Positions 1-48,526 of a stretch of DNA of 48,526 nucleotides are shown piece after piece. Numbering within the stretch: position 1 is the stretch's first letter; the number at the start of each line of letters is the position of its first letter. A model generated the notes under the pieces. The model was given only the letters and a program-made list of their open reading frames with translations. It was not told where the DNA came from and made no database searches. The position numbers and the translations under genes are program-made. The DNA comes from Fusobacteriaceae bacterium (GTDB taxonomy: Bacteria; Fusobacteriota; Fusobacteriia; Fusobacteriales; Fusobacteriaceae), in the NCBI GenBank assembly GCA_031289425.1, contig JAITPM010000062.1, positions 1 through 48,526 of the forward strand. Direction: 5' to 3'.

Positions 1-491
1 TCCCCTATTACTTTCAAGGGTTCTTCAGGAACACCACGGTTATATTTTTGATACCACAATTCTCCTCCTCTTTTTACAAAGACTTCTGTCCAAAGAGAAA
101 GGGCATTAACCACAGAAACACCGACTCCATGCAATCCACCGGATATCTTATAGTTATCATTATTAAATTTTCCTCCCGCATGAAGCATAGTTAATGCGAT
201 TTCCACGCCGGATTTCTCATATTTTGGATGAATTCCTGTAGGAATTCCTCTACCATTATCGATAACTTCAATTATATTATCCGGTAATATTTTTACAGAT
301 ATCTCAGTACAATATCCAGCCAAAGCCTCATCTACAGAATTATCTACGATTTCCCATACTAGGTGATGTAGTCCTCTTTCAGAAGTTGTACCAATATACA
401 TTCCGGGTCTTTTTCTGACTGCTTCCAATCCTTCGAGCACAGTTATGCCATTAGCATCATAGTTCTCATTTGTTACTGTTTTTTCGTTCAT
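1..491 (-). CDS. gyrB: DNA gyrase subunit B, N-terminal part (cut by window edge)
   Basis: This is the ATPase-bearing subunit of DNA gyrase, which introduces negative supercoils with GyrA. About 163 N-terminal residues are present and the rest lies beyond the window edge. The GHKL ATPase signatures are clear: [13 protein letters not shown] near the start, then [18 protein letters not shown] and [15 protein letters not shown]. The start is ATG at 491, preceded by a strong GGAGGAAAAG ribosome site. It is last in a minus-strand run with the S4, recF and DUF721 genes, about 40 bases after DUF721, so all four are probably co-transcribed. Nothing looks broken in the visible part. Confidence 0.97.
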
Positions 492-532
492 CTTTTCCTC
501 CAACCCATTTTAAGTCACATTAAATTATAAAT

Positions 533-952
533 TTATTTTATATTTTTATCTAATAAAAAATTAAGTTTTTTAATATTTATATAATCGTTCGATTGTAGAA
601 TGTCGGTATTTAGTGTTTCAGCAGATTTGTTATAACATATTTCACTATTAATATAATTATTTTTTGGCGGACTGTCAATTACAGGGTTCATTAAACTTAC
701 AAACAATGTATTTATTTTATCTATATATATATCAGAGTTCATTCTCATATAGTGTAGTATTGTGGGACTATTAACTTTTATATGGAGAGTATCATCTGTC
801 AAATAATATATTTTTGAATATTCTGACAAATTATCAACTATTTTAGTCCAATTGGCAGCGATATATCCTTCTCGCATTTTTTTGTTATTTTTTATCAAGT
901 CAGCTACCAAAAATTTTATAGAAAAAATATTATTCATAGGTAATTTCACCAT
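533..952 (-). CDS. DUF721 (DciA-like) protein
   Basis: A 139-residue protein that looks like the DUF721 family, whose member DciA works in loading the replicative helicase in many bacteria. The N-terminal part carries the typical pattern of a short helix, a W-x-K-I-V segment and a hydrophobic strand ending in S-x-x-x-x-x-Y-M-R. The C-terminal part is poorly conserved and Asn/Lys rich. It sits between recF and gyrB, a usual place for this family. The start at 952 overlaps the recF 3' end by 23 bases. An internal ATG at 937, overlapping the recF stop in a more usual way, is a possible alternative start. The function is inferred from family and position. Confidence 0.75.
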   Translation of the reverse strand: MVKLPMNNIFSIKFLVADLIKNNKKMREGYIAANWTKIVDNLSEYSKIYYLTDDTLHIKVNSPTILHYMRMNSDIYIDKINTLFVSLMNPVIDSPPKNNYINSEICYNKSAETLNTDILQSNDYINIKKLNFLLDKNIK

Positions 953-2015
953 TTTCTACATAGAAATTTGAAGAAGAAATTTTTAATTTTTCTATAGAAC
1001 TCATAAAAATTTGGATATTTCGTTTTTCTAAATATTCTAGAAGTCTATATAGACGACTATTATCAAAGTATGAAGTAATATCATCTATTATTAAAACCGG
1101 AATTTCTTTTTTATTTCTTAAAATCATATCTATTTCAGCCATTTTTAGAGAGAAAATTATGGATTTCTTTTCTCCTTGTGATGCATTTCCCTTGGCATCA
1201 TAATTATTTAAAAAAAATAGAAAATCATCTTTTTGAGGCCCGGCTAAAGAAAAGCCCAGCTTTATTTCTTGATAAAAATTTTTATTCATGCTATCTTTAA
1301 ATAAAGTTTCTATTTCATTTAAAGATTTTTTTTTAATTGAACCGAGGCTGCAATTATAGATTAATTCTAATTCTTTAGTGTTGTCAAATAATTTTCTATA
1401 ATTTAGACTTAGGAGAGAAGATAAAACTTTTACGTAATCAAGCCTGGTTTTCATGATTTTTGCACCATATTTTATAAATTCGGCTTGATATATTTGAAAC
1501 TCATCATTTCTATAGGTTTTATCTTTTAAATATTTGTTTCGTATTTTGAGCAAATGATTAAATTTTTTTACACATTGGAAGAAATCCGGGTCTGATTGTG
1601 CGATTTCACCATCAAAAAAATCACGTCTTATATTTGGACTGTTGTTTATAATCGCTACATCTTCTGGGATATAAGATACAATATTCAATTTTCCATAGAA
1701 TTCGTCATATGAAGTTTTTTTACCATTATAAGAAAATTCTTTTTTTCCATCTAGTAATTTTACAATTATTTTTTTTTCACTTATAGAATCTTTATAAGTA
1801 GCAAATGCCCCACATTTTGTCTTACCGTATTTTATAGTTTCTATTGCTTTTTTAGTCTTAAAACTTTTCCCGGTACCCACAAAATATAAAGCTTCCAAAA
1901 GATTTGTTTTGCCTTGCCCATTTTTGCCGTAAAGCAGGTTAATTTTTGGAGAAAAATTAAGGGAGAAATCTAATAAATTTCTAAAATTTATATAATTAAT
2001 TTCCGAAATTACCAA
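930..2015 (-). CDS. recF: DNA replication and repair protein RecF
   Basis: RecF is an SMC-like ATPase that binds gapped DNA and helps load RecA with RecO and RecR. The 361 residues match the family length. The N-terminal Walker A is GKNGQGKTN (around residues 30-38). The C-terminal ABC signature region has ASQGEKKSIIFSLKMAE, followed by the Walker B segment VLIIDDITSYFD. The order S4 protein, recF, DUF721, gyrB is a rearranged form of the common dnaA-dnaN-recF-gyrB cluster; dnaA and dnaN are not on this side. The gene starts about 30 bases after the S4 gene and overlaps DUF721 at its end, which suggests a single transcript. Confidence 0.96.
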   Translation of the reverse strand: MVISEINYINFRNLLDFSLNFSPKINLLYGKNGQGKTNLLEALYFVGTGKSFKTKKAIETIKYGKTKCGAFATYKDSISEKKIIVKLLDGKKEFSYNGKKTSYDEFYGKLNIVSYIPEDVAIINNSPNIRRDFFDGEIAQSDPDFFQCVKKFNHLLKIRNKYLKDKTYRNDEFQIYQAEFIKYGAKIMKTRLDYVKVLSSLLSLNYRKLFDNTKELELIYNCSLGSIKKKSLNEIETLFKDSMNKNFYQEIKLGFSLAGPQKDDFLFFLNNYDAKGNASQGEKKSIIFSLKMAEIDMILRNKKEIPVLIIDDITSYFDNSRLYRLLEYLEKRNIQIFMSSIEKLKISSSNFYVENGEITYE

Positions 2016-2047
2016 AATATCACCTCATATTTTTAGCTTTAAACTTT

Positions 2048-2260
2048 TTAGCTTTCAACTATAATAATCTCATCTTTAATTTCAATTTTATCATTTGGAC
2101 GTATTTTTTTACCACGTCTTAATTCTATTTCTCCATTGACTTTGATTTTGCCGTTCAAAATCATGTATTTAGCGCTACTTCCATCATCTGCTATACCGGC
2201 AAGCTTTAATAATTGATCCAATTTTATAAATTCAGTCGTTATTTTTACTTTTTTCATCAT
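2048..2260 (-). CDS. S4-domain RNA-binding protein (YaaA type)
   Basis: A 70-residue protein that is essentially one S4 RNA-binding domain: a start of the LDQLLKLAGIADDGSSAKYMI type, then GKIKVNGEIELRRGKKIRPND. Such small S4 proteins (B. subtilis YaaA and relatives) are regularly encoded beside recF and are thought to bind structured RNA; the exact role is not settled. It is the first gene of the minus-strand recF-gyrB run, with an ATG at 2260 and a promoter about 120 bases upstream (-10 at 2381-2386). The assignment rests on domain plus gene order. Confidence 0.88.
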   Translation of the reverse strand: MMKKVKITTEFIKLDQLLKLAGIADDGSSAKYMILNGKIKVNGEIELRRGKKIRPNDKIEIKDEIIIVES

Positions 2261-2380
2261 CCACCTATTTCTTATCTTTAAAAAAGATTAAAACTTTACA
2301 CATTTTTAATAGTGTAAATATTCTAATCCAAAAAGATTAAAAAAATACCCTCGCATTAATCAAATTATTAATCATAATAT

Positions 2381-2409
2381 ATAATAGCATATTTTTTGCG
2401 ATTTGTCAT
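2381..2409 (-). promoter_or_regulatory. Sigma70-type promoter of the S4-recF-gyrB operon
   Basis: On the minus strand the -35 is ATGACA (2409-2404) and the -10 is TATTAT (2386-2381), with a 17-base spacer. Transcription would start near 2374, giving a leader of about 115 bases that contains the 13-bp direct repeats. Each hexamer is one base off consensus. Confidence 0.6.
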
Positions 2410-2603
2410 CAGGTTAAAAAGATATTTTGCAACTATTAGGTATACCATAAATTAGGGTTTATACTAATATAATTAGAATATATATGATATATAAAATTAA
2501 ATTTGTTTTGATGTGTAATAGAGCTTAAATTCAGGGTTTGATGTAAAAAAATTATAGGATAATTTTTAACAAAAATACTTTTTAATATATTTTTTTATTT
2601 TAT

Positions 2604-2632
2604 TTGACATTGGGCTACTAATGTAGTACAAT
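2604..2632 (+). promoter_or_regulatory. Sigma70-type promoter of ybaK
   Basis: A perfect TTGACA (2604-2609) is followed by a 17-base spacer and TACAAT (2627-2632). The start codon at 2668 is about 30 bases beyond the expected transcription start. Confidence 0.75.
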
Positions 2633-2667
2633 AAAAAAATTGATTTTTATGATTATGAGGTATTGAC

Positions 2668-3138
2668 ATGAAAAAAACTAATGCTATACGTGAATTGGAC
2701 AAGGAAAGAATTCCTTACAAAATTATTGAATACGAAGTTGATGAAAATGACGTAAGTGCTATAGCGGTATCAATAAGGACGGGACAAGATATTACAAATA
2801 TATTTAAAACATTGGTGCTATTGGATGAAAAAAAAGAAATGGTCATTGCCTGTATTCCTGGAGCGGACAATATAGATTTAAAAAAATTAGCAAAATTAGT
2901 TAATACAAAAAAAGTTGAAATGATTCCAATGAAAGATTTATTTGCTATGACAGGCTATGTCAGAGGTGGTTGTTCTCCTATAGGAATAAAAAGAAAACAT
3001 CGAACATATATGCATAAGAGTGCACTTTCTAGAGATAAAATTTTATTGAGTGGCGGACTCAAAGGAATACAAGTAGAAATAAATCCTAAAGATTTAATAA
3101 ATTATTTAAATATAATTATTGGTGATATTGTGGTATAA
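2668..3138 (+). CDS. ybaK: YbaK/EbsC family Cys-tRNA(Pro) deacylase
   Basis: This family hydrolyses cysteine that prolyl-tRNA synthetase has wrongly attached to tRNA(Pro), a trans-editing activity. The 156 residues fit the single-domain family. Visible family features are the IFKTLVL strand, the conserved lysine-containing segments (DIKKLAK-like: IDLKKLAKLV), MTGYVRGGCSPIG and the late LLSGGLKG turn. It starts at ATG 2668 with a near-consensus promoter. The next gene is a D-cysteine desulfhydrase, so two cysteine-handling proteins are adjacent. Family assignment is firm; the substrate (Cys against other mischarged amino acids) is inferred from family. Confidence 0.92.
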   Translation: MKKTNAIRELDKERIPYKIIEYEVDENDVSAIAVSIRTGQDITNIFKTLVLLDEKKEMVIACIPGADNIDLKKLAKLVNTKKVEMIPMKDLFAMTGYVRGGCSPIGIKRKHRTYMHKSALSRDKILLSGGLKGIQVEINPKDLINYLNIIIGDIVV

Positions 3139-3139
3139 T
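3131..3139 (+). promoter_or_regulatory. Possible extended -10 promoter for the desulfhydrase gene
   Basis: TGGTATAAT spans the ybaK stop codon and matches an extended -10 (TGnTATAAT). No good -35 is seen. It could start a shorter transcript of the desulfhydrase and symporter genes. Confidence 0.35.
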
Positions 3140-3219
3140 GCATAGAGATATTACATATCATTAAAATAGTTGCTGATATAATTATTTGCATAAATATTTT
3201 ATTTTTGAGGAGGTATACA

Positions 3220-4200
3220 ATGAAGGAAAAATTAAATATTGCTAATTTTCCTACTAAAATAGAAAGACTTGAAAATTTTTCTAAAGAAGTCGGGAAAAAT
3301 GTTTTTCTAAAGAGAGATGACCAAACCGGTAGTGAATTTTCTGGAAATAAAATCAGGAAATTGGAATACTCTATAAAAGAGGCAATTGACCAAGATTGCG
3401 ATACATTAATAACATGTGGAGGAATACAATCAAACCATGCCAGGTCAACAGCTGCTGCAGGGGTAAAAATGGGACTAAAATCTGTATTAGTTTTGCGTTC
3501 AGATGAAACACCGATACTAGAAGGGAATTATTTTATAGATAAATTAATTGGTGCAGATGTAAGAATCATATCAAGCAGCGATTATAGAGACCATAGAAAA
3601 GAAATAATGGAAAATATTCAAAAAGAGCTCGAGAAAGAGGGAAGGAAGGCCTACATTGTCCCTGAAGGGGCATCCAATGGAATAGGGGTGCTGGGGTATT
3701 ATACAGGTTTTGATGAAATATTAAAACAAGAAAAGAGCTTGGGAATAAATTTTGATACTATAGTTGTGGCTGTTGGATCTGGTGGAACGTATGCAGGACT
3801 TTATCTGGGGAATAAAATAAATAATTCTAAAAAAGATATTGTAGGGGTTAATGTGTGTGATGATGCAGATTTTTTCAAAAACAAATCTGTTGAAATTATA
3901 AATGAATGCCTTCCGTACATTGATAATCCGAAAGTAGAGATAACAACAAAAGATATGCATATTATTGATGGTTATGTGGGGATTGGATATGCAAAGAGCA
4001 GGCCTGAGGAACTGGATTTTATACATAAATTTGCTGTTGCAAACGGGGTAATATTGGATCCGGTATATACAGGAAAAGCTATGTACGGTATTTATAATGA
4101 GATAAAGAAAGGTAATTTGAAGGATTCCAAAAATATTTTATTTATTCATACTGGAGGAATATTTGGTCTATTCCCTAAAAGTGGGGAGTTTCAATTTTAA
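3220..4200 (+). CDS. dcyD: D-cysteine desulfhydrase family PLP enzyme
   Basis: A 326-residue fold-type II PLP enzyme of the D-cysteine desulfhydrase / ACC deaminase family, which would convert D-cysteine to pyruvate, ammonia and sulfide. The PLP lysine is in SGNKIRKLEY (K44). The cofactor ring loop is GGIQSNHAR (about 68-75) and the phosphate loop is VAVGSGGTYAGL. The true start is ATG 3220: the TTG at 3205 would place the ribosome site AGGAGG inside the gene. It lies 82 bases after ybaK and 33 before a symporter gene that may feed it. ACC deaminase activity cannot be excluded by eye, but the wording of the motifs is closer to DcyD. Confidence 0.85.
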   Translation: MKEKLNIANFPTKIERLENFSKEVGKNVFLKRDDQTGSEFSGNKIRKLEYSIKEAIDQDCDTLITCGGIQSNHARSTAAAGVKMGLKSVLVLRSDETPILEGNYFIDKLIGADVRIISSSDYRDHRKEIMENIQKELEKEGRKAYIVPEGASNGIGVLGYYTGFDEILKQEKSLGINFDTIVVAVGSGGTYAGLYLGNKINNSKKDIVGVNVCDDADFFKNKSVEIINECLPYIDNPKVEITTKDMHIIDGYVGIGYAKSRPEELDFIHKFAVANGVILDPVYTGKAMYGIYNEIKKGNLKDSKNILFIHTGGIFGLFPKSGEFQF

Positions 4201-4233
4201 TTAAGCAAATATAATTTTAGGAGGAGTGAAATT

Positions 4234-5472
4234 ATGACGCAATTAAAGAAAAAAAACGTGTTGGACAATTATCGGTTTTCTATTATTTTAATAATTTGTA
4301 TAGTAATAGGAAGTATTATTGGACTTGTATGGGGTGAAGGTGCCAGAGCATTAAAACCACTTGGAGATGTATTTATAAATGCGATGTTTATGTTAGTTGT
4401 GCCATTAGTATTTGTAACAATTAGTAGTTCTGTATCTAGCATGGCTGATATAAATAGATTGGGAAAGATAATAAAATATATGTTAGGTGCTTTTATAGGG
4501 ACAGGAATAATAGCCGGAATTATAATATTAACAATTGTAAAATTGTTTCCACCAGCTGATGGAGTAAATATTAGCGTAACAGCAGCTGATAGTATTCAAA
4601 AATTAAATGCTGCCGATCAAATTGTAAAAGCAATAACTGTGGGCGATTTTCCTGAATTAATATCAAGAAGAAATATGTTGCCACTTATTATATTTTCTGC
4701 TTTCTTTGGAATTTGTATCAATTTGATAGGAGAAAAGGGTAAAATAATATCAAACGGTCTAAGTTCATTGGCTGAAGTATTTTTAAAAATGATAGATGTA
4801 CTGATGTATTATGCTCCAATTGGTTTGGGGGCTTATTTTGCTTCTACTATAGGAGAATATGGACCTCAATTAATAGGTGCATATGCTCGTTCAATGGTCA
4901 TTTATTACCCATTATGTTTTATTTATTTTATCGTAGCATTTCCGATATACGCTTATATAGCCGGTGGAAAAGAAGGAGTATCAAGATTGAAATATCTTTT
5001 ATCTCCAGCAGTCACATCACTAGCTACGCAAAGTAGTCTTGCTACATTACCTGTAAATCTAGAAGCAGCTGAAAAAATAGGGGTTCCAAAAGATATAAGA
5101 GAAATAGTCCTTCCTATAGGAGCTACTGCCCATATGGATGGAACGGTTTTCAGTACAGTTTTAAAGATTTCGTTCCTTTTTGGAATATATAATATACCTT
5201 TTACAGGTACTAAGACATATTTGACAGCAATTTTTATGGCTGTTGCTGCAGGGGTTGTAATGTCTGGGGTACCGGGTGGCGGATTAATCGGAGAAGCATT
5301 GATAGTGAGTATGTATAATTTTCCGCCGGAAGCATTTCCAATAGTGGCTACAATCGGATATCTTGTAGATCCGCCTGCAACTATGTTAAATGCGACTGGG
5401 GATACAGTTGCTGCAATGATTGTAACTCGTTTCGTAGAAGGTAAGGATTGGATAAGTAGAAATTTAGGATAA
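4234..5472 (+). CDS. Dicarboxylate/amino acid:cation symporter (DAACS family)
   Basis: A 412-residue inner-membrane transporter of the glutamate/aspartate (GltP, GltPh) superfamily, which couples substrate uptake to Na+ or H+. The sequence has about eight hydrophobic segments and the re-entrant hairpin motif QSSLATLPVNLEAAEK. It is followed by PIGATAHMDGT and, near the C terminus, VPGGGLIGEAL and DPPATMLNATGD. The start is ATG 4234 with a GGAGGAG site. It directly follows the D-cysteine desulfhydrase gene and is closed by a hairpin at 5477-5497. The neighbour hints at a sulfur amino acid such as cystine or cysteine as substrate, but the sequence alone does not decide between that and glutamate, aspartate or serine. 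Confidence 0.9.
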   Translation: MTQLKKKNVLDNYRFSIILIICIVIGSIIGLVWGEGARALKPLGDVFINAMFMLVVPLVFVTISSSVSSMADINRLGKIIKYMLGAFIGTGIIAGIIILTIVKLFPPADGVNISVTAADSIQKLNAADQIVKAITVGDFPELISRRNMLPLIIFSAFFGICINLIGEKGKIISNGLSSLAEVFLKMIDVLMYYAPIGLGAYFASTIGEYGPQLIGAYARSMVIYYPLCFIYFIVAFPIYAYIAGGKEGVSRLKYLLSPAVTSLATQSSLATLPVNLEAAEKIGVPKDIREIVLPIGATAHMDGTVFSTVLKISFLFGIYNIPFTGTKTYLTAIFMAVAAGVVMSGVPGGGLIGEALIVSMYNFPPEAFPIVATIGYLVDPPATMLNATGDTVAAMIVTRFVEGKDWISRNLG

Positions 5473-5476
5473 ATTG

Positions 5477-5497
5477 CAAGGAGCCTTGGGCTCCTTG
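5477..5497 (+). terminator. Hairpin after the symporter gene
   Basis: CAAGGAGCC (5477-5485) pairs with GGCTCCTTG (5489-5497) across a 3-base loop. The T run downstream is weak. It shares the ATTGCAAGG...CCTTGT frame with two hairpins at 25417-25473. It lies between convergent genes and may serve both. Confidence 0.7.
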
Positions 5498-5513
5498 TTC
5501 ATATTAATAAATA

Positions 5514-6020
5514 TTATTTTTTTAATGTTTTGTATAAATTTAACGAAAATATTGTTTTGAAATCTGTTGTCATTTCTTCTATTTCATTGAGGTATATCCA
5601 ATGATTATCTAAAATTTCACCATCGTCTAACTTTAAATTTTTGGGTTTTATATTATTATCCTTTAATTGAACTATAAAAATATATAGGGTTTCAGTGCTA
5701 CATCCCGGAGATAATATTAGGGATTTTTTTGGAATATATAGAAAATTATAATCTTCTTTTTCAAATCCTGTTTCTTCTCTCAATTCTCTGAGTAAAGTAT
5801 TCATGGGGTCTTCATCATCTTCCATGATACCGGCAGGAATTTCTAATAGTTCTCCTTTGAAGCCGGGTCTATATTGTTTGACAAAAAGAGCCTTTTCACC
5901 ACTTTGATCCAAAAAAAGTGCTGCTATTGCGTTTCTTTTTTCTAAATATTCTAGATTCATACCACTGACCGGGTGTTTTTCAATTGCAACTTTCAAAAAT
6001 TTCAATTCTTTAATATCCAT
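5514..6020 (-). CDS. NUDIX hydrolase (ADP-ribose pyrophosphatase-like)
   Basis: A 168-residue NUDIX enzyme, probably cleaving ADP-ribose or a related nucleoside diphosphate sugar to AMP plus a sugar phosphate. The Nudix box is complete at about residues 64-86 (GX5EX7REUXEEXGU, with RELREETGF at its end). It is preceded by the PAG turn and an N-terminal strand region typical of ADPRases (VKQYRPGFKGELLEIPAG). A later LSPGCSTE segment also fits that subgroup. It follows the DUF1576 gene on the same strand. Its ATG has no ribosome site of its own nearby: the only good GGAGG is 38 bases upstream, before a 10-bp hairpin. Confidence 0.88.
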   Translation of the reverse strand: MDIKELKFLKVAIEKHPVSGMNLEYLEKRNAIAALFLDQSGEKALFVKQYRPGFKGELLEIPAGIMEDDEDPMNTLLRELREETGFEKEDYNFLYIPKKSLILSPGCSTETLYIFIVQLKDNNIKPKNLKLDDGEILDNHWIYLNEIEEMTTDFKTIFSLNLYKTLKK

Positions 6021-6070
6021 ATAAATTTATATGATAAATATATAAATATTTATCACGTCCTCCTTGTAAT

Positions 6071-7396
6071 TTATTTTTTATTACTTCTAACATCTTTTAA
6101 AGCATCATAAAGCTCTTTTCTGCTTTCTAAATATCTATCTCTAGATTTTTCAAAATGAGTCTTAGTTGTATCCATTATTGGGAGTAAAAAACCGGCCACA
6201 ATTCCGGCAGAAAATCCATTATTGTATAGATTTAAACCACCATGGATAATACCTGTAGATTGTACAACAGCAATATGGAGCCAACCGGCAATTATTCCCC
6301 AATGTATCCCATAGACTCCTGCGATAGGCGCAAGCGCTGTACCAAATAATCCGGATAGAATGATAGTAAAATCACTTGTATTAGTACCAAATTTTCCTAA
6401 TAAGACTCCCAAAAGAATGGGAATTGTATTAATAAAATGCTTACCATATGCTGAAAATCCAACTATGGTAAATATTCCAGCGAGAAAGGGACCATTCAAA
6501 GTCATTCCACATGTATATACATACAATATTCCTACAAACCCCATTATACCCATATTTATCAATGATAATCCGAGGCCGTATTTCTCGACGTAATCCGCTT
6601 TTAACCCGGAATCTTTTAATAAATTTCTAAAACCTTTAAAAGAATTGTTATTGATATAAAATCCGATTATTATTAATATTATAAATAGAAAACTGCATAT
6701 AACTCTTAAAAAAACATCATATTCAGAAGAAATTATACTGCGGGGCGTTATATTAAATTTATAGAGCCTTAAAATCGAAGTGATAACAGCACCTAAAATA
6801 CCTGCTGTAAAACCTAGATTATATAAATTAAATCCTTTATGAAAATCCATCATTTTTTTGGAAAGCGGAGTCACTATAAAGCCGATTATAACTCCTAAAA
6901 TAAGGGCATTAATATACGAAGTATCGTGAGTGTCGACAGTAAATGCGACTTCACTCACAAAAGGAGCCAATGCACTGGCAAAAGAAATGGGTAGAAATAC
7001 ATCTTTGAAGTCCAGTTGGTCGAAAATACTATATAAAATTCCACCTAAATAAAATGGTAATATATTTAAAATATTTTTACCAAAAAAAGAAAACCCAAAT
7101 ACGGTAAAGAAAGAAGCTATTACTAGACCATTTATTTTTATTCCAAATAACTTTACAAGAGTAAAATTAAAAAGAAAAATTAAAGAGGCATTCAGGAAAG
7201 AAGCACCAACACCACCGATAACAAAAAAATCAGTGATTAAGACAGCTTGAGAAGTAATTATTTGTTTTAATCCCCAAAAAATATTTGCATCTTTAATTTG
7301 AATATCATAAATAATAAAAACAAAAATAAGTATTATTATAAGGACGGATGCTAAAATTCCAGCCCTTTTTTTTCTTTCTTCTGCAATTTCTATCAT
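6071..7396 (-). CDS. DUF1576 family membrane protein
   Basis: A 441-residue polytopic membrane protein that I assign to DUF1576, a family of unknown function. It has roughly twelve hydrophobic segments and a charged C-terminal tail. Two halves repeat the same pattern. GFSFFGKNILNILP (about 101-114) matches GFSAYGKHFINTIP (313-326). ALAPF (142-146) matches ALAPI (354-358). GFNLYNLGFTAGI (188-200) matches GLNLYNNGFSAGI (387-399). Such an internal duplication is typical of transporters. The start ATG at 7396 has a good GGGGG-rich site, and a consensus promoter lies at 7493-7521. No substrate can be inferred from the neighbours. Confidence 0.7.
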   Translation of the reverse strand: MIEIAEERKKRAGILASVLIIILIFVFIIYDIQIKDANIFWGLKQIITSQAVLITDFFVIGGVGASFLNASLIFLFNFTLVKLFGIKINGLVIASFFTVFGFSFFGKNILNILPFYLGGILYSIFDQLDFKDVFLPISFASALAPFVSEVAFTVDTHDTSYINALILGVIIGFIVTPLSKKMMDFHKGFNLYNLGFTAGILGAVITSILRLYKFNITPRSIISSEYDVFLRVICSFLFIILIIIGFYINNNSFKGFRNLLKDSGLKADYVEKYGLGLSLINMGIMGFVGILYVYTCGMTLNGPFLAGIFTIVGFSAYGKHFINTIPILLGVLLGKFGTNTSDFTIILSGLFGTALAPIAGVYGIHWGIIAGWLHIAVVQSTGIIHGGLNLYNNGFSAGIVAGFLLPIMDTTKTHFEKSRDRYLESRKELYDALKDVRSNKK

Positions 7397-7492
7397 TAAA
7401 TTAATCCCCCTATAAAGACTATTTGTATTTATTTTTTATATTTCTTTTATATTTCAAGATTATTTATAAATAAAATAAAATTACATATAACA

Positions 7493-7521
7493 ATAATATT
7501 ATGTTTTTAAAAAAATGTCAA
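7493..7521 (-). promoter_or_regulatory. Sigma70-type promoter of the DUF1576 gene
   Basis: On the minus strand TTGACA (7521-7516), a 17-base spacer and TATTAT (7498-7493) are seen. The leader to the ATG at 7396 is about 90 bases. Confidence 0.7.
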
Positions 7522-7580
7522 TATTATATGATTTTTATTTAACTTTTATTTAATTGGTAGATTCATTGCAAAAGAAAAAT

Positions 7581-7609
7581 TTGACAAATCCGAAAAACTA
7601 TGTTATAAC
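7581..7609 (+). promoter_or_regulatory. Promoter of the tRNA cluster
   Basis: TTGACA (7581-7586), a 17-base spacer and TATAAC (7604-7609). The first tRNA begins at 7621, so the 5' trailer is only a few bases. Confidence 0.75.
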
Positions 7610-7620
7610 ATATGTTGCAC

Positions 7621-7704
7621 GGAAGGCTATCCTAATTGGTAAGGAACCGGTCTTGAAAACCGACGCCGTAAGGCTTCAGAGTTCGAATCTCTGGCCTTCC
7701 GCCA
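7621..7704 (+). tRNA. tRNA-Ser (anticodon TGA)
   Basis: An 84-base class II tRNA with encoded CCA. The acceptor GGAAGGC pairs with GCCTTCC, the discriminator is G, the anticodon loop is CTTGAAA and the T arm is CAGAG-TTCGAAT-CTCTG. The extra arm has a 3-bp stem (GCC/GGC). The long extra arm, G73 and anticodon TGA indicate serine. The base of the anticodon stem (27-43) is a C-A mismatch. Confidence 0.95.
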
Positions 7705-7711
7705 GAATTAT

Positions 7712-7801
7712 GGTGAGATGCCCGAGTGGCCGAAGGGAGCAGTTTGCTAAACTGTCGTACTAGAAATGGTACCGTGGGTTCGAATCCCACTCTCACCGCC
7801 A
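7712..7801 (+). tRNA. tRNA-Ser (anticodon GCT)
   Basis: A 90-base class II tRNA. The acceptor GGTGAGA pairs with TCTCACC, the discriminator is G and CCA is encoded. The anticodon stem-loop is CAGTT-TGCTAA-ACTG with GCT as anticodon, reading AGC/AGU. The D arm has the usual serine-type GCCCGAGTGGCCGAAGGG pattern. It lies 7 bases after the first tRNA in the same transcript. Confidence 0.96.
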
Positions 7802-7842
7802 TATCTAATTCTTATTGTAATAGCTGGCTTTTGCAAATAAAA

Positions 7843-7919
7843 GCACCTATAGCTCAATTGGATAGAGCATCTGGCTACGGACCAGAAGGTTATGGGTTCG
7901 ACTCCTATTGGGTGCGCCA
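7843..7919 (+). tRNA. tRNA-Arg (anticodon ACG)
   Basis: A 77-base tRNA. The acceptor GCACCTA pairs with TGGGTGC (one G-U), the anticodon stem TCTGG/CCAGA encloses CTACGGA with ACG as anticodon (A34 is normally deaminated to inosine), and CCA is encoded. It is third in the cluster, 41 bases after tRNA-Ser(GCT). Confidence 0.96.
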
Positions 7920-7985
7920 TTAGATCAATAAAATATGAGTGATACTTGGAATAATATTTTGGTGGTTTGGGTTTGGAAATAACGA

Positions 7986-8013
7986 TTGACTTTTTGTAGT
8001 ATTATGGTATAAT
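7986..8013 (+). promoter_or_regulatory. Promoter of infC-rpmI-rplT
   Basis: TTGACT (7986-7991), a 16-base spacer and a perfect TATAAT (8008-8013). The transcript would start near 8020 and carry a leader of about 180 bases before infC. Confidence 0.75.
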
Positions 8014-8052
8014 TATTAGATAGAATAAATGTGATTTTAAATATTGAAAGAA

Positions 8053-8178
8053 GAGACACCCTGTTTCTCACCTTATGGACGAACAGATATAGTTACATAG
8101 GGTTATAAAATTTTAAGTATAATATTGGTTAACTTATTATATTTGTATTGGTACAGGGTATTTTGAACCCTGTTTTTT
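8053..8178 (+). promoter_or_regulatory. L20-type leader with transcription attenuator
   Basis: A terminator hairpin, ACAGGGT (8153-8159) with ACCCTGT (8167-8173) followed by six T, ends just before the infC ribosome site. An identical ACCCTGT lies upstream at 8058-8064, in the loop of a small stem GAGA/TCTC (8053-8056 with 8066-8069). It can pair with 8153-8159 instead, as an antiterminator or long-range pseudoknot. In B. subtilis and E. coli, ribosomal protein L20 represses infC-rpmI-rplT through such alternative pairings. That mechanism is inferred here from layout and complementarity. Confidence 0.75.
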
Positions 8179-8202
8179 ATATATTCAATGGAGGTGTGTA
8201 TT

Positions 8203-8709
8203 ATTTCTGATAAGGTTAGAATTAATGACAAAATTAAAGGAAAAGAGTTTAGAGTAATTTCTTCTACAGGTGAGCAATTGGGCATAATGGAACCTGGAGC
8301 TGCTCTAGAATTGGCAAGAGAACAAGGATATGATTTGGTAGAAATAGCTCCCAGTGCAGTTCCACCTGTATGTAAAATTATGGACTTTGGTAAATACAAA
8401 TATGAACAGACAAGAAAAGCTAAGGAAGCTAAAAAAAATCAAAAACAAATTGTTGTTAAAGAAGTCAAAGTAACCGCAAGAATTGATACTCATGATCTGG
8501 ATACAAAAGTTGGTCAAATTGAAAAATTTTTGGCCAAGGAAAATAAAGTGAAAGTTACATTGATGCTATTTGGACGGGAAAGAATGCATGCTAGTTTGGG
8601 TGAACAGACACTTGAAGAAATAGCAGGAAAGTTTCAAGAAATAGCAGATATTGATAAAAAATATAATGAAAAGCAAAAATATCTCATGCTTACACCCAAA
8701 AAAGTATAG
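8203..8709 (+). CDS. infC: Translation initiation factor IF-3 (AUU start)
   Basis: IF3 binds the 30S subunit, keeps it apart from 50S and checks the start codon and initiator tRNA. The sequence runs ISDKVRINDKI..., with family blocks VRLIS-like FRVISSTGEQLGIM, DLVEIAP, PPVCKIMDFGKYKYEQ and the C-terminal KVKVTLMFGRE-like region. The ribosome site GGAGG (8190-8194) overlaps the only in-frame ATG (8188) and a GTG (8194), so neither can be used with it. ATT at 8203 (8 bases away) or 8200 (5 bases) is correctly spaced. AUU starts are the hallmark of infC autoregulation in E. coli. From 8203 the product is 168 residues. The next gene, rpmI, begins 30 bases after the stop. Confidence 0.92.
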   Translation: MSDKVRINDKIKGKEFRVISSTGEQLGIMEPGAALELAREQGYDLVEIAPSAVPPVCKIMDFGKYKYEQTRKAKEAKKNQKQIVVKEVKVTARIDTHDLDTKVGQIEKFLAKENKVKVTLMLFGRERMHASLGEQTLEEIAGKFQEIADIDKKYNEKQKYLMLTPKKV

Positions 8710-8738
8710 TCAAAATTATTTATTAGGAGGAAATTATT

Positions 8739-8945
8739 ATGCCAAAAATGAAGACTCATAGAGGAGCCAAAAAGAGAATTAAAGTAACAGGAAGCGGTAA
8801 GTTTGTAATTAAACATTCTGGAAAATCTCATATTTTGACAAAGAAAGACAGAAAGAGAAAGAATCATTTGAGAAAAGATGCTGTAGTTGATGTAACATTG
8901 AAAAACCATATGAAAGGGTTATTACCATATGGAGAAGGAAGATAA
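8739..8945 (+). CDS. rpmI: 50S ribosomal protein L35
   Basis: A 68-residue basic protein of the large ribosomal subunit. It begins MPKMKTHRGAKKRIKVTGSGK and continues with HILTKKDRKRKNHLRK, both L35 signatures. The start ATG 8739 has an AGGAGG site. It is the middle gene of infC-rpmI-rplT, with gaps of 29 and 22 bases, and should be controlled by the same leader. Confidence 0.97.
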   Translation: MPKMKTHRGAKKRIKVTGSGKFVIKHSGKSHILTKKDRKRKNHLRKDAVVDVTLKNHMKGLLPYGEGR

Positions 8946-8967
8946 TTATATTTAGGAGGTAATTAAC

Positions 8968-9318
8968 GTGAGAGTTAAGACTGGTATCGTCAGAAGAAGA
9001 AAGCATAAAAAGATTTTAAAGGCAGCAAAAGGGTTTAGAGGGGCATCAGGTGACGTTATAAAGCAAGCTAAGCAAGCTACAATGAGAGCTATGGCTTATT
9101 CTACAAGAGATAGGAAAGTAAACAAGAGAAAAATGAGGCAATTATGGATAATAAGAATAAATACAGCTGCTAGAATAAATGGAATTTCTTATTCTTCATT
9201 TATAAATGGATTAAAAAAAGCTGGAATTATTTTAGACAGAAAAGTTTTAGCAGATATAGCTTTAAATAATGCAGCTGAATTTGCAAAATTGGTAGATAAT
9301 GCAAAATCTGCTTTATAA
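8968..9318 (+). CDS. rplT: 50S ribosomal protein L20
   Basis: A 116-residue protein needed early in 50S assembly. It starts at GTG 8968 after TTAGGAGGT and reads [20 protein letters not shown], with the later [20 protein letters not shown] block, as in L20 proteins. In other bacteria L20 also binds its own mRNA leader to repress the operon; the leader at 8053-8178 has the expected alternative pairings. A terminator follows at 9343-9375. Confidence 0.97.
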
Positions 9319-9342
9319 ACTATGATAATATCATTAAATTAG

Positions 9343-9375
9343 ACACTTCTTATGAAATACTAGGGAAGTGTTTTT
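9343..9375 (+). terminator. Rho-independent terminator of infC-rpmI-rplT
   Basis: ACACTTC (9343-9349) pairs with GAAGTGT (9365-9371), followed by a T run to 9375. Confidence 0.85.
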
Positions 9376-9403
9376 GTATTTTTTATATAAAATAATATAA
9401 TAA

Positions 9404-9487
9404 TATAAAAAAATCTAAAAAAACATAAAAAAAACATAAAAAAATTAAAGAATATAAAATAAAAAAAATAATAATAAAAATAAAATG
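9404..9487. repeat. Low-complexity A tract upstream of the glucosaminidase gene
   Basis: About 85 bases of almost only A and T on this strand, with repeated units of the form ACATAAAAAAA (poly-A runs of 7-8). No gene is visible from 9319 to 9593 other than the terminator and promoter. The tract ends about 45 bases before the -35 of the next gene. Confidence 0.7.
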
Positions 9488-9529
9488 CTGATTTATATTA
9501 TTTTTGAACGGGCAAGATTAAATAAAATT

Positions 9530-9557
9530 TTGAGTTTTGTGTATTTTATGCTATAAT
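9530..9557 (+). promoter_or_regulatory. Promoter of the glucosaminidase gene
   Basis: TTGAGT (9530-9535), a 16-base spacer and TATAAT (9552-9557). The start codon at 9594 is about 30 bases past the expected start of transcription. Confidence 0.7.
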
Positions 9558-9593
9558 ATAAAAATAAATATAAGATTTATAAAAGGAGAGGAT

Positions 9594-10976
9594 ATGAGAA
9601 AAAACATACTATTGATTTTATTTATAATCATTAATATTATAACGTTGTCTGAAAATTATAATATTAATGATGAAAATAAATCGAATTATATGATTTTTTA
9701 TTCAAAAATAGAGAATGATATTAAGAATAAAGAAAAATCAGAAAAAAATCAAAACGAGAAAATAGAAAAAAATGACAAGACTATAAAAATAACAACGAAT
9801 AAACAGGTTCCAAGCATGGAATATAGAACTTTTTATTCTAAAATAAAGGCAACTATTGAAAAAGAAAAAAAACCTTTAGATAATGGTAAAAATGAAGAAA
9901 CTAAAAAAGTATCAAAAAAAGAAAAAAATGAAAAAGAAAAAATAGAAACAGTAAAAACAGAAAAAATAAAAATAGAAGAAATAAAAACAGAAGAAACAAA
10001 AATAGAAAGAGTAAAAATAGAAAAAGTAAAAACAGAAAAAGAAGAAAAAACAGAATTAGTTAAAAAAATAGTTGAAGGTGTATTAATAAGAAAGACAGAA
10101 GGAGAAAAACCGGAATCATTTAATGAAAGATACGAAAATGTAATGGTAAAAGCAGAAAAAAATAGAATTGAAAAAGTAAATAGAAAAACAATTGAAACAA
10201 AAATTGAAACAAAAGCAAAAACTGAAAAGAAGGCATCATATGCCTATACACCAAAGGGAAAAAATGATAAACTTATAGATGGAATAATAAGAGATATTTT
10301 ACCAAAAAAAGCACCAGATAAAAAACTACCTAAGAAATTTATGAAAGATACTCAAAAATTTGCATATAATATTGTAAATGTCAGAGATTTGAAGAATATA
10401 AAAGGAAAAGAAAAAAAGGAAGCTTTTATACAAACTTTGGTTCCAATAATTGATGAAATACATAGTGACATAAGGAAAAATAAAACTAGAGTAGAGAAAA
10501 TTGTTAAAAATGGAATTAAAAATGATAAAGAAGAAAAATTTATGGAAGAAATGTTTTCAAGATATAATGTTACTACAAAAAAATCGGAAGAATTATTGGA
10601 TAAAATGATAATAGTACCAACTTCCCTTGTCTTGGCTCAGGCTTCTCTAGAAAGCGGATGGGGAACTTCACAGGTTGCAGTAGGAGCGAATAATTTATTC
10701 GGAATGAAGTCTTTTGCTAAAGATCAAAGCAGTTATAAGGTTGATAAAAATACTCACTACAAAAGGTACGCATCAATTAAAGCTTCTGTTAATGATTATA
10801 TGTTAACTCTGGCAAGACATAGAGCCTATATCAAATTAAGAAAAGGGATAGAAAAAGGAGAGGATTCATTGGAGCTAGTAAAACATCTCAATAATTACTC
10901 TGAACTCAGGGCTGAATATGGTAAAAAGGTTAGAATCATAATAAAAGTTAACAATCTTTCTGAGTATGATGCATAG
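9594..10976 (+). CDS. Secreted glucosaminidase-domain protein (Bax-like) with Lys/Glu repeats
   Basis: A 460-residue exported protein, probably cutting peptidoglycan glycan strands. Residues 1-19 form a signal peptide (MRKN, then a hydrophobic stretch). Residues 20-240 are a very charged linker. Within it, residues 120-149 are six tandem five-residue repeats of the form [VIT]K[TI]E[KER], and FYSKI occurs twice (about 35 and 80). Residues 335-460 are a glucosaminidase domain of the Bax/FlgJ type, with the catalytic glutamate in LAQASLESGWGTSQ (E353) and NNLFGMK. ATG 9594 is chosen over the upstream 9537 start because AGGAGAGG precedes it directly. The target could be the organism's own wall; its trigger is unknown. 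Confidence 0.87.
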   Translation: MRKNILLILFIIINIITLSENYNINDENKSNYMIFYSKIENDIKNKEKSEKNQNEKIEKNDKTIKITTNKQVPSMEYRTFYSKIKATIEKEKKPLDNGKNEETKKVSKKEKNEKEKIETVKTEKIKIEEIKTEETKIERVKIEKVKTEKEEKTELVKKIVEGVLIRKTEGEKPESFNERYENVMVKAEKNRIEKVNRKTIETKIETKAKTEKKASYAYTPKGKNDKLIDGIIRDILPKKAPDKKLPKKFMKDTQKFAYNIVNVRDLKNIKGKEKKEAFIQTLVPIIDEIHSDIRKNKTRVEKIVKNGIKNDKEEKFMEEMFSRYNVTTKKSEELLDKMIIVPTSLVLAQASLESGWGTSQVAVGANNLFGMKSFAKDQSSYKVDKNTHYKRYASIKASVNDYMLTLARHRAYIKLRKGIEKGEDSLELVKHLNNYSELRAEYGKKVRIIIKVNNLSEYDA

Positions 10977-11039
10977 ATTTTAAATACTTTGAAGTTAAAA
11001 ATAATTGCATATTTAAGCATGTTTTATGAAAAATTTTGC

Positions 11040-11066
11040 TTGACTAAAATTGGAAAGTGTTATAAA
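11040..11066 (+). promoter_or_regulatory. Probable promoter of the ferredoxin gene
   Basis: TTGACT (11040-11045) and TATAAA (11061-11066) with a short 15-base spacer. Placed about 45 bases before the ferredoxin start. Confidence 0.4.
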
Positions 11067-11112
11067 CTAAGATACTTAACTTTAATGTTTAATTTTTATT
11101 TAGGAGGTAAAA

Positions 11113-11283
11113 ATGCACGTAATAGACAAAGATGCTTGTATTGGATGTGGTGCTTGTGAAGGTACTTGTCCTACAGGAGCGATAGCTGCTACTGATGATG
11201 GAAAATACGGAATAAGCGACGCTTGCGTTGATTGTGGAGCATGTGCTGGCGGATGCCCAGTATCTGCAATTTCAGCTGATTAA
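11113..11283 (+). CDS. 2[4Fe-4S] ferredoxin
   Basis: A 56-residue clostridial-type ferredoxin, a low-potential electron carrier for fermentation enzymes such as pyruvate:ferredoxin oxidoreductase. Both cluster motifs are intact: CIGCGACEGTCP at about residues 9-20 and CVDCGACAGGCP at 38-49, related by the internal duplication usual in the family. The start ATG at 11113 follows TTTAGGAGGT. It is a single-gene unit: a promoter-like pair lies upstream and a 10-bp terminator at 11302-11332 separates it from the next gene. Confidence 0.96.
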   Translation: MHVIDKDACIGCGACEGTCPTGAIAATDDGKYGISDACVDCGACAGGCPVSAISAD

Positions 11284-11301
11284 TAACAAGCAGGATACAG
11301 G

Positions 11302-11332
11302 AGGAGCTAATATACAAAATTGGCTCCTTTTT
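11302..11332 (+). terminator. Rho-independent terminator of the ferredoxin gene
   Basis: AGGAGCTAAT (11302-11311) pairs with ATTGGCTCCT (11319-11328), one T-G pair, 7-base loop, then a T run. Confidence 0.85.
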
Positions 11333-11353
11333 ATATAGAGGAGAGCGAAACTT

Positions 11354-12079
11354 ATGTTTATAGATAGAAAAAATTACTTAGTACTGGACGAATTTGCAAA
11401 ATTTGGAATAATGACCATTTTTACTGATAAAACTTTTGGAGATGCTACTGCTAAATCAAAAGATGAAGTATTAAAGAGGTTAAATATTAAAAATAAACAA
11501 ATTGTTTCGGGACATCAAACTCACAGTGAAAACATAAGAGTTATATCTGCTGATAGTGATGGAAAGGATTATTTCGAAAACACGGATGGGTTTATAACAG
11601 ATATGAGAAATATAATCCTTTATGCAAAATATGGTGATTGCCTTCCAATATTTTTACTTGATACTCAGAAAATGGTAATAGGAGTACTGCATTCCGGGTG
11701 GAAAGGAACCTTTGCAGAAATAGGAATTAAAGGAATTGACCTTATGGGAAAAAATTATGGATCTTTAAAAGAAGATATTTTAATCGGGTTTGGTGTTGGA
11801 ATAAGTTGGGAAAAATATGAAGTGTCAATAGATTTTTATGAAAAATTTTCTGATAAATTTGAAAAGTCTATTATAGATGAATCTTTTATTTTTTTAAAAG
11901 AAAAAATATATTTTGATAATCAGAAATTTAATCGTTTGAATTTTTTAAAAAACGGAATATCAGATAATAATATTATCACGAATGATTTATGCACTTATAG
12001 GGATAAAAGATTTTTTTCTTATAGGCGTGAAAGAAATATTCCAGGGAGAAATGCTGGGATTATTTATATAAAACAATAG
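11354..12079 (+). CDS. pgeF: Laccase-domain purine nucleoside phosphorylase (PgeF/YfiH family)
   Basis: A 241-residue protein of the former DUF152 family, now linked to purine nucleoside phosphorolysis or deamination and, in E. coli PgeF (YfiH), to peptidoglycan amino acid editing. The metal-site residues are all present: QTH (H57), GDC (C96) and LHSGWKGT (H113). The later IGVGI-like segment and the C-terminal DLCTYRD and FFSYRRER blocks also match. It starts at ATG 11354 with a GAGGAGAG site, after the ferredoxin terminator. The stop is followed by convergent transcription from the S24 repressor gene. The family is certain; the physiological substrate is not. Confidence 0.9.
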   Translation: MFIDRKNYLVLDEFAKFGIMTIFTDKTFGDATAKSKDEVLKRLNIKNKQIVSGHQTHSENIRVISADSDGKDYFENTDGFITDMRNIILYAKYGDCLPIFLLDTQKMVIGVLHSGWKGTFAEIGIKGIDLMGKNYGSLKEDILIGFGVGISWEKYEVSIDFYEKFSDKFEKSIIDESFIFLKEKIYFDNQKFNRLNFLKNGISDNNIITNDLCTYRDKRFFSYRRERNIPGRNAGIIYIKQ

Positions 12080-12095
12080 AAAATATTTTGAGATT

Positions 12096-12153
12096 TTGGC
12101 TTCAATTCAATTATTCATATATTATGATATGTGAGAGGCTGAAATGAAGCCAA
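12096..12153. repeat. Inverted repeat between convergent genes
   Basis: TTGGCTTCA (12096-12104) and TGAAGCCAA (12145-12153) form a 9-bp stem around a 40-base loop. A second inverted repeat, TCTAAATAT (12174-12182) with ATATTTAGA (12238-12246), follows before the S24 gene end. They may act as terminators, or be remnants of an element. Confidence 0.5.
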
Positions 12154-12256
12154 TTTAAATATTTTCTAAAATATCTAAATATACGGTATACAAAATATTG
12201 CGGGGTATACGAGTTTTAATACAGAACATTTGATAAAATATTTAGAAACAAAAATA

Positions 12257-12967
12257 TTATGCAATATCGTTTATAACTTTTATAACACGACCGACTACTT
12301 TAAAATTTTCGCCAGGGCCAATATAGATAGGGTTATAATTTGGATTATCACTAATTAATGCGACATAATTAGTAGTAACTTTTAATCTTTTTACGAATGC
12401 ATCATCATTCAAGACAAATGCACCTATTTCGTCATTATTTATTTCTTGACATTGTCTGCAAAGAATCAGGGAAGAATTTTTGATGGTTGGTTCCATGGAA
12501 TCTCCATTTACTCTGACAGCAAATAAATTTTCTATGTTTTTCATGCCGGGAATTGATATATATTCTGTTGGTTCTTCTTCTGCCAAGGCTCCCAATCCGG
12601 CACTTATCCTAGGGAAAACAGGAATAAGGTGTTCAAGATGTCCAGTTTCTGAAAATTTTGAAAGATTTTTTTCTTTTAGAGCATTTTCAAGTACTTTTAT
12701 TTTCTTATTAAGCATGTCTATTTTCTTTAGTACGATATTTGGGGTTCTTTCTACAGCTGCTAAATATTTGAATTCCTCAGCTGATATTGTATCTAGCTTA
12801 AGTGTAATAACCATTTTATCTAAAACTTCTTCACTAGGTGGATTTTTTACTTCACCTCTTTCGATATTATTGTAATACGGTTGAGTTATTCCAATTTCTT
12901 TGGCAAATTTATTTTGCGTGTAACCTAATTGTTCTCTTTTATTTTTTAAAAAAGTTAGAAAATTCAT
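12257..12967 (-). CDS. XRE-type repressor with S24 (LexA/CI-like) self-cleavage domain
   Basis: A 236-residue transcription repressor. Residues 5-60 are an HTH_3 domain (LGYTQNKFAKEIGITQPYYNNIERG). Residues 80-105 are a likely coiled-coil linker, and residues 118-236 are a peptidase S24 domain. The Ser/Lys dyad is visible: S157 in GDSMEPT and K193 in FVKRLK. An Ala-Gly pair at 123-124 lies 34 residues before S157, matching the LexA cleavage geometry. RecA-stimulated self-cleavage after DNA damage is therefore plausible. The ATG at 12967 has GGAGGTGA just upstream, and its promoter is at 12991-13019. No phage genes surround it. Confidence 0.9.
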   Translation of the reverse strand: MNFLTFLKNKREQLGYTQNKFAKEIGITQPYYNNIERGEVKNPPSEEVLDKMVITLKLDTISAEEFKYLAAVERTPNIVLKKIDMLNKKIKVLENALKEKNLSKFSETGHLEHLIPVFPRISAGLGALAEEEPTEYISIPGMKNIENLFAVRVNGDSMEPTIKNSSLILCRQCQEINNDEIGAFVLNDDAFVKRLKVTTNYVALISDNPNYNPIYIGPGENFKVVGRVIKVINDIA

Positions 12968-12990
12968 AAGTCACCTCCTATATATAAATA

Positions 12991-13019
12991 TATATAACAT
13001 ATTTTTTGAAAATTTGCAA
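12991..13019 (-). promoter_or_regulatory. Promoter of the S24 repressor gene
   Basis: On the minus strand TTGCAA (13019-13014), a 17-base spacer and TATATA (12996-12991). The start codon at 12967 is close, leaving a leader of about 15-20 bases. Confidence 0.55.
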
Positions 13020-13056
13020 GGTTTTTTTATTTTAATTTTTATCTGATAGTGCTAAT

Positions 13057-13092
13057 AAAAAAAGCATTTATAAACAAATGTTATAAATGCTT
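13057..13092 (-). terminator. Minus-strand terminator without an obvious gene
   Basis: AAGCATTTATAA (13062-13073) pairs perfectly with TTATAAATGCTT (13081-13092) around a 7-base loop. On the minus strand it is followed by seven T. No minus-strand gene ends here, so a small RNA from 13093-13345 is possible. Confidence 0.55.
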
Positions 13093-13222
13093 AAAAATAT
13101 ATATGGTAATAAAATTATTTTATTTGTTTTTATATTTTAGATATAAAATTTATATGGAGGTTCCTAATTGCATAATGTTTTGTAATCATAAAAATATAAT
13201 TATGCTAATAATAAATTATATC

Positions 13223-13308
13223 TTGACATATCAATCTACAGAGTATAGAATTTAAGAAGATTATTTCTGCGAACAACTATTGAAAGAATTTGTTTTTGGT
13301 GTTATAAT
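13223..13308 (+). promoter_or_regulatory. Two tandem promoters of the small ORF / DUF2335 unit
   Basis: P1: TTGACA (13223-13228), 17 bases, TAGAAT (13246-13251). P2: TTGAAA (13280-13285), 17 bases, TATAAT (13303-13308) with a TG extension. P2 starts about 30 bases before the ATG at 13347. Confidence 0.7.
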
Positions 13309-13346
13309 ATAATTAGACAAAAAATTTGAAAAAGGGGAGGGGTACA

Positions 13347-13526
13347 ATGGAAAAATTGAAGAAGATAGTTATTGGTATGGGTGGATTGTGTGCGTTTGGG
13401 AACATGTTTATAAATGGATTGCCAGATAATAGAGTAGATACAATAGAAAGTTCTTGGAAAAAAGTAGGAGAGTATCTACAGGGGGCTATAGACAGTTATG
13501 AGCAAGCTCAAAAAACAAAAGGATAG
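13347..13526 (+). CDS. Small protein of unknown function (59 aa)
   Basis: A 59-residue protein with an N-terminal hydrophobic stretch (about residues 5-24, glycine rich) and a charged amphipathic C-terminal half (SSWKKVGEYLQGAIDSYEQAQ). I do not recognise it. The start ATG 13347 is preceded by a very strong GGGGAGGGG site; the TTG at 13326 would lie before it and is not needed. It ends in a TAG at 13524-13526. The downstream DUF2335 frame is the same frame and stays open from that stop onward, so the two could be one broken or readthrough gene or two coupled genes. Confidence 0.65.
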   Translation: MEKLKKIVIGMGGLCAFGNMFINGLPDNRVDTIESSWKKVGEYLQGAIDSYEQAQKTKG

Positions 13527-13556
13527 AGAAAGTCCGAAAATAAAGAAAACTTAATC

Positions 13557-13916
13557 ATGACTTCTGTGGAAAGACAAGAGAGCTTTAGTGGGCCATTACC
13601 TCATCCGGGTATACTAAAAATGTATGAAGATATAATTCCGGGATCGGCAGATCGGCTCATGTCTATGGCAGAAAATAATCAGCGTTTACAAGCTGATGTT
13701 ATTAATAGAGAGCAACGCCATAATAACCGCTATTATTTTATTGGGTTATGTTTTGCTTTTATCTTAGCTCTCATTGGAATATGTGGAAGCATCGTTCTTT
13801 TTTATAATGGTAAAACAAAAGAGGGAACAGCCGTACTTGGAGGGACTTTATCTACTATAATAGGATCTTTCATATATGGAAATAAAAGAAACAATAAAAA
13901 AGAAAACAAACAATAA
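13557..13916 (+). CDS. DUF2335 family membrane protein
   Basis: A 119-residue protein matching DUF2335: ESFSGPLPHPGILKMYEDIIPGSADRLMSMAE (given here as family blocks SGPLPHP at 11-17 and IPGSADRLMSMAE at 27-39), an HR-containing helix, and two membrane segments at about 59-84 and 91-108. Both the N terminus and the C terminus should face the cytosol. The family's function is unknown. No ribosome site precedes the ATG at 13557, and DUF2335 proteins often have a longer N terminus. The frame is open back to the TAG that ends the 59-residue ORF. A perfect 10-bp terminator follows. Confidence 0.75.
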   Translation: MTSVERQESFSGPLPHPGILKMYEDIIPGSADRLMSMAENNQRLQADVINREQRHNNRYYFIGLCFAFILALIGICGSIVLFYNGKTKEGTAVLGGTLSTIIGSFIYGNKRNNKKENKQ

Positions 13917-13942
13917 AGCCTCTAAGTAAATAGAGGCTTTTT
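13915..13942. terminator. Bidirectional terminator between DUF2335 and traX-like genes
   Basis: AAAGCCTCTA (13915-13924) pairs with TAGAGGCTTT (13931-13940) around a 6-base loop, with T on the plus side and A (T on minus) on the other. It serves both convergent genes. Confidence 0.9.
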
Positions 13943-13952
13943 ATAAATTATT

Positions 13953-14765
13953 TTATACGAAATAAATAATAAATAACCCAATAATAAATAAATGCAATGG
14001 ATAAAATACATAGAAAATATATTTGTTTATATAGGAACCATGCTTTCCATTGTAGTTATTCATAATAATATATGATAAACAAGTCATTAAAACAAAAAAC
14101 AGGTCAGTAAAAAGATCGACATATCTATCTATTGGCATATTTATTGCAATTCTTGAATAAATATATTCCAAATCATTTGGCAGATAAATACAGAGTATTA
14201 CAAACAGAAAAGAAAAAAATTTCAAAACATTCCTTTCTCTAAAAATATATAGGACTATTATCATTAAAACACCTGGAAAACCGTAATCTGTTTTCAATAG
14301 ATGCGCTATAAGTAAAAACGTGAAAGAAGTGATTACTTGCATTTTTAAATCTTTCTCAAATTTTTTAATAAATACTAAAGACAATAAACCTAAAAACAAT
14401 GTAAAAAATACATTTTGATAACCCCAGTAAAAAAATTGCTTAAATATAGCCATGTCAAACGGGATTTCAGATATAAAGCTAAATAAGAATAAAGTTGCGG
14501 CATATTTTTTTACATTTTTGGTATGAATAAAACCTTCCACAATTAAAAATGTGAATAGAGGAAATGAAAATCTCCCTATTCCCCGCAAAATAATTCTTAA
14601 AGTAACTATTTGAGTGAAAGTAAATTTTGACCTGTACAGGTAAGGAAACCATAATAAAAAAGTAGATTCAGTGATATGATCTATTATCATAAAAATTATT
14701 GCTAAGATTTTAATAGCAAAACTAGAAAATAATTTATTCTTTATTTTATTATTTGAATAATTCAA
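13953..14765 (-). CDS. TraX family membrane protein
   Basis: A 270-residue protein of the TraX family, named for the F-plasmid acetyltransferase that N-acetylates pilin; chromosomal members in low-GC anaerobes have unknown targets. Family blocks are visible: IKILAIIFMIIDHI near the N terminus, GRFSFPLFTFLIVEGF, and SEIPFDMAIF followed by NVFFTLFLGL. Eight or so membrane segments are expected. The start is TTG 14765, with AAAGGCGG six bases upstream. It follows the flavodoxin gene by 15 bases on the same strand, so the two are probably co-transcribed. No conjugation genes are nearby. Confidence 0.85.
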   Translation of the reverse strand: MNYSNNKIKNKLFSSFAIKILAIIFMIIDHITESTFLLWFPYLYRSKFTFTQIVTLRIILRGIGRFSFPLFTFLIVEGFIHTKNVKKYAATLFLFSFISEIPFDMAIFKQFFYWGYQNVFFTLFLGLLSLVFIKKFEKDLKMQVITSFTFLLIAHLLKTDYGFPGVLMIIVLYIFRERNVLKFFSFLFVILCIYLPNDLEYIYSRIAINMPIDRYVDLFTDLFFVLMTCLSYIIMNNYNGKHGSYINKYIFYVFYPLHLFIIGLFIIYFV

Positions 14766-14780
14766 TTTAACCGCCTTTGT

Positions 14781-15284
14781 TTAATTAAATAGAGAGATAA
14801 TTTCTACAATCCAATTTTTTATCCTATCGGGAGTTTGGTTCCTTTGATTTTCTTCATCCAGAGCCAATCCCACAAATTTACCATCAATAACAGCTTCACT
14901 TTCTTTGTACAAATAACCCTCAGATGGAGTGAAACCTATTACTTTACCATTATTTTTAATGATAATATCATATAAAATTTTAATTGCCCCAACATAAGAT
15001 TCGCCAAAGGCGTATTGATTGCCAAGTCCAATTAATCCTATTATTTTTCCGGACATATCAATATTTTTTAATGTATCAATATGGCTTTCCCAATCTTTTT
15101 GTAATTCACCGACGCCATAGGTTGGTGATATAAAAATTAGATTATTATAACTTTTTATGTTATCCAATCCGTCTGCTACATTGTGAATGCTTACATCCTC
15201 TTTTTTTAAATAAAATTCAATTTCTTCCGCGATAGCACCGCTTTTACCGGAAGTGCTTCCAAAAAAAACACCAATTTTTTTCAT
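14781..15284 (-). CDS. fld: Flavodoxin
   Basis: A 167-residue FMN-binding electron carrier, an alternative to ferredoxin when iron is short. The FMN phosphate loop is GSTSGKSGAIA at about residues 9-19; the isoalloxazine-contacting loops SPTYGVGEL (with the usual aromatic Y) and LGNQYAFGESYVGA are present. The C-terminal LDEENQ...RIKNW is typical of long-chain flavodoxins. Start ATG 15284 is preceded by AAGGAGAT. It leads a two-gene minus-strand unit with the TraX-like gene and is divergent from rubrerythrin. Confidence 0.93.
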   Translation of the reverse strand: MKKIGVFFGSTSGKSGAIAEEIEFYLKKEDVSIHNVADGLDNIKSYNNLIFISPTYGVGELQKDWESHIDTLKNIDMSGKIIGLIGLGNQYAFGESYVGAIKILYDIIIKNNGKVIGFTPSEGYLYKESEAVIDGKFVGLALDEENQRNQTPDRIKNWIVEIISLFN

Positions 15285-15437
15285 AATTATTGTATCTCCT
15301 TTACGATAAAATAAACTATTAAATTAAAATAAATAAAACAACAGATTCAATTAATATAATTCCAAGCTATGAAATAATTATATATTAACTATTATATAAC
15401 AAAACTATAAAAAATTACAAAAAAAAATAAAAAATTC

Positions 15438-15466
15438 TTGACTTTTAAAAATTGTCATGATATTAT
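15438..15466 (+). promoter_or_regulatory. Promoter of the rubrerythrin gene
   Basis: TTGACT (15438-15443), a 17-base spacer and TATTAT (15461-15466). A leader of about 100 bases follows; I could not identify a clear PerR or Fur operator in it. Confidence 0.7.
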
Positions 15467-15570
15467 TTTTGTAACAAGTACAAAAATGAATTACAAAATT
15501 TAGACTACAAAATAAAACATGCTTGCACATTTATTTAATTTAAATTTAAAATATTTAGGAGGTTAAAATT

Positions 15571-16113
15571 ATGAAATCATTAAAAGGAACAAAAACTGAA
15601 AAGAATTTAGAAGAAGCATTCGCTGGTGAATCAATGGCAAGAAATAAATATACATATTATGCATCAAAAGCAAAAAAAGATGGATATGTACAAATATCTC
15701 AAATTTTTGAGGAAACTGCCGGAAATGAAAAAGAACATGCAGAACTTTGGTTCAAATTATTAAAGGGCGGAGAAATTCCTGGTACACCTGAAAATCTAGT
15801 AGATGCAGCTGCCGGAGAAAACTATGAATGGACAGACATGTATGCACGTATGGCAACAGATGCTAAAGAAGAAGGATTCGATCATATATCTTTATTATTC
15901 TCTTCTGTAGGTAAGATTGAAAAAGAACATGAGGAAAGATATAAAAAATTAGCTAGCAATATACAAGAAGGAAAAGTATTTAAGAGAGATGAAAAAGTTT
16001 ATTGGACTTGTTCAAATTGTGGACATATTCATTTTGGAGAAAAAGCACCAGAAGTTTGCCCAGTATGTACTCATCCAAGAGATTATTTTAAACTTTTAGT
16101 TAGAAATTATTAA
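15571..16113 (+). CDS. rbr: Rubrerythrin
   Basis: A 180-residue non-haem iron protein that reduces hydrogen peroxide in anaerobes. The N-terminal four-helix domain carries the diiron ligands: E in LEEAFAGE, EETAGNEKEHAE (E-x-x-H) and, later, SVGKIEKEHEERY (second E-x-x-H). The C-terminal rubredoxin-like domain has CSNCGHIHFG and CPVCTHPRDYF for the FeCys4 site. The start ATG 15571 has TTAGGAGGTT. It is a single-gene unit with its own promoter and a strong hairpin downstream. Next to flavodoxin and near ferredoxin, it fits an oxygen-sensitive lifestyle. Confidence 0.96.
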   Translation: MKSLKGTKTEKNLEEAFAGESMARNKYTYYASKAKKDGYVQISQIFEETAGNEKEHAELWFKLLKGGEIPGTPENLVDAAAGENYEWTDMYARMATDAKEEGFDHISLLFSSVGKIEKEHEERYKKLASNIQEGKVFKRDEKVYWTCSNCGHIHFGEKAPEVCPVCTHPRDYFKLLVRNY

Positions 16114-16158
16114 TATAAAGTTATCACTATAAAATTATATAACTAAAATCATAGTTGT

Positions 16159-16183
16159 AAGGGCGGGTTCGAAACCCGCCCTT
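16159..16183. terminator. GC-rich hairpin after rubrerythrin
   Basis: AAGGGCGGGTT (16159-16169) pairs with AACCCGCCCTT (16173-16183) around a 3-base loop. It is unusually GC-rich for this window, and only ATTT follows. It could terminate, or be a dispersed palindromic element. Confidence 0.7.
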
Positions 16184-16271
16184 ATTTATGAATAACAAAA
16201 GAGAGATTTATTTTTTATTTAACCCTTATTATAAAAATATTAAAAAATCATATTTATTTGAGATTAGAATA

Positions 16272-16280
16272 TGTTATAAT
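16272..16280 (+). promoter_or_regulatory. Extended -10 of the glyA promoter
   Basis: TGTTATAAT matches TGnTATAAT, 31 bases before the start codon; no clear -35 element is seen. Confidence 0.5.
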
Positions 16281-16311
16281 TATCTTAAAGAATTGTTAGG
16301 GGGTATTACAA

Positions 16312-17562
16312 ATGATATTAGAAAATTTAAAAAAAGATGACATCGAAGTTTACGAAGCGATACAGGCTGAAGAAGCCCGACAAAATGAGGGGATAGAACT
16401 TATAGCTTCTGAGAATTTTGTTCCGAAATCTGTTCTTGAGGCTGCAGGAAGCGTTATGACTAACAAATATGCCGAAGGATATCCAGATAAAAGATATTAT
16501 GGAGGATGTGCTTGTGTCGATATAGTCGAAAAATTGGCTATAGAGAGAGCAAAAAAATTATTTGATGTAAAATATATAAACGTGCAACCTCATTCAGGTT
16601 CCCAAGCAAATATGGGAGTTTATAAGGCTCTAATAAAAGTAGGCGATAGAGTTTTAGGAATGAAATTGGATCATGGTGGGCATTTAACACATGGAAAGAA
16701 TGTAAATTTTTCAGGAAAAGAATACGAGATATATTCTTATGGAGTTAATAAAGATACAGAACTTATTGATTATGATGAAGTAGAAAGAATAGCACTGGAA
16801 GTAAAACCTAAAATGATAATTGCGGGAGCTAGCGCTTATTCTAGACTTTTTGATTTCAAAAGATTTAGAGAAATAGCAGATAAAGTCGGAGCATATTTAA
16901 TGGTTGATATCGCACATATTGCAGGACTTGTAGCGGCTGGAGTACATCCAAGCCCAGTTCCATACGCACATGTGGTTACAACAACGACTCATAAAACGAT
17001 AAGAGGGCCACGTGGCGGGATGATAATGACTAACGATGAAGAAATTGCTTCAAAAATTGATAAAATAATTTTCCCAGGAATACAAGGTGGACCTTTGATG
17101 CATATTATTGCAGCTAAAGCGGTCTCATTTAAATTAGATTTGGAGCCTGAATTTAAAGAATATGGAAAACAAGTAGTCGAAAATGCAAAAGCTTTGGCAG
17201 ATACATTAATCAAAGGTGGTCTCAGAATAGTCAGTGGGGGCACAGATAATCATATGATGCTGGTAGATGTAAAGGCAGGCAAGGGAATAAATGGGAAAAT
17301 AGCAGAAGTAGCTCTTGACAAAGCAGGAATCACAGTAAATAAAAATGGTATTCCTTTTGATACTGAAAAACCAGCTGTTACAAGCGGAATAAGGATAGGG
17401 ACGCCGGCTGTTACGACTCGTGGAATGAAAGAAGAAGAAATGAAAATAATAGGCAGCTTTATATTAGAAGTTTTGGATAATGTGAATAATGACGATAAAT
17501 TAACTGAAATAAAAGAAAGAGTAAAAAAACTTTGTAATAAATTCCCTCTTTATGTGTGGTAA
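16312..17562 (+). CDS. glyA: Serine hydroxymethyltransferase
   Basis: A 416-residue cytosolic PLP enzyme that interconverts serine and glycine with tetrahydrofolate, the main source of one-carbon units. Signature blocks are [29 protein letters not shown], split as LIASENF and [15 protein letters not shown]; the PLP lysine lies in [14 protein letters not shown]; and [10 protein letters not shown] and the C-terminal [15 protein letters not shown] are also present. Start ATG 16312 follows TTAGGGGGT. It stands alone, flanked by a rubrerythrin hairpin and its own terminator at 17614-17635. Length is normal and no key residue is missing. Confidence 0.98.
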
Positions 17563-17613
17563 AATATAATCATTGATTCAAAATAATAGTAATAAATTTT
17601 AAAATATGGAAGT

Positions 17614-17635
17614 CCCATGACACATGGGATTTTTC
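17614..17635 (+). terminator. Rho-independent terminator of glyA
   Basis: TCCCATG (17614-17620) pairs with CATGGGA (17624-17630) around a 3-base loop, followed by five T. The same stem core appears after fabF (39232-39262). Confidence 0.85.
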
Positions 17636-17651
17636 ATATAATATTTATATA

Positions 17652-17680
17652 TTTACTCTTAATCTATAAAATGTTATAAT
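17652..17680 (+). promoter_or_regulatory. Promoter of the rluD-like/rnhB unit
   Basis: TTTACT (17652-17657), a 17-base spacer and TATAAT (17675-17680) with a TG extension. Confidence 0.6.
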
Positions 17681-17731
17681 TATTAAAATGATTTATAGCT
17701 TTAAAAAAGTTTTTGAAAATTTGGAGAAATA

Positions 17732-18664
17732 ATGAGTGAAATAAAGGAAATTATTCATATAGAAACTTTTGCCGAGGATAAAGATAAAAGGCTAGATATT
17801 TTTTTAAATGAAAATATGGAAGGTGTCACACGATCCTATATTCAAAATTTGATAAATAATGGAAATATATTTATAGAAGAAAAAGCTGCGACTAAATGTG
17901 GAATAAAAATAAAAGGGAAAGAAAAAATAACTATAAATATTCCCTGTGATGAAAAACTTGATTTGCTACCTGAAAACATTCCATTAGAAAAAGTTTACGA
18001 GGATAAGGATATTGTTATTATAAATAAAAATGCCGGAGTTGTAGTACATCCTGCATATGGGAATCATAATGGAACTTTAGTGAATGGTCTTCTTTATCAT
18101 ATAAAGGATTTATCTGGAATAAATGGGATAGTGCGCCCCGGGATTGTACATAGGCTCGATAAAGATACAAGTGGGCTGATAATTGTGGCTAAAAATGATA
18201 CTGCACATGTAGCATTATCGGGAATGTTCAAAAATAAAACGGTAAAAAAAACGTATTTAGCTATTACAAAGGGGATATTTAAGGAAAAATCCCAAAAAAT
18301 CGAAACTTTAATCGGGAGAGACCACAAAAATAGAAAAAGAATGGCTGTTGTTAATGAAAATGGCAAGAAGGCTATTACCAATTATACTATTATAGATGAA
18401 AAAAACAATCACTCATTGGTTATGGTTAATATAGAAACCGGAAGGACTCATCAGATAAGGGTTCATATGAAATATCTGAATCACCCTATCGTAGGAGATA
18501 GTCTGTATGGAAATGACGACAATAAATTTAAAAGACAAATGTTGCATTCTTATAGATTAGAATTTCTCTATCCATTGACAGGGAAAAAAATGGATGTACA
18601 TGGAAACTTGCCAGAAGATTTTTTGAAGTGTTTAAAATATTATGAATTATCAATAGAAAAATGA
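17732..18664 (+). CDS. rluD: RluA-family pseudouridine synthase (RluD-like)
   Basis: A 310-residue enzyme that isomerises uridines in 23S rRNA; RluD acts on helix 69. The N-terminal S4 domain spans about residues 20-85. The catalytic domain has the family motif GIVHRLDKDTSGLIIVAK, whose aspartate is the nucleophile, and ETGRTHQIRVHMKYLNHPIVGD near the C terminus. The usual partners IVINKNAGVVVHPA are also present. The ATG 17732 has a GGAG site. Its TGA overlaps the ATG of rnhB by four bases, so the two are translationally coupled. The exact rRNA target among RluA, RluC and RluD is inferred from the S4 domain and length. Confidence 0.9.
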   Translation: MSEIKEIIHIETFAEDKDKRLDIFLNENMEGVTRSYIQNLINNGNIFIEEKAATKCGIKIKGKEKITINIPCDEKLDLLPENIPLEKVYEDKDIVIINKNAGVVVHPAYGNHNGTLVNGLLYHIKDLSGINGIVRPGIVHRLDKDTSGLIIVAKNDTAHVALSGMFKNKTVKKTYLAITKGIFKEKSQKIETLIGRDHKNRKRMAVVNENGKKAITNYTIIDEKNNHSLVMVNIETGRTHQIRVHMKYLNHPIVGDSLYGNDDNKFKRQMLHSYRLEFLYPLTGKKMDVHGNLPEDFLKCLKYYELSIEK

Positions 18665-19317
18665 AAAGGGTGAATATTGTGGTAAACGAGAACCAATTAT
18701 ATTTATATGATAAAGATAAAAATATGCCTATTATCGGGGTTGACGAGGCAGGACGTGGACCTTTAGCCGGCCCTGTCGTAGCTTCTGCTGCTTTTCTAAA
18801 ATTATACAGTGATGAACTTTTATCAATAGATGATTCTAAAAAATTAACAGGAAAAAAAAGAGAAAAATTATTTGATGTTATAAATACGCATTTTGAGGTG
18901 GGAGTCGGGATATCCACTGTGGAAGAAATAGATGAAATCAATATACTGAATGCTACTTTTTTGGCTATGAGAAGAGCATTGGAGGAATTATCAAAAAAAA
19001 TCAATTACGATATATCCGAATACCTCGTATTGGTAGATGGTAATTTCATCATAAGAAAATATGAAGGATTACAAGAAGCTATAGTCAAGGGAGATGGGAT
19101 GAGTTTATCAATAGCAGCAGCATCTGTGATAGCCAAGGTAACAAGAGATAGGATAATGAAAAATGAAGATAATAAATATCCGATTTATGGATTTAAAAAT
19201 CATATGGGCTATGGAACAAAGGAACACATAAGAGCTATCCTTACAAATGGACCATGTGAAATACATAGAAAATCATTTTTAAATAATATAATAAATAAAA
19301 ATCCAAGATTATTTTAA
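18661..19317 (+). CDS. rnhB: Ribonuclease HII
   Basis: A 218-residue enzyme that removes ribonucleotides misincorporated in DNA and RNA of hybrids. The first metal motif is GVDEAGRGPLAGPVVASAA (acidic D-E pair near residue 25). DDSKKL-like SIDDSKKLTGKKRE, the LVDGN aspartate and the C-terminal HMGYGTKEH block follow. It starts within the stop of the pseudouridine synthase gene (ATGA). The N-terminal 15 residues before the domain are variable in the family. A 120-base gap follows before the yraN gene. Confidence 0.96.
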   Translation: MKRVNIVVNENQLYLYDKDKNMPIIGVDEAGRGPLAGPVVASAAFLKLYSDELLSIDDSKKLTGKKREKLFDVINTHFEVGVGISTVEEIDEINILNATFLAMRRALEELSKKINYDISEYLVLVDGNFIIRKYEGLQEAIVKGDGMSLSIAAASVIAKVTRDRIMKNEDNKYPIYGFKNHMGYGTKEHIRAILTNGPCEIHRKSFLNNIINKNPRLF

Positions 19318-19440
19318 AACATTTATATTATGATAATTTATTCACATAAAATGGGACTAGTATAAAAGAACGTATTTAAATTTTATAAATAAAAAATAAT
19401 AAATAAAAATGAATTTGTTGCTGAAAAATGGGAGATGGGT

Positions 19441-19800
19441 ATGAACAAACGTGAGATGGGAAGCATATATGAGGAAAGAGCTGTAAAATTTTTAGAAGAT
19501 AATAATTGTTCAATAGTTGATACAAATTATAGATGCAAAAGAGGTGAAATTGATATTATTTGCCTTGATAGAACGGAATTGGTTTTTGTAGAAGTCAAAT
19601 ATAGAAAAACAAATGAATATGGTGAAGGAATAGAATCAGTTGATAAAAATAAAATTAGAAAAATTTATAGAACGGCTGAGGAATATTTATTCAGATTTAA
19701 TGTAAAAAATTATAGCTTTAGATTTGACTGCATTAGTTTTTTAAATAATGAAACCAAATGGATAAAAAATATAATATGGGGTGATGAAATTGGATTTTAG
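19441..19800 (+). CDS. YraN family endonuclease-like protein (UPF0102)
   Basis: A 119-residue member of UPF0102, small restriction-endonuclease-fold proteins of uncertain function, widely found beside rnhB. The conserved core is RCKRGEIDIICLDRTELVFVEVKYR, which includes the GEIDII and EVKYR nuclease-fold residues; an N-terminal YEERAVKFLE helix precedes it. ATG 19441 is preferred to ATG 19435, because GGGAG lies just before the latter and correctly before 19441. It follows rnhB and overlaps the zinc-ribbon gene at its end by 17 bases. Confidence 0.9.
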   Translation: MNKREMGSIYEERAVKFLEDNNCSIVDTNYRCKRGEIDIICLDRTELVFVEVKYRKTNEYGEGIESVDKNKIRKIYRTAEEYLFRFNVKNYSFRFDCISFLNNETKWIKNIIWGDEIGF

Positions 19801-19984
19801 ATGCCTTAAATGTGGCGCGGACAAATACCAGGTAAAAACCTGCATTATACCTGAAAAAGATCCAGGACTTAAATTAGAACTTGGAAAGTACTATATGAAA
19901 ACATGCTTGATTTGTGGATATACAGAGATGTATAATGCCAAAATATTGGATAAAAATGAAGAAGTTAATCTTGCAAAAAATTAA
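19784..19984 (+). CDS. Small zinc-ribbon protein
   Basis: A 66-residue protein with two CxxC pairs, CLKCGADKYQVKTC and MKTCLICGYTEMYNAK, the pattern of the pfam Zn-ribbon family formerly DUF2082. Such proteins probably bind nucleic acid, but no role is known. It overlaps yraN by 17 bases and comF by 29 bases. The start is uncertain: the GTG at 19781 and ATG at 19784 are too close to the GGGGTG site, while a TTG at 19790 is better spaced. It is conserved in form and worth keeping despite its small size. Confidence 0.75.
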   Translation: MKLDFRCLKCGADKYQVKTCIIPEKDPGLKLELGKYYMKTCLICGYTEMYNAKILDKNEEVNLAKN

Positions 19985-20612
19985 AGATTTTTTATTTTCC
20001 AGAAAATGTTCTGTTTGCGGGAGAATAGTGGAAGATACAGGAAAATATATATGTAAAAATTGTTTTAATATTTTAAGAAAAAAAGCACAATTAAAGAATA
20101 GTGGGGATTATTATTATTTGTTTTATTATGAAAAAGATATAAAAAATATAATTGCACAATTTAAATTTGAAAATAGAAAGAATTTATCAGAAGAATTGGC
20201 ATTGCTCACTAAAACTGCAATTTCCCAATTGATAAAAGAGAAAAATATTGATATAGTAATACCGGTTCCTATTAGTAAAAAAAGATATAGAGAACGTGGA
20301 TTTAATCAAGTAGAAGAATTGCTCGATAAATTAAAAATAAAGTATTATTCAATCGAAAAAACACGGGATACAAAGCATATGTATGAGCTTTTAGATGAAG
20401 AGGATAGAAAAAAAAATATTGAAAATGCGTTTAAAAGTAAAATAAATATAGATAATAAAAATATATTAATTGTAGATGATATAGTTACAACAGGAAGGAC
20501 TATAAAAGAAATTATAAATGAACTCAAAAAAAATTCTAAACCTAGTAATATATTAGTATTCTCTTTAGCAATGTCAAAAGTATTTGATAAGATCAAAAAC
20601 AATAAAAGTTAA
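19956..20612 (+). CDS. comF: ComF family amidophosphoribosyltransferase-like protein
   Basis: A 218-residue ComF-type protein needed for DNA uptake in competent bacteria, probably a cytosolic partner of the ComFA helicase. A zinc site CSVCG...CKNC sits at about residues 18-36. The type I PRPP-binding motif is ILIVDDIVTTGRTIKEI near residue 180, and the FKFENRKN and RYRERGFNQ blocks match. The gene starts inside the zinc-ribbon gene. ATG 19956 gives a normal ComF N terminus; ATGs at 19935 and 19914 would overlap further. With comEC at 47874 this suggests natural transformation capacity. Confidence 0.88.
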   Translation: MKKLILQKIKDFLFSRKCSVCGRIVEDTGKYICKNCFNILRKKAQLKNSGDYYYLFYYEKDIKNIIAQFKFENRKNLSEELALLTKTAISQLIKEKNIDIVIPVPISKKRYRERGFNQVEELLDKLKIKYYSIEKTRDTKHMYELLDEEDRKKNIENAFKSKINIDNKNILIVDDIVTTGRTIKEIINELKKNSKPSNILVFSLAMSKVFDKIKNNKS

Positions 20613-20648
20613 CAAGTAAATTTTTATACTTAAAAATGGGAGGTCGAT

Positions 20649-21263
20649 ATGGAAGTATACATAGATAATATTAAAATAGATATGGAACAGGATAAATTTC
20701 CCACTTTTGGGTTAACAATTTCTGAAATAACTAAAAGATTGCACAGAGAAAATAAAATTCTAAATGAAATTTATGTAAATGGGGAATCTCTAAAGGATAA
20801 TTCTGTTATAAAGCTGGAAAATTTGAAAACTTTAGAAATTACAACTAGAACCTATGGTGGTATAATTTTGGAGGCAATGTGCAATACTAAAGAGTACATT
20901 GATAATTATTTTTATATCATAGATAAATTTTTTGAAGATACAGATGATGAAGAGATTATAGAAATAGACGAAGATGACCTTTTTGAATTACTCTCATTTT
21001 TACATTGGTTTTATAATCTTCTACTTATTATAAATGATAATTTTAGTTTTAGTTTTTTAGAGGAAGATTTTTCAAAATTTGTAGATGAATTCTCTAATAA
21101 ACTGGATGTTATAGAAAAATTGTACCATGAAGAGGATTGTTTTGATTTGATAGAAGAAATGGAAGCGTCTATAGGAGAAATGTTAATAAAATTTTATGAA
21201 AATTTTGAAAAATGTTTTAATGAAGTTATATATGAAGAAAATAGAAAAACTTTACTTATTTAA
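20649..21263 (+). CDS. Acidic protein of unknown function (204 aa)
   Basis: A 204-residue protein I do not recognise. The first 70 residues look like a small beta-rich domain (MEVYIDNIKIDM, then LKDNSVIKLENLKTLEITT). Residues 85-200 are strongly acidic and helical, with DDEEIIEIDEDDLFELL and repeated aromatic residues; no membrane segment or signal peptide is evident. Start ATG 20649 has GGGAGGT. It sits 37 bases after comF and about 120 before tpiA. A lineage-restricted protein is likely. Confidence 0.7.
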   Translation: MEVYIDNIKIDMEQDKFPTFGLTISEITKRLHRENKILNEIYVNGESLKDNSVIKLENLKTLEITTRTYGGIILEAMCNTKEYIDNYFYIIDKFFEDTDDEEIIEIDEDDLFELLSFLHWFYNLLLIINDNFSFSFLEEDFSKFVDEFSNKLDVIEKLYHEEDCFDLIEEMEASIGEMLIKFYENFEKCFNEVIYEENRKTLLI

Positions 21264-21385
21264 TAGATTCTTTAAATTTAATATAGATTCCAAAAATTTA
21301 TGAAATTTATAAAGATGATAAAAGAGTAGACTATAATTATTTATTAAAAATAAAATATATTAAAAATAAAATAAGGGTGATTTTG

Positions 21386-22141
21386 ATGAGAAAAAAAGTA
21401 ATCGCTGGAAACTGGAAAATGAACATGACTAACAAAGAAGCAATATCTATGTTGATAGAATTAAAAGAAATCGTAAAAAATATCAAAAACGTAACAATAA
21501 TAGTAGGCGGACCGTTTACAGCTCTTTCTGATGCTGTGAAGATAGTAGAAAAATCTAATATATCAATAGCTGCAGAGAATGTGTATCCGAAAGATGCAGG
21601 GGCATTTACAGGAGAAATTTCTCCTATTATGCTAAAGGAAATAGGCGTAAAATATGTGATATTGGGACATTCTGAGAGAAGAGAATATTTTATGGAAAGT
21701 AATAGTTTTATAAACGAAAAAATAAAAGCTGTATTGGCTCACGGGATGATACCTATTTTATGTATAGGAGAAAGATTGGAAGACAGAGAAGCCGGCAGAA
21801 CAAATGATATAAACAGAAACCAATTGATAGAGGGATTAGAGGGATTGACAAAAGAACAAGCAGAAAAGATAATAATTGCTTATGAACCTATATGGGCCAT
21901 AGGGACAGGTAAAACTGCTACCCCAGAGATTGCTCAGGAGACACATAGAGCTATAAGAGATGTATTAAAGGAAATATTCGGAGAAGAAATATCCGAAAAA
22001 ATGACAATACAATATGGTGGGTCTATGAATGCAGAGAATGCAGAAAAATTGTTGTCCCAAAAAGATATAGACGGAGGATTAATAGGGGGAGCATCTCTAA
22101 AGGCAGAGAGTTTTTCCAAAATAATTTTCGCAGGGGAATAG
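21386..22141 (+). CDS. tpiA: Triose-phosphate isomerase
   Basis: A 251-residue glycolytic TIM barrel that interconverts dihydroxyacetone phosphate and glyceraldehyde 3-phosphate. The catalytic lysine is in AGNWKMN, the histidine in LGHSERREYF, and the glutamate in AYEPIWAIGTGKTATPE, which also supplies the flexible phosphate loop. QYGGSMNAENAE and GLIGGASL follow. The ATG at 21386 is chosen; AAGGGTG lies six bases before it, while the GTG at 21377 is part of that site. gpmI starts 13 bases after its stop, so two glycolytic genes are paired; gapA and pgk are not in the window. Confidence 0.97.
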   Translation: MRKKVIAGNWKMNMTNKEAISMLIELKEIVKNIKNVTIIVGGPFTALSDAVKIVEKSNISIAAENVYPKDAGAFTGEISPIMLKEIGVKYVILGHSERREYFMESNSFINEKIKAVLAHGMIPILCIGERLEDREAGRTNDINRNQLIEGLEGLTKEQAEKIIIAYEPIWAIGTGKTATPEIAQETHRAIRDVLKEIFGEEISEKMTIQYGGSMNAENAEKLLSQKDIDGGLIGGASLKAESFSKIIFAGE

Positions 22142-22154
22142 GAGGAAAAAATAA

Positions 22155-23708
22155 TTGAAAAAACCTTTAATGTTGATGATACTAGATGGATGGGGTATAA
22201 ACCCAAATAAAAATGAAAAAAACGCTATAAAAGAAGCAAACCCGGAAAATTTCTATAGATTACAAAATGAATATCCATACAGTGAATTGGAGGCATCTGG
22301 AGAATCTGTAGGGCTTCCGGATGGTCAAATGGGAAATTCAGAAGTCGGACATCTAAATATAGGTGCGGGACGGGTAATATATCAACCATTAGTAAAAATT
22401 ACGAAGGATATAAAAGAAAAGAAATTTTTTGAAATTCCAATATTAAAAGAAGCTTTTGAATATGCAAAAAAAAATAATAAAAATTTGCACTTAGGGGGAT
22501 TAGTTTCTGATGGTGGAGTACATTCTCATATGATTCATATTTATGGATTATTGGAAATGGCCAAAAGATATAATCTAAAAAATGTATTTGTACATGCTTT
22601 TCTTGATGGGAGAGACACACCACCAGAATCAGGATTGGGATATTTGCTGAAATTGGAAGATAAGATGAAAGAGCTCGGTGTAGGAGCGATTGCTACTGTG
22701 TCCGGGAGATACTATGCTATGGATAGGGATAAAAACTGGAATAGGATAGAAATAGCTTATAATGCCATGGTAAAAGGCCAAGGGAACAAGGCTAAATCTG
22801 CTATAGAGGCAATAGAACAAAGCTATAAAAATAAAAAAACTGATGAATTTATGTTGCCGACGGTAACAGATTCGAATGGGCTAATAAAAAAAGGTGATGT
22901 TTTCATCAATTTTAATTTTAGACCTGATAGAGCAAGAGAAATTACCAGAGCGCTGAATGATAAAAAATTTACAGAATTTGAGAGAGAATATTTAGAACTT
23001 AAATATTATTGCATGAGACAGTACGATGCGACTATTGATGCTCCTATTATTTATAAGGATGATGAGATTAAGAATACATTTGGAGAAGTTGTCTCAAGTG
23101 CCGGACTAACACAGCTCAGAACGGCCGAGACTGAAAAATATGCTCATGTGACTTTTTTCTTTAATGGGGGAAAAGAAATGAGCTATAAAGGAGAAGATAG
23201 AAAACTCATAGATTCTCCCAAGGTAGCGACTTATGACCTAAAACCGGAAATGTCAGTTTATGAGGTAACAAAAGAAGTTATAGATGCCGTAAATAAAAAT
23301 ATTTATGATGTAATAATATTAAATTTTGCCAATCCGGACATGGTAGGGCATACAGGAGTATTTAGTGCAGCAGTGGCTGCTATAAAGGATGTAGATAAGT
23401 GTATTGGGGAAATATCCAGATTGATTCTTTCTAAATATGGGATATTAATTATCACGGCTGACCATGGAAATGTAGAAAAAATGGAAGACCCTATTACATA
23501 TGAACCGTTTACTGCTCATACGACCAATAAAGTACCCTTTATACTTGTATCGGATAAGTATAAAAATGTTAAAGTGGAAAATGGGAAACTGTCTGATATT
23601 GCGCCTACTATGCTTTATATGCTTGGGATTAAAATACCAGTGGAAATGACTGGGAAGGTGTTGATAGAGGAAATAGATACGTCAAATGACAGGGTCACAA
23701 TGGCGTAA
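22155..23708 (+). CDS. gpmI: 2,3-bisphosphoglycerate-independent phosphoglycerate mutase
   Basis: A 517-residue Mn-dependent enzyme that converts 3-phosphoglycerate to 2-phosphoglycerate without a bisphosphate cofactor. The N-terminal LMLMILDGWGIN contains the metal aspartate, the nucleophilic serine is in GQMGNSEVGHLNIGAGR, HAFLDGRDTPP and RYYAMDRDKNW follow, and ITADHGNVE near the C terminus gives the second metal set. It starts at TTG 22155, spaced from GGAGGAAAAAA. The gene is 13 bases after tpiA. A 7-bp hairpin, TGGCGTA with TACGCCA, overlaps the stop codon at 23701-23718. Confidence 0.97.
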   Translation: MKKPLMLMILDGWGINPNKNEKNAIKEANPENFYRLQNEYPYSELEASGESVGLPDGQMGNSEVGHLNIGAGRVIYQPLVKITKDIKEKKFFEIPILKEAFEYAKKNNKNLHLGGLVSDGGVHSHMIHIYGLLEMAKRYNLKNVFVHAFLDGRDTPPESGLGYLLKLEDKMKELGVGAIATVSGRYYAMDRDKNWNRIEIAYNAMVKGQGNKAKSAIEAIEQSYKNKKTDEFMLPTVTDSNGLIKKGDVFINFNFRPDRAREITRALNDKKFTEFEREYLELKYYCMRQYDATIDAPIIYKDDEIKNTFGEVVSSAGLTQLRTAETEKYAHVTFFFNGGKEMSYKGEDRKLIDSPKVATYDLKPEMSVYEVTKEVIDAVNKNIYDVIILNFANPDMVGHTGVFSAAVAAIKDVDKCIGEISRLILSKYGILIITADHGNVEKMEDPITYEPFTAHTTNKVPFILVSDKYKNVKVENGKLSDIAPTMLYMLGIKIPVEMTGKVLIEEIDTSNDRVTMA

Positions 23709-23718
23709 TCATACGCCA
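23701..23718 (+). repeat. Hairpin overlapping the gpmI stop codon
   Basis: TGGCGTA (23701-23707) pairs with TACGCCA (23712-23718) around a 4-base loop. No T run follows. It may slow or protect the 3' end. Confidence 0.5.
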
Positions 23719-23798
23719 CTATAGAAGAATAATATATAAAGATTTATTTAATTTAAAAAATGTTAATAATTTTTCTTGTTAAAGATGGAGGTTTTCGT

Positions 23799-25367
23799 AT
23801 GTTGTATGAAAATAAAATTTGGGTTGCTAATAGTGAAGAAGGAAAAATATTTTTGTTACCGTCTATGGGAAATAGACATGGTTTGATAGCGGGTGCTACC
23901 GGTACTGGAAAAACTATTACCTTAAAAGTAATTACTGAAGCATTTAGTGACCTTGGTATTCCAATATTTCTTGCGGATGTGAAGGGAGATTTGGCTGGAA
24001 TGTGTTTGCCCGGGATAGATAGCGAGAGTATGCAAAAAAGAATAAAAAAATTTGGAATAGATAATTTTGTTTATGAGAAAAAAGCTACGTGTTTTTGGGA
24101 TTTGTATGGGAAAAAAGGACATCCTGTCAGAACCACAATCAGTGAAATGGGGCCGACTTTATTGTCCAAAATTTTGGATTTAAATGATGTGCAAGAAGGA
24201 GTTTTGTATATAGTATTCAGAATTGCTGATGAAAATGGATGGTTACTTTTAGATATAAAAGATTTGAGAGCAATGCTACAATATGTGAGTGATAATAGTA
24301 GCAAATATACCATAAAATATGGGAATATAAGTAAACAAACAATAGGAACAATAGCCAGAGCTATTCTAACTTTGGAAGATAGTGGTGGAAATTTATTCTT
24401 TGGAGAACCTTCTCTAAATATTTATGACTGGATAAGGTGTGATGAAAAGGGTCGTGGAATTATAAATATTTTGGATTCAGAAAAATTGGTAAATAGTCCT
24501 AGATTGTATTCTACATTTTTGTTGTGGATGCTTACAGAATTATATGAAAAACTGCCAGAGGTCGGAGATGTAGAAAAACCTAAATTAGCCTTTTTCTTTG
24601 ATGAAGCTCATTTATTATTTAATAATATTACGAAGGCACTATTGGAAAAAGTGGAACAAATCGTAAAATTGGTACGATCAAAAGGTGTTGGGGTATATTT
24701 TATTACACAAAATCCTGCCGATATTCCTGATGGTGTGCTGGCACAACTTGGAAATAAAATACAACATGCATTACGTGCTTATACTCCAGCTGAACAAAGA
24801 GCGGTAAGAGTGGCTTCTGATTCATTTAGACCAAACCCTGCATTCTCTACAGAAAAAGTTATCTCAGAAATGGGAATAGGAGAAGCATTGATTTCGTTTT
24901 TGGATGAGACCGGGAAACCTAATATAGTCCAAAGAGCATTCGTTTTACCACCTCAAAGTCAAATGGGAACGATAGATGATTTTGATAGAAAAGAAGTCAT
25001 ATTTAGGAGCCCAATGGGATCAAAGTATGATACTATGATTGATAGAGAATCTGCTTATGAAATATTGACTAAAAAATTTGAGAGTGAAGAAGATCAAAAA
25101 AACGAAGAAAAAATAAAAAAAGAAGAGGAAAAAAGAATAAAGGATGAGGAAAAAAGAATAAAAGAAGAAGAGAAAGAAAACATAAAAAGAGAAAGAGAGG
25201 CAGCTAAAGAGGCGGCCAGAATCGAAAAGGAAAGAAGATTAAATAAAAGCCCTTTCGAGAAAGTATTACAAAGTGCTACAAAAACTGCGGCTTCGACAGC
25301 CACACGGGCAATCACTACAAAGATTTTGAGGGGAGTCTTGGGAACATTACTCGGTGGAAAAAAATAA
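23799..25367 (+). CDS. HerA/DUF853 family ATPase (YjgR-like)
   Basis: A 522-residue P-loop ATPase of the HerA-HAS DUF853 branch, related to E. coli YjgR; HerA-type ATPases move along DNA or act in assembly, but YjgR has no settled role. The Walker A motif is GATGTGKT at residues 32-39, Walker B is LAFFFDEAHLLF, and the arginine-finger region ITQNPADIPDGVLAQLGNKIQHALRAYTPAEQ follows. A Lys/Glu-rich coiled coil (about residues 425-480) precedes a short C-terminal tail. The true start is ATG 23799, directly after GATGGAGG; the ORF opens earlier at 23760 without a site. It lies alone between gpmI and an S24 repressor gene. Confidence 0.9.
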   Translation: MLYENKIWVANSEEGKIFLLPSMGNRHGLIAGATGTGKTITLKVITEAFSDLGIPIFLADVKGDLAGMCLPGIDSESMQKRIKKFGIDNFVYEKKATCFWDLYGKKGHPVRTTISEMGPTLLSKILDLNDVQEGVLYIVFRIADENGWLLLDIKDLRAMLQYVSDNSSKYTIKYGNISKQTIGTIARAILTLEDSGGNLFFGEPSLNIYDWIRCDEKGRGIINILDSEKLVNSPRLYSTFLLWMLTELYEKLPEVGDVEKPKLAFFFDEAHLLFNNITKALLEKVEQIVKLVRSKGVGVYFITQNPADIPDGVLAQLGNKIQHALRAYTPAEQRAVRVASDSFRPNPAFSTEKVISEMGIGEALISFLDETGKPNIVQRAFVLPPQSQMGTIDDFDRKEVIFRSPMGSKYDTMIDRESAYEILTKKFESEEDQKNEEKIKKEEEKRIKDEEKRIKEEEKENIKREREAAKEAARIEKERRLNKSPFEKVLQSATKTAASTATRAITTKILRGVLGTLLGGKK

Positions 25368-25416
25368 GTAAAAATGTATATCATACGAAGCCGGTAAATT
25401 GAGCTATTCTAGTATT

Positions 25417-25473
25417 GCAAGGGATAAAGGTTCCTTGTTTATTGGCGGTATTGCAAGGGGTCGTGACCCCTTG
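25417..25473. repeat. Two hairpins of the ATTGCAAGG...CCTTGT type
   Basis: First copy: CAAGG (25418-25422) with CCTTG (25433-25437), 10-base loop. Second: CAAGGGGT (25454-25461) with ACCCCTTG (25466-25473), 4-base loop; this one is strong enough to be a terminator for the HerA gene. Both follow GTATTGCAAGG, and a third relative is at 5474-5498. They lie between convergent genes. Confidence 0.6.
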
Positions 25474-25485
25474 TCATTTTGCATA

Positions 25486-26109
25486 TCAAAATTTATGCAA
25501 TACTGAAATAATTTTCCCTATAATTTTAAGATTTATTGATTGATTTTTTTCAAAAATTATTGGGTTATAATTCGGATTTTCGGATGTGAGAATAATTTTA
25601 TCTTTTTCATAAAATATTCTTTTTAAAGTAATCTCATTTTCTATAATAAGTAATGCAATATCCCCATTATTTAATGAATCTTGTTTTTTGATAAATACGA
25701 TATCACCTTTTTCTATTCTGGCACCAATCATGCTATTATCTTTAGCTTTAAAAGCATATTCAGCCTTATTATCGTTATTTTCGTTATTGAGATAGTCAGC
25801 ATTTTCTTCTCCTATTATAAACTCATTATTATTTAGATTATCAAGCAATAATATATCAGAAGGGTCAAATTTTTCAATATCTACTTTTTTAAGACTTTTT
25901 TCTTCCAGTTCCCATCCAAAAAGAAATTGAGGAGTTACATTACAAATTCTAGCAATTTCTACGATATATTCATATTTTACATTTTTAATATATCCGCTTT
26001 CGATTCTCTGCATTGTAGCTTCTGTTATTCCTATATTATCGGCCATATATGCTAATGTATAACCCCGTTTTAATCTAATATATTTTATATTTTCGTGTAA
26101 CAATGCCAT
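25486..26109 (-). CDS. XRE/S24 repressor of a divergent switch
   Basis: A 207-residue repressor. Residues 6-62 are an HTH_3 domain (RGYTLAYMADNIGITEATMQRIESG). Residues 115-207 are a peptidase S24-like domain with the catalytic serine in KDNSMIGARIEKGD (S126) and lysine in ITLKRIF (K163), 37 residues apart as in LexA. Unlike the repressor at 12257-12967, no Ala-Gly or Cys-Gly pair lies at the expected distance before S126, so self-cleavage is doubtful. The gene is divergent from a small Cro-like gene and its promoter carries a palindromic operator (26158-26174). The likely function is a CI-like switch, orphaned from any phage. Confidence 0.87.
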   Translation of the reverse strand: MALLHENIKYIRLKRGYTLAYMADNIGITEATMQRIESGYIKNVKYEYIVEIARICNVTPQFLFGWELEEKSLKKVDIEKFDPSDILLLDNLNNNEFIIGEENADYLNNENNDNKAEYAFKAKDNSMIGARIEKGDIVFIKKQDSLNNGDIALLIIENEITLKRIFYEKDKIILTSENPNYNPIIFEKNQSINLKIIGKIISVLHKF

Positions 26110-26144
26110 TTTATAATCTCCCTATATAATTTTTCTTTTCTATC

Positions 26145-26173
26145 TATATACCACATAATTGCATAAAATGCAA
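26145..26173 (-). promoter_or_regulatory. Promoter of the S24 repressor gene
   Basis: On the minus strand TTGCAT (26173-26168), a 17-base spacer and TATATA (26150-26145). The -35 lies inside operator O1, which suggests autorepression. Confidence 0.55.
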
Positions 26174-26174
26174 T
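26158..26174. promoter_or_regulatory. Operator O1: palindrome ATTGCAT-AAA-ATGCAAT
   Basis: A perfect 17-base inverted repeat (7-bp arms, 3-base centre) covering the -35 of the minus-strand repressor promoter. A near-identical copy is at 26248-26262. Confidence 0.65.
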
Positions 26175-26219
26175 AAATAAAATTATTTAAGTAAAATATG
26201 TACATATTACAAAAAATAA

Positions 26220-26248
26220 TTGACATGGTTATCTAAATTTGATATACT
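26220..26248 (+). promoter_or_regulatory. Promoter of the Cro-like gene
   Basis: TTGACA (26220-26225), a 17-base spacer and TATACT (26243-26248). Near-consensus; the -10 abuts operator O2. Confidence 0.75.
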
Positions 26249-26262
26249 TTCATAAAATGCAA
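26248..26262. promoter_or_regulatory. Operator O2 at the Cro-like gene start site
   Basis: TTTCAT-AAA-ATGCAA matches the 15-base core of O1 at 14 positions. It lies on the -10 edge and transcription start of the Cro-like gene, where a bound repressor would block transcription. Confidence 0.6.
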
Positions 26263-26291
26263 GTATTTGAAATAATTATGGCGGTGAGGTT

Positions 26292-26525
26292 ATGGGTACT
26301 GAATATAGAACAGATATTAAAGAATTAAAAAAAGTGTTAATTGAAAAAGATTTGTTAACTTTACAGAAATTAGCAGAAATCTCTAAAATACATATATCTG
26401 TTTTAAGTGACGTTTTAAATGGAAAGAGACAGCCCACATCTATCGTTATAGATAAATTAGTTTTGACCTTGGATTTATCTCCAGAACAAGCGGGAAGAAT
26501 TTTTTTTAGTATTAAACTTGCATAA
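26292..26525 (+). CDS. Small Cro-like HTH protein
   Basis: A 77-residue helix-turn-helix protein without a peptidase domain. The HTH is about residues 22-60: LTLQKLAEISKIHISVLSDVLNGKRQP, the XRE/Cro pattern. It is divergent from an S24-type repressor, with two matching operators between them, so it plays the place of Cro in a CI/Cro-like switch. ATG 26292 is preceded by GGCGGTGAGG. Downstream, a terminator and the convergent maoC gene leave no room for a regulated operon, so the switch targets must lie elsewhere or be only itself. Confidence 0.8.
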   Translation: MGTEYRTDIKELKKVLIEKDLLTLQKLAEISKIHISVLSDVLNGKRQPTSIVIDKLVLTLDLSPEQAGRIFFSIKLA

Positions 26526-26561
26526 TGTGCATAAAATAAAATTTAAATTTAATAAAATAAA

Positions 26562-26594
26562 AAAAAACAGAGATAAAATTATTCCCTGTTTTTT
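26562..26594. terminator. Bidirectional terminator between the Cro-like gene and maoC
   Basis: AAAAAACAG (26562-26570) pairs with CTGTTTTTT (26586-26594) around a 15-base loop, with T or A runs on either side. Confidence 0.75.
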
Positions 26595-26622
26595 ATTTTT
26601 GATATACTGCATTGCAATGACT

Positions 26623-27078
26623 TTAATCAATAGGTTTTGTAGCCATTACAGTAGCTTCACCATCTATGACCAATTCTCCCCTTTGATTTACAACAGTGGT
26701 TCTCATATAAGCAATTCTTTTTTCCGGAATGACTTTAGTTACCTCACCGGTTGCAGTGATAGTATCACCAAATTTTACTGGTAATAAAAACTTACATGTC
26801 TGAGCAAGATAGATAGCATCTGCTCCAGGGATAAGCATCCCGACTAGAGTAGAGAAGAAAGAGGCTGTTAACATACCATGTACAATTCTTTCTCCAAAAC
26901 GTGTAGTTTTCGCATATTCCGCATTCACATGGACGGGGTTGATATCTCCTATTAATCCTGCATAAGTGTATACATCATTTTCAGTTAAAGTTTTGCTAAC
27001 ACTTTTTTTCATACCGATATAAATTTCTTTGATACTATACCCACTCATATTCAAACTATTTTCATCTAATAAAGTCAT
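26623..27078 (-). CDS. MaoC family (R)-specific enoyl-CoA hydratase
   Basis: A 151-residue hot-dog-fold hydratase of the MaoC/PhaJ type, which interconverts enoyl-CoA and (R)-3-hydroxyacyl-CoA. The hydratase 2 active-site motif is visible as AGLIGDINPVHVNAEYA (D and H), followed by FGERIVHGMLTASFFSTLVG. Length is that of single-domain PhaJ. Start ATG 27078 is preceded by AAAGGAGGAGGA. It is divergent from crt, pct, gntP and bcd across a 540-base region, so it could handle the (R) enantiomer while crotonase handles (S). Chain-length preference cannot be read here. Its promoter is near-consensus. Confidence 0.9.
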   Translation of the reverse strand: MTLLDENSLNMSGYSIKEIYIGMKKSVSKTLTENDVYTYAGLIGDINPVHVNAEYAKTTRFGERIVHGMLTASFFSTLVGMLIPGADAIYLAQTCKFLLPVKFGDTITATGEVTKVIPEKRIAYMRTTVVNQRGELVIDGEATVMATKPID

Positions 27079-27102
27079 AAAAGTCTCCTCCTCCTTTGAA
27101 TT

Positions 27103-27144
27103 AATCTTAAGAATATTTAAGAATATTTAAAAATATTTAAGATT
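27103..27144. repeat. Three tandem decamers inside an inverted repeat at the maoC start site
   Basis: Units GAATATTTAA, GAATATTTAA and AAATATTTAA occupy 27111-27120, 27121-27130 and 27131-27140. The array is bounded by AATCTTAA (27103-27110) and TTAAGATT (27137-27144). It lies within the first 45 bases of the predicted maoC transcript, so it may be an operator or a 5' hairpin. Confidence 0.6.
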
Positions 27145-27151
27145 ATAATAA

Positions 27152-27180
27152 TATATATAATCTTTTCATTTGAATGTCAA
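27152..27180 (-). promoter_or_regulatory. Promoter of maoC
   Basis: On the minus strand a perfect TTGACA (27180-27175), a 17-base spacer and TATATA (27157-27152). Expected start near 27145. Confidence 0.75.
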
Positions 27181-27438
27181 TATATTATAAAAAATTTATT
27201 TTGAATTAAAAAAATTATATGAAAGTAGTAAATAAATATTGAATAGTTCAAATATTGCCGTTTTACAAAATATTTGTTTTTAAGATTTGATGTAAATTTT
27301 TATTGAAGCGCTGATTAATACAGTAAAAGTAGATAATGTAGTATATAAAATAGCGTGAATTTATGGAATTGTTTAAATGGATACACAACATTTATTTTAG
27401 GAATGGTACATTTCCTCAAAATTAAAAAATACAATCTA

Positions 27439-27467
27439 TTGACAAGAAGATATAAATGTGGTAATTA
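27439..27467 (+). promoter_or_regulatory. Probable promoter of the crt-pct-gntP-bcd operon
   Basis: A perfect TTGACA (27439-27444), a 17-base spacer and the weak -10 TAATTA (27462-27467). The weak -10 may need an activator. Confidence 0.5.
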
Positions 27468-27617
27468 TTATTCATAAGGCAATTTTTTTATATACTTAAT
27501 GGTGGATTATTATATTATTAAAAATTAATATATAATTTTATCGTGTGGAATATTAAAAAAAAGCTGAAAATATTACATTTGGTAATATCAATTTATAAAT
27601 TTTAAGGAGGATAAGAC

Positions 27618-28412
27618 ATGGTAGAAGAAAAAAAGTTTGAAAACGTATTGGTGAGTGTTGAGGATGAAATTGCTTTGGTGACTATCAATAGGCCAAAGGC
27701 ACTAAATGCATTGAATAGTGCTACGTTGAAAGAACTAAAAGAAATCGTTGAAGAAATCGAAACAAGAAAAGACATTAAAGTAGTTATTGTAACTGGTTCT
27801 GGAGAAAAGAGTTTTGTTGCTGGTGCAGATATATCAGAAATGGTAAGCGCTACTCCAGTACAAGGGAAAGTAATGGCAGCATATGCTCATTATGTATTTA
27901 CAAAATTGGAAAACATTCCACAAGTAGTTATAGCAGCAGTAAATGGATTTGCACTAGGTGGAGGCTGCGAATTTGCTATGTCAGCTGATTTCCGTTATGC
28001 ATCTGAAAACGCTAAATTTGGTCAACCAGAAGTAAATCTTGGCGTAATTCCAGGTTGGGGTGGAACTCAAAGACTTCCTCGTTTAATAGGTAAAGGAAGA
28101 GCAAAAGAATTAATATACACAGCTGATCTTATAAATGCTGAAGAAGCTTATAGAATTGGTCTTGTAAACAAAGTTGTCCCTCTAGCTGACTTAATAAGCA
28201 CAGCTAAAGCAACAGCTAAGAAAATAATATCTAAAGGAAGCTATGCAGTAACTTTGGCAAAGAATTGCGTAAATACTGGTCTAGATGTAGATCTAGCTTC
28301 TGGTAGCAAATATGAATTAGAAGCATTCTCTCTTCTATTCTCTACAGATGACAAAAAAGAAGGAATGGGAGCATTCTTAGAAAAGAGACCTGCAAAATTA
28401 ACAGATTTTTAA
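27618..28412 (+). CDS. crt: 3-Hydroxybutyryl-CoA dehydratase (crotonase)
   Basis: A 264-residue enoyl-CoA hydratase family enzyme, converting (S)-3-hydroxybutyryl-CoA to crotonyl-CoA in butyrate formation. The oxyanion-hole segments are KSFVAGADISEM and NGFALGGGCEFAMSADFRYA; the two acid/base glutamates are in GGGCE and GQPEVNLGVIPGWGGTQRL. Start ATG 27618 has TAAGGAGGAT. It leads a plus-strand group with CoA-transferase, GntP permease and acyl-CoA dehydrogenase. The classical thl, hbd and etfAB are not here. The C4 substrate preference is inferred from neighbours and from closeness to clostridial Crt. Confidence 0.93.
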   Translation: MVEEKKFENVLVSVEDEIALVTINRPKALNALNSATLKELKEIVEEIETRKDIKVVIVTGSGEKSFVAGADISEMVSATPVQGKVMAAYAHYVFTKLENIPQVVIAAVNGFALGGGCEFAMSADFRYASENAKFGQPEVNLGVIPGWGGTQRLPRLIGKGRAKELIYTADLINAEEAYRIGLVNKVVPLADLISTAKATAKKIISKGSYAVTLAKNCVNTGLDVDLASGSKYELEAFSLLFSTDDKKEGMGAFLEKRPAKLTDF

Positions 28413-28467
28413 TTTTAAAAAGGTTATTTTGAAATAATAAAATATTTTAAGCAGGAGTGAAGTTAAT

Positions 28468-30024
28468 ATGAGAAAAGTACCTGTACTAACTGCTGAAGAA
28501 GCAGTGAAGTTTGTAAAAGATGCAGACGTGCTTGCTGTTACGGGATTTGTCGGAAGCGTAATAGCAGAAGGTTTGCTCAAAGCTTTGAGAAAAAGATATG
28601 ATGAAACTAAAGCTCCAAAGGATTTAACTATATTCTTTGCTGCAGGACAAGGAAACAGGCAAGGAACTGCTGTAGATCGTCTTGCTACAGAAGGTTTGGT
28701 TAAAAGAGTAATAGGAGGACACTGGAATCTAATTCCTGAACTAGGAAAATTAGTTCTTGAAGATAAAATTGAAGGTTACAATTTCCCTCAAGGTACATTG
28801 TCTCAATTGTCAAGAGATATAGCTGCTCACAAATTGGGAACTCTTACTCACGTAGGGATGAACACATATGTGGATCCTATTAATGGTGGAGGAAAGTTAA
28901 ATAAAATAACAAAAGAAGACCTAGTTGTTCGTGTAAATTTATTAGGTGAAGATAGATTATTATATAAAGCATTTCCAATCAATGTAAGTTTCCTAAGAGG
29001 TACTTATGCTGATGAATCAGGAAATGTTACTTTAGAAGACGAGGTTACACCTCTTGACTCTACATCTTTTGCACAAGCTGCAAAAAACAGCGGTGGAAAA
29101 GTAATCGTACAAGTAAAGAAAGTCGTAGCTAACGGCTCTTTAGATCCAAAATTAGTAAAAATACCTGGAATATATGTAGATGCAATCGTTGTTGTATCTC
29201 CTGAAGACCAACCTCAATGCTTAGGCATGACAGAAGATGATCCATCTTATAGTGGACATGTAAGAAGTCCTCTAGGAAGTTTGGCACCTGTTCCTCTTGA
29301 TGTAAAAAAAGTCATTGGAAGAAGAGGAGCAATGGAGCTTCAAGAAAATTCTGTAGTCAACCTAGGAATAGGAGCACCAGAATTTATATCTATGGTTGCT
29401 AGTGAAGAGGGAATAGGAGACTACATGACGCTTACTGTGGAAGCAGGTCCAATAGGTGGAGTACCTCTTGGAGGAAGTAAATTTGGAGCCGCTATGAACC
29501 CTGAATGTATGTTGGATCAAGGCTATCAATTTGATTTCTATGATGGTGGCGGAATTGATTATGCATTTTTAGGTCTGGCTGAAGCTGATGAAACAGGAAA
29601 TGTAAATGTAAGTAAATTTGGTCCAAGAATAGCAGGATGCGGTGGATTTATCAATATCACTCAAAATGCTAAAAGGACATTTTTCTGCGGAACTTTTACA
29701 GCAGGCGGATTAAAAACTAAAATAAGTGATGGAAAATTAGAAATTTTACAAGAAGGAAAAGAAAAGAAATTCTTAAAAGCTGTAGAGCATATAACATTTA
29801 GTGGGGAGTATGCAAAAAAAATAAAACAACCAGTATTATATATCACTGAGCGTGCTGTGTTTGAATTAAGAGAAGATGGGGTATATTTAACAGAAGTTGC
29901 TCCTGGAATAGATGTACAAACACAAATTATTGATCTTATGGGATTTGCTCCAAAAGTTGATGGGAAACCTAAATTGATGGATGAACGAATTTTTAAAGAT
30001 GAATTGATGGGATTAAAAAAATAA
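28468..30024 (+). CDS. pct: Acyl-CoA:acetate/propionate CoA-transferase (fused alpha-beta)
   Basis: A 518-residue family I CoA-transferase with both halves fused, like propionate CoA-transferase (Pct). It moves CoA between short acids via a glutamyl-CoA intermediate. The N-terminal half has the GFVGSVIAEGL loop and GGHWNLIPELGKL. The catalytic glutamate is in the C-terminal half at TLTVEAGPIGGVPLGGSKFGA, and the NLGIGAPEF glycine loop precedes it. Start ATG 28468 follows GCAGGAG. It lies 55 bases after crt. The acid partner could be acetate, propionate, butyrate, lactate or 3-hydroxybutyrate; its place with a permease suggests activation of an imported acid. Confidence 0.9.
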   Translation: MRKVPVLTAEEAVKFVKDADVLAVTGFVGSVIAEGLLKALRKRYDETKAPKDLTIFFAAGQGNRQGTAVDRLATEGLVKRVIGGHWNLIPELGKLVLEDKIEGYNFPQGTLSQLSRDIAAHKLGTLTHVGMNTYVDPINGGGKLNKITKEDLVVRVNLLGEDRLLYKAFPINVSFLRGTYADESGNVTLEDEVTPLDSTSFAQAAKNSGGKVIVQVKKVVANGSLDPKLVKIPGIYVDAIVVVSPEDQPQCLGMTEDDPSYSGHVRSPLGSLAPVPLDVKKVIGRRGAMELQENSVVNLGIGAPEFISMVASEEGIGDYMTLTVEAGPIGGVPLGGSKFGAAMNPECMLDQGYQFDFYDGGGIDYAFLGLAEADETGNVNVSKFGPRIAGCGGFINITQNAKRTFFCGTFTAGGLKTKISDGKLEILQEGKEKKFLKAVEHITFSGEYAKKIKQPVLYITERAVFELREDGVYLTEVAPGIDVQTQIIDLMGFAPKVDGKPKLMDERIFKDELMGLKK

Positions 30025-30042
30025 AAAACTACATTATAGAGG

Positions 30043-30078
30043 ATGTCAATTTGTTCGACAAAAAACCTTGATTGACAT
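30043..30078 (+). repeat. Inverted repeat between pct and gntP
   Basis: ATGTCAAT (30043-30050) pairs with ATTGACAT (30071-30078) around a 20-base loop containing a small TTGT/ACAA hairpin. It could affect mRNA processing between the two genes. Confidence 0.5.
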
Positions 30079-30102
30079 TTATTTTAAGGAGGATAGGTTT
30101 CA

Positions 30103-31497
30103 ATGGGCATTTTAGTATTATTTTTAGCATTAGTATTATTCGGTGTATTAGCTTTTAAACAATTAAGCGCATTATTGTTAGCACCGATTGTAAGTATATT
30201 TGTTTTGGTATGTGCATTTTTATTAAGTGATGCTAATATACCGGCTGCAATATTAGCTGAAAGCGCATCAGCAAAACCAGGAATATTGAGTGGTTTGCAA
30301 TTGCTCTTCATGAAAGGAGCATCTGCTTATGTTAAAAATTATTTCTTAGTATTCTTTGTTGGAGCATTATTTGGTGCTGTTTATCAATTTACAGGTGCTG
30401 CTGAATCAATAGCTATTTTTATGAGTGGACTTACAAAAGATAAATATGTAGCTCCTATCATTATGTGTATCACTGGTGTATTAACATTTGGTGGGGTTAG
30501 CGGATTCGTTGTATTCTTCGTTATATACCCAATCGCACTAGAAATGTTTAAAAGAGCTAATTTATCTAGAAGACTTTTACCGGCTGCAATATCTGCCGGA
30601 ACATGGACTTGGTCAATGACTGCTCCATGGTCTCCATCTATTCAAAATGTAATTGCGATGAAATCATTGGGAACTCCAGCAGAAGCTGCGCCAATATCAT
30701 CTTTTATAACAACTGTAGTAGAATTTTTATTGATATTTGTATTCCTAGAATACAGAGCAAGAAAATTCACTAAAAGAGGCTTATTGTTTGAAGATAAGAC
30801 TTTAACAAATCAATTGACTGCAGAAGAAATGGCAGTAAGTACTAAAGGAAAAGATTTACCTTCTCCAGTGATTTCTTTTATACCAATCATATTAATATTG
30901 GGATCATTTAATGGACCAAGAAATGTTCCAGGATTCAGTATATTCAGTCAAAAAGTTGAAGCTGCTGTTATGCTAGGAGTAGTTGTTGCAGTTGCATTAA
31001 TGTATAAACGTATAGGAAATGGAGTAAAGGGATGGTTAAAGGTATTTAATAAAGGAGCTGCAGATTCAGGTGTTGCTATATTGAATACTGGTATTGTTGT
31101 TGGATTTGGTACTATTGCACAAAATACACAAGGATTTAAAGATCTAGTTGGTGGATTAGAAAAAATGTCAGTATCTCCAATGGTATTCGTAATGATAACT
31201 GTTGCTGTTTCTGCTGGTGCTTGTGGATCCGCTTCTGGTGGAATGGCAGTTGCATTTAATGCTTTGACTAGTAAGTTCTTAGAATTAGGTATTAAATTGG
31301 AATATGTACATAGAATCGGAGCAATCGCAGCAGGTACATTGGATACATTACCACATCAAGGTGCTCAAATTACTTTGTTGGGAATTTGTAAAATGACTCA
31401 TAAAGAGGCATACTATGATATTATGGTAACGCAAATTATAATACCATTTATAGCTCTTGCGGTATTTATACCACTTGCTTCTACAGGAATGATGTAA
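30103..31497 (+). CDS. gntP: GntP family permease
   Basis: A 464-residue membrane protein with about twelve to fourteen hydrophobic segments, of the gluconate:H+ symporter (GntP) family, whose members import gluconate and other small hydroxy acids. Family features include the FGGVSGFVVFFVIYP and GACGSASGGMAVAFNAL glycine-rich regions and the late HRIGAIAAGTLDTLPHQGAQITLL. Start ATG 30103 has AAGGAGGAT. Between a CoA-transferase and an acyl-CoA dehydrogenase, its likely substrate is a short hydroxy or unsaturated acid such as 3-hydroxybutyrate, rather than gluconate. That is inference from context. Confidence 0.88.
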   Translation: MGILVLFLALVLFGVLAFKQLSALLLAPIVSIFVLVCAFLLSDANIPAAILAESASAKPGILSGLQLLFMKGASAYVKNYFLVFFVGALFGAVYQFTGAAESIAIFMSGLTKDKYVAPIIMCITGVLTFGGVSGFVVFFVIYPIALEMFKRANLSRRLLPAAISAGTWTWSMTAPWSPSIQNVIAMKSLGTPAEAAPISSFITTVVEFLLIFVFLEYRARKFTKRGLLFEDKTLTNQLTAEEMAVSTKGKDLPSPVISFIPIILILGSFNGPRNVPGFSIFSQKVEAAVMLGVVVAVALMYKRIGNGVKGWLKVFNKGAADSGVAILNTGIVVGFGTIAQNTQGFKDLVGGLEKMSVSPMVFVMITVAVSAGACGSASGGMAVAFNALTSKFLELGIKLEYVHRIGAIAAGTLDTLPHQGAQITLLGICKMTHKEAYYDIMVTQIIIPFIALAVFIPLASTGMM

Positions 31498-31603
31498 AAA
31501 ATTATATACAAAGTTAAATTAATTATAATTATCTAATAGTTTATGATGATAATTAAAATATAGCAGTTTTTGAATATTAATAATTTGAAGGAGGAAAAAA
31601 AAT

Positions 31604-32758
31604 ATGGATTTTTATTTAAGCGAAGAACAATTGGCGTTACAAGCAACTGTTAGGAAGTTTGCGAAAGAAAAATTGGAACCAGGTATAATCGCAAGAGACG
31701 AAAAAGGTGAAGAAGGCGGTTATCCAGAAGAACTTTATAAAGAAATGGCAAAACTTGGATTAATAGGATTACCTTATCCAGTAGAATTTGGTGGACAAGG
31801 AAAGACTTATCTTGAATATGCTATAGCTGTAGAAGAAATATCTAAAGTCGACGCTGCTCTTGGAATTTCTTACTCTGTATCTACATCATTGTTTGGAGGT
31901 TCTATAGATAGTGGTGCTTCTCCTGAACAAAAGAAAGCTTGGTTAACACCAGTATTGACTGGAGAAACTTGGGGAGCATTCGGATTGACAGAAGCAAATG
32001 CAGGTTCTGACGCAGGTGGATGTACTCTTAAAGCTGAAAAAGACGGAGATAATTACATATTAAATGGTATGAAAGTATTTAATACTAATGGACCTTTGGC
32101 AAATAGTTATGTTATATTCGCATTGACTGAACTAGGAATTGGATCAAAAGGATTATCTGCTCTTTATGTTGAAAGAGATAAGACTCCTGGATTCACTATT
32201 GGAAAAGTAGAAAAAAAGATGGGAATTCGTACAGCTCTAGTATCTGAATTAATATTCGAAAACGCAAAAGTTCCTGTAGCTAATCTTCTTGGTGGAAAAG
32301 AAAAAGAAGGATTTAAAGTTGCTATGAAAGCTTTAGACGGAGGAAGAATAGGAGTTGCTGCTCAAGGTTTAGGAATAGCTGAAGGCGCATACGAAAAAAC
32401 TGTTGAATATTTAAAAATAAGAGAACAATTCGGAAAACCTCTATTCAAGAATCAATATATCGCATGGAAAATGGCAGAATTATCTATCGAAATAGAACAA
32501 GCAAAATATTTAGTTTACAAAGCTGCTCTTGATAAAGCAACTGGCAGACCTTATGGAGATTCTGCTGCTAGAGCAAAATTTGCTGCTACAAACGCTGCAA
32601 TGCATGTAACTACTGAAGCTGTTCAATTCTTAGGTGGAAATGGATATATGAAGGATTACCATGTAGAAAGAATGATGAGAGACGCTAAAATAACTCAAAT
32701 ATATGAAGGAACTAATGAAATGCAAAAATTAATTGTTAGTGGATCTTTGTTCCGTTAA
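31604..32758 (+). CDS. bcd: Short-chain acyl-CoA dehydrogenase (butyryl-CoA dehydrogenase-like)
   Basis: A 384-residue FAD enzyme that reduces crotonyl-CoA to butyryl-CoA in the fermentative direction. FAD and CoA motifs are present (FGLTEANAGSDAGG, then GGRIGVAAQGLGIAEGA). The catalytic base is in IYEGTNEMQ near the C terminus, and the QFLGGNGYMKDYHVERMMRDAK block is intact. Start ATG 31604 has GAAGGAGGAA. It closes the crt-pct-gntP group and is followed by a 14-bp terminator. The electron-transfer flavoprotein genes etfAB that partner with Bcd are absent from the window. Confidence 0.92.
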   Translation: MDFYLSEEQLALQATVRKFAKEKLEPGIIARDEKGEEGGYPEELYKEMAKLGLIGLPYPVEFGGQGKTYLEYAIAVEEISKVDAALGISYSVSTSLFGGSIDSGASPEQKKAWLTPVLTGETWGAFGLTEANAGSDAGGCTLKAEKDGDNYILNGMKVFNTNGPLANSYVIFALTELGIGSKGLSALYVERDKTPGFTIGKVEKKMGIRTALVSELIFENAKVPVANLLGGKEKEGFKVAMKALDGGRIGVAAQGLGIAEGAYEKTVEYLKIREQFGKPLFKNQYIAWKMAELSIEIEQAKYLVYKAALDKATGRPYGDSAARAKFAATNAAMHVTTEAVQFLGGNGYMKDYHVERMMRDAKITQIYEGTNEMQKLIVSGSLFR

Positions 32759-32791
32759 AACTCATTATTAATATTATCAAAAAATAAAAAT

Positions 32792-32833
32792 TGTTTCTGG
32801 ATGATTGGATTATCATCCGGAAACAGTTTTTTT
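32792..32833 (+). terminator. Rho-independent terminator of the crt-pct-gntP-bcd operon
   Basis: TGTTTCTGGATGAT (32792-32805) pairs with ATCATCCGGAAACA (32812-32825) across a 6-base loop, with one T-G pair, followed by seven T. Confidence 0.92.
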
Positions 32834-32872
32834 AATTTATAAAAAAATTTATTATGAAATTTCTATATTTAT

Positions 32873-32901
32873 TTGCCAATTACAAATATATGTGCTAAAA
32901 T
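32873..32901 (+). promoter_or_regulatory. Promoter of ychF
   Basis: TTGCCA (32873-32878), a 17-base spacer and TAAAAT (32896-32901). The start codon is at 32936. Confidence 0.6.
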
Positions 32902-32935
32902 TTTATATAATAATCTTTTAGGAGGGAATTGTAAA

Positions 32936-34033
32936 ATGATAGGTATAGGAATAGTGGGATTACCAAATGTTGGGAAATCTACTTTATTTAATGCCATAAC
33001 AAAAGCTGGTGCAGCAGAAGCTGCCAATTATCCTTTTTGTACGATAGAACCAAATATAGGGATGGTCACAGTACCTGATGAGAGATTGGATATAATATCA
33101 AAAATTGTAAATCCACAAAAAACGATATATGCAACAATAGAATTTGTAGATATTGCAGGACTTGTAAAAGGAGCTTCTAAAGGAGAAGGACTAGGAAATA
33201 AATTTTTATCCAATATTCGCTCTACAGCTGCTATTTGCCAGGTAGTGAGATGTTTCGATGACGATAACATAATCCATGTAAATGAAACGGTGGATCCTTT
33301 GAGAGATATCGAAACGATAAATACAGAACTTGTTTTTGCGGATCTGGAAACAATTGAAAAAGCAATTGATAAACATAAAAAACTAGCTGCCAATAAAAAT
33401 AAAGAATCTATGGAACTTATGCCTGTTTTGGAAAAATGTAAAAAACATTTGGAAGAGTTTAAATTATTAAAAACATTAGAATTTAATGATAATGAATTAT
33501 CTTTAATCAAAACGTATCAATTTCTTACTGTAAAACCGATTATTTTCGCCGCTAATGTATCAGAAGAAGACTTGGCGACAGGAAATAGCTATGTAGATAA
33601 AATAAAGGAATATGCCACGATTATTGACGCAGACGTGATATTGATATCTGCAAAAGTAGAGGAAGAATTACAAGAAATAGAAGATGATGTAGAGAAAAAA
33701 GAGTACTTAGAAAGTTTGGGAGTAAAAGAAGCCGGATTGAATAGATTGATAAAATCAGGATTTAAACTTTTGGGACTTCAAAGTTATTTTACTGCCGGGC
33801 CAAAAGAAGTGAGAGCTTGGACAATAAAAATAGGAGATACAGCTCCCAGAGCTGCGGGAGAAATACATAGTGATTTTGAGAAAGGATTTATAAGAGCTAA
33901 GGTAGTAGATTATGATGATTTTATAAAATATAAAGGTTGGAAAGGCGCTCAAGAAGCAGGATTATTGAGATTAGAAGGAAAAGAGTATATAGTAAAAGAT
34001 GGGAATCTGATGGAATTTTTATTTAATGTATAG
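32936..34033 (+). CDS. ychF: Redox-regulated ATPase YchF (Obg-like)
   Basis: A 365-residue P-loop protein of the Obg superfamily, universally conserved and ribosome associated, that prefers ATP to GTP. The P-loop is GLPNVGKSTLFNAIT near residues 8-21, with EFVDIAGLVKGASKGEGLGNKFL as the G3 and switch II region, and the C-terminal TGS-like YFTAGPKEVRAWTIKIG domain. Start ATG 32936 follows TTAGGAGGGAA; an upstream ATG at 32873 precedes the ribosome site and overlaps the promoter, so it is not used. It is a single-gene unit. Confidence 0.96.
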   Translation: MIGIGIVGLPNVGKSTLFNAITKAGAAEAANYPFCTIEPNIGMVTVPDERLDIISKIVNPQKTIYATIEFVDIAGLVKGASKGEGLGNKFLSNIRSTAAICQVVRCFDDDNIIHVNETVDPLRDIETINTELVFADLETIEKAIDKHKKLAANKNKESMELMPVLEKCKKHLEEFKLLKTLEFNDNELSLIKTYQFLTVKPIIFAANVSEEDLATGNSYVDKIKEYATIIDADVILISAKVEEELQEIEDDVEKKEYLESLGVKEAGLNRLIKSGFKLLGLQSYFTAGPKEVRAWTIKIGDTAPRAAGEIHSDFEKGFIRAKVVDYDDFIKYKGWKGAQEAGLLRLEGKEYIVKDGNLMEFLFNV

Positions 34034-34116
34034 TGTATAATTATTAAATGAATCATGGTCATTTATTGCCTTTGAATTCATAACTAAAAAATATGGAACA
34101 AAGAAATAAATTATCC

Positions 34117-34145
34117 TTGACAATATGCAAAAAAATAAGTAAAAT
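34117..34145 (+). promoter_or_regulatory. Promoter of rpmF and the fab genes
   Basis: A perfect TTGACA (34117-34122), a 17-base spacer and TAAAAT (34140-34145). It is about 90 bases upstream of rpmF. Confidence 0.7.
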
Positions 34146-34236
34146 ATCATGGTGACATTTAAAATTATTTAAATTAGTTTTTGTTATAAATAGTTATAGA
34201 TAATATCAAAGGAAATGGAATGTAGGAGGGACGAAA

Positions 34237-34419
34237 ATGGCAGTACCTAAGAAGAAAACTTCTAAAGCTAAAAAAAATATGAGAAGATCTCATCATGCTA
34301 TAAGTGCAACTAGCATATCTGTATGTGAAAAATGTGGAGCACCTAAGAGATCACATAGAGTATGTTTGTCTTGCGGAGATTATAACGGTAGGGAAGTTTT
34401 AAAAGGACAAGCAGAATAA
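34237..34419 (+). CDS. rpmF: 50S ribosomal protein L32
   Basis: A 60-residue basic ribosomal protein of the zinc-binding type. It begins [20 protein letters not shown] and has four cysteines in [18 protein letters not shown] for zinc. Start ATG 34237 has GTAGGAGGGAC. It precedes the fatty-acid gene cluster, the usual rpmF-plsX-fabH linkage in many bacteria. A short hairpin with four T (34436-34463) separates it from plsX, so readthrough may be partial. Confidence 0.97.
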
Positions 34420-34435
34420 CTTATGATTATTAGGG

Positions 34436-34463
34436 GAGACAAGACATAAGTCTTGCCTCTTTT
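34436..34463 (+). terminator. Terminator-like hairpin between rpmF and plsX
   Basis: GAGACAAGAC (34436-34445) pairs with GTCTTGCCTC (34450-34459), one A-C mismatch, 4-base loop, then T34460-34463. It may damp transcription into plsX. Confidence 0.65.
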
Positions 34464-34560
34464 AACATGTAGTATCGTTGGAAAAATATTATAAATACAA
34501 TAATATTCAAAAATATTAGTAAAATAATTATATTTACCGGAATTTATCAGGGAGGATACA

Positions 34561-35589
34561 ATGAAAATAGCATTAGATGCCATGGGAGGAGACACGGCAC
34601 CCTTTGAACCGATAAAAGGAGCTATTAGGTCTCTAGAAATCATTTCTGATTTAAAGATTGTATTAGTTGGTAAAAAAGAAATGATAGAAGCAGAACTTTC
34701 AAAATATGCCTATGAACGAGGCAGAATAGAGATAGTTGATGCAAGGGAAGTAATAAGCATGGATGATGAGCCTATAAATGCTGTTAAGGTCAAGAAAGAT
34801 TCATCTATGAATATGGCATTGGGGTTGGTAAAAGAAGGAGTTGTGGATGCTTGCGTATCAGCAGGAAATACTGGAGCTCTGATTACAGCCAGCCAGTTGA
34901 AGTTAAAAAGAATAAAGGGTGTATTAAGACCGGCGATAGCAGCTACGTTTCCTCATAAAAAGATGGGACATATGGTTGTTTTGGATGTCGGAGCCACAGC
35001 CGATTGTAAGGCTGAATTTTTGAATCAATTTGCTATTATGGGATCCAAATACATGGAAATTTTATTTGGAATAAAAAACCCTAAAGTCGGACTTTTAAAT
35101 ATTGGTTCGGAAAAGGGAAAAGGCAATGAATTGACTAGAGAAACTTATGATTTATTGATTGAAAATAAAAAAATTAATTTTCATGGAAATATTGAGAGTT
35201 CGGAATTTTTTAATGGTGAAATGGATGTAATAGTCACTGATGGATTCACTGGAAATATGGTATTGAAAACTTCAGAGGGCATCGCAAAATTTATAAGCGG
35301 TCTCTTGATGGAAGAAATAAAAAATAGTATTTTGGGTAAAATAGGCGCATTTTTACTTATGCCGATATTTAGAAAATTAAAAGCAAAAGTTGATTCATCT
35401 GAATATGGTGGGGCGATGTTCTTGGGATTAAATGGATTATCAATAAAAGCTCATGGAAATTCTGATTTTAATGGAATAAAGAATGCTATAAAGGTCGCAC
35501 ATAAATTTGCTGAAATGAAATTTATAGAAGAATTGAGGAAAGCAATTGATATAGAAAAAAATGACAAAGTATCTCAGGAGGAAGAATGA
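34561..35589 (+). CDS. plsX: Phosphate acyltransferase PlsX
   Basis: A 342-residue enzyme that transfers acyl groups from acyl-ACP to phosphate, giving acyl-phosphate for phospholipid synthesis. The N-terminal MKIALDAMGGDTAPFEP signature is complete. VDACVSAGNTGALITASQLKLKRIKGVLRPAIAA is split here as SAGNTGALI and LRPAIAATFP. VTDGFTGNMVLKTSEG follows. Start ATG 34561 has CAGGGAGGAT. Its TGA overlaps the ATG of fabH by four bases, so the two are coupled. It sits in the usual place between rpmF and fabH. Confidence 0.97.
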   Translation: MKIALDAMGGDTAPFEPIKGAIRSLEIISDLKIVLVGKKEMIEAELSKYAYERGRIEIVDAREVISMDDEPINAVKVKKDSSMNMALGLVKEGVVDACVSAGNTGALITASQLKLKRIKGVLRPAIAATFPHKKMGHMVVLDVGATADCKAEFLNQFAIMGSKYMEILFGIKNPKVGLLNIGSEKGKGNELTRETYDLLIENKKINFHGNIESSEFFNGEMDVIVTDGFTGNMVLKTSEGIAKFISGLLMEEIKNSILGKIGAFLLMPIFRKLKAKVDSSEYGGAMFLGLNGLSIKAHGNSDFNGIKNAIKVAHKFAEMKFIEELRKAIDIEKNDKVSQEEE

Positions 35590-36578
35590 AATTGAAAAGC
35601 GTAGGAATAATTGGGATTGGTTATTATGTGCCAGAAAAGATAATGACAAATGCTGATTTCGAAAAAATAGTCGACACATCTGATGAATGGATAAAAACAA
35701 TGACAGGGATAGAAGAAAGGCACTATATAGCAGAAGATAAGGCCACTTCAGATTTGTGTACTGAAGCCGCTAAAAAAGCATTGGAAAATGCCAATTTGAA
35801 AATAGATGATATCAATTTAATAATAGTTTCTACTGTTACTCCGGATTATTTGGCTCAAAGTGCTTCATGTATAGTACAAAAAAAACTTGGGGTAAAAGAA
35901 ATTCCTGCTTTCGATATAAGTGCCGGATGTTCAGGATTAGTGTATTCTCTAACTGTTGCCAAGGGACTTATACAAAGTGGAACTTATGATAAAATATTAG
36001 TAATAGGTGGAGAAGTACTGTCAAAGGTCACTAATATGCAAGATAGAGGTACTTGTGTGTTGTTTGGAGATGGAGCGGCAGCTATGGTTGTATCAGAAGT
36101 GGAAGAAGGATATGGAATACTCTCATCTTATATAGGAGCTGAAGGGGAAGATGACCATATACTTAGTATTCCGGCTGGAGGTTCAAAAAAACCTAACACA
36201 GTAGAAACAATAAACAATAGAGAAAATTTTGTACAAATGAATGGACCGGAAGTATTCAAGTTCGCTGTGCAAGCTTTCCCAAGAGCTACTAAGAAAGCTG
36301 TAGAATTGGCAGGACTAAAGATAGCGGATATAAATCTTTTGATACCGCATCAAGCAAATATAAGAATAATAGAATCTGCAATGAAAAGGCTTCGTATTCC
36401 ATCTGAAAAAGTATTTATTAATATTCAAAAATATGGAAATACATCTTCGGCTTCTACAGGAATCGCAATGGGAGAAGCATTAGCAGATGGAAAAATAAAA
36501 AAAGGTGATGTAGTAGTATTGACTGCCTTTGGATCAGGGTTAACTTATGGCTCAGTAGTATTGAAATGGGCTTATTAA
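35586..36578 (+). CDS. fabH: 3-Oxoacyl-ACP synthase III (FabH)
   Basis: A 330-residue condensing enzyme that starts fatty acid synthesis from acetyl-CoA or branched starters and malonyl-ACP. The active site triad is visible: Cys in DISAGCSGLVYSL, His in IPHQANIRI and Asn in YGNTSSAS. GDGAAAMVVS is the usual glycine loop. It starts inside the plsX stop (ATGA). It precedes fabD by 34 bases. No fabG gene is present anywhere in this cluster. Confidence 0.97.
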   Translation: MKLKSVGIIGIGYYVPEKIMTNADFEKIVDTSDEWIKTMTGIEERHYIAEDKATSDLCTEAAKKALENANLKIDDINLIIVSTVTPDYLAQSASCIVQKKLGVKEIPAFDISAGCSGLVYSLTVAKGLIQSGTYDKILVIGGEVLSKVTNMQDRGTCVLFGDGAAAMVVSEVEEGYGILSSYIGAEGEDDHILSIPAGGSKKPNTVETINNRENFVQMNGPEVFKFAVQAFPRATKKAVELAGLKIADINLLIPHQANIRIIESAMKRLRIPSEKVFINIQKYGNTSSASTGIAMGEALADGKIKKGDVVVLTAFGSGLTYGSVVLKWAY

Positions 36579-36612
36579 AAAATGATTATAGAATGTTTTA
36601 AATGGAGGAAAT

Positions 36613-37530
36613 ATGTCTAAGATAGCTTTTGTTTTTCCGGGACAGGGAGCCCAATATGTGGGAATGGGCAAAGAGCTTTATGAAAATAATGATATAGCTA
36701 AAAAAGAATTTGATAATATATTCAGTAAATTGGATTTTGACCTTAAAAGTATTATGTTTAATGGTCCTGAAGAAGAGTTGAAATTAACTAAAAATACGCA
36801 ACCCGCCATAGTCTCAATGTGTTTGGTACTTACAAAATTATTAAACGACAAAGGTATCCATGCAGATTACGTAGCAGGGCATTCTGTGGGGGAATATGCT
36901 GCTTTCGGAGCTTCAGGTTCTTTGTCATATGATGAATGTGTAAAAATCACAGCAGCAAGAGGATATTTTATGAATGAAATATCTCAAAAAGTAGATGGTG
37001 GAATGGCTGCTGTATTGGGTATGGATGCTTCTAAAATAATAGAAGTATTAGAAAATGTGAAAAACGGAATTGTAGAGGCAGTAAATTTTAATGAACCTAA
37101 CCAAACTGTAATAGCCGGTGAAAATAAAGCGATAGAAGAAGCATGTGTATTATTAAAAGAGGCAGGAGCAAAAAGAGCAATGAAACTAGTCGTTTCTGGA
37201 CCTTTTCATTCATCACTTATGAAGGAAGCAGGAGAAAAATTAAAAAAAGAAGCAGAAAATTATAATTTTAAAATTACAGATATAAAAATAATTTCTAATA
37301 CCAAAGCTGAAATATTAAATACAGTGGAAGATATTAAAAATGAAATCTACACTCAAAGTTTTGGACCTGTAAAATGGGTGGATACTATAAAGAAATTAAA
37401 GGAATTAGGCGTAACAAAGATATATGAAATCGGCCCTGGTAAAATACTCTCAGGTCTTATTAAAAAGATTGATAAAGAAATTCAAATAAAAAATCTAGAA
37501 AAACTTGATGATTTTCTAAATATAGAGTAA
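36613..37530 (+). CDS. fabD: Malonyl-CoA:ACP transacylase
   Basis: A 305-residue enzyme that loads malonyl units onto acyl carrier protein. The N-terminal FVFPGQGAQYVGMGKELYE block, the catalytic serine in AGHSVGEYAA, the histidine in SGPFHSSLM and NTKAEI are all seen. Start ATG 36613 has ATGGAGGAAAT. It lies between fabH and acpP, 98 bases before the latter. Confidence 0.97.
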   Translation: MSKIAFVFPGQGAQYVGMGKELYENNDIAKKEFDNIFSKLDFDLKSIMFNGPEEELKLTKNTQPAIVSMCLVLTKLLNDKGIHADYVAGHSVGEYAAFGASGSLSYDECVKITAARGYFMNEISQKVDGGMAAVLGMDASKIIEVLENVKNGIVEAVNFNEPNQTVIAGENKAIEEACVLLKEAGAKRAMKLVVSGPFHSSLMKEAGEKLKKEAENYNFKITDIKIISNTKAEILNTVEDIKNEIYTQSFGPVKWVDTIKKLKELGVTKIYEIGPGKILSGLIKKIDKEIQIKNLEKLDDFLNIE

Positions 37531-37627
37531 AATATGAGCATGATATAATATGTGTTTAGAAGTAAGTAAAAATTGCAAATCTATAAAATTTAAAATAGAT
37601 AAATAAGTTATTTTTTAAGGAGGAAGT

Positions 37628-37852
37628 ATGTTAAATAAAATTAAAGAAATAGTAGTAGAACAATTAGGTGTAGAAGCAGATCAAGTTACGCCAGAAGCTA
37701 ATTTTGTGGATGACTTAGGAGCAGATTCTCTTGATACAGTAGAATTAGTAATGGCTTTTGAAGAAGAATTTGATGTAGAAATTCCTGATACAGAAGCAGA
37801 AAAAATTAAAACTGTAAATGATGTATTAGTTTACATTGAAGCTCACAAATAA
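37628..37852 (+). CDS. acpP: Acyl carrier protein
   Basis: A 74-residue acidic carrier of growing acyl chains. The 4'-phosphopantetheine serine is in the conserved [13 protein letters not shown] helix start. [13 protein letters not shown] is the usual helix III entry. Start ATG 37628 has AAGGAGGAAGT. It is followed by a 9-bp hairpin, and fabF comes next after 122 bases. Confidence 0.98.
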
Positions 37853-37862
37853 TTAAAAAATT

Positions 37863-37887
37863 ACGGGGTATCAACTAAATACCCCGT
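37863..37887 (+). terminator. Hairpin between acpP and fabF
   Basis: ACGGGGTAT (37863-37871) pairs with ATACCCCGT (37879-37887) around a 7-base loop. The following TAATTG is not a good T run, so it may only slow transcription or stabilise acpP mRNA. Confidence 0.6.
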
Positions 37888-37974
37888 TAATTGTAAATAT
37901 TAATGAATTTATATAGATAAAATTAAAAAAATTGAAAATTATTATTTAATTAGAGATTTAAAGAGGTGATTGTT

Positions 37975-39210
37975 TTGAAAAGAGTTGTAATTACAGGCGT
38001 AAGTCTCATAACTGCTTTAGGAATAGGATTAAAAGAAAGTTGGGAAAAAATAATAGCAGGAGAAACTGGAGTTGGATTATTAGAATCCTATGATACTACT
38101 GATTTGCCGGTAAAAATAGCGGCAGAAGTTAAAAATTTTGTACCAACAGATTTCGGAATAGAAAAAAAAGAAGTAAAAAAATTAGCAAGATATGCTCAAT
38201 TCGCCATAGCCGGAGCAAAACTGGCTCTAGAAGATGCCAACTATATTATAGATGAATCAAATGCCAATGATGTAGGTGTTATTGTATCATCTGGAATTGG
38301 AGGAATGGAAGTATTTGAAGAGCAATATGGAAACATGATTGAAAAAAGTGTAAGACGAATTTCTCCTTTTACAATACCTGGAATGATAGCAAATATGGGC
38401 TCAGGTAATATAGCCATTTATTATGGTGCAAAAGGACCGAATAAATGTATAGTCACTGCTTGTGCAGCTGGGACTCACTCTATCGGAGATGCTTATGAGC
38501 TTATAAAATACGGAAAGGCAAAGGCAATGATTGCCGGAGGAGCTGAAGGTTCTATAACAAAATTTGCAATTAATGCTTTTTCTAACATGAAAGCGGTATC
38601 TACAAGAAATGACGAACCGCATAGAGCTTCGAGACCATTTTCGATTGACAGAGATGGGTTTGTAATGGGAGAGGGAGCAGGAATAATGATACTGGAAGAA
38701 TTGGAAACTGCTAAAGCCAGAGGAGCAAAAATTTATGCAGAAGTAATAGGTTACGGGTTGACATCAGATGCTTATCATATCACTGCACCAGCAGTAGATG
38801 GAGCAGTCAGAGCAATGAAAATGGCATTGGATGATGCAAACATAAAACCAGAGGACGTAGATTATATAAATGCTCACGGAACTTCGACTTCTATCAATGA
38901 TAAAAATGAAACTGAGGCTATAAAAGAAGTGTTCGGAGAACACGCCAAAACTTTACTGGTTTCTTCTACAAAAGGTGCAACGGGGCATGGACTTGGGGCT
39001 GCCGGTGGAATGGAAGGAGTCATAATTGCTAAAGCATTAGAAGAGGGGATTATACCTCCTACGATCAATTATGATAATCCTGACCCTGAATGCGACCTAA
39101 ACTATGTACCAAATAAAGCTATAAAAAAAGATATAAATATAGCAATATCGAATTCTTTTGGATTTGGTGGACATAATGCAGTTATTGTTATGAAAAAATA
39201 CAAAGATTAA
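37975..39210 (+). CDS. fabF: 3-Oxoacyl-ACP synthase II (FabF)
   Basis: A 411-residue elongating condensing enzyme. The catalytic cysteine is in VTACAAGTHSIGDA, the two histidines are in NAHGTSTSINDK and GATGHGLGAAGG, and NSFGFGGHNA ends the chain. TTG 37975 is preferred to the GTG at 37966: AGAGGTG is the ribosome site, six bases before TTG, and a KRVVITG N terminus is normal for FabF. A terminator follows at 39232-39262. Confidence 0.97.
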   Translation: MKRVVITGVSLITALGIGLKESWEKIIAGETGVGLLESYDTTDLPVKIAAEVKNFVPTDFGIEKKEVKKLARYAQFAIAGAKLALEDANYIIDESNANDVGVIVSSGIGGMEVFEEQYGNMIEKSVRRISPFTIPGMIANMGSGNIAIYYGAKGPNKCIVTACAAGTHSIGDAYELIKYGKAKAMIAGGAEGSITKFAINAFSNMKAVSTRNDEPHRASRPFSIDRDGFVMGEGAGIMILEELETAKARGAKIYAEVIGYGLTSDAYHITAPAVDGAVRAMKMALDDANIKPEDVDYINAHGTSTSINDKNETEAIKEVFGEHAKTLLVSSTKGATGHGLGAAGGMEGVIIAKALEEGIIPPTINYDNPDPECDLNYVPNKAIKKDINIAISNSFGFGGHNAVIVMKKYKD

Positions 39211-39231
39211 CAATATAAATTGTAGTTTTTT

Positions 39232-39262
39232 AAATCCCATGTGGTGGAGTTGCATGGGATTT
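39232..39262 (+). terminator. Rho-independent terminator of the fab cluster
   Basis: AAATCCCATG (39232-39241) pairs with CATGGGATTT (39253-39262) around an 11-base loop, followed by ATTCT. Its stem core matches the glyA terminator. Confidence 0.8.
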
Positions 39263-39295
39263 ATTCTATAATTTTTACGTAAAAAAGGAGATACG

Positions 39296-40051
39296 ATGAA
39301 TAATAATTTTTTAGATTTAGAGAGGCATTTGAACTATACATTTAAAAATAAGGATCTTTTAAAACTTTCTTTGATTCATAAATCTTATGGAAATGAACAT
39401 ATGAAATTTAAAAACATAAATAATGAAAAACTAGAATTGCTGGGTGATGCAGTTTTGGATTTAATTATCACGGAATATTTGTATAGAAAGTATAAGCTTG
39501 CAAAGGAAGGCGAATTATCAAAACTAAAGTCTATGATAGTTAGCGAACCATCACTTGCTAAGATAGCAAAAGAGATGAAAATAGGTGAGTATTTGATATT
39601 AGGAAAGGGAGAAGAAAAAACCGGTGGTAGAGACAGGAGTTCATTATTATGCGATGGGTTCGAAGCAGTATTGGGTGGTATTTTTATTGATTCAAATTAT
39701 AATACGGCTCAAAAATATATTTTGGATCATATAAAAGAAACTATTGATAATATCAGTGATAATGAAGATATTACAGATTATAAGAGCATTTTACAAGAAT
39801 ATTGTCAACATAGATTTAAAGAAATACCTGTATATGAAGTATTGTCTGATGAAGGGCCGTCGCACAAAAAAGTTTTTAGAATTATAGTTGGAATTTTGGA
39901 AAGAGAAAATTTAAAAAATGTTGCTGAACATGAATTAATCAAATTATTACAAAATGCTGAATATAATTCTATAGGAGAAGGAAAAAACAAAAAAATAGCA
40001 ACACAATTGGCGGCCAAGGGTCTTTGCAAAAAATTAGAGGTACCTCTATGA
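39296..40051 (+). CDS. rnc: Ribonuclease III
   Basis: A 251-residue double-strand RNA endonuclease for rRNA and mRNA processing. The signature NEKLELLGDAVLDLIITEYLY contains the metal acidic residues; LLCDGFEAVLGGIFIDSNY provides the second set. The dsRNA-binding domain occupies about residues 163-250 (YKSILQEYCQHRF and later GKNKKIATQLAAKGLCKKL). Start ATG 39296 has AAAAAAGGAGAT. It begins a tight plus-strand series of five genes ending with disA; its stop overlaps the next ATG by four bases. Confidence 0.97.
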   Translation: MNNNFLDLERHLNYTFKNKDLLKLSLIHKSYGNEHMKFKNINNEKLELLGDAVLDLIITEYLYRKYKLAKEGELSKLKSMIVSEPSLAKIAKEMKIGEYLILGKGEEKTGGRDRSSLLCDGFEAVLGGIFIDSNYNTAQKYILDHIKETIDNISDNEDITDYKSILQEYCQHRFKEIPVYEVLSDEGPSHKKVFRIIVGILERENLKNVAEHELIKLLQNAEYNSIGEGKNKKIATQLAAKGLCKKLEVPL

Positions 40052-41097
40052 AACATTATAACATACCGATATTTATTAATCATTACGGATGCCCGAATTC
40101 ATGTGTTTTTTGTAATCAAAAAAAAATAAATGGAGTAGAGACAGATATGACTGTTCCTGAAATCCATAATATTATAAATACCAATCTGGCAACTATCCCC
40201 AAGGATGGTATAAAAGAAGTAGCATTTTTTGGGGGAACTTTTACCGGATTATCTTTAAAACTTCAAGAATTATATTTGGAAACCATACAAAAATACATAG
40301 AGAATGGTGATATAGATGGGATACGAATATCTACAAGACCAGATTGTATAAATGATGAAATATTAGCAATGTTAAAAAAATATAATGTTAAATTGATAGA
40401 ATTAGGTATACAAAGTTTGGATGAGATGGTATTAAAAAAAACCGGAAGAAATTATACTGAAGAAATAGTGTGGAATACAGTAAATCTAATAAAGAATTAC
40501 AGTATTAATCTGGGAGTACAAATGATGATAGGACTTCCCGGCTCAGATTTTGATAGCGATTATGAAACTTGTAAAAAATTAACTTCTATGAAACCGGATG
40601 TAGCACGAATTTATCCGACCCTTGTTATAAATAATACTGAGTTAGAAAATATGTATAAGTCTTTGGAATATATTCCATTAACCTTAGAAAAAAGTATAGA
40701 AATTTCAAAAAAAATATATTCTTTTTTCCAAATAAATGGTATAAATGTAATAAGAGTAGGATTGCAACCAAGCGAAGATTTAAGAAGAGATGGAATCATA
40801 GTGGACGGGCCATTTCACCCGGCTTTTAGAGATCTAGTATTAAATGAGATCTATTTTGATTTTTTACACTATATTTATAATAAAGCACAAAAACTATATA
40901 TAATAACTCATGAAAAAAATATCTCTTCTATTGTCGGAAATAAAGGGAAAAATAAGGATTATTTTAAAAATAATTTTAGAATTATAAAAGATAATAGTTT
41001 ATCTGTTGACGATTTCGTAATAAATGATGAAAGATACAATAAAAATGAAATTTATAGATTTCAGGTAGATAGGCCTAGATGGAGTGAAATAATATGA
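40048..41097 (+). CDS. Radical SAM protein (Elp3-like)
   Basis: A 349-residue radical SAM enzyme of the Elp3-related group without an acetyltransferase domain. The cluster motif CPNSCVFC (CxxxCxxC) is at about residues 11-18; FFGGTFTGL and ISTRPDCI follow as in Elp3 and related tRNA modifiers, and IELGIQSLDE is the SAM-binding strand. Start ATG 40048 lies inside the rnc stop (ATGA) and has TTAGAGG; the upstream in-frame start at 40024 is inside rnc. It ends overlapping coaD by four bases. The substrate is unknown; a tRNA or another RNA would fit its neighbours. Confidence 0.88.
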   Translation: MKHYNIPIFINHYGCPNSCVFCNQKKINGVETDMTVPEIHNIINTNLATIPKDGIKEVAFFGGTFTGLSLKLQELYLETIQKYIENGDIDGIRISTRPDCINDEILAMLKKYNVKLIELGIQSLDEMVLKKTGRNYTEEIVWNTVNLIKNYSINLGVQMMIGLPGSDFDSDYETCKKLTSMKPDVARIYPTLVINNTELENMYKSLEYIPLTLEKSIEISKKIYSFFQINGINVIRVGLQPSEDLRRDGIIVDGPFHPAFRDLVLNEIYFDFLHYIYNKAQKLYIITHEKNISSIVGNKGKNKDYFKNNFRIIKDNSLSVDDFVINDERYNKNEIYRFQVDRPRWSEII

Positions 41098-41594
41098 AAA
41101 CAGCAATCTATAGTGGAAGTTTTGACCCAATTACAAAAGGGCATCAGGATGTAATAAAAAAAGCTCTAAAATTGGTAGATAAGCTCATTATATTGATAAT
41201 CGAAAATAGTAATAAAAAATGTTGGTTTACTTTAGAAGAAAGAAAGCATATGATAGAATTGACAGTGGGAGATAATCCTGATATAGAGATAGCATCATCT
41301 GATGGACTATTGGTCGATTTTATGAAAGAGAGAGGTGTAGAGGTCATAATAAGGGGACTTCGAGCTGTAGCTGATTATGAATATGAATTAGTATATGCTT
41401 TTTTTAATAATGAATTATCTGGAGGAGTTGTAGATACAGTATTTATACCGGCTTCCAGACAATTTATGTATTTGAGCTCAAGTGGCGCTAGGGAAGCTGC
41501 TATAGCTAAGGCTAGGCTTGATATTTTTGTGGATGAAAAAATAATAGATATAGTCGAAAACAAAGTAGAAGACTTATATCCAGATAAAAAATAA
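41094..41594 (+). CDS. coaD: Phosphopantetheine adenylyltransferase
   Basis: A 166-residue enzyme of coenzyme A synthesis, joining AMP to 4'-phosphopantetheine. The nucleotidyltransferase motif GSFDPITKGHQDVI (T/HxGH) is at residues 8-21. IIRGLRAVADYEYE and the C-terminal SSSGARE nucleotide loop are present. Start ATG 41094 overlaps the radical SAM stop by four bases. A 59-base gap with no clear promoter leads to radA. Confidence 0.97.
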   Translation: MKTAIYSGSFDPITKGHQDVIKKALKLVDKLIILIIENSNKKCWFTLEERKHMIELTVGDNPDIEIASSDGLLVDFMKERGVEVIIRGLRAVADYEYELVYAFFNNELSGGVVDTVFIPASRQFMYLSSSGAREAAIAKARLDIFVDEKIIDIVENKVEDLYPDKK

Positions 41595-41653
41595 TAGATT
41601 GAGATAATAATATTAAATATATAAAAAATCATCACACAATGGGAAGAGATATA

Positions 41654-43033
41654 GTGGAAAAAAGAAAAAATGTGTATGTATGTGCAAACTGTGGTTATCA
41701 GTCTATCAAATGGCTTGGTAAATGTCCTGAATGCAACGAATGGGGAACTTTTGAAGAAGAAATAACTATAAGCCCTTCTTCATCAAATAAAAACAATTCA
41801 TCAAACAAAAGTAATACAGATATACAAGTTTATGATTACAATAAAATTTCCGGAGATGAAAAAGAGAGATATACCACGTCAATGAGTGAATTTGACAGAC
41901 TTTTGGGTGGGGGACTACTAAAAGGAGAAGTTGTACTATTTACAGGGAATCCGGGTATTGGAAAATCTACACTTTTATTGCAAGCAGCCGAAGAATATTC
42001 TAAGTATGGGGAAGTAATCTATATCTCGGGAGAAGAATCTCCGGCGCAAATAAAAAATAGAGGAAATCGAATTGGAATTACAGGTAAAAATCTTTCTCTG
42101 ATAAATGAAACAGATATCATGAAAATTTATGATTATATAATATTAAAAAAACCTAAAATAGTGATAATAGATTCTATACAGACATTGTATAATGTTGAGC
42201 TGGAATCGGTTGCTGGGACACCTACACAGATACGGGAAAGTACGCTAAAAATTACAGAACTTGCTAAAAAATATGACACATCATTTTTCATTATAGGACA
42301 TATAACTAAAGATGGCAAAGTTGCAGGACCGAAATTACTTGAGCACATGGTTGATGCAGTTTTTAATTTTGAGGGAGAAGATGGATTTTTTTATAGAATA
42401 TTAAGAAGTACAAAAAATAGATTTGGTTCTACCAATGAAATAGCTGTGTTTAGTATGGAAGAAAATGGGATGAAAGAAATAAAAAATTCTTCTGAATATT
42501 TTTTAAACGAAAGAGATGAAAAGAATATCGGAAGTATGGTAGTACCGGTATTAGAGGGGACAAAAGTTTTTTTATTAGAAATACAGGCTCTTATTACAGA
42601 AGCTATCAATGGGATTCCCAGAAGGGTTGTAAGTGGATTTGATAGAAACAGAATACAGATATTGACGGCTGTTGTGGATAAAAAAATCGGAATGGGATTG
42701 GGGATGATGGATTTATTCATAAATGTTCCGGGGGGAATAAATATAAATGACCCATCTGCTGACTTGGGAGTGATTATATCTATTTTATCTGTGTTTCGTG
42801 GTGTAGCAATAAGTCAAAAAATAGCTGCGATTGGTGAGTTGGGATTAAGGGGCGAAATAAGAAAAGTTTTTTTCTTAGATAAAAGATTGAAAGAACTGGA
42901 AAAACTGGGATTTAGTGGAGTCTATGTGCCGGAAGCCAACAGAAAAGAAATAGAAAAAAATAGATATAAACTAAAATTAATATATTTAAGAAATATTGAA
43001 GAATTTTTGGAGGGAATAAAAAAAGATGGATGA
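41654..43033 (+). CDS. radA: DNA repair protein RadA/Sms
   Basis: A 459-residue RecA-like protein that branch-migrates recombination intermediates. The N-terminal zinc finger is CANCGYQSIKWLGKCPECNEWGTFEE, given as CANC and CPEC. Walker A is GNPGIGKSTLLLQ, the RadA-specific KNRFG motif is in STKNRFGSTNE, and the Lon-like C-terminal domain ends the chain. GTG 41654 is preferred; ATG 41639 is in frame but has no ribosome site and makes the N terminus five residues longer than usual. It overlaps disA by eight bases. Confidence 0.93.
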   Translation: MEKRKNVYVCANCGYQSIKWLGKCPECNEWGTFEEEITISPSSSNKNNSSNKSNTDIQVYDYNKISGDEKERYTTSMSEFDRLLGGGLLKGEVVLFTGNPGIGKSTLLLQAAEEYSKYGEVIYISGEESPAQIKNRGNRIGITGKNLSLINETDIMKIYDYIILKKPKIVIIDSIQTLYNVELESVAGTPTQIRESTLKITELAKKYDTSFFIIGHITKDGKVAGPKLLEHMVDAVFNFEGEDGFFYRILRSTKNRFGSTNEIAVFSMEENGMKEIKNSSEYFLNERDEKNIGSMVVPVLEGTKVFLLEIQALITEAINGIPRRVVSGFDRNRIQILTAVVDKKIGMGLGMMDLFINVPGGININDPSADLGVIISILSVFRGVAISQKIAAIGELGLRGEIRKVFFLDKRLKELEKLGFSGVYVPEANRKEIEKNRYKLKLIYLRNIEEFLEGIKKDG

Positions 43034-44087
43034 TAAGATGGAATTGGTCGAGATGCTCGCACAGGTATCTCCTGGAACTACCCTTAGAAATGGGATAGAC
43101 AATATAATGGACGGTGGATTTGGAGCGCTCATTATAGTCGGTTATGATGATGAAATCGAAAAAATGATTGATAATGGATTTGCTATCAATTGTGAATATA
43201 CTCCGGAAAGGCTCTATGAACTCGCAAAAATGGATGGAGCTATAGTTCTAGATGAATCTTGCAAAAATATAATATATGCTAATGTGCATTTACAAGTAAA
43301 CAGAAAATATACATCCGAGGAAAGTGGAACAAGACATAGGACTGCAGAAAGAGCGGGGAAACAAACATCAAAACTTGTAGTTGCGATTTCCGGTAGAAAA
43401 AAATTAGTGAGCTTGTATAAGGGAGAGCTAAAATATATATTAAAAAATATGTCCAGAATAATTGAAGATGCCAATCAAGCAGTAAAAACTTTGGAAAGAT
43501 ATAAATATGTATTAGATAAATTCTTAGATAATCTTACTATTCTTGAGCTGGATGATTTGGTTACTTTACATGATGTATCTCTTGCACTACAAAGATTTGA
43601 AATGTTGAGAAGAATAGAAATGGAAATGAAAAATTATATTTCTGAATTAGGAACAGATGGAAGATTGATAAAATTACAATATAAAGAATTACTTCAGGGA
43701 GTTTTTGAAGAAGAGAGAGAATTTTTAAATGATTACATGAGTGAAAAACTTACATATGAGGAAATTCATAATTCTCTCAAGGTGTTGAGTGATGTTGAAA
43801 TTTTAAAAGAAGAAAATTTTGCAAATGCATTGGGGTATGGAAAAAATTATGCTATATTAGACAAGGAAATAAAGGCAAAGGGATATAGGGTATTAGGTAA
43901 AATAACTAGACTCACTGCAAAAGATATAGAGAAGCTTACTACGGAATATGAGACTTTGGCCGATATACAAGAAGCGTCTCAAGAAGAATTATTGGATATC
44001 AAAATGAGTAAAATAAAGATAAAGGCGTTAAAAAATGGAATGCAAAGATTGAAATTTATGATTGAATTGGAAAGAGAACAAAAATAA
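43026..44087 (+). CDS. disA: Diadenylate cyclase DisA
   Basis: A 353-residue enzyme that makes cyclic di-AMP and scans DNA for damage in sporulating and other Gram-positive-type bacteria. The DAC domain motifs are DGA (residues 70-72, MDGAIVLDES) and GTRHRTAERAG (101-111). The linker is helical and residues 290-350 are a helix-hairpin-helix region (EASQEELLDIKMSKIKIKAL). ATG 43026 overlaps radA and has GGAGGG eleven bases upstream. The radA-disA pair is a conserved neighbour set and RadA is known to modulate DisA activity in Bacillus. Confidence 0.96.
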   Translation: MDDKMELVEMLAQVSPGTTLRNGIDNIMDGGFGALIIVGYDDEIEKMIDNGFAINCEYTPERLYELAKMDGAIVLDESCKNIIYANVHLQVNRKYTSEESGTRHRTAERAGKQTSKLVVAISGRKKLVSLYKGELKYILKNMSRIIEDANQAVKTLERYKYVLDKFLDNLTILELDDLVTLHDVSLALQRFEMLRRIEMEMKNYISELGTDGRLIKLQYKELLQGVFEEEREFLNDYMSEKLTYEEIHNSLKVLSDVEILKEENFANALGYGKNYAILDKEIKAKGYRVLGKITRLTAKDIEKLTTEYETLADIQEASQEELLDIKMSKIKIKALKNGMQRLKFMIELEREQK

Positions 44088-44445
44088 AATAAAAATAAAA
44101 TATTTTTAAACTTTTTTATAAATGGCTTAGTCTAAATATTGTAATAAAAGAAAAAGAAAAAGAATTGAAAGAAAAAATTGAAGTTAATTTGAATATGAAT
44201 TTTCTCTCCCCAGAGATTATGGTGACTAGTTAATAGCTAGTCACCAAATAAAAAAATTAAACTTTTTAGAAGATATCAAGATCTAAAAAATATATAAAAT
44301 GTTAATGATTGTTTTTTCATAGGTTATTCTTAGAAGAATAACTAAATCTCCCCCAAAAAATAAAAGATTTTAAAAAATCCTTCAATAAAGAGGGATTTTT
44401 TAGTTTATAGATTTATTATAAAATGCATATCTATATAAAATTTTT
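44088..44445. other. Intergenic region with three hairpins after disA
   Basis: No gene is supported. Three stems follow one another: GGTGACTAG (44221-44229) with CTAGTCACC (44237-44245), GTTATTCT (44323-44330) with AGAATAAC (44335-44342), and the terminator at 44372-44401. A purine-rich stretch lies at 44150-44180. The first two stems have no T run and may be RNA structure. Confidence 0.6.
44372..44401. terminator. Terminator between disA and the RraA-like gene
   Basis: AAAAAATCC (44372-44380) pairs with GGATTTTTT (44393-44401) around a 12-base loop. With A and T runs on the two sides it can serve both convergent genes. Confidence 0.75.
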
Positions 44446-45144
44446 TTATTTTAATGCTTTTTCCTGATAAGCAAAGGTTGAATTCATGATACTATCTATC
44501 TTAATCAATTGTCCAATAGTTGCTCCAGCCTTTAATTTTTCGGAAACTAAATATTCGGTTTCCATCATTTTGGTGGTCTTTGCCAAAACTTCTTCTCCTT
44601 GTTCCAAAGGTACAACTACAACGCCGTTTCCGTCAATGACGACAATATCTCCTGGACTTACAGGTACACCGGCACACTGTATCTTTTCCTGGATACGGCC
44701 ATAACCGGCCATACATCCTACATTAGGACAGATCCCACGAGCCAATACAGGAAATCCTATTTTTCTGATTTCTTCCACATCACGACAAGCACCATCTACA
44801 ACTGCTGCGATAACACCTTTATTCTTGGCAGAAAGAGTGATATTTTCTCCCCAGAAAGCCGTGTTTACAGATGCATGTCCATCTACTACGATAATATCTC
44901 CGGGTTCCGCATGTTCTATAGCAAAGACGACTGATGATAGATCTCCTGCTATGGTGTGTACTGTCACTGCTGAGCCGGCGAGCCTGGCATCTTTTCCTAT
45001 GGGTCGCATATCTCCGAACATACCGTTTAATCTGTCCATACAGTCACTGGTTGCACATGTTACAGAATCGAAATTATCCAGTAGTTTTTGAAACCCTTGT
45101 GCCAATTTTTTTGATTTTTCTTTTGAACCTTTGTCTTGATTCAT
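44446..45144 (-). CDS. RraA-like / HMG aldolase family protein
   Basis: A 232-residue protein of the RraA fold, which includes the RNase E inhibitor RraA and class II 4-hydroxy-4-methyl-2-oxoglutarate aldolases. The family's metal/substrate site is visible in VVDGACRDVEEIR (G...RD) and VDGHASVNTAFWGE. ICPNVGCMAGYGR is the next loop. ATG 45144 is used; GAGGTGG lies just before it, while the frame stays open back to 45219 without a site. The base composition is well above its neighbours (spot lines 42-48% G+C against about 28-38% in disA/radA), suggesting recent transfer. Enzyme activity is unproven; RNase E regulation is unlikely. Confidence 0.82.
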   Translation of the reverse strand: MNQDKGSKEKSKKLAQGFQKLLDNFDSVTCATSDCMDRLNGMFGDMRPIGKDARLAGSAVTVHTIAGDLSSVVFAIEHAEPGDIIVVDGHASVNTAFWGENITLSAKNKGVIAAVVDGACRDVEEIRKIGFPVLARGICPNVGCMAGYGRIQEKIQCAGVPVSPGDIVVIDGNGVVVVPLEQGEEVLAKTTKMMETEYLVSEKLKAGATIGQLIKIDSIMNSTFAYQEKALK

Positions 45145-45261
45145 AATTTCCACCTCATGATTCATATTTTTAAAATAGATCCGATTTGGTTTGTTTCTGA
45201 TTGCTATCCCGATCACCATATTTTTAATTTAAAAAAGTGAGAATTTTTCAGTTACAATTTT

Positions 45262-45289
45262 ATATTATCATGTTTTTTTTATTTGTCAA
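45262..45289 (-). promoter_or_regulatory. Promoter of the RraA-like gene
   Basis: On the minus strand a perfect TTGACA (45289-45284), a 16-base spacer and TAATAT (45267-45262). The leader to ATG 45144 is about 110 bases. Confidence 0.55.
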
Positions 45290-45316
45290 GATGTGTTTTA
45301 AATAATAAAATAAATA

Positions 45317-45325
45317 TGGTATAAT
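45317..45325 (+). promoter_or_regulatory. Extended -10 promoter of tmcAL
   Basis: TGGTATAAT matches the extended -10 TGnTATAAT; no -35 is clear. The start codon is at 45364. Confidence 0.5.
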
Positions 45326-45363
45326 TATATATATTATAATAAAAATTTAATTGGAGAAAGGTT

Positions 45364-46494
45364 ATGAATGCTACAGGACTCATTGTGGAGTATAATCCAT
45401 TTCATAATGGACATTTGTATCACTTGAAAAAAGTCATAGAAATAGATAAAGATTCTGTAAAAATAGCTGTTATGAGTGGAGATTTCGTTCAAAGAGGCGA
45501 ACCGGCTATAATTGATAAGGATGTAAGAGCTAAGATTGCTATAGAAAATGGGATAGATATCGTAGTAGAGCTTCCGGTATTTTATTCCTGTCAGAGTGCA
45601 GAAATTTTCGCAATCGGAGCAGTAGGGATATTGAACGAAATAGGGTGCAAAAATTTAATATTCGGTTCAGAAAGCAATGATATCGAAAAATTAAAAAAAA
45701 TTCTTGAATTGACTGAAGCAGATGAATTTAAAATAAAGATGAAAGAGGCTTTAAATGCAGGGAATTCTTATCCGACTGCTTATGATATGGCTCTTAACAT
45801 AGACTCTAAATTGGCTTCGAATGATATTTTGGGCTTGGAATATATAAAAGCTATAAAAAATTTAAGAAGTGATATTATTCCTATTACTATAAAAAGAGAG
45901 AAAACTTTTTATTATGAGGATAAGATAATAGATAATTTTGCAAGTGGAACTAAGATAAGAGCACTTATAAAAAATAATGAGGCCATAGATAAGGTCGTAC
46001 CGGAAAATACATATAAAGTGTTGAGAGAAATAGATAAAGAGAATAAAATACCATATTTGGAAGATTATTACGCTCTTATAAGGTATCAAATCATAAATAA
46101 TTATGAGAAACTTAAATATATACAAGATATTGAAATTGGTTTTGAGAACAGACTTTACCAAATGGCATGTAAATATGAAGAAATTTATGATTTTTTTTCT
46201 AACATAATTACTAAAAGAATCTCTATAGGAAGAGCTCAAAGAATTTTAATCCATATCTTGATAGATTTAACTGTACAAATTACAGATATTGTAAAAAAAG
46301 ATATACCCTATGTTAAGATAATTGATTATAGCAAAAAAGGTCAAACATATTTGAATTTTATAAAAAAATTTAAAAATAAAAAGATAATAAGTACCTATAA
46401 AAATATAACTAAAAATTTTAGCAAACAACAAATAGATATGATAGAATTTAATAGAAAGGCCAATGTTATATATAAATTAAAAAATAAAAAATAA
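45364..46494 (+). CDS. tmcAL: tRNA(Met) cytidine acetate ligase TmcAL
   Basis: A 376-residue enzyme (formerly YlbM) that uses acetate and ATP to acetylate the wobble cytidine of elongator tRNA(Met). The nucleotidyltransferase motif EYNPFHNGHLYHL is at residues 9-21; MSGDFVQRGEPAI and the FASGTKIRALI block follow. Length and order are those of TmcAL. Start ATG 45364 has TTGGAGAAAGG. It is divergent from the RraA-like gene and 25 bases upstream of the GPH transporter gene, so the two plus-strand genes are probably co-transcribed. Confidence 0.93.
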   Translation: MNATGLIVEYNPFHNGHLYHLKKVIEIDKDSVKIAVMSGDFVQRGEPAIIDKDVRAKIAIENGIDIVVELPVFYSCQSAEIFAIGAVGILNEIGCKNLIFGSESNDIEKLKKILELTEADEFKIKMKEALNAGNSYPTAYDMALNIDSKLASNDILGLEYIKAIKNLRSDIIPITIKREKTFYYEDKIIDNFASGTKIRALIKNNEAIDKVVPENTYKVLREIDKENKIPYLEDYYALIRYQIINNYEKLKYIQDIEIGFENRLYQMACKYEEIYDFFSNIITKRISIGRAQRILIHILIDLTVQITDIVKKDIPYVKIIDYSKKGQTYLNFIKKFKNKKIISTYKNITKNFSKQQIDMIEFNRKANVIYKLKNKK

Positions 46495-46519
46495 TAAAAC
46501 CAGGAGGAAAAGAAAAACC

Positions 46520-47848
46520 GTGGATGATAAAAAATTACCTTTAAGCGTACAAATTTTTTATGGCGTAGGCGTTAGCTATGCGATAGTCGATCAAATATTC
46601 TCTCAATGGATATTATATTTTTATTTACCTCCGGAAAATTCTGGATTAAAACCGATTATGGCTCCTATATTGATATCACTGGCATTGGTTATATCAAGGT
46701 TTGTTGACATGATAACTGATCCGGTAGTTGGGTTCCTATCAGACAAATTTACAAGTAGATGGGGAAGACGTATTCCGTTTGTAGCAGTGGGTATACTTCC
46801 TTTGGCGTTCAGTACGATTGCTTTTTTCTTTCCACCATCTGGAAATGAAACAAATACATTTATATATTTAGCCATTGTGGGCTCTCTATTTTTTACATTT
46901 TATACTATTGTCGGGGCTCCGTACAATGCATTAATTCCTGAAATAGGCCATACTAAAGAGATAAGACTCAATTTATCTACATGGCAATCAATATTTAGAC
47001 TTCTCTATACAGCGATAGCTATGATAATTCCAGGAATACTTATCAAAATGATTGGCAAGGGAAATACGGCATACGGGATTCGAGGAATGGTAATTTTCTT
47101 GTGCGCTATATGTTTCTTAGGTGGGATGGTCACTGTATTGAAAGTACCGGAAAAAAAATATTCCAATGGGGAGACATCAAGTGCTAATTTCAGAGAGACA
47201 ATGAAAATAGTTTTTAAAAATAAATCTTTTATTTATTATTTATTTGGACTTTTATTTTTCTTTATAGGGTTTAATAATCTGAGGGCAGTGATGAATTATG
47301 TTGTAGAGGGAATAATGGGTTATGATAAAGGAGCGATAACATTAGCTTCTGCCATATTATTTGGAATGTCGGCGCTATTTTTTTATCCTACAAATTTGCT
47401 TTCAAGAAAATTTGGATATAGAAAAATAATGCTCATATGTTTATCTTCTTTAATTTTATTTACTCTGATGTTATTTTTCTTGGGGAAAATTATTCCGATA
47501 AAGTTTGGATTTTTATTATTTGGTTTGATTGGAATACCACTAGCAGGTGCAGCATTTATATTTCCACCGGCTATGCTAAGTGAGATTGGCAGTAAAATCA
47601 GTATAAGTAGTGGAAATAGAATAGAAGGGGTTTGTTTTGGAATACAAGGATTTTTCTTAAAAATGGCCTTTATGATGTCTATTATGATTCTTCCTCTAAT
47701 TTTAGTTTCCGGAGGAAATGTAGGAATAAAGGAAGCTATCATGGGAGTGTCAACTACAGTTGGAAAAAATGGAATATATATGACTACATTAGTTTCGGCG
47801 ATTTCGTTTATAATATCTTTTGTGTTTTATTATAAATATAAAGAATAA
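46520..47848 (+). CDS. GPH-family sugar:cation symporter (MFS)
   Basis: A 442-residue membrane transporter with about twelve segments, of the glycoside-pentoside-hexuronide (GPH, MFS_2) family related to MelB. The cytoplasmic loop signature RFVDMITDPVVGFLSDKFTSRWGRRIPF is split here as DMITDPVVGFLSD and SRWGRRIPF; both aspartates are conserved. GAPYNALIPEI follows. It starts at GTG 46520 after AGGAGGAAAAG. The substrate is unknown: no sugar hydrolase is adjacent, and its neighbours tmcAL and comEC give no clue. Confidence 0.9.
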   Translation: MDDKKLPLSVQIFYGVGVSYAIVDQIFSQWILYFYLPPENSGLKPIMAPILISLALVISRFVDMITDPVVGFLSDKFTSRWGRRIPFVAVGILPLAFSTIAFFFPPSGNETNTFIYLAIVGSLFFTFYTIVGAPYNALIPEIGHTKEIRLNLSTWQSIFRLLYTAIAMIIPGILIKMIGKGNTAYGIRGMVIFLCAICFLGGMVTVLKVPEKKYSNGETSSANFRETMKIVFKNKSFIYYLFGLLFFFIGFNNLRAVMNYVVEGIMGYDKGAITLASAILFGMSALFFYPTNLLSRKFGYRKIMLICLSSLILFTLMLFFLGKIIPIKFGFLLFGLIGIPLAGAAFIFPPAMLSEIGSKISISSGNRIEGVCFGIQGFFLKMAFMMSIMILPLILVSGGNVGIKEAIMGVSTTVGKNGIYMTTLVSAISFIISFVFYYKYKE

Positions 47849-47873
47849 ATAAAATAAAAAATAGGTGGGTATT

Positions 47874-48526
47874 ATGGAACTGTTATATGTCCTTATGTTT
47901 GAAGGTTTTTTTAGTATTTTAATTTTAAAATATACAAATTTTTGGGTTGGAATATTTATTAATTTTTTAATATCTGTTATTTTAGGATTTATTTATAAGA
48001 AAAATAAAATTTTGATTTGTATAATACCGATATTATTATGCATACGCTTTTTTACTTTTGTGAATTTCAATGATTATCAGATAAATGATGAAATAAAGAT
48101 AGAGATATTATTGATTGAAGGAAAAGGAAAAATAGAAAAAATAAATGATAAAGTACCATATATGAAAAGTTATGGAAACATTTCTTATTTGCGAGATGGG
48201 AAATATAAAATATCAGGAAAGATATTAAAAATAATAGATCGATATGGAATAATAAACTATACTATAGAAAAAAATGAAATTGAAGAAATAGAAAAAAATA
48301 TTATAGAAAAATATTTTTTTGCAAAAGCAGAAAAATTTATAGAAAACTGTAGTGTTGATTTTAAAAATATGTATATGGCCGTAGTGCTGGGGGATGGAAG
48401 TAGGTTAGGTAGAAATATAAGAGAATTATTTTCATATACGGGAACTTCTCATCTATTGGCTCTGTCCGGATTACATATCGGAATAATTTTTTCTGTAATG
48501 ATGGCAATTGCTAAAAAAATACCTGT
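47874..48526 (+). CDS. comEC: DNA internalisation protein ComEC/Rec2, N-terminal part (cut by window edge)
   Basis: The first 217 residues of ComEC, the inner-membrane channel that passes single-stranded DNA into the cell during transformation. Residues 1-60 hold two hydrophobic segments, residues 75-150 match the DUF4131/OB-like external domain, and residues 190-215 contain the competence-domain signature FSYTGTSHLLALSGLHIGI. Start ATG 47874 follows TAGGTGGGT. The frame is open to the window end without a stop. With comF at 19956 it supports natural competence as a possibility. Confidence 0.93.
   Translation, partial: MELLYVLMFEGFFSILILKYTNFWVGIFINFLISVILGFIYKKNKILICIIPILLCIRFFTFVNFNDYQINDEIKIEILLIEGKGKIEKINDKVPYMKSYGNISYLRDGKYKISGKILKIIDRYGIINYTIEKNEIEEIEKNIIEKYFFAKAEKFIENCSVDFKNMYMAVVLGDGSRLGRNIRELFSYTGTSHLLALSGLHIGIIFSVMMAIAKKIP

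What the first reader, a model, noticed from the sequence alone, without database searches (positions are those of the whole stretch)
13347..13916. Small ORF and DUF2335 gene share one frame, separated by a single TAG
The 59-residue ORF ends in TAG at 13524, and the same frame then stays open through the DUF2335 coding region. The DUF2335 ATG has no ribosome site, whereas the small ORF has a very strong one. It may be a nonsense mutation, a readthrough gene or two coupled proteins. The unit may also be a defence or stress module, as its partner repressor is a damage sensor.
Basis: partly seen in the sequence, partly recalled or inferred. Interest (0 to 1): 0.6.

Follow-up and report, generated by a model that had tools for sequence, protein, structure and literature searches.

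The report
Phage-type gene pair with frameshifted DUF2335
The two small genes are a real, widespread pair found in phages and bacterial chromosomes, but they share one reading frame here only because the second gene has lost its normal frame near its start, so this is not one gene cut by a stop codon.

Summary
ORF A (13347-13526) ends at TAG 13524, and the same frame stays open through the DUF2335 gene (13557-13916). Two unrelated ORFs would share an open frame like this about 13% of the time, so it is not remarkable alone.

Relatives settle it. All 11 other DUF2335 loci found in Fusobacteriota have an ORF A homologue immediately upstream. So do 18 phage and plasmid loci from four other phyla, although the match is weak in a few. 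No relative has a fusion or a shared frame. DUF2335 is +1 to ORF A in 27 of 29 loci, usually starting inside ORF A. The window still has that start: ATG 13498, with AGGGGG 12 nt upstream, encoding MSKLKKQ (a relative has MGKLKKQ). Its frame stops at TAA 13552, 2 nt before ATG 13557. A net frame change in 13527-13551 therefore put the DUF2335 core into ORF A's frame. It is either a mutation or an assembly error.

The pair is a ~0.9 kb cassette with its own promoters and terminator. It sits between TraX-like and S24-repressor genes that are adjacent in both sister species. The repressor is family-conserved, not a partner. Two coupled proteins is supported; nonsense mutation and readthrough are not. 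Function is unknown; a prophage-type membrane 'moron' is the best guess.

The parts
13035..13945 (+). inserted cassette (approximate limits), ~0.9 kb, between the TraX-like gene and the S24 repressor promoter
   Evidence: TraX-S24 gap is about 78 nt in G001 (L036), about 97 nt in G002 (L037) and 985 nt in the window; the sequence upstream of the S24 start is conserved up to the TTGCAA box
13223..13251 (+). sigma-70-like promoter TTGACA-17-TAGAAT (11/12)
13280..13308 (+). sigma-70-like promoter TTGAAA-17-TATAAT (11/12, TG-extended)
   Evidence: two sites of 11/12 in this stretch, 0 of 2000 shuffles have two
13334..13342 (+). strong Shine-Dalgarno GGGGAGGGG of ORF A
   Evidence: sequence
13347..13526 (+). 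ORF A: 59-aa partner protein; short hydrophobic N-terminal helix plus conserved W..VG motif helix
   Evidence: homologue in every DUF2335 locus examined; profile A2 hits 15 genomes
13480..13485 (+). AGGGGG, Shine-Dalgarno-like sequence for ATG 13498, 12 nt upstream
   Evidence: same place and spacing as AAAGGAG in L021
13498..13554 (+). original DUF2335 start (ATG 13498) and its 18-codon remnant MSKLKKQKDRESPKIKKT, +1 to ORF A, ends at TAA
   Evidence: homologous start in 11/11 Fusobacteriota relatives (overlapping ORF A in nine, 1 nt after its stop in two); MGKLKKQ in L017
13527..13551 (+). interval that holds the net frame change of the DUF2335 gene
   Evidence: must lie after TAG 13526 and before TAA 13552, by frame
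13557..13916 (+). DUF2335 core ORF: GPLPHP motif, helix, two-TM hairpin
   Evidence: PF10097 40.8 bits, phrog_3996 E 2.6e-30; AF2 pLDDT 71; hydrophobicity peak at residues 64-82
13915..13940 (+). intrinsic terminator hairpin followed by T run
   Evidence: -13.4 kcal/mol, z -5.2
13062..13092 (-). hairpin with T run on the minus strand
   Evidence: 12-nt perfect arms; z -3.8

Best explanation
ORF A and DUF2335 are two proteins of one compact, mobile, phage-type operon inserted as a ~0.9 kb cassette between two host genes. Normally the ribosome starts DUF2335 inside (or just after) ORF A, in the +1 frame. In this genome the 5' end of DUF2335 carries a net frame change in 13527-13551, so its original start (ATG 13498) now reads only 18 codons before TAA 13552, and the DUF2335 core happens to fall in ORF A's frame. 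The core can still be made, most simply by termination at TAA 13552 and re-initiation at ATG 13557 two bases on, giving a protein that lacks only the poorly conserved N-terminal tail. Shown by sequence: the pair, its frames, the empty site, the promoter-like sites and the terminator. Inferred: re-initiation, and the role, which is most likely a prophage-type membrane function (ORF A a short membrane-touching partner, DUF2335 a two-TM effector) that protects the lysogen, for example by exclusion of other phages. The confidence given is for the anatomy; for the role it is about 0.4.
For: Pair: 11/11 other Fusobacteriota DUF2335 loci and all 18 phage and plasmid loci examined have an upstream ORF A-like gene, DUF2335 at +1 in 27/29 and never in the same frame. 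Start: ATG 13498 is homologous, with AGGGGG 12 nt upstream and MSKLKKQ matching MGKLKKQ in L017. Codon usage of 13528-13551 is better in the +1 frame (2.65 bits, against -0.42 for 13527-13556 in the DUF frame; short stretch). Cassette: gap of about 78 and 97 nt in sister species against 985 nt here; promoters; terminator. Decay of the same second gene elsewhere: G082 cut after GPLPHPDV, G019 lost, G045 broken off. Phage setting: phrog_3996 is classed as moron; the pair lies between lysin and integrase, or at lysis or tail genes, in several phages.
Against: No second strain of this species was available, so a real mutation and an assembly error cannot be told apart. No expression or protein data. 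The role is inferred from setting only: no PADLOC family, no solved relative, and no paper found on its function.
Confidence: 0.85

Rival explanations
1. Assembly or sequencing error: the real genome has an intact DUF2335 gene starting at ATG 13498 in the +1 frame, and the shared frame does not exist. (Compatible with the module; it concerns only whether the frame change is real.)
For: One net frame change in an A-rich stretch of a draft genome in 123 contigs; every Fusobacteriota relative with an intact gene is +1.
Against: The runs there are only 3-4 A long, and the long genes around it in the window look intact; true decay of this gene is seen in three other genomes.
Confidence: 0.35
2. Nonsense mutation (TAG 13524) in one fused ORF A-DUF2335 gene.
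For: The two ORFs share a frame around one TAG.
Against: No fusion in 29 relatives, all with another frame; an ORF A stop near this position is the rule in relatives.
Confidence: 0.02
3. Stop-codon readthrough or programmed -1 frameshifting makes a longer DUF2335 here.
For: A -1 shift from the ATG 13498 frame before TAA 13552 would give the full-length protein.
Against: No canonical X XXY YYZ site in the usable interval by inspection; no stimulatory RNA structure (z -0.8); no Rfam match; relatives need no recoding.
Confidence: 0.04
4. A damage-responsive defence unit made of the S24 repressor plus the pair.
For: The repressor is divergent and adjacent, with S24 and HTH domains.
Against: The repressor is found in 44 of 61 genomes searched, lies next to TraX in both sister species that lack the pair, and has no counterpart beside the pair elsewhere in the phylum. 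The cassette went in between TraX and the repressor's own promoter.
Confidence: 0.03
5. The pair is a lysis accessory (holin, antiholin or regulator) rather than a lysogeny-time protective moron.
For: Beside endolysin or holin genes in L016, L023 (by inspection), IME-SA4, D6890 and Javan436; two-TM hairpin.
Against: Own strong promoter and terminator; also in tail regions and near anti-repressors, and as a stand-alone chromosomal cassette with no lysis genes.
Confidence: 0.2

Closest known systems
DUF2335 (PF10097) / phrog_3996 membrane proteins
   Same: GPLPHP motif, P..DR...MAE helix and two-TM C-terminus
   Different: Lacks the usual 25-35 residue N-terminal tail because of the frame change; core frame coincides with ORF A
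Phage morons / lysogenic-conversion genes (general kind)
   Same: Own promoter and terminator, inserted between unrelated genes, patchy distribution, found in temperate phages at several genome positions
   Different: Here it is alone in the chromosome between core genes with no other phage gene nearby
SLATT / two-TM conflict effectors
   Same: Two-TM hairpin; very weak profile similarity (SLATT_1 E 0.15, SLATT_fungal E 0.19)
   Different: Below every cut-off; no nucleotide-second-messenger genes recognised nearby; likeness only
phrog_26284 and phrog_27385 (unknown function)
   Same: Weak matches to the ORF A family (best E 7.7e-4 and 1.4e-5)
   Different: The window's own ORF A matches only phrog_26284, at E 0.011

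Membership tests
DUF2335 (PF10097) | Profile score over the curated cut-off | tested here: met
   40.8 bits against 25
DUF2335 (PF10097) | Two TM helices after the motif | tested here: met
   AF2 helices 30-83 and 88-118, hydrophobicity peak 2.78 at 64-82; prediction only
ORF A + DUF2335 overlapping pair (defined here) | Upstream homologue with W..VG motif | tested here: met
   W, V and G invariant in 12 Fusobacteriota sequences
ORF A + DUF2335 overlapping pair (defined here) | DUF2335 read in another frame than ORF A from a start inside or just after it | tested here: not met
   Start ATG 13498 kept, but the core is in frame 0: a frame-broken member
Phage moron | Independent transcription unit inserted between unrelated genes | tested here: met
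   Empty site in both sister species, two promoter-like sites, terminator
Phage moron | Expressed from the prophage and changes the lysogen | not testable with these tools
   No expression data
Programmed frameshift or readthrough gene | Slippery site or readthrough context with stimulatory structure, conserved in relatives | tested here: not met
   z -0.8; relatives have a different, unbroken arrangement
Known anti-phage defence system | Match to a PADLOC-DB model | tested here: not met
   None for ORF A or DUF2335 of the window
S24-repressor-controlled module | Repressor conserved beside the unit | tested here: not met

The most novel reading that the evidence does not exclude
ORF A plus DUF2335 is an undescribed two-protein membrane system that prophages of at least five phyla give their hosts, with ORF A as an obligatory partner that controls a DUF2335 pore, and the window shows that the N-terminal tail of DUF2335 can be shed by a stop-restart split without loss of function.
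Probability: 0.2. Interest if true: 0.65.

Novelty: new member of a known kind. Interest (0 to 1): 0.35.

Why it matters
DUF2335 has no known function that I could find, and its small upstream partner has no Pfam, NCBIfam or PADLOC family. Showing that the two genes travel together across five phyla, as a self-contained cassette with an overlapping start, gives a concrete unit to test. The window is also a useful caution: a shared frame round a stop codon can come from an indel in the second gene rather than from a stop put into a fused gene.

Tried and rejected
Fused gene with a nonsense codon: rejected by frames in 29 relatives. Programmed frameshift or readthrough: no slippery heptamer in 13527-13551 by inspection, no structure, no Rfam hit. 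S24 partner: rejected by the empty sites and by its absence elsewhere. Known defence system: no PADLOC hit. Fold search of the DUF2335 model: no match with E below 4 (the model has pTM 0.34, so it says little). Profile search of PDB sequences: nothing significant. Close relatives in IMG/VR and GTDB r220 contigs with the window protein: none; the alignment was too diverse for that tool. Literature: two papers name DUF2335, neither on its function. One of them, PMC6267618, lists it as a phospholipase, which from memory looks like a slip for DUF2235. Target-site duplication at the cassette ends: AT-rich repeats only, nothing convincing. A first script failed on loci whose match lies on the minus strand; its frames were wrong and are replaced.

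Full report
What is there. ORF A runs from ATG 13347 to TAG 13524-13526 and encodes 59 residues. The same frame is open through the DUF2335 gene, whose first in-frame ATG is 13557 and whose stop is at 13914-13916. ORF A has GGGGAGGGG 4 nt before its ATG. ATG 13557 has no such site. By chance alone, two neighbouring same-strand ORFs here would share an open frame over 10 codons about 13% of the time, so the pattern needs relatives to mean anything.

Relatives in the phylum. PF10097 was found in this genome and in 11 of 99 others in the search of relatives. I took the flanks of all 11. Every one has an ORF A homologue directly upstream of DUF2335. An alignment of the twelve small proteins has an invariant W, V and G (W..VG motif). 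A profile of the small protein finds 15 genomes: these 12 plus G019, G045 and G082. In G019 no DUF2335 sequence remains, in G045 it is broken off after a few codons, and in G082 it is cut just after the GPLPHPDV motif.

Relatives outside the phylum. Eighteen phage and plasmid loci from Bacillota, Pseudomonadota, Spirochaetota and Campylobacterota hosts all have an upstream ORF of the same type, some of them unannotated. In several the motif is weak (for example L025, L026, L062, L066), and in four (L063, L066, L067, L069) the ORF is longer; for these, position and overlap carry the argument.

Frames. In all 11 Fusobacteriota loci and 16 of the 18 others DUF2335 is +1 to ORF A, in two it is +2, and in none is it 0. 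In most loci the DUF2335 start lies inside ORF A, often as TATG made from a Tyr codon and the next G. (Overlapping genes on one strand cannot be in frame 0, so the absence of frame 0 is partly forced; the point is that the relatives do overlap and are not fused.) The window still has this start, ATG 13498, at the codon for the same Tyr (SYEQ here, QYEK in L023, QYGQ in L017). AGGGGG stands 12 nt upstream, as AAAGGAG does in L021. The first residues, MSKLKKQ, match MGKLKKQ in L017. That frame ends at TAA 13552-13554. The DUF2335 core therefore left the +1 frame somewhere after TAG 13526 and before TAA 13552, and landed in ORF A's frame. Codon usage over those few codons leans to the +1 frame, but the stretch is too short to weigh much. 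Only the fact and the interval are stated here.

How it could still work. TAA 13552 and ATG 13557 are 2 nt apart (TAATCATG), a typical stop-restart spacing (established knowledge). The core keeps the GPLPHP motif and both TM helices; only the variable N-terminal tail is missing. Re-initiation is inferred, not shown. There is no sign of recoding: no canonical slippery heptamer in the interval (by inspection), no stimulatory structure (z -0.8) and no Rfam match.

The cassette and its site. In both sister species (G001 in L036, G002 in L037) a flavodoxin-like gene, a TraX-like gene and the S24 repressor are adjacent and co-directional, with about 78 and 97 nt between TraX and the repressor. (The flavodoxin and TraX names rest on my reading of the sequences; NCBIfam gave no hit for the TraX-like protein.) In the window that gap is 985 nt and holds the pair on the other strand. 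Neither sister species has DUF2335. The inserted stretch has two 11/12 sigma-70-like promoters (0 of 2000 mononucleotide shuffles had two) and a strong terminator (z -5.2). So this is a self-contained transcription unit that arrived as a block. The repressor belongs to the resident chromosome: it is 79-81% identical in the sister species and was found in 44 of 61 genomes searched. It has S24 and HTH domains and a LexA-like score below the LexA cut-off. It is not a partner of the pair.

Likely role. phrog_3996 is classed with morons and host takeover. In phages the pair lies after the lysin-like gene and before the integrase (IME-SA4), after holin and lysin (D6890, Javan436), or among tail genes or beside an anti-repressor (TCUAN1, RAH1, ZX5). 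In Fusobacteriota it is both in phage-like and in plain chromosomal settings. AlphaFold2 gives a two-TM hairpin for DUF2335 (pLDDT 71, pTM 0.34) and two helices for ORF A (pLDDT 72), the first of them moderately hydrophobic. A membrane-acting prophage moron that protects the lysogen is my best guess (about 0.4), with a lysis accessory as the main rival (about 0.2). No database or paper found here gives a tested function.

Verdict. The frame coincidence is a by-product of a frame change in the second gene, real or from the assembly. The more lasting result is the conserved ORF A-DUF2335 pair itself.

Noticed in passing
L028 (BK070157.1) 2914-3285: The DUF2335 gene is annotated with a start too far downstream (3115); the open frame begins at 2902 and overlaps the small ORF by +1.
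   Followed up: partly
L030 (PV539235.1) 2706-2903: Unannotated 65-aa ORF A homologue upstream of the DUF2335 gene of Klebsiella phage vB_Kpn_RAH1.
   Followed up: partly
window 12257-12967: XRE-S24 repressor with LexA-like C-terminus, found in 44 of 61 genomes searched and adjacent to the TraX-like gene in both sister species; below the curated LexA cut-off (59 against 111 bits).
   Followed up: partly
window 25486-26109: A second XRE-S24 type repressor gene on the minus strand in the same window.
   Followed up: no
L059 about 1660-1760 (G082): DUF2335 remnant cut by a stop just after the GPLPHPDV motif behind an intact ORF A homologue.
   Followed up: yes
PMC6267618, table of MIX effectors: Lists DUF2335 as phospholipase; probably a slip for DUF2235, from memory.
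   Followed up: no
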